The notes under the pieces are model-generated. The model was not told the DNA's origin. It saw nothing but the letters and a program-made list of their open reading frames with translations, and searched no databases. The position numbers were made by a program, and so were the translations under genes. Below are positions 1 to 35,919 of a stretch of DNA of 35,919 nucleotides, piece by piece; positions within the stretch are counted from its first letter, which is position 1; every line of letters begins with the position of its first letter. The DNA is from Cyclobacteriaceae bacterium (GTDB lineage Bacteria; Bacteroidota; Bacteroidia; Cytophagales; Cyclobacteriaceae): positions 1 through 35,919 of the forward strand of contig JAGTVG010000155.1 of the NCBI GenBank assembly GCA_018224645.1, given 5' to 3'.

Positions 1-556
1 ACGATTTTAACCAGGCCCGCTGTTCATTTCCCAGAAATCCAGGGGTTTTGTTCACATACATGAGAGAATCCAGCAATATAAATCTCAGGTCAGTCCGTTC
101 GATGACCATAACATGCTTATTTTGGACAGATTGTTTCCCATCCGCCTCCTTCCCGAAAATATTATAAAAATTTTCGCGGTCATCGTGGTTTCCAAGCGTC
201 ATTACGACAGGAAGTCCCGCGAGGTCCGATAATATTTCCTGAATGGCTAAATAATCACCAAGTTGTCCATCGAGACGGGCGATGTCTCCATTGATCAGCA
301 TCAGTCCGGGAGCTTTATCCTTCACCTGGCCGACCACCTTCTGTAGATTCTCATAGGGAAAAAATCCCCTGTATTGTTCGCTTTTATAAGCTTTTATATG
401 CGTGTCAGCCAGCAGGGCCATGTGAACATCCGCATTTGTTTGCTCAGCGTTGGCAAACCTGTAAAAAATTCCCATAGAGGATATGGCTCCGGCATACTTC
501 AGACCTTCTTTTATGAATTTTTTCCTGCTGATGGATTTTTCGAAAATATAAGGCAT
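1..556 (-). CDS. Metallophosphoesterase, calcineurin-like, 3' part cut off by window edge
   Basis: The minus strand reads open from ATG at 556 to the window edge, giving 185 residues of a longer protein. Metallophosphoesterase motifs appear in order: D51-x-H53 in LADTHI, GD at 90-91, and GNHD at 122-125. These residues hold the two-metal centre that hydrolyses phosphomonoesters or phosphodiesters. The N-terminus has SRKKFIKEG followed by a short hydrophobic stretch, a degenerate Tat-like or Sec signal, so export is likely. Cyclic-nucleotide phosphodiesterases of the CpdA type belong to this superfamily, and a class III cyclase gene starts 440 bases away. A link is tempting, but the substrate cannot be read from the sequence. 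The remaining histidine motifs lie beyond the window. Confidence 0.85.
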   Translation of the reverse strand, partial: MPYIFEKSISRKKFIKEGLKYAGAISSMGIFYRFANAEQTNADVHMALLADTHIKAYKSEQYRGFFPYENLQKVVGQVKDKAPGLMLINGDIARLDGQLGDYLAIQEILSDLAGLPVVMTLGNHDDRENFYNIFGKEADGKQSVQNKHVMVIERTDLRFILLDSLMYVNKTPGFLGNEQRAWLKS

Positions 557-689
557 TTTATTGGCTATTCATGATCTGATAAAAATACAAATACATTTTC
601 ACAAATTCATGCTGCTGATAAGTCTATGGTTTAAAGTTGATCATACATATGATAAGATGAAGCCGTCCTTAGGGCTTAAAAACATCGGA

Positions 690-812
690 CTAAAATATCA
701 TCACAAATGCGACACCTTTTCCCGGAACTGATTTCACTTCCAGGGTACCCTTATGCAACCGCATGATCTGCCGCGATAATGGTAATCCGATCCCTGAACC
801 TGCATCAATTAG
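690..812 (-). pseudogene. Relic of a sensor histidine kinase (C-terminal end of HATPase domain)
   Basis: On the minus strand, about 39 codons ending in TAG at 690-692 encode the last part of a GHKL ATPase domain. The G2-box-like GSGIGLPLSRQIMRLHKG is followed by LEVKSVPGKGVAF, the usual final strands of a two-component sensor kinase. There is no start codon, H-box, N-box or G1 box upstream. The frame runs open for some codons before the homology but resembles nothing. The gene has therefore lost almost all of its coding sequence. A match this specific to the family end is unlikely by chance. The relic is non-functional as it stands. Confidence 0.7.
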
Positions 813-916
813 ATAAACAGCATATTTATTAACCACAAATAATAAAGCATCAGACGCTTTCTTTTACTGCTTATCATAGTAAATAAAGGATATTTAAGCC
901 TGAGGTTGTGAAATTA

Positions 917-945
917 TTTGACTTTCCCAGATATTTCGTAAATTG
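917..945 (+). promoter_or_regulatory. Candidate Bacteroidota promoter of the cyclase-TPR gene
   Basis: TTTG at 917-920 and TAAATTG at 939-945 are 18 bases apart, close to the Bacteroidota TTTG/TAnnTTTG arrangement. TTGACTTTCC (918-927), ten bases, then GTAAATTG recurs with the same spacing at 4872-4899 before the CotH-like gene. The start codon lies 52 bases downstream of the -7 box. Confidence 0.5.
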
Positions 946-997
946 TATTAAGATAGGTTCTTGGGTGGCTGATTTTTAATTATAACACCAAATAGTC

Positions 998-2935
998 ATG
1001 CCAGACAGGCAATTAAGTGCAATTATGTTTACTGACATTATGGGCTATACATCTTTGATGAATGAAGATGAGCAAAAAGCACTCCAAATAATTGATAAAA
1101 ATGACAAGCTCCATGAATTATCATTAAAAACATATCATGGGCGTTTGATAAAAAAAATGGGTGATGGAACCCTTTGTTGCTTTTCAAGCGCTATCGAGGC
1201 AGTTCAATGCGCCATTTCAATTCAAAATGAAGTGGAAAAATACCCGCAACTCAATCTTCGGATAGGCATTCATCTCGGTGATGTGGTTATCCAGGAAAAT
1301 GATATATATGGTGATGGAGTTAATATTGCCGCTCGCATTGAAAGTTTAACAGGCTGCGGAGAGATTTATATTTCTGGTCAGGTATATGATTCCGTTAGAA
1401 ATCATAAAGAATTTCGATGTACATCGATTGGAGAAAGAAACCTGAAAAATGTCGGTAACCCAGTAATGATCTATAAAGTAATAACCAGTGAAAAATCTCA
1501 GAAAGAAACCTCAAATATTCATGAAATCACCTGGGATAAATCTATTGTAGTTCTTCCTTTTGATGATCTAAGTCCAGGTAAAGATAATGAATACTTCAGC
1601 GATGGACTGATTGAAGAAATTATAACCATGCTTTCTCAAATTCATAGTTTAAGGGTTATCAGCAGAACTTCCGCATTGATGTATAAAGGGAAGGTCAAAT
1701 CCGTAACAGCTATAGGTAAGGAACTCAATGTACAACATGTACTGGAAGGGAGTGTCAGAAAAGCAGGAAATCACCTTAAAATTACAGCTCAATTAATTGA
1801 TGCTGTAAACGACAATCATCTATGGGCCAAGAGTTACAGCGGTACCCTTGATGATATTTTTCAGATTCAGGAAAGTGTGTCCAGATCAATAGTTGACTCA
1901 CTTGAAATAAAACTTCTAAAAAATGAAAATCAAGTTCTTTCCAATCCTGTAATTCAAGATGCAAGAGCGTATGAATATTACTTAAAAGCCAGAAGTGAAA
2001 TTCTGAAGTTTACAGAAGTAGGATGTGAATATGCGATCAATTACCTTAATGCAGCGAAGGATATCATGGGAGATAATATCATGTTGATTGAAGGACTTGG
2101 TTTAGCATATTTCAATTATGCGAATGTTACACTTAAAGATAACAAACGATACTTGATGGAATGTCGGAAATGCGCAGAGCAAGCAATTCTGCTAAAACCA
2201 GACGCGTATCAGGGATATTTTCTTACTGGAATGGTAGAAGTTCTGGAAGGAGGTGGATGTGCTACCGCTTATCCATATCTTAAAAAAGCATTTAAGATAG
2301 CTCCTCAAGACCCCGAATTACTACTCTGGTATCCATTAGTCTTGGCTTTTATTGGCAAAACAGAAGAAGCTTTACCTTTGATGGATAAATTACTTGCCCT
2401 GGATCCATTGGTTTCAACAAACTATCTAATGTTAGCAAAAGCCCAGATGTTTACCGGAAAAATTGAAGCATCTTTGTCTTCTTTTCAACGGTGTGGTGAG
2501 CTTAATCCGCTTGATCCATTTCGATTTCTTTATGCCTATGCATTAGCATATAATGATCAACATAAAGAAGTAGATATGGTTGAGCTTGATCTTGCCAGGC
2601 ATTCCCCCACCGACGATTTCAGTACAATCTTTGTCAAAATGCTACAATTCGCATTAAAAAATAATGAACGAGGAATTAAGAACCTCCTTAGCTCCTCAAT
2701 TATTGCTAAATGTAAACAAGATTGTGAATTTTCCTGGTTAGTGGCCGATTGTTATGCATTGGTAGACAATAAAAACGAAGCGCTAAACTGGCTGGAGCAA
2801 TCAGTCGATAGAGGTTTTCTAAACTACCAGTTCTTTTATAATTTTGATCCCTTTATGGAAAATCTAAAAAAAGAAAAAAGATTCGAAGAGATCATGGATA
2901 AGGCCAAAAGAATTCTGGATGAAATCGATTTATAA
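998..2935 (+). CDS. Class III adenylate/guanylate cyclase fused to TolB-like domain and TPR repeats
   Basis: This 645-residue protein has three parts. Residues 5-160 are a class III cyclase homology domain that makes a cyclic nucleotide from ATP or GTP. It keeps metal-binding D13 in FTDIMGYT and D56 in KKMGDG, the beta-hairpin GIHLGDV, and the transition-state N109 and R113 in GDGVNIAARIE. Residues 182-300 resemble the TolB N-terminal/FlgO-like module commonly found after such cyclases (VVLPFDDLSP, then YFSDGLIEEI). Residues from about 320 to 640 are helical TPR-like repeats. There is no signal peptide or membrane segment, so it is probably cytoplasmic, with the TPR part sensing a partner. 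It stands alone behind its own promoter. A truncated relative lies at 7021. Which nucleotide is made is not certain from the sequence. Confidence 0.88.
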   Translation: MPDRQLSAIMFTDIMGYTSLMNEDEQKALQIIDKNDKLHELSLKTYHGRLIKKMGDGTLCCFSSAIEAVQCAISIQNEVEKYPQLNLRIGIHLGDVVIQENDIYGDGVNIAARIESLTGCGEIYISGQVYDSVRNHKEFRCTSIGERNLKNVGNPVMIYKVITSEKSQKETSNIHEITWDKSIVVLPFDDLSPGKDNEYFSDGLIEEIITMLSQIHSLRVISRTSALMYKGKVKSVTAIGKELNVQHVLEGSVRKAGNHLKITAQLIDAVNDNHLWAKSYSGTLDDIFQIQESVSRSIVDSLEIKLLKNENQVLSNPVIQDARAYEYYLKARSEILKFTEVGCEYAINYLNAAKDIMGDNIMLIEGLGLAYFNYANVTLKDNKRYLMECRKCAEQAILLKPDAYQGYFLTGMVEVLEGGGCATAYPYLKKAFKIAPQDPELLLWYPLVLAFIGKTEEALPLMDKLLALDPLVSTNYLMLAKAQMFTGKIEASLSSFQRCGELNPLDPFRFLYAYALAYNDQHKEVDMVELDLARHSPTDDFSTIFVKMLQFALKNNERGIKNLLSSSIIAKCKQDCEFSWLVADCYALVDNKNEALNWLEQSVDRGFLNYQFFYNFDPFMENLKKEKRFEEIMDKAKRILDEIDL

Positions 2936-3273
2936 ATCGAATCAATAAATTAAAATTTCCTTCTGGAAATGTGTTTATGCTGATTAATATTCTCTAGCAT
3001 TATATACATACCAGAAATATCTTCCAACCATCTTTCTGTTTTTTTAAGTAACTTGATCTGACGTATTGCATTTCAATTCCTCTTTCTCTTCTATTTGTTT
3101 CAATATCAAATTGAAATCCATATAGAAAATATAGGCCAAGTCACCCTTTATATCAATCTCCAATTTTCCTGGTGAAAGTTTAAATTCAAATACATAAAAA
3201 TTTCTACTTTAATAAATGAAGAGCCCTTACAAGCTACTTCTAAGACTTGAAAATCTACAATAAAAGTATCATA
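2936..3273. other. Gap between convergent genes, possible minus-strand relic
   Basis: No intact gene is visible. On the minus strand, the frame of the neighbouring hydrolase stays open for about 40 codons past its stop. A second frame then gives about 50 codons (roughly 3050-3205), including KLEIDIKGDLAYIF. Joining the two would need a shift at a T-run (minus-strand sense). The composition looks somewhat coding, but I recognise no family. Confidence 0.3.
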
Positions 3274-4155
3274 TTATACACTAATAGGCTTCCAAGACCA
3301 TCCATGCTCTTTTTTTTCAATATATCCCAAGCTAGGAAATGGATGAAAATGCTGGGCAAGTACCAGTGCCTTTTTATCAGCTACCAAATCATATATGCGA
3401 TATTTACTGATATCTGCATCTTCAGGCATTATATCAATTGATATATGCAGTTCAGGTTGTTCAAGAAATAATGGAAATATTACTGTATCACTGGTGAAAT
3501 ACAATTCTTCACCCTCAGACTCAAATGATACCACCATATGGCCTGGTGTATGTCCAGGGGCAAAATGCGTAAATATTCCAGGAAGAATCTCCTTTTCTTC
3601 TGTTATGAATTCAACTTTGTCTTTTACAGGGCCGAGTTGCCCTCGTGCCACCTTCATGAACATTTCAGTGGGTACAATCTGTGATAAATATTTATCCACT
3701 TCCTGTATGGCTTCATCGGAAAACCAGAAATCCCACTCTTTTTTCCAGATATAATATCTAGCATTCGGATAATTAGGATTTCCATCTTCATCCAGGGTGC
3801 CACCAATATGATCCGGATGGGCATGTGTAATAATCACAAAATCTATATCTTCAGGCTGTACACCGGCTAACTTCAGATTATCAATCATTTTTCCGGTGTC
3901 CGGACCCAGTTTTCCTGCACCCATATCTACCAAAACTTTATTGACACCGGTATTTACAAATGGAAATGTGTAAGGAGATTTAATAAAATCACCTGCAATA
4001 TTATGATTAAACATGATTTCCCTTACTTCCTCCTTTGATTTTCCTAGAAATAAATGGTTTGGATCGTAATCGAAGGTGCCATCACTTAAAGAAAGACATT
4101 CAAATTGTCCAATATTAAATCGATAAAATTTATCTTTTTGATATTGAGTTTTCAT
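3274..4155 (-). CDS. Metallo-beta-lactamase-fold hydrolase
   Basis: This 293-residue cytoplasmic-looking protein belongs to the metallo-beta-lactamase superfamily. The zinc motif HxHxDH is complete (H111, H113, D115, H116 in THAHPDHIGG). GHTPGH follows at 201-206, then the bridging aspartate D223 in TSDT and a late histidine in LAQHFHPF near 269-271. The layout fits lactonase- or glyoxalase-like hydrolases that open esters or lactones. The substrate cannot be fixed, and quorum-quenching lactonases are only one option. The C-terminal GWSWKPISV is typical of the subfamily, so the stop looks genuine. A second, different member of the fold lies at 32521-33369. It is transcribed alone, convergent with the cyclase gene. 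Confidence 0.85.
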   Translation of the reverse strand: MKTQYQKDKFYRFNIGQFECLSLSDGTFDYDPNHLFLGKSKEEVREIMFNHNIAGDFIKSPYTFPFVNTGVNKVLVDMGAGKLGPDTGKMIDNLKLAGVQPEDIDFVIITHAHPDHIGGTLDEDGNPNYPNARYYIWKKEWDFWFSDEAIQEVDKYLSQIVPTEMFMKVARGQLGPVKDKVEFITEEKEILPGIFTHFAPGHTPGHMVVSFESEGEELYFTSDTVIFPLFLEQPELHISIDIMPEDADISKYRIYDLVADKKALVLAQHFHPFPSLGYIEKKEHGWSWKPISV

Positions 4156-4933
4156 AAGGGTTAAGGGACTTGAATTTTAGTTGATTTAATGGATATACGA
4201 GTTATGTCATATTTAATTAAACATCAGCATTTTATTAATGGTTCATGATTTTCCCCTGATGATGTAATATAATAATTTTTTGACTTTTTTTATGGCGATT
4301 AAGACCACTGCTGCGTCCGTCCCTAGGTATCTTCATTTTCTTTTATGTGCTCCTCTGCTTCTTTTAGTTTTGCTCCCTGTCTATCATTGAGCTATATAAC
4401 TATGGCCGCATGAGATTTCTGGTTCCTTTACGGGTAAATAGGGTGATCCCCATTAAAAACAGTATTGATAACCTTCAATTTTATGTCTTGATGATTGTTA
4501 GTGATTTGTTACTCACCCTTTTAATGAATTTCATACGACCGACTTCTAACCAGCTGATTTTATACAATATTACAGTCTAAAACTGTGTCCAGCCCCCGGA
4601 CACCCAGTGTTCCATTACGAAACAAATGAACATCCCGGTTTAGAACCATATCATCCTGGTGGTAATAAAAAATCATATCATGAAATGATCATTTATGGGA
4701 TAAATTCTTCCGGAAGATAATCCCTGCCCCGGGACCCGGATCAGCCTTTGAGACAGGTCAAATATCATTCAATTTCCTGACAATATTTTAAAGATGATTT
4801 TCTGGATCTGCTGAGGAATCTTATCAAAGATCTTCCTGGAAAGAAACATCATATTCAGGCTTCAGATATTGTTGACTTTCCACAATTTTTTGTAAATTGA
4901 AGATAAGATTTTCCGGTAAGGACCCACTCCACC
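4156..4933. other. Long gap, no gene recognised
   Basis: This 778-base stretch lies between divergent genes. Short open frames occur on both strands (for example a 32-codon hydrophobic plus-strand frame near 4290), but none resembles a known protein. A small inverted repeat, TGTCC/GGACA, lies around 4587-4603. The promoter-like element of the CotH-like gene is at 4872-4899. Nothing else is supported. Confidence 0.4.
4872..4899 (+). promoter_or_regulatory. Candidate promoter of the CotH-like gene, twin of 918-945
   Basis: TTGACTTTCC at 4872-4881, ten bases, then GTAAATTG at 4892-4899 repeat the element before the cyclase gene base for base in both blocks and in spacing. The arrangement agrees with a TTG and TAnnTTG-like Bacteroidota promoter. 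It lies 34 bases before the first ATG. Confidence 0.5.
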
Positions 4934-6046
4934 ATGGAAGTCAGGGAATCAAATAAAATATTATCCTCGGTCTTCATCTCATTTTTATTTGAAGATATAA
5001 AAAAAATACCTCTTTGCTGGTTGTGTTTTTTCATATTAATCAATGCCAATGGCCAGACATCCAATCTTTTTGAGTCCAACGAAATCCTGGAGCTGACTTT
5101 ACGATGCGACTTAAAGTCATTACTGAAGGACCGTGGAGATGACCCCCGATATCACGAGGCCACTTTACATTATCAAGCCGATCAAACCGCTTTCTATATC
5201 CCGGTTAATATCAAGGTACGTGGGCACTTCCGTAAGCTTCAATCAAACTGTAAATATCCGCCACTCTTTCTTAATTTCGCAAAATCATCTACGCCGGAAG
5301 CTTCCCTATTTAAAGGACAGGACAAGATAAAATTGGTAACACCATGCCGGGGAGATCAATATGTCATCCATGAATATTTGGTCTACAAATTGTATAATCT
5401 CATCACGCCAAGGAGTTTTAGGGCCAGGTTGATAAAGGTGATTTATCATGATGACGTAAAAAACAGAAGTTCAGATCTCCATTATGGAATTTTGCTTGAA
5501 GAAGAAAAACAGATGGCAAAACGGAATAGATCGTCGGTTGCTGAAATAGAAAGGTTAAGTCCAAAGGACACAAAAAAGGAAGATTTTTTGAAAATGGCCG
5601 TTTTCCAATACATGATCGGAAACACAGACTGGTCAGTACAATATTTACAAAATATAAAACTGATTTTGGATGATTCCTCAAAATTACCGATCACGGTTCC
5701 TTATGATTTTGATCATGCCGGAATTGTGAGGGCACCTTATGCCAATCCAGCTCCGGAACTTAAATTGAGCTCTACATTGGAAAGGAGGTACAGGGGTTTT
5801 TGTATGTCAGAAATGGATCAATTCAATACGGTCTTTGCAACTTTCAATCAACTGAAAGATGATTTTTATGCGATCTATGAAGACAATCCATTATTAAGCA
5901 TTAGTTACATTAATCAAACAATCAGGTATCTCGATCAGTTCTATGAAACGATTAATGACTCAAGCAAGATAGAGAAAGAATTCACCTATCCCTGTGATGA
6001 ATCAGGGACCGGTAATATAGTGATCAAAGGTTTGAGAAAAGATTAA
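4934..6046 (+). CDS. Secreted CotH-like protein (atypical kinase fold)
   Basis: This 370-residue frame has the order of features seen in CotH-type proteins, an atypical kinase-fold family. A basic beta-hairpin IKVRGHFRK lies at 93-101. GILLEE at 185-190 could hold the nucleotide-side glutamate. GNTDW at 229-233 with N240 resembles a catalytic loop, and YDFD at 257-260 resembles the metal-binding DxD. If active it could phosphorylate a protein outside the cytoplasm, but this is inference. Residues 25-40 are hydrophobic and end in NANGQ, a good signal peptide, yet about 23 unexplained residues precede them. An ATA codon at 4997 sits exactly where a typical start (xKKIPLCW) would be. The start is therefore unsure, either ATG 4934 or a non-standard site. 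It could also be a related Bacteroidota protein of unknown role. Confidence 0.6.
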   Translation: MEVRESNKILSSVFISFLFEDIKKIPLCWLCFFILINANGQTSNLFESNEILELTLRCDLKSLLKDRGDDPRYHEATLHYQADQTAFYIPVNIKVRGHFRKLQSNCKYPPLFLNFAKSSTPEASLFKGQDKIKLVTPCRGDQYVIHEYLVYKLYNLITPRSFRARLIKVIYHDDVKNRSSDLHYGILLEEEKQMAKRNRSSVAEIERLSPKDTKKEDFLKMAVFQYMIGNTDWSVQYLQNIKLILDDSSKLPITVPYDFDHAGIVRAPYANPAPELKLSSTLERRYRGFCMSEMDQFNTVFATFNQLKDDFYAIYEDNPLLSISYINQTIRYLDQFYETINDSSKIEKEFTYPCDESGTGNIVIKGLRKD

Positions 6047-7020
6047 TCAGCATAAATTCCCAATGCCTTTTAGTGAGTTTAATTCAGACAAATAATGCCT
6101 GTTATGCTAATAGGTTTTAAGAAAACCCAGTTCAAATGTTAAGGCAGGATCATATTTTTATATCAAAAATATGCTGGATAAGGTCTCGAAAAATTCTTTA
6201 CGGCTAAATAGAGCTAAGATGCTAATAAAATAATCAAAATTTTCAAAGTTCATTGTGAGTCATTGGTTACCCCGCTAATTCAAAAATAAATAATATAATG
6301 TTTCTAACCAGCTTATTTATAAATAATTATCTATGAATACGTGATCCGAATTCCGAACCTTCACATGTTTCACCCTGAAATATAAGTGCATTTAAGTAGT
6401 GGTAGGTTTTTCTCTCTCTCAGGGTCTCACCTAGGCAGACCATGAGGAATCCCGGAGATGTAACCCCCGATCAATATCAGGGCAATTATCCTTTAAATTA
6501 AAAGACCCCGGTAATAAGGTAAATTTTTCATTAACACAATGATCGGGATTCCCCGCCGAAGCCACTGGCGGGCAAGTATCCTGAATGACATCGGTGTCTC
6601 TAGTATGAGATGCTATGGGATTTATATTCATGATCCAAAACAGTCCTCCCTCTTGTCCTTCAGGAGGAATCCAGATAGTTGATTTGTAAGGTCTGATTTA
6701 TAAATTATAATGTACGCGGAATTAAATTGTTACCTTCTGAATGCAAGATACTTAAGACAGAAAAATGAACATGCCTCAAACATTCCCTAATGAACAATCG
6801 ATCTGGTTCGTGTGATAGACAGTAGGAATTCGCGGGTGACTGAACTATTTAATACGTTTCCCGATGATTACAATCATCCACCATCAGCGTTACCCAATAA
6901 GGGGATTCTGATGAACATGATCTGCGATAAATAATGAAGACCTTTTTTTTTAAAACAACGAGAATTTGAAAATCCAGGCTTTTATTTCTAAATTATATTC
7001 ACCTTTTAACCAGGGTCGCT
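6047..7020. other. Long gap, no intact gene
   Basis: This 974-base stretch carries no recognisable gene on either strand. The longest unexplained open stretch I noted is about 44 plus-strand codons ending in TAA at 6932-6934, with no start and no similarity I recognise. A short CGCC/GGCG inverted repeat occurs near 6553-6570. A promoter-like TTTG and TAAATTA pair (6965-6995) precedes the truncated cyclase. The region reads as eroded DNA. Confidence 0.4.
6965..6995 (+). promoter_or_regulatory. Promoter-like remnant upstream of the truncated cyclase
   Basis: TTTG at 6965-6968 and TAAATTA at 6989-6995 are 20 bases apart. The surrounding bases resemble the leader of the intact cyclase (TTTGA...TCC, then TATTTC and TAAATT), as expected if the two genes share ancestry. 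Confidence 0.3.
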
Positions 7021-7221
7021 ATGTCTACCAGGCGATTGGCTGCCATCATCTTCTCCGACATCGTCGGCTACACCTCCCTGATGGGGAAGGACGAAAAAAA
7101 AGCGTTTGATATCCTCAGGAAAAACCGCCGGATCCATTGGCGGCTGATCAGGAAATGCCGGGGACGAGAGGACGATTCGCGATTCGCGTTTCACGATTTT
7201 CGACATGACCATCCACCATAA
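7021..7221 (+). pseudogene. Truncated class III cyclase (N-terminal stump)
   Basis: The first 40 or so residues match the start of class III cyclases of the type at 998. FSDIVGYTSLMGKDEKKAF includes metal-binding D13, followed by ILRKNRRIH. The similarity stops at about residue 46. The rest (GREDDSRFAF...) is unrelated and ends at residue 66. The second metal aspartate, the hairpin and the Asn/Arg motif are missing, so no active cyclase can be made. Just after the break is a short repetitive run of ATTCGCG-type units (about 7174-7190), a possible deletion or rearrangement joint. A small regulatory peptide is conceivable but not supported. Confidence 0.75.
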
Positions 7222-7541
7222 GATTCAGAAATTCCGGTAGGCTCATTAAGCTAAAACTGGAATCCTAAGCTGTCCTTCTGAAAAAATGTGAAATGGAAGT
7301 AACCCATGAATCTGGTTCAAAATACAATCAGACAATCCTCCCACGTCATTCAGGATGTTTGTTTCGCTCCTGCCACAACAGGTATCAATTCGGCTTCGGC
7401 TTTATTATAAATTCCGACCTCTACCTCAGCGATGGACAACGGGAGAAAAAATCAAAATACGTACATCCGCCTTCCCAGATTAACAGGCGAAAACCAAGAT
7501 CAAAACGCATTGTCCGAGTTTCACGGTTAAATCAGAAAAAG
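7222..7541. other. Gap after the truncated cyclase
   Basis: No gene is recognised in this 320-base stretch. An 83-codon plus-strand frame at 7293-7544 is rich in Arg, Lys and Ser, resembles no family, and is not supported as a gene. Confidence 0.4.
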
Positions 7542-7572
7542 TAAAAGATTGCCTCGACAAGGCAATCTTTTA
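7542..7572. terminator. Perfect 13-bp stem terminator
   Basis: The arms at 7542-7554 and 7560-7572 are exact inverted repeats around a five-base loop. The stem has GATTGCC at its core and A/T runs at both ends, so it could work in either direction. It lies 46 bases beyond the stop of the minus-strand lipoprotein gene and fits as its terminator. Confidence 0.8.
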
Positions 7573-7617
7573 CTGTGAGTCAATATTCGAAGCTTCAGAT
7601 AACCTGATTTAATGGTT

Positions 7618-8430
7618 TCATAGACCCATATCTGCTAACGTAAAGCCGCTACTGTTTTGGGTACCATTCATAAAACTTTCCATTGCATTTTGTAATCCGT
7701 CAATTGCATTAGCCGGAGTAATACCTAATATAAAATTCAATGCTTCTGAACCGTTTTTACCATCAATAATGCCGTCGGCGAAATCTTTTCCGAAATCTTC
7801 CATCAGATCCAGCAAATCTTCCGGTTCATATCCGTTATTGTGTAAAAGTTGTGATAGTCCTGCCTGCACTGCTCCATATTTTATTTGAGCCATCTCCATG
7901 TTTTGAGATGTGATAGAAGGTAAATTTGCCGGAATGGTTGTATTAATATCTATCCCGGATAAGCCAAATAGATCAGCAACCTCCTTACTTGCATTTTCAA
8001 TAGCGATCGACAAGCCGGATGCCGCATTTTCATTAATATATTCTGCTGCGATGGTGGTCAAAGCAGTAATTCCAAAGTTTTCGTCTCCTTCAACTTCGAT
8101 AATGGTCCTCAATTCATCCATCTCTAATGATACCTGTTGGCCTGATGCCTCATCCTGATAGCTACCTTCATGAATAACCACTTCCACAAATCCCATGTAA
8201 TCCACTTCCACCTTAAAATTCCCATGCTGATCAGTCACGGTAGTTGCCACTACATCTCCCCGTTCACCTGCTTCATTGATTGGGTAAACGATAACAGTTG
8301 CTTCTACTACCGGACCCTTGATTGCAGAACCGGACAAAGTAAACGAATCAAGCTGGTCCGCTTCATCTGTACATTGCCAGAATAAAAATGGAGATACCAA
8401 TAAAAGAAAATTTATTTTTAGCTTTCTCAT
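7618..8430 (-). CDS. Lipoprotein with carboxypeptidase-regulatory-like beta domain
   Basis: This is a 270-residue lipoprotein. A hydrophobic signal ends in LFWQC with the lipidated cysteine at about residue 20. Acidic residues follow (TDEADQ), which in Bacteroidota often send lipoproteins to the surface. Residues 31-90 look like a carboxypeptidase-regulatory or Ig-like fold (SGSAIKGPVVEATVIVYPI, then TVTDQHGNFKVEV). The rest is helical, Asn- and Gly-rich, with no known motif. It follows the IPT/Kelch lipoprotein gene by 47 bases on the same strand, so the two are probably co-transcribed and may act together at the outer membrane. No enzyme activity is suggested. Confidence 0.8.
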   Translation of the reverse strand: MRKLKINFLLLVSPFLFWQCTDEADQLDSFTLSGSAIKGPVVEATVIVYPINEAGERGDVVATTVTDQHGNFKVEVDYMGFVEVVIHEGSYQDEASGQQVSLEMDELRTIIEVEGDENFGITALTTIAAEYINENAASGLSIAIENASKEVADLFGLSGIDINTTIPANLPSITSQNMEMAQIKYGAVQAGLSQLLHNNGYEPEDLLDLMEDFGKDFADGIIDGKNGSEALNFILGITPANAIDGLQNAMESFMNGTQNSSGFTLADMGL

Positions 8431-8477
8431 GATTTTAATTTTTTTTATTAGCTTTTTATTAAATTTCGGGGGTATGA

Positions 8478-10175
8478 TTAATAAAACAAGACATTTGAAG
8501 TCTTGATATTTGGATCATTTACACTTGCTCCGCCAAGAATCATTACACGCGATACGCCATTTGCATCAACATAGCTGATTCCTGCCTGGTTATAGAGATT
8601 AAAACCTCCTTGAGATAACAATGTGTTTGAGCCGGTAGCTCCGGCAAATGTCCCTACGGTGCCATCTGCTAAAATCTGTGCATAGGTATTTTCGCTTGAG
8701 CCCTGGCCTGCAGCAGCGTACAAACCCGAAGACACAAATAAATTACCTCCTGCAGCCAGTGTAGTATGCTTACTTCGGGATTTTTGCAGCTCGTTTTCAT
8801 TTACTGTCCAACCAGCATCCGTGATGTTTCCGGTACGAAGATCCAGTCTGGCGAAAATTACTTGTGACAAATTAGTTGATGATGTGCCGGCATCCGGAGT
8901 TGAATTGCCACTTTCTCCACCTACAGCATATAAATAAGCTCCGAATGTAATAAAACCGTGATATGTCATTTCGGAAGGCATAGCAGAAAGTTCCTGCCAG
9001 TCTCCAAGTGCTCCTGTGGTATCAATTACGGATTTGTAAGTTTTATTCACTGGTACATCACCGGTTGTAGTTCCACCAGCAACATAAATAGTGTTTCTAA
9101 AAATCACAGCACCATGTGAATGTAATGGCTCAGGTAAGGACGTTGTACCGGACCAACTGCCGAGTGAACCGTCATTATTGAATGGCGCAACCGACACTGT
9201 ATTTACAACATTGCTGTCTCCATCCACTCCACCAATAATGTATAAATGTCCTGAGCCTGAAACTTTAGAATTGTAGGGCGTTGCCGCTACTGTACTGTGA
9301 AAGGCCAGAGGCGTTGGCAGTGACGTAGCCGATTTCCATTCAGCAATGGTTCCATCTGCATTGATTTCGCCATATATGGCCTGATCCAACGCTTCAGGAG
9401 TATCATTTTTTCCACCGGTTACATATACAAATTGATGACTTACATCGCTTGCATCGTCAATGGTAACAAACTGGGCATAGTGCCCACTTACAGCAACTGG
9501 AAGTGCCGTTGTAGATGTCCAGTTAATTGTGGAAGGACTAAAAGTTGCCGCTTCAGTTACATTAAATATCATTTCATTACTGACGCCTAATTCTGTTTCT
9601 ATATATAATGGTCCATCATCGGCACCCGATGGAACTGTTGTAATAATAAATTGATCTGTCCAGTAATCAGGATTTGCTACCGAAGCTTCAATTGTACTTC
9701 CGGCACCATCAGAGAAATATATTTTGCTTGTGCCCTGGACGCTTCCAAATGCTTTACCTTCAAGAATTACGGTGCTGCCTACATTACCTGATGGCTTTGT
9801 TGCGCTGTTTACGAATTCAAGTTCGGGAGGTATCGCTGTGAAAGCATTTTCAAAAGTTGCTTCTTTCCCGGCCGGGTTCCTTACGCTCACGGAAAGCAAT
9901 GTGTTGGCCTCCACACCGGAAGGAACCTGTGCAAAAATTGAAGTGGCTGAAGTAACATCAACTACAATTGAATTGACTCCACCAACGATAACTACCGCAC
10001 CTTGTTCAAAATTAGTGCCGACTATGGCCAGCTCTGTTGAGATGGCTCCTTCAGAGGGACTTACACCTGAAATATCGGGTTGTAATCCTGTCGGCGTAGG
10101 ATCGTCGTCCTTATTACAACCGAAACTCAGTAACCATATTAAAAATACAGCAAAAATTAATTTTAAAGGTTTCAT
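8478..10175 (-). CDS. Surface lipoprotein with two IPT/TIG domains and Kelch-like repeats
   Basis: This is a 565-residue lipoprotein. The signal ends LLSFGC with the lipidated cysteine at residue 20, then NKDDDPTPT, an acidic surface-export-like tether. Residues 33-113 form an IPT/TIG Ig-like domain (ISGVSPSEG, IVGTNFEQGAVVIVGG). Residues 117-207 form a second. From about 213 to the end there are Kelch-like blades with recurring YVTGG, YIIGGVDG, YVAGG, YAVGG and ILGGA strands. Such architectures are usually adhesive or ligand-binding, so a role in binding at the cell surface is inferred. It is the first gene of a two-gene minus-strand unit with the smaller lipoprotein downstream. Confidence 0.85.
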   Translation of the reverse strand: MKPLKLIFAVFLIWLLSFGCNKDDDPTPTGLQPDISGVSPSEGAISTELAIVGTNFEQGAVVIVGGVNSIVVDVTSATSIFAQVPSGVEANTLLSVSVRNPAGKEATFENAFTAIPPELEFVNSATKPSGNVGSTVILEGKAFGSVQGTSKIYFSDGAGSTIEASVANPDYWTDQFIITTVPSGADDGPLYIETELGVSNEMIFNVTEAATFSPSTINWTSTTALPVAVSGHYAQFVTIDDASDVSHQFVYVTGGKNDTPEALDQAIYGEINADGTIAEWKSATSLPTPLAFHSTVAATPYNSKVSGSGHLYIIGGVDGDSNVVNTVSVAPFNNDGSLGSWSGTTSLPEPLHSHGAVIFRNTIYVAGGTTTGDVPVNKTYKSVIDTTGALGDWQELSAMPSEMTYHGFITFGAYLYAVGGESGNSTPDAGTSSTNLSQVIFARLDLRTGNITDAGWTVNENELQKSRSKHTTLAAGGNLFVSSGLYAAAGQGSSENTYAQILADGTVGTFAGATGSNTLLSQGGFNLYNQAGISYVDANGVSRVMILGGASVNDPNIKTSNVLFY

Positions 10176-10578
10176 GTTTTTAATCTTCTAAGGAATATAA
10201 ATGTCAACTTTTTCCTTTTTATTATTCAAACGAATGGATAGTAACTACTGATGTATTTCAGATATTGGGGTTATGTAAGACAATTAAAGGTAATTCATTA
10301 ATTACCATATGATTAACAATGCTTACATCGTAAGTAATCCGTTGATTTTTAATTATATCAAAATATTATCAATCATGTCAGGACCGATTCCCGTTTCAGG
10401 GATCTTTGCAGGATAATGAAACTTCCCTGTGCAGGGTAGTCCCGGCAAATCATGAATTACCTGCCCTGGAGCACAGGCTCGAAAGGACAAAGCACAACCG
10501 GTCGATTCTATCAATCACCCTACATACGGTCACTCAGGGTATTCCATGTAATCCATCCCTGCCCTTGCCGGAGGAATA
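10176..10578. other. Gap upstream of the lipoprotein pair
   Basis: This stretch should hold the promoter of the lipoprotein pair, but I could not pick out a convincing -33/-7 pair. The 10380-10560 part contains short complementary pieces around CCCTGTGCAGGG. No coding region is recognised. Confidence 0.35.
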
Positions 10579-10696
10579 ACCCACCCCTACCCCTCCACGA
10601 GAGGGGATTTTGTACTCCCGGTTTTAATTGAATACCGATTTTCCCCTCTTTTGAGAAGCCTGTCCCGGGACTGACCCGGGAGGGTCAGGGGTGTGT
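10579..10696. repeat. Composite inverted repeat, MITE/REP-like
   Basis: The outer arms at 10579-10595 and 10680-10696 are inverted copies matching at about 14 of 17 bases. Inside them AGAGGGGA (from 10600) is mirrored by TCCCCTCT (to 10649), and a 7-bp perfect hairpin TCCCGGG/CCCGGGA lies at 10663-10681. The block is C/G-rich against an AT-rich background and ends 17 bases beyond the stop of the minus-strand dehydrogenase gene. It may act as a terminator, or be a small non-autonomous element or dispersed repeat. Confidence 0.6.
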
Positions 10697-10713
10697 AAAA
10701 ATTGAAAAACAAT

Positions 10714-11727
10714 TCATATTTCCGGGATGATCGCCTTTTTGTCGATCGATTTCCAGAGTTCCATGGACTTCTCCCATAACCTGATCCCCTCCTCCACTTC
10801 ATACACTTTCGGATCCATCTTCCTGGGATTGAACATATGCAGGTATTCGTTGCTTCTGCCTACAAAATCATCGGAAACGGCCAGGTAAACCACCGGCTCA
10901 GCCGCTTTTGCCGGTGATCTGAAAATAATGGAAAAGATCCCTTTGAGGATATTCCGCAACAGCCAGGGCGCTTCCTTCACAATATTGGTGTTGACGGGTC
11001 CCGGGCAAATCACATGGATACCAACATCCACCTCACCTGCATTCAGTCGTCTGGACAATTCGGTAAAAAATGTATTGGCCACCAGCTTAAAGTAACTATA
11101 GTATTCCATGCCCTTCGATACGCCGTAGGGAATGAATTTCCCGAATTCATCATAATCGACATAGGAGGATCCCTGGTGTGAATCAGAGCTGATGAAGAGG
11201 ATCCTGGCTTCATGTTCCTTCCTGTTGCCTGAAATCTTGTTGGGGATAACCCCGGCTTTCAATAACAGGGAGGATACTATCACGTTGGAAAGGTAATTGA
11301 CCATGAACATTTCTTCCTGCCCCGATGAAGTTTCCCTTGCCTTTGGGAGAGCAACGCCGGCATTCAGGATGGTGATATCGAGCTGTACCCGATCTTTTTT
11401 CAAGCCTTCACAAAATGAATGGATGCTTTCAAGTTCGCTCAGATCCAGATAACGCATTTCCACATTCCCGGATCCAGAGACCTTTTTAACCTTTTCACCC
11501 GCTTCCGGTATCTGTCTGCGGCAGGCCATGATCACATGTCCCCCTCTTCTGGCCAGTTCCACCGCAATTGCAAACCCAAGTCCGGAATTGGCTCCTGTGA
11601 CCAGGCAGGTCCGGCCATCGATCATGTCATTACCTGTCAGCCTGTTCTGTAGTTTCTGTTTTCTGAACAGGTCGAAAAATCCGTTCAAGGCGGCCACAAC
11701 AGGATTGTCAAACCTTCCTTCAGCCAT
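10714..11727 (-). CDS. Short-chain dehydrogenase/reductase, retinol-dehydrogenase-like
   Basis: This is a 337-residue NAD(P)-dependent oxidoreductase of the classical SDR type. The nucleotide-binding TGANSGLG is at 44-51, LNAG at 121-124 and serine-rich ISSDSH at 179-184. The catalytic pair fits Y210 and K214 (YSYFK), followed by LVANTFF as in retinol/photochlorophyllide-reductase-like SDRs. An N-terminal extension of about 37 residues precedes the Rossmann fold. There is no signal peptide. Substrates are probably a hydrophobic alcohol or carbonyl, but this is a family-level inference. It stands alone, with the phytanoyl-CoA dioxygenase-like gene about 200 bases upstream on the same strand. 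Confidence 0.85.
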   Translation of the reverse strand: MAEGRFDNPVVAALNGFFDLFRKQKLQNRLTGNDMIDGRTCLVTGANSGLGFAIAVELARRGGHVIMACRRQIPEAGEKVKKVSGSGNVEMRYLDLSELESIHSFCEGLKKDRVQLDITILNAGVALPKARETSSGQEEMFMVNYLSNVIVSSLLLKAGVIPNKISGNRKEHEARILFISSDSHQGSSYVDYDEFGKFIPYGVSKGMEYYSYFKLVANTFFTELSRRLNAGEVDVGIHVICPGPVNTNIVKEAPWLLRNILKGIFSIIFRSPAKAAEPVVYLAVSDDFVGRSNEYLHMFNPRKMDPKVYEVEEGIRLWEKSMELWKSIDKKAIIPEI

Positions 11728-11932
11728 ATGATCTCAATGATGGTTTGTTTTATGAAAATGAAAAATTCAAAAATACATCAACTCCTCACATATCCCAATG
11801 GAAAGGGATTAATCCTGTTTTGCCCTAAGATAGATCAACATCTGAAACGTATTCCTTTTGATTAGGCTTACAAATTATTCCAATGGGCAATTTATCCTTT
11901 TAATCAAAGTGAAGGTTTTTTAAGATCCAGTC

Positions 11933-12862
11933 CTACCAGCTTTTCATGCCAAGCAGTTTTTCTCCCAGTTCAGTCAGACTGGCCCTGGGATACCGGGTTA
12001 GTTCCCAATTTCTCGGATCACCCGGAAAAGCATATCCTTCCGGAGGGATGCGTTCCTTCCAGGATCTTATCCGCCAATCCCTCAGGTCCGCATTTTCTTC
12101 TTCGGCAGGGGTCATGGCAATATACTGGGCTATCCGGGGCCGGTCGGACTTGTTTGGACGGATTCCATGAGCAAGCATCGAATTCCATATGATAAGATCC
12201 CCTGCCATGGTTTCGACCTGTTCAATTTCAAATCCGGTGACATCCGGTTTGAAAGGATCCCTGTCTGCTGGCTGTGTTTTCACCCATGCATCATAATTCC
12301 TGAATAATTCGGGAACACACTGAAAGCCACCCGTTTCCCGGGTGGTATCGCTCAGGGATAACACGCCCTGGACATTATTCCTGCGATCGGGATCTGAAGT
12401 ATCTATATCCCAATGAATAAATCCTTTGAATTTCTTCTCTCCCAATGGGAAATTGAGATTACACCTGTCAATGGAAACCCATAATTTTTCAGTTCCCCAG
12501 ATATCCGCAAAAATTTTATGGATTTTCTGATATTGGCGGTTATCCCATAGATGCTGGTGATGGTACATTTCCACCATCCCTGAATTCACAAGCTCCTTCA
12601 TTTCGATTTCCCGGTGTGGGGGCCGGTACCATGTTGATGGATCATCCGGGTCTTTTTCCTCAAATTCCCAGATTGTCCGGACAAGATTCCTGATGTTCTC
12701 TTCAGGTACTACATTCCGGATCACAACATATCCTTTTTTATTCCAGTTTTTCCAGTCATCCTCCGAGAATACCCTGAAAGGTTCATTATTCAAACGCTGA
12801 TTAAAGGAAATCTGCCGGTAATATCCGATACTGGCATTTCCAGGTTGTTTTTCATATCTCAT
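11933..12862 (-). CDS. Phytanoyl-CoA dioxygenase (PhyH) family protein
   Basis: This is a 309-residue Fe(II)/2-oxoglutarate-dependent oxygenase of the PhyH family. The iron facial triad is visible as HxD in FIHWDID (H150, D152) and a distal H232 in MLAHGIRPN. An arginine in RPRIAQY (241-243) fits 2-oxoglutarate binding. The N-terminal GYVVIRNVVPEENI is the usual family opening. Such enzymes hydroxylate a small molecule or lipid in the cytoplasm, and the substrate is unknown here. The gene shares strand and neighbourhood with the SDR. A hydroxylation followed by oxidation is possible but unproven, since the gap of about 200 bases does not force an operon. Confidence 0.85.
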   Translation of the reverse strand: MRYEKQPGNASIGYYRQISFNQRLNNEPFRVFSEDDWKNWNKKGYVVIRNVVPEENIRNLVRTIWEFEEKDPDDPSTWYRPPHREIEMKELVNSGMVEMYHHQHLWDNRQYQKIHKIFADIWGTEKLWVSIDRCNLNFPLGEKKFKGFIHWDIDTSDPDRRNNVQGVLSLSDTTRETGGFQCVPELFRNYDAWVKTQPADRDPFKPDVTGFEIEQVETMAGDLIIWNSMLAHGIRPNKSDRPRIAQYIAMTPAEEENADLRDWRIRSWKERIPPEGYAFPGDPRNWELTRYPRASLTELGEKLLGMKSW

Positions 12863-13120
12863 GGATAAAGGTTTTATTGTTCACCAAATACTGCATTTTC
12901 GAAATGAAACTTATAGAATTTATGTCCCTTCTGTCAGATATAATTCCCCCCAGTTTCTTCCGGATAATCTCACAATATAATCATAATGATCTTATTTGAA
13001 AAATCCTGTGTTCGGCTGTAATTGATGATCCGGAACCTGATTCCCCCGATCGTAAATTATTTTCGACAATTACATCAAGGTATTGAAGCTCCGATTCTGA
13101 AATTTCTTGTTTTTGTATAC

Positions 13121-13128
13121 TAAATTTG
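13121..13128 (+). promoter_or_regulatory. -7 box TAAATTTG before the small membrane gene
   Basis: This is an exact match to the Bacteroidota -7 form TAnnTTTG. No clear TTTG was found at the right distance upstream. If it is used, transcription would begin at about 13134, after the GTG at 13130. That favours the ATG at 13151 as the start of the next gene. Confidence 0.35.
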
Positions 13129-13150
13129 TGTGGAAAACAGGAATACAGAC

Positions 13151-13363
13151 ATGGGGATCAGGATCAGGAATTTTATTTTAAATGAACTTTTTTTTATTTT
13201 ACTTTCACCAACCCTGGTCATGCTATGCATTGTTGTATATGGAATCCTTTTTGATTTCTGGTATAAGAATCTCATAGATATTTTATTGGTGAGTTTTGTG
13301 ATTTACCTGGTTTTGTTATTTATCCGTCTGGTTTTCCGAACCTCGAAAAAAATCAGGAATTGA
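13151..13363 (+). CDS. Small membrane protein with two transmembrane segments
   Basis: This protein of about 70 residues has two strongly hydrophobic stretches (FFILLSPTLVMLCIVVYGI and ILLVSFVIYLVLLFI) and a basic tail (RTSKKIRN). The tail should stay in the cytoplasm. It resembles no family I know. The frame can also start at GTG 13130. I prefer ATG 13151 because a consensus -7 box ends at 13128 and would leave the GTG outside the transcript. It lies 147 bases before the YceI gene on the same strand, so a link to envelope function is only positional. Confidence 0.5.
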   Translation: MGIRIRNFILNELFFILLSPTLVMLCIVVYGILFDFWYKNLIDILLVSFVIYLVLLFIRLVFRTSKKIRN

Positions 13364-13509
13364 TTCAAATACGATTTATCTGAAATAACATTTTTTTTGC
13401 ATATAATTGTAAATAATACACTTTTAACGTATAATAAAAAGTAATCCATGGTCATTTCGGGTACTTTTGGGCCTGATATTTGCAGACATTTTTTAAAATT
13501 TAATGATCT

Positions 13510-14112
13510 ATGAAAAAAACCTTTTTGATTTACGTATTCTTTATTTATCTTATTTCTCCGGCCGCTGCCCAGGTTGAATATAAGGTTGGTGAGGGAAGCA
13601 CCATGTCCATTACAGGTACATCCACCATTCACGACTGGACCAGCAAGGTAAATGAGGTCAATGGCACCTATCTTTTCAAAGAGAATATCAATCAGAAAAA
13701 AATAGCCAGAAGCGGCAGTATAGTGGAATCTGTTAAAATGGAAATTCCAGTATTAAGCATCGAAAGCCCGCGGGGAGCCACCATGGACAATAAAACCTAT
13801 AATGCCCTTAAATCAGAAGAACATCCCAACATAATTTTCGAGATAACACAGGACGAGATAAAGAATATTACAGATTCCAGATCAGATAAATTCCAGCTTG
13901 ATGTAACCGGGAATCTGACCATTGCGGGGTTCACCAGGGAGATCAGTTTAACACTGGACGGACAGAAAGTGGATGAAAAAACACTAAAATTCAAAGGCAG
14001 TTTTCCTGTCGACATGGTCACGTATAAAGTGGAACCGCCGACCGCAATGTTCGGCCAGATCAAAACCGGAAAAGATGTTTCCATTGATTTTGAATTGACT
14101 TTGGTGAGGTAA
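13510..14112 (+). CDS. YceI-like periplasmic lipocalin-fold protein
   Basis: This is a 200-residue exported protein. A clear signal peptide ends in SPAAAQ at residue 21. The mature part is a YceI domain: STIHDWTSKV, then PVLSIES, a KTYNALKSEEHPNI helix, DVTGNLTIAGFT, FKGSFPVDMV and a final FELTL strand. YceI proteins are beta-barrels that bind long isoprenoid or lipid-like molecules in the periplasm. The ligand cannot be told here. A SUMF1-domain gene starts about 45 bases downstream, but it has its own promoter-like box, so co-transcription is possible rather than certain. Confidence 0.88.
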   Translation: MKKTFLIYVFFIYLISPAAAQVEYKVGEGSTMSITGTSTIHDWTSKVNEVNGTYLFKENINQKKIARSGSIVESVKMEIPVLSIESPRGATMDNKTYNALKSEEHPNIIFEITQDEIKNITDSRSDKFQLDVTGNLTIAGFTREISLTLDGQKVDEKTLKFKGSFPVDMVTYKVEPPTAMFGQIKTGKDVSIDFELTLVR

Positions 14113-14126
14113 AAGTTTTAAATTTG
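14095..14126 (+). promoter_or_regulatory. Candidate promoter of the SUMF1-domain gene
   Basis: TTG at 14095-14097 and TAAATTTG at 14119-14126 are separated by 21 bases, a good Bacteroidota arrangement. The -7 box covers the TTG codon at 14124, so that codon is an unlikely start. It points to ATG 14157. Confidence 0.45.
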
Positions 14127-14156
14127 AATATAGAAATGATCTACAGCATATCATCA

Positions 14157-15152
14157 ATGTTGAAATTCTCCCCACTGATGCTGGGGATAATTTTAATCGT
14201 TACCCTATCTCATGCTCAGGATGTCGAAGTTGTGGCCTATGTTGAAGAAATACCTGGTTCGCAGGTAGCCATCGAAATGGTTCCCGTTCAGGGCGGTTCA
14301 TTCGTGATAGGAAGCCCGGACACCGAAGCTGACCGTGATGTAGATGAAGGCCCGCAACGTGAGGTGGAGGTAGACGGATTCTGGATGGGAAAATTCGAAA
14401 TCACCTGGGATCAGTATGAACTTTTCATGCAGAAGGAAAATATAGTGCGTGATTCAATCCTTTCTGAAGTTGCGCTTGAACGTGAAACGGAAGCGGATGC
14501 CATTTCAAGGCCTAGCCCCCCCTATGAGGATCCCTCGTTTGGTATGGGCAAGTACGGCTATCCGGCCGGAAGTATGACACAGTTTGCAGCTTTGATGTAC
14601 TGCAAATGGTTATCCACCATGACAGGAAAATTTTATCGTTTACCGACTGAGGCCGAATGGGAATATGCCTGCAGGGCGGGAACAACCACAGCTTATTATT
14701 CGGGAGACAATGTGGCGGAACTCGATGAATACGGGTGGCATTATGGCAATGCCTTGTATACCTATCATAAAGTAGGTGAGAAAAAGCCCAATCAATTCGG
14801 CATCTATGATATGATGGGAAATGTTGCAGAATGGACACTGGATCATTATTACCCGGATTATTATGAAAAGCTGAAGGAGGAAGATTTAAAAAATCCATGG
14901 TCCAAACCTGCCGCACTCTATCCCAGAACGGTTAGGGGAGGTTCATATGATGACGATCCTGACATGTTGCGTTGTGCTTCCCGGATCCCCTCAAATCCTG
15001 AAAAATGGAAACAAAGGGATCCTCAAATCCCTAAAAGCTTCTGGTGGAATACGGATTCCCCCTTTGTGGGTTTCCGGGTTGTCAGACCCTTCGAGGAACT
15101 GACCAAGGAGGAACAAGATACTTTCTGGGCGATCAATCTGGACGAAGATTAA
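14157..15152 (+). CDS. SUMF1/FGE-sulfatase-domain protein (GldK-like), catalytic cysteines absent
   Basis: This exported protein has about 331 residues. The ATG at 14157 gives a clean signal peptide ending LSHAQ. Upstream TTG 14124 and ATG 14136 are alternatives. The mature part is a formylglycine-generating-enzyme fold: GGSFVIGSP, KFEITWDQYE, RLPTEAEWEYACRAGT, GNVAEW, RGGSYDD and the closing GFRVVRP. The cysteine pair of true formylglycine-generating enzymes (CxxxxC before RYR) is missing after RGGSYDDDP. It is therefore unlikely to be a sulfatase activator. Non-catalytic members such as GldK/GldJ are structural envelope lipoproteins, and others bind ligands. It is followed 28 bases later by the Tat-exported Gfo/Idh/MocA gene, so the two probably share a transcript. 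Confidence 0.82.
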   Translation: MLKFSPLMLGIILIVTLSHAQDVEVVAYVEEIPGSQVAIEMVPVQGGSFVIGSPDTEADRDVDEGPQREVEVDGFWMGKFEITWDQYELFMQKENIVRDSILSEVALERETEADAISRPSPPYEDPSFGMGKYGYPAGSMTQFAALMYCKWLSTMTGKFYRLPTEAEWEYACRAGTTTAYYSGDNVAELDEYGWHYGNALYTYHKVGEKKPNQFGIYDMMGNVAEWTLDHYYPDYYEKLKEEDLKNPWSKPAALYPRTVRGGSYDDDPDMLRCASRIPSNPEKWKQRDPQIPKSFWWNTDSPFVGFRVVRPFEELTKEEQDTFWAINLDED

Positions 15153-15180
15153 ATGTGTTTTTTTACCTAAATATAAGATT

Positions 15181-16491
15181 ATGGACAAAAAATTTTCATT
15201 AACCCGCAGAAATTTTGTCAAGGGATCGGCAACTGTGGCAGGTGGTGTCATGGTTGGCGGACTATCCCTTGATTCGAGTGCACATCCTGCCGGATCAGAC
15301 ACAATCAAAGTTGCTCTCGTTGGCTGTGGAGGAAGAGGGACAGGGGCTGCAGTTCAGGCGCTAAGCGTAAAACAAAACGTACAGCTTGTCGCCATGGCCG
15401 ACGCTTTCAAGGATCGCCTGGATACAAGTTACAGTAACATCCTGGAACAAATTACCGATAAAGAACGGGTAAAGGTGAAGGATAAAAATAAATTTGTTGG
15501 ATTTGATGGCTATAAGGCCGCCATCGATATGGCCGATGTTGTTATTTTAACCACCCCTCCTGGTTTCCGTCCTATCCATTTGGAATATGCTGTTAAAAAT
15601 GACAAGCATGTCTTCACTGAAAAACCCATGGCTACCGATGCACCTGGAATCCGTAAAGTGCTTGAAATGGTGGAACTTTCCAAACAGAAAAAATTAAACG
15701 TCATTGTCGGCCTGCAGAGACATTATCAGACCTACTACCGTGAAATGATCAAAAGAATCCATGATGGTGAAATTGGAGATATTACCTCCGCTCAGGCTTA
15801 CTGGAATGGTGGTGGCGTATGGGTGAATCCGAGGGAAACCGGTCAGACAGAAATGGAATATCAGATGCGGAACTGGTATTATTTTAACTGGTTATGCGGA
15901 GATCATATCGTTGAACAGCATATCCATAACCTTGATGTAATCAACTGGGTAAAACAGGCTTATCCCGTAAAAGCTCAGGGAATGGGCGGACGCCAGGTAA
16001 GAACCGGCAAGGAATATGGCGAAATTTTCGATCATCATTTTGTGGAATTTGAATATGCAGACGGAACGATCATGAACAGCCAGTGCCGTCATATTCAGAA
16101 TACATGGAACAAGGTAGCAGAATCTGTTGCTGGTACCAAGGGCCGCGCCGATAGTTCCGGCACTTTGTATGATCTGAAAGGAAATATAATCTGGAAACAC
16201 AGGGACAGGGAAGACCCTAATCCCTATCAGCAGGAACATGATGAATTATTCGCTGCCATTGAAGCCGGTGAAGTGATCAACGATCTGGAAAATGGAACGA
16301 AAAGTACAATGACAGCCATTATGGGTCGTATGGCGACTTATTCAGGACAGATGATTACCTGGGATGAGGCCATCAATTCCGATAATAAGCTGGTTCCGGA
16401 TACTTTTGGCTGGGATGTATTACCACCGGTACTGCCGGATGAAAAAGGATTTTATCCTATCCCGATGCCGGGCATTACCAAAGTTCTTTAA
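15181..16491 (+). CDS. Tat-exported Gfo/Idh/MocA-family oxidoreductase
   Basis: This is a 436-residue protein with a twin-arginine signal (TRRNFVKGS followed by a hydrophobic segment), so it is folded with its cofactor before export to the periplasm. The Rossmann fold begins with VALVGCGGRGTG at 44-55. The EKP motif common to the family is at 147-149 (FTEKPMATD). The C-terminal beta-sheet domain carries D241 and H242 (CGDHIVEQHIHN), typical catalytic positions. Family members oxidise or rearrange sugars with tightly bound NAD(P), and exported Bacteroidota members act on glycans or cyclitols. The exact sugar is unknown. The gene ends just before a strong terminator. Confidence 0.9.
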   Translation: MDKKFSLTRRNFVKGSATVAGGVMVGGLSLDSSAHPAGSDTIKVALVGCGGRGTGAAVQALSVKQNVQLVAMADAFKDRLDTSYSNILEQITDKERVKVKDKNKFVGFDGYKAAIDMADVVILTTPPGFRPIHLEYAVKNDKHVFTEKPMATDAPGIRKVLEMVELSKQKKLNVIVGLQRHYQTYYREMIKRIHDGEIGDITSAQAYWNGGGVWVNPRETGQTEMEYQMRNWYYFNWLCGDHIVEQHIHNLDVINWVKQAYPVKAQGMGGRQVRTGKEYGEIFDHHFVEFEYADGTIMNSQCRHIQNTWNKVAESVAGTKGRADSSGTLYDLKGNIIWKHRDREDPNPYQQEHDELFAAIEAGEVINDLENGTKSTMTAIMGRMATYSGQMITWDEAINSDNKLVPDTFGWDVLPPVLPDEKGFYPIPMPGITKVL

Positions 16492-16515
16492 TTTAAAAAA
16501 TACGAGAAAGAATAC

Positions 16516-16543
16516 AAAAGAGGGAGCCGTGGCTCCCTCTTTT
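16516..16543. terminator. Bidirectional terminator between the oxidoreductase and ApbE genes
   Basis: Exact inverted arms lie at 16516-16528 and 16531-16543 (core GAGGGAGCC/GGCTCCCTC), with A-run and T-run flanks. It lies 25 bases after the plus-strand stop and 54 bases beyond the stop of the convergent apbE gene, and can serve both. Confidence 0.88.
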
Positions 16544-16596
16544 TATGAATTACAATAAAAGAGTGATATTGGTAGATTGCCTTCCCGGATCCTGGT

Positions 16597-17631
16597 TTAT
16601 CGTCCGCTGTAACGGTAGATTTTTTTATCACCATTCTCGATTTCAACAATAATGGCATCCACCCCATCCAGTTTATCAAGACTTTTAAATCCTTTATCCG
16701 GCCCGCTGATGCTTAGAAATGATGACAGTACATCCGCTGTCGTGCAGTCAGGTGCAGTAACTGTTACCGTTCTGGGTATTGTGATGCCATAACCGGTCCT
16801 GGGGTTGATGATGTGGGAGTATCGTATTCCATTGATTTCAGTAAACCTGAACAAATCACCGGATGTGGCAATGGCTGAGTTTTCCACGTAAGCAATGCTA
16901 TCAGTGCTATACTGTGTTTCAATCACGATCTTCCAGCCCCGGGATCCGGGTGGATTTTCGCCTGTCCTGATATCCCCTCCTCCGTCAACAAGGACTGCAT
17001 CAAATCCATTACTCCTGAACAATTCGAATATTCTGTCTACGGTATACCCCTTGGCTATCCCACCAAGATCGAGTTGTATCCCAGGTTTAGTAAGTTTGAC
17101 TGCCTGTTTATTCTTATTCAGCTTTATATATTTAAATCCAACAACGGAGGCTGCATTATTCAACATTAAGGTATCAGGAATTTTTTCCTTCCTCCCCGCC
17201 CTTCTCCACAATTGGGAATAAGCCCCAACTGTAATGTCAAATAATCCATCAGTACGCCTTGACCAGCACAGACTTTCCCGGATTATTTCATATAATTCAT
17301 CTGAAACTGGTATCCATTTTCCATTTCCCGAAAGTCTCGATAGTCTCATCAATTCGCTTTCGGGATTATAATCACTCATAATGAGGTTAAGGCTGTCCAC
17401 CATCGCAAAGGAAGCCATGGCTATTCTTGAAGCCTTACCAGTGTCCGATCCGTACCCTACAATGGTAAATAAGGACCCCATGCCTGAATGCGAGAATTGA
17501 AAACGTACAGCTTCTGGAGGATCCTGGGCATTAACATGATAAAATAGCAGAGTAATCAATGGGATCAACCGAAAATCCTTGCACTTTTTTAATAATTTGT
17601 GCATATTTTTATCATATTTACACATTCGCAT
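16597..17631 (-). CDS. apbE: ApbE-family FAD:protein FMN transferase
   Basis: This exported protein has up to 344 residues. The signal segment (LIPLITLLFYHVNAQ) ends near residue 35. Starting at the second ATG (position 17604) would give a tidier signal. ApbE signatures are present: DGLFDITVGAYS at 128-139, the flavin-site LDLGGIAKGYTVDR at 187-200, VDGGGD at 215-220, SHIINPRTG at 272-280, and a magnesium-site TTAD at 297-300. These enzymes transfer FMN from FAD to a threonine of partner flavoproteins in the periplasm, for example Nqr or Rnf subunits. No obvious acceptor is encoded here, so its target probably lies elsewhere in the genome. It is convergent with the upstream oxidoreductase gene. 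Confidence 0.9.
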   Translation of the reverse strand: MRMCKYDKNMHKLLKKCKDFRLIPLITLLFYHVNAQDPPEAVRFQFSHSGMGSLFTIVGYGSDTGKASRIAMASFAMVDSLNLIMSDYNPESELMRLSRLSGNGKWIPVSDELYEIIRESLCWSRRTDGLFDITVGAYSQLWRRAGRKEKIPDTLMLNNAASVVGFKYIKLNKNKQAVKLTKPGIQLDLGGIAKGYTVDRIFELFRSNGFDAVLVDGGGDIRTGENPPGSRGWKIVIETQYSTDSIAYVENSAIATSGDLFRFTEINGIRYSHIINPRTGYGITIPRTVTVTAPDCTTADVLSSFLSISGPDKGFKSLDKLDGVDAIIVEIENGDKKIYRYSGR

Positions 17632-17729
17632 TTCAAATTACGTAACAATATCTGTACCATGTCATCAAATGAATATTTTTTAAACTTGACAGGCAAATCT
17701 AATTCATGACACATATAAATATTAGCTCG

Positions 17730-18668
17730 ATGGAACGAAGAAATTTTATAAAAAAATCAATGGCAGCAGCTGGAACCGCCATTGTTTCAACCGCCATAGG
17801 CGCACCCGCTGTTAACGCCATGGCACCAGGGAAAAAGTTCTGGAAAATAGAAAAATATAATTTTAATTTACCATACGCCCCACATTTCGGAATGTTTGAG
17901 AATATGGCAGGAAAAGACCTCATTGATCAGTTAAAGTACATGGCTGATGTCGGGTTCACGGCACTGGAGGATAATGGCATGATGGGCAGGGATGTCGCTA
18001 CACAGGAGAAGATTGCCAGTGAGATGGTTCGTCTGGGCATGAAAATGGGCGTTTTTGTGGTAGATGGAGGTGATAACTGGAAAGTATCCTTAGCGACCGG
18101 CCAAACTGAATTTAAGGACACCTTCATAAAAACATGCAGGAAAGCTGTTGATGTAGCAAAAAGATGCAATGCCACATGGATGACAGTTGTCCCGGGATAT
18201 TTTGACAGGACCAGGGACCTGAATCACCAGACTTCCAGTGTAATCGATGCACTTCGGGCTGGCGCTGAGATCTTTGAACCTCATAATCTGGTCATGGTAC
18301 TTGAACCACTCAGCGATAACCCGGATCTTTTCCTTAGATTTTCCCCGCAGACCTATCTGATATGTAAGGCTGTTAACAGCCCTTCCTGTAAGATCCTTTA
18401 TGATATATATCATATGCAGCGTAATGAGGGCGATCTGATCAAACATATGGAGCAATCCTGGGATGAAATTGCCTACATACAGATCGGTGACAACCCGGGA
18501 AGAAAGGAACCCACAACAGGTGAGATCAATTATAAGAATGTATTTAAATACATCGATGAAAAGGGTTATGAGGGAATACTTGGCATGGAGCATGGCCTTT
18601 CGAAACCAGGAAAGGACGGAGAACAGGCCCTTGTCGATGCCTATAAACAAGTGGATCAGTTCAAATAA
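17730..18668 (+). CDS. Tat-exported hydroxypyruvate-isomerase-like TIM-barrel protein
   Basis: This protein has about 312 residues. I start it at ATG 17730 because MERRNFIKKS is then a standard Bacteroidota twin-arginine signal. An upstream ATG at 17706 adds eight residues. The signal is followed by AAAGTAIVSTAIGAPAV. The body is a xylose-isomerase-like TIM barrel of the hydroxypyruvate isomerase group: MADVGFTALEDNG, LVMVLEPLSD with a metal glutamate, ILYDIYHMQ with metal Asp and His, and GMEHG near the end. It should isomerise or epimerise a small sugar-acid or ketose with a divalent metal. Export makes a role in processing sugars in the periplasm likely, perhaps beside the Gfo/Idh/MocA enzyme, but the two genes are separated by apbE. 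Confidence 0.85.
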   Translation: MERRNFIKKSMAAAGTAIVSTAIGAPAVNAMAPGKKFWKIEKYNFNLPYAPHFGMFENMAGKDLIDQLKYMADVGFTALEDNGMMGRDVATQEKIASEMVRLGMKMGVFVVDGGDNWKVSLATGQTEFKDTFIKTCRKAVDVAKRCNATWMTVVPGYFDRTRDLNHQTSSVIDALRAGAEIFEPHNLVMVLEPLSDNPDLFLRFSPQTYLICKAVNSPSCKILYDIYHMQRNEGDLIKHMEQSWDEIAYIQIGDNPGRKEPTTGEINYKNVFKYIDEKGYEGILGMEHGLSKPGKDGEQALVDAYKQVDQFK

Positions 18669-18934
18669 AACCCATGAGCGGGCGTTTAAATTCCAGGTAA
18701 AGCCCCTGAGGTAATATTCATCATTTTTTCACCTTCCAAAAAATCAGGGAGTTGATGCAACTATTTTTTCCTCATAACAGTCTAATAATAAACGGGAACA
18801 TCAAATCCTGTTATTTATTCCGGGTAAAATGCCCCCCATTTTGGGGTATTTTGAATATTAGTTATTTATTTACTCCTTTATATGTTATAATTTTATTTTC
18901 ATTGATCAGTTATCCTCTTCCTGACCATACACAT

Positions 18935-21469
18935 ATGTGGATCAAAAGATTTAACATCTGCCTTATTTTATTATCCTTTTGTATTCCTCCTGTTGCATTT
19001 GGTCTATCAACAAAGCTTCCCCTGGATGAGGATGAACTTAAATATAAAATTGATTCAGTTATCCATGAGGATTCCCTTCAACGGCTTGTGCAGGTAAAGT
19101 CAGATATACAGAAGGCCACCGCATTTTTAAATTACCTGGAATTCGACTCAGCCATATGCTATGCTGAAAAAATAACGCGGTTCGATGTGAATCTTATTCC
19201 AGCTGAAATCATTGCTGAGGCTTACTACATTATTGGAAAATCGAATCGAGTTCTTGGCAATAATGATCTTGCACTTAAAAATTACTGGACCACCATCCAG
19301 AAACTCAGATATGTAGATGGTTTTGGTTGCCGTTCAGAGGTAAATCAGGAATTAGGGCATATGTATTATCAACTGGGCCTTCCCATCAAAGCCATCGATA
19401 AATTTGAAGATGCCTATAGAATAGAAAAGGAGCGTAAGGATGTATATAAGCAGATAGAATTACTCAAAATTATTGCTGACCTGTATGAAGATATGGGAAA
19501 TCTGCACGGATCGATACAGTTTCAGAATAAATTGCTGCAACTTTATAATTCCCGTGATGAACGGCAGGCCATCCAGCTAATGAAGGAAATGTCTGATCAT
19601 TACGTAAGACTTGACTCTTTTCAGGCTGCCGTTAATCTCCAGGTACAGATCCTTGTTTATGAAAAAAAACAGGGAAATCTTGAAGGACAATTTCAGTCCC
19701 TGCTGGAACAACTAAGAATATTCTATCTGATTCCTGATTTCGATCAGTTTTATAACAGAGGGATCCTACAATTCAATGTATTATACAACCGCCAGAATAA
19801 AAGATCGATGACCCGGCGAATTCTGGAAATCAAGGCAAAGGAATTAATGTATTATGGGCATTTCTACCGATACTCGGGAAATTTGAATCCCCCGGAGGAT
19901 TATAATAATGCCATACATTATTATGATTCAGCCATTCATATCTTTGATAAGGTCGGTTTAATTAATCAGGCCGCTTTTGCGAAACTTGACCTCGCCGACA
20001 TTTATTTCAAACTCGAAAACTACCGTAATTGTATTGAATATTGTGAATCAGCCGTTGACCAATTATCGGATATCAGTGAATACAGGACACTTTTAAAAGC
20101 GTATGACCTGCTGGCTCGTTCTTATGAAGAATTGGACCGTTACAAGCCGGCTTATCATGCAAAGGAACAATACATTGCTTATCAGGATTCAATCCGGCAA
20201 CAGGAGTTTTCAGAAATCAGTGATGAAATAAACAATAATACAGAAGATCCGGAAAAATTGGTTTTCAATAATTTTGAACAGTTCCTTCAGCAGGAATTGG
20301 ATACGTTGAATGAATCATTGTTGCGCCTGGATATTGAAAATTACAGGAGAAAAAATGAGCTGTTGATCACAGAGGCGAATCTTAAAAATGCAATCATCGA
20401 CAACCAGGTTTTAAAACAGTATCAGGATAGCCAGGCACTGGAATTATACAGACAGCAATTGGCCTCCGAAATGCATACCAATGAAATCAGCATGCTTCAA
20501 TCCGAAATGAGAAAACGGGAACTCGAACTTAAAAACAAACAACAGGAACAGGCTTTAAAAGAACAACAGATAGAGGTCCTTGAAAAAGAAAAAGAATTGA
20601 ACGCAGCGGAACTTCAGAAATCAGAAGCACAGCGGATCGTTCTGATACTCAGTATTTCCATTTCACTGATCATCCTGGTATTTGTTATTTCCGGCTATTA
20701 CAACATCAAACAATCGAAGGAAAAAATAGCTTCCAAAAATAAGCTCATTGAGATTAATAATCTTAAACTGAAAGAACTAAACGAAGAAAAAAACAGGCTG
20801 ATCAGGATTGTGGCACACGACTTGAAAAATCCTCTGACCAGCGCTCTTTCACTTGCCGAAATGCTGAAATCAAAACTGCCGTTGATAACTCCTGAGGAAA
20901 AACATGCACTTTCGTTGATCAGGAGATCCTTGAGGAGAATGCATGAGATGATCAGTAAAATATTGGATATCAAAGCCATCGATGCAGAAAAATTGAATAT
21001 CGATTTTGAGGCAGTGAATGTTCAGCAGGTTATGAATTATCTGATCGAGATGTTCAGACATAAGGCGGAGAGAAAAAATATCCAGCTTATTACAGAAATC
21101 GAGGAAGTCTATGCGATGGTAGACCGTAATTATTTAATTCAGACTATGGAAAACCTATTATCCAATGCCCTGAAATTTTCTGAAAAAGGAAAATCCATCC
21201 ATATCCAAACCCTGGACTATGCGGATAAATGCAGGATCATGATCAGGGATGAAGGCCCAGGAATCAGAAACAGTGAACTGACCGATCTCTTCAAAGAAAA
21301 TAGATCCCTGTCAGCTCAGCCCACGGATGGCGAGTCAAGCAATGGACTGGGCTTATCCATTGTGAAAAAATTTGTAGACACCATGGGTGGAAAAGTATGG
21401 TGTGAAAGCAAAATCGGGGCTGGTTCAACCTTTATCGTTGAGTTCGAAAAAGCAATGGTCACAGTCTGA
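18935..21469 (+). CDS. TPR-containing membrane sensor histidine kinase (orphan)
   Basis: The protein has about 844 residues from ATG 18935, which gives a real signal peptide (MWIKRFNICLILLSF...VAFG). The frame is open from 18752, but the extra 61 residues look non-coding. The exported part is a tandem TPR array, then a long coiled coil rich in Gln and Glu. A transmembrane helix follows (IVLILSISISLIILVFVISG). The cytoplasmic part has HisKA with phospho-acceptor H628 in VAHDLKNP and a HATPase with N-box (ENLLSNALKFSE), DEGPGI and NGLGLSIVKKF. No receiver domain or partner regulator is adjacent, so its output is unknown. Such TPR kinases are common in Bacteroidota and sense envelope or nutrient signals. 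Confidence 0.9.
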   Translation: MWIKRFNICLILLSFCIPPVAFGLSTKLPLDEDELKYKIDSVIHEDSLQRLVQVKSDIQKATAFLNYLEFDSAICYAEKITRFDVNLIPAEIIAEAYYIIGKSNRVLGNNDLALKNYWTTIQKLRYVDGFGCRSEVNQELGHMYYQLGLPIKAIDKFEDAYRIEKERKDVYKQIELLKIIADLYEDMGNLHGSIQFQNKLLQLYNSRDERQAIQLMKEMSDHYVRLDSFQAAVNLQVQILVYEKKQGNLEGQFQSLLEQLRIFYLIPDFDQFYNRGILQFNVLYNRQNKRSMTRRILEIKAKELMYYGHFYRYSGNLNPPEDYNNAIHYYDSAIHIFDKVGLINQAAFAKLDLADIYFKLENYRNCIEYCESAVDQLSDISEYRTLLKAYDLLARSYEELDRYKPAYHAKEQYIAYQDSIRQQEFSEISDEINNNTEDPEKLVFNNFEQFLQQELDTLNESLLRLDIENYRRKNELLITEANLKNAIIDNQVLKQYQDSQALELYRQQLASEMHTNEISMLQSEMRKRELELKNKQQEQALKEQQIEVLEKEKELNAAELQKSEAQRIVLILSISISLIILVFVISGYYNIKQSKEKIASKNKLIEINNLKLKELNEEKNRLIRIVAHDLKNPLTSALSLAEMLKSKLPLITPEEKHALSLIRRSLRRMHEMISKILDIKAIDAEKLNIDFEAVNVQQVMNYLIEMFRHKAERKNIQLITEIEEVYAMVDRNYLIQTMENLLSNALKFSEKGKSIHIQTLDYADKCRIMIRDEGPGIRNSELTDLFKENRSLSAQPTDGESSNGLGLSIVKKFVDTMGGKVWCESKIGAGSTFIVEFEKAMVTV

Positions 21470-21472
21470 TGA

Positions 21473-21751
21473 TCAATGACTGGTTTTGAGTTCTGAATAA
21501 GCCATCTTCAGATTCTGTATAAATATCCTTCCGATAAGTGCCAAACCCAATAAAACAAAGGTGGTAAACGTTATGATCATATAATAATATTCTGGGATTT
21601 TCCAAAGAAAGGTTGGCGATAGGATCAATCCGAATAACCCGACCAGTAAGCCGGAAAAGGAAATGATAAATAAAATTGCCAGTAAGCCCTTTGAAATAAA
21701 GAATTCTGATTCAATTTTTTCGAATTGTTTCTGTCTTTGTAGATCTTCCAT
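21473..21751 (-). CDS. Small two-helix membrane protein
   Basis: This 92-residue protein has a charged N-terminus (MEDLQRQKQFEKIESE) and two hydrophobic segments (GLLAILFIISFSGLLVGLFG and YYYMIITFTTFVLLGLALIG). It ends in a polar tail. I do not recognise the family. Its stop lies three bases beyond the stop of the histidine kinase on the other strand, a tight convergent pair that may have overlapping transcript ends. Its function is unknown. The hydrophobic layout makes it likely to be a real gene. Confidence 0.65.
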   Translation of the reverse strand: MEDLQRQKQFEKIESEFFISKGLLAILFIISFSGLLVGLFGLILSPTFLWKIPEYYYMIITFTTFVLLGLALIGRIFIQNLKMAYSELKTSH

Positions 21752-21883
21752 TTTTTAAATTTTATTATGAACTTGTACCCAATTTATATGCCAACTTCAA
21801 AATCCCCCGAAATCCGGGAATTTCAGATGACAGGGAATTTTTTAATGTTCATTTTCGTGCACTATTGTTCGATGCCGTCCATG

Positions 21884-21915
21884 TTTAGGATTTTTTACCA
21901 ATTTCCTTATTTTTG
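21884..21915 (+). promoter_or_regulatory. Candidate promoter of the FAH-M23 cluster
   Basis: TATTTTTG at 21908-21915 matches the TAnnTTTG form. TTTA (21884-21887) lies 20 bases upstream as an imperfect -33 box. Transcription would start at or just before a perfect hairpin at 21921-21938. Confidence 0.4.
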
Positions 21916-21920
21916 TATAC

Positions 21921-21938
21921 GCAAAAACGGGTTTTTGC
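21921..21938 (+). promoter_or_regulatory. Perfect stem-loop at the presumed 5' end of the FAH transcript
   Basis: GCAAAAAC and GTTTTTGC are exact inverted repeats around GG, placed directly after the -7 box. It could stabilise or shield the 5' end of the mRNA. A terminator is less likely because no T-run follows. Confidence 0.4.
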
Positions 21939-21985
21939 AGGGGCGGAAAAAATTATAAAAAACTATTGTTGCAGAAATTATCTTT

Positions 21986-22597
21986 ATGAAGACTATTGCA
22001 ATTGGGAGGAATTATGTTGAACATATTGCGGAACTGAACAATGAACGTCCGGAAGAACCCGTTATTTTTACGAAACCTGATACAGCGATTGTCAGAAACA
22101 ACCAGCCATTCTATATACCTGATTTTTCCGTGGACATACATTATGAAGTTGAACTCGTGCTGAGAATCGCTAAAACGGGAAAAAACATAAATGAAAGATT
22201 TGCTCCCAGATATTATGATGCCATTGGCCTGGGTATTGATTTTACAGCCAGGGATATGCAAAAAAAAGCAAAGGAAAAAGGATTACCCTGGGCCTTGGCA
22301 AAAGGATTCGATGGTTCCGCCCCAATTTCGGATTTTTTCCCCATGGAACATTTCCATGACATTAAAAACATAAGTTTTTCACTGACCATAAACGGTGAAT
22401 TGAGACAGAAAGGCAATTCCGGCATGATGTTATTTTCCTTCGACCATATTATTGCCTATGTTTCGAAATATATTACCTTGAAAGAAGGTGACCTGATTTT
22501 TACAGGGACTCCAAAGGGAGTTGGGTCAATTAAAATTGGAGATTTACTTGCAGGATTTATTGAGGATGAAAAAGTATTGGAATTTGAGATCAGATAG
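21986..22597 (+). CDS. Fumarylacetoacetate hydrolase (FAH) family protein
   Basis: This 203-residue cytoplasmic protein is a short-form FAH-family member. The metal ligands are E54 and E56 in HYEVELVL and D85 in GIDFTARD. K106 follows in LAKGFD, and GTPKGVG at 174-180 closes the active site. Short members include acylpyruvate hydrolases and oxaloacetate decarboxylases, which cleave or decarboxylate beta-diketo acids with magnesium. The exact activity is not determinable here. The length is near the lower end for the family, and the N-terminus starts directly at the fold. The M23 peptidase gene starts inside its 3' end, implying translational coupling. Confidence 0.9.
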   Translation: MKTIAIGRNYVEHIAELNNERPEEPVIFTKPDTAIVRNNQPFYIPDFSVDIHYEVELVLRIAKTGKNINERFAPRYYDAIGLGIDFTARDMQKKAKEKGLPWALAKGFDGSAPISDFFPMEHFHDIKNISFSLTINGELRQKGNSGMMLFSFDHIIAYVSKYITLKEGDLIFTGTPKGVGSIKIGDLLAGFIEDEKVLEFEIR

Positions 22598-24497
22598 AAT
22601 TTTTTGGACTTTTGTCACATCATTTATTATTGTTCAAACCGCATTTTCACAAAATGGCAATCAAAATGTGCCCTATTTTTTCCCGATCAGACCTGGAGAG
22701 GTCAATTACCTTTCCGGTACAATGGGTGAAATAAGGTCCACGCATTTTCATGCAGGCATTGACATCAAAACCAGTGGGATTTCCGGACTGCCCGTATATG
22801 CCTGTAAGGAAGGTTTTGTGAGCAGGATACGTGTTTCTTCCGGCGGTTATGGCCATGCACTATATATTCTGCATCCTGGAGGTGAAACATCTGTCTATGG
22901 CCATTTGCTTCAATACAGGGAGGATATCGCCGACTATGTACGGAAAGAACAGTATAGGCAAGAATCATTTGAGGTTGATCTTTTCCCTGATAAGGAAATG
23001 TTCAAAATAAAAAGGGGTGAATTAATTGCCTTATCCGGTAATACAGGATCTTCCATGGGTCCTCACCTGCATTTTGAAATCCGCGATGAAAAACAATATC
23101 CCGTAAACCCATTGAAATATGGTTTTTCAGAAATAAAGGATGATGTGGCTCCCATTGTGCAGGCTTTCGCTCTGAAAACCTTTGACGTTAATTCAAGGAT
23201 CGACCATCAGTTTGGACGATTCGAATATCCGGTTGAACGGAAAGGATCGGGTTATTTTTATGGTAAACCAATCCCGGTATATGGCAATATAGGACTGCAG
23301 ATCTATGCGTACGACATGTTCAAAAATGCCTACAACAGGAATGGCATCCCAGAGATTGAGCTTTTTCTGGATGATACTCTCCGTTTGAAAATTTCTATCG
23401 ATACTTTTTCCTTTAATGAAACACGGCATGTGATCAATTTCTATGATTATCAGGTTAAAAATGAACAGCGACGGATATTTCAGAAATTATATGTAGATGA
23501 TGGGAACACTCTTCCGTTTTACAAATCAATGGTCAACCGGGGTATTCTTTCAATCCGTGATAACAATCTTCATTCTATTAAAATACGGATGTCGGATCTG
23601 GCCGGGAATTCGTCAGAATTGATCATTCCTGTAAAGGGAGAAAAACCCACTGCTGCGATCCCGGAAATTAATGGGTTTCTATCTGATGAATTGGAAACAA
23701 GGCTATTCGAAAATTTCCTGATCATTAAATCAGGATATGCGGATAGCCCACCCAACCATGCACTGATTTTTTCAAACCGGATGAGGTATGAACTTATTCC
23801 CTCTTATTTTACCGATAAGCAGGTTGTGTATTTATGGGACATCAGAATCGGCATGCCGGACTCAATATCAGTATTCGATGAAACGAGAACTTTTGATTTT
23901 AAGATCATGCTGCCTTCCAATACAGACTTTAATTTTTATAATAAAGTTTTCGATATAAGGTCGTATAAAAAATCATTATATGACACGATTTATCTGGAAG
24001 CCAGATATAGGGCATTTAAAGATCTGCACATGGAAATATTTACCATCGGAAATCCGAATATCCCCCTGGCCGGTTCTATTCAGATCCTTTTTAAACCTAA
24101 ATTTGATTATTCGGGTTCGGATAAATATGCCTTATTCAGCTCAAATGATCTTAAAAACTACTCCTTCGTGAGCAAACAGTGGAATAAAGACAGAATAAGC
24201 ATTTTAACAAGAAACCTTGGTCATTTTGTTGTTTTAAAAGATACATTGCCGCCACAGATCAGGCCGGTACAGGTAAACAGGAAAAAAGTTAGTTTCACGA
24301 TCAGGGATGAATTATCTGGAATCAAAAAGTATGAAGCAAGGATAAACGGCAGTTGGTTGTTAATGCATTACGATCCAAAACAGAATCTCATCTGGTCAGA
24401 GATGCTGGAACCAAACATTCCCATTGAAGGTGAGTTATTGCTACAGGTTGAAGACAATGTAGGAAATATAACTCAGTATAAAACGTTAATCAATTAA
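22566..24497 (+). CDS. M23-family (LytM) peptidase, large exported form
   Basis: This exported protein has about 643 residues. I take ATG 22566 because it gives a plausible signal peptide ending TAFSQ. The start lies 32 bases inside the FAH gene in another frame. The LytM zinc site is complete: HxxxD at H62-D66 (HFHAGID), H113 in YGHL, and HxH at H167-H169 (GPHLHFE). An insertion of about 25 residues separates the halves of the site. The remaining 450 residues are beta-rich with no named domain. The closing part (ELSGIKKYEARING) resembles Ig-like modules of Bacteroidota M23 proteins. It is expected to cut peptidoglycan cross-links in the periplasm. Confidence 0.9.
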   Translation: MKKYWNLRSDRIFWTFVTSFIIVQTAFSQNGNQNVPYFFPIRPGEVNYLSGTMGEIRSTHFHAGIDIKTSGISGLPVYACKEGFVSRIRVSSGGYGHALYILHPGGETSVYGHLLQYREDIADYVRKEQYRQESFEVDLFPDKEMFKIKRGELIALSGNTGSSMGPHLHFEIRDEKQYPVNPLKYGFSEIKDDVAPIVQAFALKTFDVNSRIDHQFGRFEYPVERKGSGYFYGKPIPVYGNIGLQIYAYDMFKNAYNRNGIPEIELFLDDTLRLKISIDTFSFNETRHVINFYDYQVKNEQRRIFQKLYVDDGNTLPFYKSMVNRGILSIRDNNLHSIKIRMSDLAGNSSELIIPVKGEKPTAAIPEINGFLSDELETRLFENFLIIKSGYADSPPNHALIFSNRMRYELIPSYFTDKQVVYLWDIRIGMPDSISVFDETRTFDFKIMLPSNTDFNFYNKVFDIRSYKKSLYDTIYLEARYRAFKDLHMEIFTIGNPNIPLAGSIQILFKPKFDYSGSDKYALFSSNDLKNYSFVSKQWNKDRISILTRNLGHFVVLKDTLPPQIRPVQVNRKKVSFTIRDELSGIKKYEARINGSWLLMHYDPKQNLIWSEMLEPNIPIEGELLLQVEDNVGNITQYKTLIN

Positions 24498-24500
24498 CAT

Positions 24501-24950
24501 ATGAGACCAAAAATAGGTGATCCCGCACCCCTGTTCACAGGTAAGGATCAGGATGGAAAGCAAATAAATCTATCAGATGTTAAGGGGAAAAAGATAGTCC
24601 TTTATTTTTATCCAAAGGATGATACTCCGGGCTGTACCGCTGAAGCCTGTAATTTAAGAGACAATTATGAACGCTTTATTTCCCAGGGATATGAGATCCT
24701 GGGTATAAGTTCTGATAATGAAAAATCTCACAGGAAGTTTATCGATAAATATAATCTCCCATTTCCTCTGCTTGCCGACACTGATAAATCGATCCATGAA
24801 AAATATGGAACCTGGGTGGAAAAATCAATGTATGGCAAAAAGTATATGGGTACAGCCCGAACAACATTCGTGATCGATAAAGACGGTATTATTAAAGATA
24901 TCATAGATAAAGTCGATACCAAGGAACATACAGTACAGATCCTGGGATAG
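24501..24950 (+). CDS. bcp: Thioredoxin-dependent peroxiredoxin, BCP/PrxQ type
   Basis: This 149-residue cytoplasmic peroxiredoxin is full length for the family. The peroxidatic cysteine C45 lies in PKDDTPGC, and the resolving cysteine C50 five residues later in TAEAC is the atypical two-cysteine layout of BCP/PrxQ. It reduces hydroperoxides using thioredoxin. Later motifs (GISSDNEKSHRKF, LPFPLLAD, TFVIDKDG) also fit. The gene begins three bases after the M23 peptidase stop, so the two are almost certainly on one transcript. The pairing looks positional rather than functional. Confidence 0.95.
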   Translation: MRPKIGDPAPLFTGKDQDGKQINLSDVKGKKIVLYFYPKDDTPGCTAEACNLRDNYERFISQGYEILGISSDNEKSHRKFIDKYNLPFPLLADTDKSIHEKYGTWVEKSMYGKKYMGTARTTFVIDKDGIIKDIIDKVDTKEHTVQILG

Positions 24951-24957
24951 CAGCAAA

Positions 24958-25145
24958 TCAGACGATCCATTCCGATCCTGCAATAGGGTCAGAGATTTCA
25001 TCAAGCGTATCGGCTTTTGAACCTGAAATTATCAATGGCTTATTTTCTCCGGTGTAAGTGGAACCGAAGAAAGTCTAAATCTTTTAGGGCAGCATCTTCA
25101 TAGGGAATTGATTTTACCTGGCTGATGTCGGCAGGATTTTTTAGA
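24958..25145 (-). pseudogene. Possible minus-strand gene relic, family unknown
   Basis: Between the peroxiredoxin and the von Willebrand gene, the minus strand reads 38 codons ending in TGA at 24958-24960 (GSTYTGENKPLII, SGSKADTLDEISDPIAG). Just upstream, in another frame, it continues as NPADISQVKSIPYEDAALKD. Joined at about 25070 they would form one coding-like C-terminus interrupted by a frameshift. I recognise no family, and chance open frames are possible in this composition. Confidence 0.25.
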
Positions 25146-25151
25146 TGCAGT

Positions 25152-26537
25152 ATGAATCGCGGGTATTTTATCGTATTTGTCTTATTATTTCTTACGGGTA
25201 TAATTCCGGTCCATGGACAGGTATATACCCAGAAGCCTCCTGATAAGACACGGATCCTGTTTTTACTGGATGGTTCCGGAAGTATGCTTGCTCCATGGGG
25301 TCCTACCCTCAGGATTAATGCGGCTAAAAGATTTCTTGCGGACATTGTGGATTCGCTGAGTATAAATCTGAATCTTGAACTGGCGCTCAGGGTATACGGA
25401 CATCAGTTTCATCGTAAATTACAGCGATGTGATGACAGTAAGCTCGAAGTGGGATTTGGCAGGGACAATCATAAATCCATCATTCAGAAACTGAACCAGA
25501 TCGATCCAAAAGGAACAACTCCGATAGCCTATTCATTGGAACAGGCAGCCGGGGATTTTCCGGCAAAAGATAATGTGAGGAATATCATCATCCTCATAAC
25601 GGACGGTTTGGAATCATGTGAGGGAGATCCCTGTGAAATTTCGCTGGAACTGCAGAAAAGAGGCATTTTTCTAAAACCTTTTATCATCGGAATGGGTATG
25701 GACAAAAATGCGGTTGACCAGTTCAACTGTGTCGGTCAATATTATGATGCAACCAACCTTCAGGAATTCAGGCTGGCCCTTGAATCGGCGGTCGATCAGT
25801 CCCTGGACAAAACGACTGTCAGCATTGAATTGACTGACCATAATGAAAGGCCCTCAATGACAGATATCAATGTGACATTCATCAATAATTTTACCAATAG
25901 GCCAGTTTATGAATTTGTCCATTACCGTGATCCTTTAGGCAGGCCCGATTCTGTAGAAATTGATGGAGTCCTGAGTTATGATATCAGGGTAAATACTGTG
26001 CCGCCCGTCTATTATAAAAATCCGGTTATCATTCCGGGAAAACATAATGTAATTTATATTCAATGTCCCCAGGGAAGATTACAGGTAACCCAGAAAAATC
26101 ATTCGGATTATACCCGGGGAGTTAAGGTGCTGATCCGCGAAAAGAACAAATCTGAAATCCTTCATACACTGGATCTTAATGAAACGCATCAATATCTTTC
26201 GGGATTGTACGACCTGGAAGTCACAACCTTGCCAGGTCTGATTATGGAAGACATTCTGATCGAACCTGACCGGCTAAGGAGGATCGATCTGCCGGCACCT
26301 GGAATCCTGAATGTTACCCGTAATTTTCCGGGTATTGGAAGTATATACCAGGTATTTCCGGATGGCAGTGAAAGGTGGATCTATAACTTATCCGGCGAAA
26401 ACCTGTTTACCTCCCATGCCATTCAACCCGGGAAATATAAAATTGTTTTCAGGATAAATAACGCCCTCGGCAGTAAATTTACAAAAGTTGAACCTTTTGA
26501 AATAACTTCCGGGAGAACGGCCAATCTAAAATTATAA
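25152..26537 (+). CDS. Exported von Willebrand factor A (vWA) domain protein
   Basis: This protein has about 461 residues. ATG 25152 gives a clean signal peptide (MNRGYFIVFVLLFLTG...HGQ). The ATG at 25125 adds nine residues before it. The vWA domain follows at once with a complete MIDAS metal site: DGSGSM at 40-45, the threonine of KGTTP, and ITDGLESC. The cysteines in ESCEGDPC may form a disulfide. The C-terminal 250 residues are beta-rich and unassigned. Such proteins bind other proteins through the metal site in the periplasm or at the surface. The aminotransferase gene starts two bases after its stop, so the two are co-transcribed. Confidence 0.87.
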   Translation: MNRGYFIVFVLLFLTGIIPVHGQVYTQKPPDKTRILFLLDGSGSMLAPWGPTLRINAAKRFLADIVDSLSINLNLELALRVYGHQFHRKLQRCDDSKLEVGFGRDNHKSIIQKLNQIDPKGTTPIAYSLEQAAGDFPAKDNVRNIIILITDGLESCEGDPCEISLELQKRGIFLKPFIIGMGMDKNAVDQFNCVGQYYDATNLQEFRLALESAVDQSLDKTTVSIELTDHNERPSMTDINVTFINNFTNRPVYEFVHYRDPLGRPDSVEIDGVLSYDIRVNTVPPVYYKNPVIIPGKHNVIYIQCPQGRLQVTQKNHSDYTRGVKVLIREKNKSEILHTLDLNETHQYLSGLYDLEVTTLPGLIMEDILIEPDRLRRIDLPAPGILNVTRNFPGIGSIYQVFPDGSERWIYNLSGENLFTSHAIQPGKYKIVFRINNALGSKFTKVEPFEITSGRTANLKL

Positions 26538-26539
26538 TC

Positions 26540-27748
26540 ATGTCCCAAAATCCTGATAAGGAAAATCTGCGTAATTCATTTTTCAGGTATTTGGCCCAGA
26601 CCTCCCCATTTCCGTTGAGCCTTGAGATACAAAAAGCCAGGGGGATTTATCTGTATGATGCTGCCGGGAAGAAATATATGGACCTGATTTCCGGTATCGC
26701 CGTTTCAAATATTGGTCACCGGCATCCTAAGGTGATCAAAGCCATTAAAAAACAATTGGATAAATACCTGCATGTGATGGCCTATGGAGAATTCATCCAG
26801 GAACCTCAAGCAAGATTGGCTGAAAAGTTATCCATGCTCCTGCCCTATCCGTTGGATAATGTTTATTTTGTAAATTCGGGGACTGAAGCAAACGAAGGTG
26901 CCATCAAACTTGCCCGGAGAGTCACAGGCAGAAGAGAATTAATTTCCTTTCAAAACAGTTATCATGGCAGCACATTAGGGTCATTAAGCATCAGCGGGAA
27001 TGAGACCAAAAAATACAGGTACAGGCCGTTGATGCCGGGAGTTACATTCCTGCAATTCAATGATCCTGGAGATCTGGATAAAATAACCGATGAGGCTGCT
27101 GCTGTAATCATCGAACCAATTCAGGGAGATGCAGGGGTAAGGATCCCTTCCAGGAATTTTATGCATCAGTTAAGACAGAAGTGCGATCAAACAGGGACCA
27201 TGCTGATTTTCGATGAGGTACAAACCGGTTTTGGAAGGACAGGAAAATTATTCGCTTTTGAACATTTCGGTGTGATCCCTGATATACTCACCATGGCGAA
27301 GGCCATGGGAGGAGGGATGCCGATTGGCGCATTTGTAGCTTCCCGGGAAAAAATGCTGGAATTTTCACATGATCCGATCCTTGGACACATTACAACATTC
27401 GGAGGGCATCCGGTTCATTGCGCCGCCGGGCTGGCAAACCTGGAAGTGTTGATCGATGACCACATTATCGATCAGGTGGAAGAAAAAGGTGTATTATTTG
27501 AAAACCTTTTAAAACATCCTGCGATCAGAGATTTCCGCAGGGCTGGCCTGATGATGGCCGTGGAATTTGAATCTGAAGAGATTGTCCGTAAAATCGTGGA
27601 AAAATGCCTGGAATACAGGGTAATCACCTTCTGGTTTCTTTCTTCCGTCAATAGTTTCCGTCTTGCCCCTCCATTAACCATTTCAAGGAAGGAAATAAAA
27701 AAAGCCTGCCGGTTGATCCGGAAAGCCATCAAAGATGTTTGTTCATAA
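26540..27748 (+). CDS. Class III PLP-dependent aminotransferase (acetylornithine/ornithine type)
   Basis: This 402-residue cytoplasmic enzyme has all fold-type I class III marks: SGTEANEGAIKLAR at 113-126 (phosphate site), YHGSTLGS at 141-148, the PLP aspartate D225 in IFDEVQTGFGRTG, and the Schiff-base lysine K254 in MAKAMGGGMP. Related enzymes transfer the omega-amino group of acetylornithine, ornithine, 4-aminobutyrate or similar donors to 2-oxoglutarate. Specificity cannot be assigned, and no arginine-synthesis genes are nearby. It is the last gene of the cluster starting at 21986 and begins two bases after the vWA gene. Confidence 0.92.
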   Translation: MSQNPDKENLRNSFFRYLAQTSPFPLSLEIQKARGIYLYDAAGKKYMDLISGIAVSNIGHRHPKVIKAIKKQLDKYLHVMAYGEFIQEPQARLAEKLSMLLPYPLDNVYFVNSGTEANEGAIKLARRVTGRRELISFQNSYHGSTLGSLSISGNETKKYRYRPLMPGVTFLQFNDPGDLDKITDEAAAVIIEPIQGDAGVRIPSRNFMHQLRQKCDQTGTMLIFDEVQTGFGRTGKLFAFEHFGVIPDILTMAKAMGGGMPIGAFVASREKMLEFSHDPILGHITTFGGHPVHCAAGLANLEVLIDDHIIDQVEEKGVLFENLLKHPAIRDFRRAGLMMAVEFESEEIVRKIVEKCLEYRVITFWFLSSVNSFRLAPPLTISRKEIKKACRLIRKAIKDVCS

Positions 27749-28335
27749 TCATCTTTGTTCCCTACCTGGATGCTCTATTCGGGATTAACCTTGAGTTGCC
27801 CTTTCAGCCGGATACATAGATAGATCATTCGGATCATGATGAAATTTATTCCGAACTGAACTTTCAATAATCGATGGATGGTTTGTGTATTTTCTTTTCA
27901 ATGATTGTAGCATTTTATCCACATAGTTTTATTATGAATAACAATTATGACAAATTCATCTTTGTTGTTTCCCGGATAGTTCTCTCACTCTAACCTCAAT
28001 TAGAACAAATAAAGGCCCTTTATTCAGAATCTGAATCCCTGGATTGAACATGGAGCAGTAAAATACTTTTTGGCATAATTTTTAACAGGTCTTCATATGA
28101 ATTCAGATGTTAAAATAAAAATAATGATGTATGATTATATGCTTACAAAAATTAAGAGGAAAGGAAAAGATTGACCAACCGGATGGTGAAGAAGAAATCT
28201 TTGCGACAGCACAAATACCAGGTGTTTATGACCGGTAAGAAGCAAAATTCAGAAGCAACGGTTAATATTTTCCGGGAAAACCAAGCACTACCCATTAAGT
28301 AAAATAAAACCAATCAAATAACAAACATATAACTC
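27749..28335. other. Gap after the aminotransferase
   Basis: This 587-base stretch has no intact gene. On the minus strand about 39 open codons (roughly 27775-27895) end in KGQLKVNPE and could be an old transposase tail, but I cannot support that. The promoter of the sugar-phosphate transferase gene should lie at the right end, though no clear box stands out. Confidence 0.35.
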
Positions 28336-29547
28336 ATGGAATTTTCAAATGAGCTTTTATCGGTTTACCTGCCCGCTTGGTTAATAATACTTCTGGGAAT
28401 CATAGTGGCTTTCGCAATCACCTATATTTTAATCCCTCCAATTGTTGAATTGGCAAGAACCAGAGGATTGTATGATATACCAAATGGAAGAACGTCTCAC
28501 CTGAAGGCAACCCCTTATCTGGGTGGAGTAGCGGTATTCACCGGATTTGTCATTTCCACCGTTGTAATGGCCGGATTTGGATTTTCAAAGGATCTGGTCT
28601 ATATCGTGGCCGGGCTCATCATAATCCTGTTCGTTGGATTGAAAGACGATATGATGGCCATCAAACCAGTCAATAAACTGATCGGTCAGATAGCTGCATC
28701 CGGAATTATTGTCATCCTGGGAGAAATACGCATTGATAGTTTCCATGGTGTTTTTGGCTTGTATGATATACCTTACATTCCGGGTGTTTTATTCACCATT
28801 TTTGTCCTGATCGTCATCATTAACGGATTTAACCTGATCGATGGAATTGATGGATTATCTTCCGGAGTAAGTATCCTGATATCACTGACGCTGGGGATTT
28901 GGTTCCTTGGTGCGGGTATGGTACAGTATGCAGTGATGAGTTTTGCATTGGCCGCCTCATTGACCGCGTTTTTTTACTTCAATGTGTTCAGCCGGAAAAA
29001 TAAAATTTTCCTTGGTGATGCAGGATCCCTTATTACGGGGTTAGCCATCGGAATACTAACCATATGTTTCCTGAAAGGGCAGACAGAAGCTATCGGCCTG
29101 TGGGAGATCCATGCTGCACCTGCTATGGCTTTCGGACTATTGATCATTCCTCTGTTCGATACACTCAGGGTATTTATCCTTAGAATTTCCCAGGGAAGAT
29201 CACCACTTTCCGCCGACCGCCAGCATATACATCACCATCTCAATGATCTGGGATATTCACATCTCCATACAACATTGATCATAGTTTTTTCAAATTTCTT
29301 ATTTATTATTCTTTCGATCAGTCTCCAGCACCTGAGAAACCTGTATCTGATTGCAATACAACTCTCATTGGCTGGAATTCTGGCATATCTTACAACCTGG
29401 TCTTTAAGAAGAAAAAGGGAGAAGGCATTCATTGCCCGCATGCCACTTGCAAGGGAAGTCGAGATGAAGAGCGGTACTTCTTTCAATACAGACAGGGAAG
29501 AAAAATTACCGGAAAAAAGAAAGGAGTTGTACTTAAAAAAGATATAA
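28336..29547 (+). CDS. Undecaprenyl-phosphate sugar-1-phosphate transferase, WecA/TagO-like
   Basis: This 403-residue polytopic membrane enzyme of the MraY/WecA family transfers a HexNAc-1-phosphate from a UDP-sugar to undecaprenyl phosphate. It thereby starts O-antigen, capsule or teichoic-type glycans. Motifs are in order: NGRTSHLKATPYLGG at 50-64, the metal-binding DD at 104-105 (GLKDD), NLIDGIDG at 166-173, FLGDAGS at 225-231, and the HIHHHL loop at 297-302. About ten hydrophobic segments are visible. The histidine loop fits the WecA/TagO branch rather than MraY. A charged cytoplasmic tail of about 40 residues closes the protein. No other glycan genes adjoin it. Confidence 0.93.
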   Translation: MEFSNELLSVYLPAWLIILLGIIVAFAITYILIPPIVELARTRGLYDIPNGRTSHLKATPYLGGVAVFTGFVISTVVMAGFGFSKDLVYIVAGLIIILFVGLKDDMMAIKPVNKLIGQIAASGIIVILGEIRIDSFHGVFGLYDIPYIPGVLFTIFVLIVIINGFNLIDGIDGLSSGVSILISLTLGIWFLGAGMVQYAVMSFALAASLTAFFYFNVFSRKNKIFLGDAGSLITGLAIGILTICFLKGQTEAIGLWEIHAAPAMAFGLLIIPLFDTLRVFILRISQGRSPLSADRQHIHHHLNDLGYSHLHTTLIIVFSNFLFIILSISLQHLRNLYLIAIQLSLAGILAYLTTWSLRRKREKAFIARMPLAREVEMKSGTSFNTDREEKLPEKRKELYLKKI

Positions 29548-29730
29548 CTTCAAGAATCTCTCTCCGGCAATCATTTTCAGATATATGATACAAGCTGGTT
29601 TTTTCCTGATTGACAAATTTTTAAACGAAGCATGCCTGAAATCAAACTCCAAATCGTACCAACTGCACGATCTATGATTTGGAAGATTGAAACATCGTTT
29701 TAAATGACCATAATTTCTATCGATAATTTA

Positions 29731-29738
29731 TATCTTTG
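29731..29738 (+). promoter_or_regulatory. -7 box TATCTTTG before tyrS
   Basis: This is an exact TAnnTTTG match, 20 bases before the tyrS start codon. The -33 region does not show a clear TTTG, so this is a partial promoter call. Confidence 0.4.
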
Positions 29739-29758
29739 CCTCCATTAACCAAAATACC

Positions 29759-31042
29759 ATGTCCGATTTTATAAAGGAACTTACCTGGCGGGGAATGATC
29801 CATGACATTATGCCCGGTACGGAAGATTTATTGAAAAAGGGAGTGATCAGCGGATACATTGGTTTTGATCCTACAGCTGATTCATTACATATCGGAAGCC
29901 TTGTTCCCATCATGATGCTGGTTCATTTTCAGCGGGCAGGGCATAAGCCCATTGCACTTGTGGGAGGTGCAACAGGAATGGTAGGTGATCCTTCCGGCCG
30001 CTCAACTGAACGGCAACTTCTTTCTGAGGAAGAGATCAGGAATAATCTTGAAGGGATACGCAGACAGCTCGAAAAATTCCTGGATTTTAAAAGTGTGGAA
30101 AATGCGGCGGAAATAGTGAATAATTATGACTGGTTTAAGGATTTTTATCTGCTCGATTTTATCCGTGACATTGGAAAACACGTCACTGTTAACTACATGA
30201 TGGCTAAGGAATCGGTAAAAAAAAGGTTGGAGATCGGAATGTCATTTACAGAGTTCACCTATCAGCTTATCCAGGGTTATGATTTTTACTGGCTGCACAG
30301 GAATAAAAACGTAAAACTCCAGATGGGCGGTTCCGACCAGTGGGGCAATATCGTAACGGGTACCGAACTCATCCGGCGTAAGGATGGAGGAGATGCCTTT
30401 GCGCTGACCACCCCACTGATAAAAAAAGCCGATGGAACAAAATTCGGAAAAACAGAAGAGGGAAATGTATGGCTTGATCCAGAGAAAACCTCCCCCTATA
30501 AATTCTATCAGTACTGGATGAACAGTTCCGATGAGGATGCTGCCGGCTATATCCGGATCTTTACCCTGATTGACCGTGAAACCATCGAGGAAATAGAAAA
30601 ACAACATGCAATGGCGCCGCATAAACGGCCTTTGCAAAAAGCATTGGCCGAAGATATCACTGTCAGGGTTCATTCGAGGGAAGACTATAACATGGCCCTC
30701 AGGGCAAGTATTATCCTTTTTGGGAGATCGACCACAGAAGAATTGAAGTCGATCGACGAACGAACCCTGTTGGCGGTCTTTGAAGGAGTGCCTCAATGCA
30801 GGATCAGCCGTGATAAATACAATGCCGTCGAAAATGTTACAGAATTGCTTTCCACCTCAACAGATGGAATTATTTTTCAGTCAAAGGGTGAGGCGCGCAG
30901 AATGATCCAGGGCGGAGGCGTAAACATTAACAAATCAAGAATCTCGGAGCCTACCGATAAAGTATCTTATTCATTGCTGAATGATAAGTACATGCTCATC
31001 CAGAAAGGTAAAAAAAATTACTATCTGCTGATAATCGAATAA
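29759..31042 (+). CDS. tyrS: Tyrosine--tRNA ligase
   Basis: This 427-residue class I aminoacyl-tRNA synthetase attaches tyrosine to its tRNA in the cytoplasm. The catalytic Rossmann domain shows [13 protein letters not shown], with HIGH as HIGS at 44-47. KFGKT at 228-232 takes the place of KMSKS, as is usual for bacterial Tyr[14 protein letters not shown] and [10 protein letters not shown] are tyrosine-pocket strands. The C-terminal part carries an S4 RNA-binding domain ([17 protein letters not shown]). The length is normal. The gene stands alone behind a recognisable -7 box. Confidence 0.97.
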
Positions 31043-31129
31043 AGCAGGTTACTTTTTACCCGCATACCTGATAAAATCCTGTAGGTTACGCGGTAAATTA
31101 TTCGGTTAATGGGTGTAAAAGAATAAGAA

Positions 31130-31642
31130 ATGAAAAAAATACCGGCTTGTATTTTTCAGTTGTATGTCATTGGCTTTTTTTTGATGATGTCATGCGGAAA
31201 GGACGATATTTTCAATGAAAAAAATTCCTTCAATCTCGACACCCTGTATGCAAATCCAAATACCGGAATCACAGATAATTTCCAGCTCATCTGGGAAGTC
31301 TCCATAGAAGGATTCCCTCAATTCCTGATCGATGTTTATCTTTCCGGAGATGATATCCTTGACCAGGGTGATCTCAGAATTGCAGAAACAGCGGATACTG
31401 AGATCAATACCGACCCGGATCAGCGTTATATCAATGGTATCAATTTCAGGATGATTCCTGATCCAGGTAATGGCATTCAGTTTGAATTCAGCCATGACCA
31501 GATCACCTGGCAGGATGGCTCTGCTACGGATGAAGTTCTTGATGGCAAATTAAAATATCTCATCGCCAGATTTTATCATCCTCTGGGGTTATTGATTGAA
31601 ACAGGCCGTACCCGGATGGCGGTTGAGATTGAATTTGAATGA
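31130..31642 (+). CDS. Small lipoprotein of unknown function
   Basis: This is a 170-residue lipoprotein. The signal (ACIFQLYVIGFFLMMSC) ends in a lipobox with cysteine 22, followed by GKDDIFNEKNS, an acidic stretch typical of surface-directed Bacteroidota lipoproteins. The rest is beta-rich and acidic, with no motif I recognise. It lies 87 bases after tyrS on the same strand and may be read through from it. A hairpin between this gene and the convergent patatin gene could end its transcript. Confidence 0.75.
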   Translation: MKKIPACIFQLYVIGFFLMMSCGKDDIFNEKNSFNLDTLYANPNTGITDNFQLIWEVSIEGFPQFLIDVYLSGDDILDQGDLRIAETADTEINTDPDQRYINGINFRMIPDPGNGIQFEFSHDQITWQDGSATDEVLDGKLKYLIARFYHPLGLLIETGRTRMAVEIEFE

Positions 31643-31717
31643 TATGCGGGTTAAGCCGAGGAAAAATGAAAATAACAGGCAGTCAGGAAAATACTAATGC
31701 CGGGTCATTCGGGACTT

Positions 31718-31753
31718 TTTAACCCGAAAAATTCACGGATAATCCGGGTTAAA
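31718..31753. terminator. Hairpin between convergent genes
   Basis: TTTAACCCG at 31718-31726 and CGGGTTAAA at 31745-31753 form a 9-bp perfect stem with an 18-base loop. It sits between the stops of the lipoprotein (plus) and patatin (minus) genes and could serve both. The long loop and lack of a long T-run make it a weaker call. Confidence 0.5.
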
Positions 31754-31757
31754 CAGC

Positions 31758-32519
31758 CTATTGGTTAAGGATTTTTTCGATCATCCGGGCTTCATCCTTG
31801 ACATAATGATAACCCATGTCAAAAATTTCCGTGATCTTTGAAAATTCCAGGGCACCGAACCTGCGCAGTTCGTAGGGTTCGAGAAAAATATCGCAGTTAT
31901 CAATTCGTTGAGCAACATTGCGGCTGATGGTCAGAATAAAGGTCCTTTCCAGCAGATTTTTCATATTTTCAGGTGCGAAATTTTCATCCACAGGATTACA
32001 GTGCACCCCGATGATCTTATCACAGTGGCCGATGAGGGGTTCCACCGGCAGGTTATTTACCACACCGCCGTCAATATAATATTCATCCCCGATTTTTACC
32101 GGCGAAAACAGGACAGGGATGGCGGATGAGGCAATGACGGGCCGGATCAGTTCACCCGATGAAAAAAAAGCCGGCCGGCCGTTTCTCAGATTTGTTGTGC
32201 AGACATATAATGGAAGTTTTAACGATTCAAATGTGTCGGCAGGCAGTAATGATTTAAACAATGAATATGTGTTTTCGAGGGTTAGAAGTCCTTTCCAATT
32301 AAAGGAGGGCCTGAGAATTCTGAAAAGTCTGGTTTTCGATATGATCTTGAATATTTCCGGTGGGGAATATCCATAGGCATATAAGGCGCCAATGATCGAT
32401 CCTGCGCTGGTGCCCGCGATAATTCCGGGTTTTACATCCATTTCTTCCAGGGCTTTCAATATACCCAGGTGAGCTACGCCCCTGGCCCCTCCGCCTGATA
32501 AAGCTATTCCGATTCTCAT
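31758..32519 (-). CDS. Patatin-like phospholipase
   Basis: This is a 253-residue serine lipid hydrolase. The oxyanion-hole GGGARG is at 9-14, the nucleophile S38 in GTSAGS at 36-41, and the catalytic aspartate D149 in IDGGVVNNLP, giving the Ser-Asp dyad of the patatin/RssA group. There is no signal peptide, so it probably acts on membrane lipids from the cytoplasmic side. The length is typical of bacterial short patatins. The metallo-hydrolase gene upstream ends one base before its start, a clear two-gene operon. The two could act in sequence on an ester or lipid-derived lactone, but that is inference. Confidence 0.92.
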   Translation of the reverse strand: MRIGIALSGGGARGVAHLGILKALEEMDVKPGIIAGTSAGSIIGALYAYGYSPPEIFKIISKTRLFRILRPSFNWKGLLTLENTYSLFKSLLPADTFESLKLPLYVCTTNLRNGRPAFFSSGELIRPVIASSAIPVLFSPVKIGDEYYIDGGVVNNLPVEPLIGHCDKIIGVHCNPVDENFAPENMKNLLERTFILTISRNVAQRIDNCDIFLEPYELRRFGALEFSKITEIFDMGYHYVKDEARMIEKILNQ

Positions 32520-32520
32520 A

Positions 32521-33369
32521 TCATTCTATTTCCTGAAGTTGGAATGTCTGGTCGATCCTGACTCCTTTATCAGTCATTTTCAGGGTGGCACATTCTGTTT
32601 CCGGATCATGTTCAAAAAATATAATATATTTTTTCTCCACTGCTTCATGAAGAAACATTTCTTTTTCCATCAGGGTAATCAATGGCCGGGTATCATAACT
32701 CATTAAATAGGGCAGCGGCACATGTCCTGCAGATGGAAGAAGATCCGCAGCAAAAATGATCCGCCGGCCTTTGTAATGGATCATTGGAAGCATCTGTTTA
32801 TCGGTATGGCCATCGGCATACATGATATCAAACGAAGGAAAGGGTGAAGGTTTTTTTATATCCACAAAATGCAGGTGGCCGCTTTCCCCGATGGGTTGGA
32901 TGTTTTCGGGCAGAAAACTGGCTTTTTCCCGTGGATTCGGCTGGGTAGCCCATTTCCAGTGATCACGGTTCGACCAGTACCTGGCATGCCGGAATGTAAG
33001 TTCGAAGTGGCCTTTTTGCCGTTCGCTGTACTTTACCCCACCCCCGCAATGATCGAAATGGAGGTGTGTCTGAAACACATCGGTGATATCATCAGGATGT
33101 AATCCGGCAGATTTAAGCGAGCCTTCGAGTGAATAATTTCCGTGAAGATAGTAGTATCCAAAGAATTTATCATCCTGTTTATTTCCTATCCCGTTATCGA
33201 CGAGGATAATCTGATCCCCGTCTACGATTAGCAGACACCGCATTGCCCAGGTGCACAAGTTATTTTCATCGGCTGGATTGATCCGGTTCCAGATGGATTT
33301 CGGGACCACGCCGAACATGGCTCCTCCGTCCAGTTTGAACATTCCTGTGTGTATGACCTTTAACTCCAT
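32521..33369 (-). CDS. Metallo-beta-lactamase-fold hydrolase, YtnP/lactonase-like
   Basis: This 282-residue protein has the zinc motif HxHxDH complete (H102, H104, D106, H107 in THLHFDHCGGG). An early metal-fold strand LLIVDGDQIILVDNGIG precedes it. ADGHTDKQ supplies the next histidine, FAADLLPS the bridging aspartate, and FFEHDP the last histidine. HFDHCGG with a long preceding loop is seen in YtnP-like lactonases. Lactone hydrolysis is plausible but not proven. There is no signal peptide. It shares an operon with the patatin gene, one base apart. It is only distantly related to the hydrolase at 3274-4155. Confidence 0.87.
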   Translation of the reverse strand: MELKVIHTGMFKLDGGAMFGVVPKSIWNRINPADENNLCTWAMRCLLIVDGDQIILVDNGIGNKQDDKFFGYYYLHGNYSLEGSLKSAGLHPDDITDVFQTHLHFDHCGGGVKYSERQKGHFELTFRHARYWSNRDHWKWATQPNPREKASFLPENIQPIGESGHLHFVDIKKPSPFPSFDIMYADGHTDKQMLPMIHYKGRRIIFAADLLPSAGHVPLPYLMSYDTRPLITLMEKEMFLHEAVEKKYIIFFEHDPETECATLKMTDKGVRIDQTFQLQEIE

Positions 33370-33421
33370 TGGCTGATAAAAATCCCTGTATCCATTATAG
33401 ATTCAAGGATCAGGGTCTGAA

Positions 33422-34369
33422 CTACTCTACATAAACCCCCATTTTGGAAAACTTGTCAATCCTTTTCATGATCCTGTCTCTGGGAGAAAGTTTTTCAAGC
33501 GTCTTCAGATTTTTTAGTATTGTTTCCTTCAGGATCACGGCGGCTTTTTTCATATCCGTATGAGCACCGCCAAGCGGTTCTTCAATAATGCCGTCGATCA
33601 GTCCGAATTTTTTCATGTCATTGGCGGTAAGTTTAAGCGCTTCCGCCGCCTGTTCCTTGAAATCCCAGCTCCTCCAGAGGATGGTTGAGCAGTTTTCCGG
33701 ACTGATCACCGAATACCAGGTGTTTTCCATCATCAGCACCTGGTCGCCGATGGCGATTCCCAGGGCGCCTCCGGATGCTCCCTCGCCGATAATGATACAG
33801 ATGACCGGAACCTGGAGAACGGACATCTCCTTCAGGTTGCGCGCAATGGCCTCCGCCTGTCCCCTTGCTTCTGCTTCAATTCCGGGATAGGCGCCAGGAG
33901 TATCGATCAGGGTGACGACAGGGATATTGAATTTTTCTGCCATTTTCATCAGACGCAGGGCTTTTCTGTAGCCATCGGGGTTTGCCATGCCGAAATTGCG
34001 CATCTGCCGCTGTTTTGTATTCCTTCCCTTCTGCTGGCCAATGAACATGATGGTTTTTCCTTCCATGGTGCCCATGCCTCCTACCATGGCTTTATCGTCC
34101 TTCACGGCCCGGTCACCATGCAGTTCGATAAAGTCATCGGTGATCTCGTAGATATAATCAATGGTATAAGGCCTGTCAGGATGTCTAGCCAGCTGGACAC
34201 GCTGCCAGCTCGTAAGGTTCTGGAATATTTCTTTTTTCAGACTCTCCAGTTTGACTTCAAGGCTGGCGATAGCCTTATCCACGTTTACCCCGCTGTTCTG
34301 GGCGAGGTTTTTCATCTCGTCAATTTTAGTTTCCAGATCGGCAATCGGCTTTTCAAATTCTAGATGCAT
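33422..34369 (-). CDS. accA: Acetyl-CoA carboxylase carboxyltransferase subunit alpha
   Basis: This 315-residue protein starts at ATG 34369, where [13 protein letters not shown] is the normal family N-terminus. The frame stays open 30 codons further up to 34459, but that part is hydrophobic and unlike accA. The alpha subunit, with AccD, moves carboxyl from biotin-carboxyl-carrier protein to acetyl-CoA to make malonyl-CoA, the first step of fatty acid synthesis. Family marks are [45 protein letters not shown] and [13 protein letters not shown]. The length agrees with the family. It is transcribed alone on the minus strand. Confidence 0.96.
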
Positions 34370-34520
34370 AGGTTTTAATATATTCTCCGGAACAAACTTA
34401 TAAGATTTAAGAATAATATGCGCAACATTTAAGATATAAAAAAACGGGTAAATTGCCAATATGATTATCCCGGACCAGCCTTCCCTGTAGGGAGGAGCTA
34501 AAAAAAATTTAATCTTAACC

Positions 34521-34551
34521 TTGGATTAAAGACCAATGCCACCTACTTTTG
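34521..34551 (+). promoter_or_regulatory. Candidate promoter of the tRNA-Asp gene
   Basis: TTGG at 34521-34524 and TACTTTTG at 34544-34551 are 19 bases apart, matching the Bacteroidota pattern well. The mature tRNA begins 72 bases downstream. The leader contains an 8-bp inverted repeat, GAACGATT (34565-34572) with AATCGTTC (34602-34609). Confidence 0.5.
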
Positions 34552-34622
34552 CAAACCAATGAACGAACGATTGATTGATGTAAATCATTCCATTAAAAAT
34601 TAATCGTTCAATCGATGAAGTT

Positions 34623-34697
34623 GGTCTGGTAGTTCAGCTTGGTTAGAATGCCTGCCTGTCACGCAGGAGGTCGCGAGTTCGAGTCTCGTCCAGACCG
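34623..34697 (+). tRNA. tRNA-Asp (GTC)
   Basis: A complete cloverleaf is visible. The acceptor arms GGTCTGG (34623-34629) and CCAGACC (34690-34696) pair exactly, with G as the discriminator base. The anticodon stem CCTGC/GCAGG encloses the loop CTGTCAC with anticodon GTC at 34658-34660. The T loop GTTCGAGTC is standard. The CCA end is not encoded. A weak stem and T-run follow at 34701-34735. Confidence 0.97.
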
Positions 34698-34700
34698 CTG

Positions 34701-34735
34701 AAAAAGCCCCTAGATATTTTCTGAGGGTTTTTTTT
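34701..34735 (+). terminator. Probable terminator after tRNA-Asp
   Basis: AAAAAGCCC can pair with GGGTTTTT across a loop of about 14 bases (one G-T pair), followed by a run of T. It starts three bases after the tRNA. The stem is short, so this is a moderate call. Confidence 0.55.
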
Positions 34736-35156
34736 GTTTTATAGTGTGTGTGTTAGTGTGAAAACCCATGTTATTATGATTATTTTTGACATTCACCTAT
34801 ATGAGCAACCCAATAATGAACGGGATCGATTGAAACAGAATTTATACAAGCTGGCTTTTAAGTTTGAAGATCCACCTGAAAGGATAACAAAGGTTAGTAA
34901 TCATTTACGACTCCCTTTTTAAAAAATATCATATTCTGCTTTGGTTATTTCTTGTAGATCCTGCATTATTGATTCAGATGCCATTGAAGATCCATTAGAA
35001 TTGAATTCCACCCTGTAATTGGATTAAAAATGGATACAGATTATTTCCGATGGCTGATTTTCCATAAGACTAAGCGCATTTTTGATCCCAGTAAATATAT
35101 TTTCCAAACATTTTACTGATTTTGCGGTCATTTTTTAATTAATTATTATAAAAGAT
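34736..35156. other. Gap between tRNA-Asp and the CrtA-like relic
   Basis: No recognisable gene is present. A 48-codon frame at 34776-34922 (MIIFDIHLYEQ..., ending SNHLRLPF) looks mildly coding but matches nothing I know. I see no integrase or repeat of the tRNA 3' end that would mark an integrated element. Confidence 0.35.
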
Positions 35157-35889
35157 ATGTCTGATCAACTAGCCTGCTTTACTTTTTTGCTGTATATCGG
35201 TAAAACAAAAAGTGGGGGTTTAGCCAAATGTTTAAATCCCGGGAAATCCTCGACCGATGCCCTGACCTGAAATTCTATAAATTAGTTTGTCTTGGAGGTG
35301 GTAATGGATATAGCCTTAAAACGAGTTTTGATTCCTACAGCATATTCACTGTCTGGGATCATCCACAACATGCCGATCATTTTTTCAATTCATCCTTTTT
35401 CGGGGAATTTGTCAACAGGAGTCATGAACAATATACAATTGTCATGAAACCCATCATCTCAAGGGAATCATGGTCAGGTTTCAATGAATGGAAATTGTCC
35501 GGAATGGATGCTGATAATTCATTAATCTGTGTACTGACGAGAGCAACCGTAAAAGTTAAGTTTTTCATCCATTTTTCAAGATGTTCCGGAAGGTAATTAG
35601 AGATCATCATCATTTTCCTGGTCTTTTATTTTCAAAAGGATGTTCTGAAATGCCATTCAGAGAACAGGCTACATTTTCCATATGGGAAAATGTCGACGAG
35701 ATGAAAAAATTTGCCTATCAAAGCTTTCATGCGATGGCCATTAAGGTCCCCCGGAAACGAATAGGATTCAAGGGGGACATGTATACCCGTTTTAAACCAG
35801 TCGCAACCATTGGCTCCTGGAAAGGTAAAAATCCACTATTTAATAAAGTGAATCATCTGGAGGATTATCATTTATCTTTGTTGAGGTAA
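35157..35889 (+). pseudogene. CrtA-like (spheroidene monooxygenase family) gene broken by two frameshifts
   Basis: Three frames in a row make one CrtA-like protein of about 244 residues. Part one starts at ATG 35157 (MSDQLACFTFLLYIGKTK). Part two (from before 35228) reads WGFSQMFKSREI, FYKLVCLGGGNGYSL, TVWDHPQHADHFF and VLTRATVKVKFF. Part three covers 35578-35889 with FPGLLFSKG, FREQATFSIWENVDEM and FAYQSFHAMAI. Each break is repaired by adding one base to a short homopolymer, A5 at 35207-35211 and T5 at 35572-35576. CrtA-type enzymes are heme-dependent carotenoid oxygenases, and Bacteroidota relatives have no firmly known substrate. Either the gene is decayed or the sequence has two indel errors. 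No carotenoid genes are near. Confidence 0.75.
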
Positions 35890-35919
35890 AGGCCTTCCGA
35901 ACGTTTTAATTCCTATCAG

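Follow-up and report, generated by a model that had tools for sequence, protein, structure and literature searches.

Two genes of a Cyclobacteriaceae bacterium, one encoding a class III cyclase domain with TPR repeats and the other a CotH-like protein, are preceded by the same two-block motif. This raises the question whether the two genes are read from one kind of promoter and whether, as the original prediction proposed, they are also functionally linked. The window, i.e. the whole stretch of 35,919 nucleotides analysed here, is contig 155 of a fragmented MAG (4.69 Mb, 561 contigs).

Occurrence of the motif pair

The two copies of TTGACTTTCC-N10-GTAAATTG (Table 1) are identical at all 18 bases of the two blocks and equally spaced, as had been noted at the outset, and 5 of the 10 bases between the blocks agree. 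The motif ends 52 bases before the ATG of the cyclase-TPR gene (998) and 34 bases before that of the CotH-like gene (4934). It is not a sequence that is common at random positions of the genome: exact copies are limited to the two window sites, one further site differs at two bases, and the reversed control pattern yielded no match across the genome. Dinucleotide shuffles of the window gave an expectation of 0.09 matches with up to three mismatches. As the pair was picked by eye and post hoc, and the window contains four different block pairs that agree at 18 bases (each block at least 6 bases long, gap of 1-20), the bare coincidence carries little weight. Comparison of the two upstream regions showed that the similarity reaches past the 18 bases, with a 38-nt match of 79% identity (E 0.003); no flanking homology stands out beyond this promoter match.

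Table 1. Positions of the genes, predicted promoters and related elements in the window.
Feature	Coordinates	Strand	Basis or remark
Predicted core promoter of the cyclase-TPR gene, TTGACTTTCC-N10-GTAAATTG	918-945	+	Sequence; ranked first by profile R2
-33-type TTG of the cyclase site, followed by N18	918-920	+	
-7-type box TAAATTG of the cyclase site	939-945	+	
Second half of the leader, AGATAGGTT-N8-GCTGATTTT	951-976	+	Starts at the predicted +1; before cyclase-TPR genes only
Class III adenylate/guanylate cyclase domain and TPR protein, 645 aa	998-2935	+	PF00211, E 1.7e-15; TPR_19/TPR_14
Predicted core promoter of the CotH-like gene, TTGACTTTCC-N10-GTAAATTG	4872-4899	+	Sequence; profiles R1 and R2
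TAAATTG box of the CotH-like site	4893-4899	+	
CotH-like protein, 370 aa	4934-6046	+	Family motifs; PF08757 matches in family members
Truncated 5' part of a further cyclase gene, codons 1-49	7021-7167	+	67% identical to congener C9a; tblastn E 3e-15

Layout of the predicted promoters

Promoters of the Bacteroidota primary sigma factor (sigma-ABfr / sigma-A) carry TTTG at -33 and TAnnTTTG at -7 (PMC7366714). Both window sites share with this type an upstream TTG, an AT-rich spacer and a -7 box starting with TA, and their spacing (TTG-N18-TA) lies within its range of about 18-21 bases. They differ from it in the box itself, TAAATTG, which is one T short of TAnnTTTG, and in the conserved ACTTTCC that follows the TTG.

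A de novo EM search of 404 upstream regions of the genome with an order-3 background recovered TAnnTTTG from most seeds; it replaced a first search with a mononucleotide background, which had converged on CCGG and T-runs. The full layout TTG-N18-21-TAnnTTTG, the commonest promoter layout in this genome, was found 13 times in sense and never in antisense orientation. The de novo recovery of the box and this strand bias indicate that the layout of the window sites fits a promoter in this organism. Sites of the E. coli sigma-70 type were no more numerous than in shuffles. Upstream of genes, TAnnTTTG boxes occur 88 times in sense versus 30 times in antisense orientation. The shorter TAnnTTG boxes show little strand bias (95 versus 78), and this class is therefore at most a minor one in the genome.

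The shorter box resembles SM5 of Flavobacterium psychrophilum, a TAnnTTGY motif at -12 to -5 that was attributed to a proposed alternative sigma factor and that has been mutagenised and found active at remFG-sprCDBF (PMC9723704). Both window boxes match the TAnnTTG core of SM5, which is one base shorter than the sigma-A box. The pyrimidine that follows the G in SM5 is a T at the cyclase site and is replaced by A at the CotH-like site; the promoters of the congener described below likewise have A (C9a and C26c) or T (C9b and C222) at this position. Genes with SM5 in F. psychrophilum function in LPS synthesis, amino-acid scavenging and gliding (PMC9723704), a set different from the genes found here, and F. 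psychrophilum belongs to a different family than the Cyclobacteriaceae. By SM5 numbering, transcription is predicted to start at 951 for the cyclase gene and at about 4905 for the CotH-like gene, the former being the first base of a conserved AGATAGG block.

Both window sites are arranged like Bacteroidota promoters, lie at plausible distances from the start codons and are recovered by a profile trained on the congener (see below); they very likely represent one promoter type. The suggestion of a shared sigma factor or regulator is partly supported in silico, as far as the type of promoter is concerned. A shared alternative sigma factor is possible, since the -7 box falls one base short of the housekeeping one, as in SM5 (PMC9723704). 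From the sequences alone, the sites hint at an SM5-like short -7 box outside Flavobacterium, in the Cyclobacteriaceae, that is tied to an identifiable gene family.

Independent recovery by promoter profiles

Cyclase-TPR homologues were collected from the genome and from its congener, Cyclobacteriaceae bacterium Ww429 (JAHEGY01), and their upstream regions were read. Class III cyclase matches number 15 in the former and 35 in the latter, and some are arranged in tandem (three in a row at C9 of the congener). The same promoter together with AGATAGGTT-N8-GCTGATTTT precedes several of the cyclase-TPR genes of Ww429, whose cyclase domains are only 36-50% identical with the exception of one pair at 78%.

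Two profiles were built from these promoters and run against the whole genome. Profile R1 comprised five leader-bearing promoters aligned by their leader, with the CotH-like site left out, and returned the latter as its best non-training match (E 5.2e-5; next match 0.026). Profile R2 was trained on four promoters of leader-bearing cyclase genes in the congener, so that neither window site was used, and ranked the cyclase site first (E 3.4e-5) and the CotH-like site second (E 2.2e-4; next match 0.28); the E-values of both profiles are rough owing to shortened calibrations, yet the next match follows at three orders of magnitude. This resemblance is therefore genuine, and it places the CotH-like promoter with those of the cyclase genes. 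Furthermore, alignment of the CotH-like promoter with the cyclase promoters C9a, C9b and C11 gave scores of 54-58, compared to shuffle maxima of 33-36. The remaining genome-wide profile matches lie before unrelated genes or outside promoter positions. Gapped identity proved uninformative for such short promoters, as shuffles average 0.59, so that the ungapped identity of the leader and the E-values of the profiles were used in its place.

A genus-restricted leader of cyclase-TPR genes

Several cyclase genes of the two genomes have a long leader in common, TTGACTTTCC-N10-[GT]TAA[AC]TTG-N3-TAAGATAGGTT-N8-GCTGATTTTT, which consists of the promoter core and a second conserved block. Allowing for small numbers of mismatches, the second block precedes seven cyclase-TPR genes in the genus, one in the MAG and six in the congener (loci C9, C103, C222, C26 and C254), while most cyclase paralogues of both genomes lack the leader. 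A scan of 84,980 genomes yielded four exact copies of the second block in the congener; elsewhere it gave 21 single matches, scattered over other genomes, a number within the range that chance would produce when 18 bases are fixed and 257 Gb are searched. Judged from these matches, the block is confined to this genus. Leader-like matches outside the genus (ATATAGGTT...GATTTTCAT) fall within a coding motif that is read as YIGSLVADFH and that we take to belong to FBPase, and the remaining ones in family members outside the genus look like chance.

Over 27 ungapped bases, the second block is 67-85% identical between genes, whereas identity over the first 480 coding bases is mostly 49-57%, which points to constraint on the leader. 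Its likeliest role would be that of an operator or of a bound element of the early transcript, and it would probably confer family-specific control. A candidate RNA hairpin before the start codon (GCTG...CAGC, with apparent covariation to TGTTG/CAACA) was rejected, as six leaders fold no better than shuffles (z -1.1 to +0.9), and no Rfam family matched the leader. Two of the congener leaders, L163 (C103) and L160 (C254), contain an insert of about 60 nt at the same place between the -7 box and the AGATAGG block, which carries the inverted repeat CCTTCC...GGAAGG.

This genus-restricted leader is a more interesting feature than the motif pair, which is ordinary to mildly interesting. With a block that sets in at the predicted transcription start, the leader offers a concrete target for work on the control of an expanded cyclase family.

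The CotH-like gene

The window CotH-like protein had no Pfam match of its own. PF08757 (CotH) was matched by 4 of 17 aligned members of its family (best E 4.1e-8), and the motifs RG-R, NTDW-HN and DFD are conserved in the family, which makes the label CotH-like a reasonable one. A hydrophobic N-terminal segment, judged by eye, suggests that the protein is probably exported. The single-sequence AlphaFold model (mean pLDDT 35) was unusable for assessing a kinase fold.

Upstream of this gene, the promoter core is present and the second block AGATAGGTT-N8-GCTGATTTT is absent; past the predicted start, a few bases (AAGATA) are perhaps retained. A candidate for a decayed leader at 4551-4565 did not reach significance (E 0.084 in the window). 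The promoter was absent upstream of the CotH-like homologues in relatives (29-55% identical) and of the five paralogues in the same genome.

Probable origin of the shared promoter type and the proposed functional link

On balance, we consider it probable that both sites are core promoters of the type found in the cyclase leaders, and that the CotH-like gene acquired its core by duplication or capture. The same RNA polymerase holoenzyme would bind both sites through the TTG near -33, the 18-bp spacer and the TAAATTG -7 box. This promoter type would form part of a leader carried before a subset of the expanded class III cyclase-TPR family, in which a second conserved block from about +1 would hold the family-specific control. 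The CotH-like gene would have the core without this block, after duplication or capture of a cyclase-family promoter in a cyclase-rich neighbourhood. Copying or capture is the simplest account, because the neighbourhood contains both an intact cyclase gene and the 5' fragment of another, which starts with MSTRRLAAIIFSDIVGYTSL, ends abruptly and is located 1 kb beyond the CotH-like gene. The sequences show that both sites are present and statistically related, how the leader is built and that it is limited to the genus; we infer promoter activity, the identity of the sigma factor and duplication as the origin. Duplication falls short of proof, as the two window promoters match over a short stretch (38 nt, 79%) and their flanks show no remaining homology. 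That most cyclase paralogues of the two genomes are without the leader also weighs against this account.

Alternatively, the two sites could have converged as independent strong examples of a general or rare Bacteroidota promoter class with an SM5-like TAnnTTG box, their extra identity (TTTCC and the T-rich spacer) being in part chance selected by the reader. That the window holds four equally good gapped pairs is in keeping with this explanation, as is the use of other promoters by related CotH-like genes, from which it would follow that the CotH-like site arose anew. It also gains from the established status of the TAnnTTGY class in F. psychrophilum (PMC9723704) and from isolated similar sites (TTGAC...GTAAnTTG), which occur singly before unrelated genes (C30 and C67) and owing to which convergence retains some probability. 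We nevertheless regard it as rather unlikely, because no other site in the genome comes near these two with the congener-trained profile and because the strand counts of TAnnTTG versus TAnnTTTG boxes show that the class is not common. A pure chance match without promoter function would be in line with the post-hoc selection among four such pairs, and is extremely improbable given the E-values obtained from a model that used neither site and a position and layout that fit promoters.

The proposal that the CotH-like protein is functionally tied to cyclic-nucleotide signalling corresponds to a dedicated regulon, in which both genes would answer to one particular alternative sigma factor or activator because their proteins work in the same pathway. 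Such a regulon is favoured by the agreement of the two sites in boxes and spacing, by a box that is shorter than that of housekeeping promoters and by the location of both genes on the same strand 4 kb apart; a cyclase of sensor-like character could also conceivably be paired with a protein that is probably exported. Against it, the promoter is missing from the homologues of the CotH-like gene in relatives, and the CotH-like gene itself lacks the cyclase-specific downstream block. In addition, the only contigs that carry both a CotH-like and a cyclase gene are the window itself and one of the congener, where 19 kb lie between them; G002, G006 and G026 have none, and the pairing showed no recurrence in the five relatives compared. 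Genome-wide profile searches of the MAG also failed to find a third, unrelated member. As the homologues are without the promoter, contigs are rarely shared and the other matches are unrelated, neither a regulon nor a conserved partnership is visible, and we consider a dedicated regulon improbable. The proposed link is thus left without support, given the missing second block, the homologues without the promoter, the unconserved neighbourhood and the lack of a regulon; the tie should be built upon only if expression data come to back it. A more speculative version, in which a lineage-specific alternative-sigma regulon uses the two-part leader (SM5-like promoter plus the block from +1 to +26) to control a subset of cyclase-TPR genes and has recruited the CotH-like exported protein as a non-cyclase output, appears quite improbable.

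Gene fragments related to the cyclase neighbourhood

Short 5' cyclase fragments similar to the one beyond the CotH-like gene were observed at C19:12990 and C368:1615 in the MAG and on C3, C16, C124 and C211 in the congener, some of which may be cut by contig ends. Furthermore, an isolated 57-codon frame on the minus strand of the window (690-863) encodes the C-terminal end of a histidine kinase ATPase domain (AGSGIGLPLSRQIMRLHKGTLEVKSVPGKGVAFVMIF) and is apparently a gene remnant located just upstream of the cyclase promoter.
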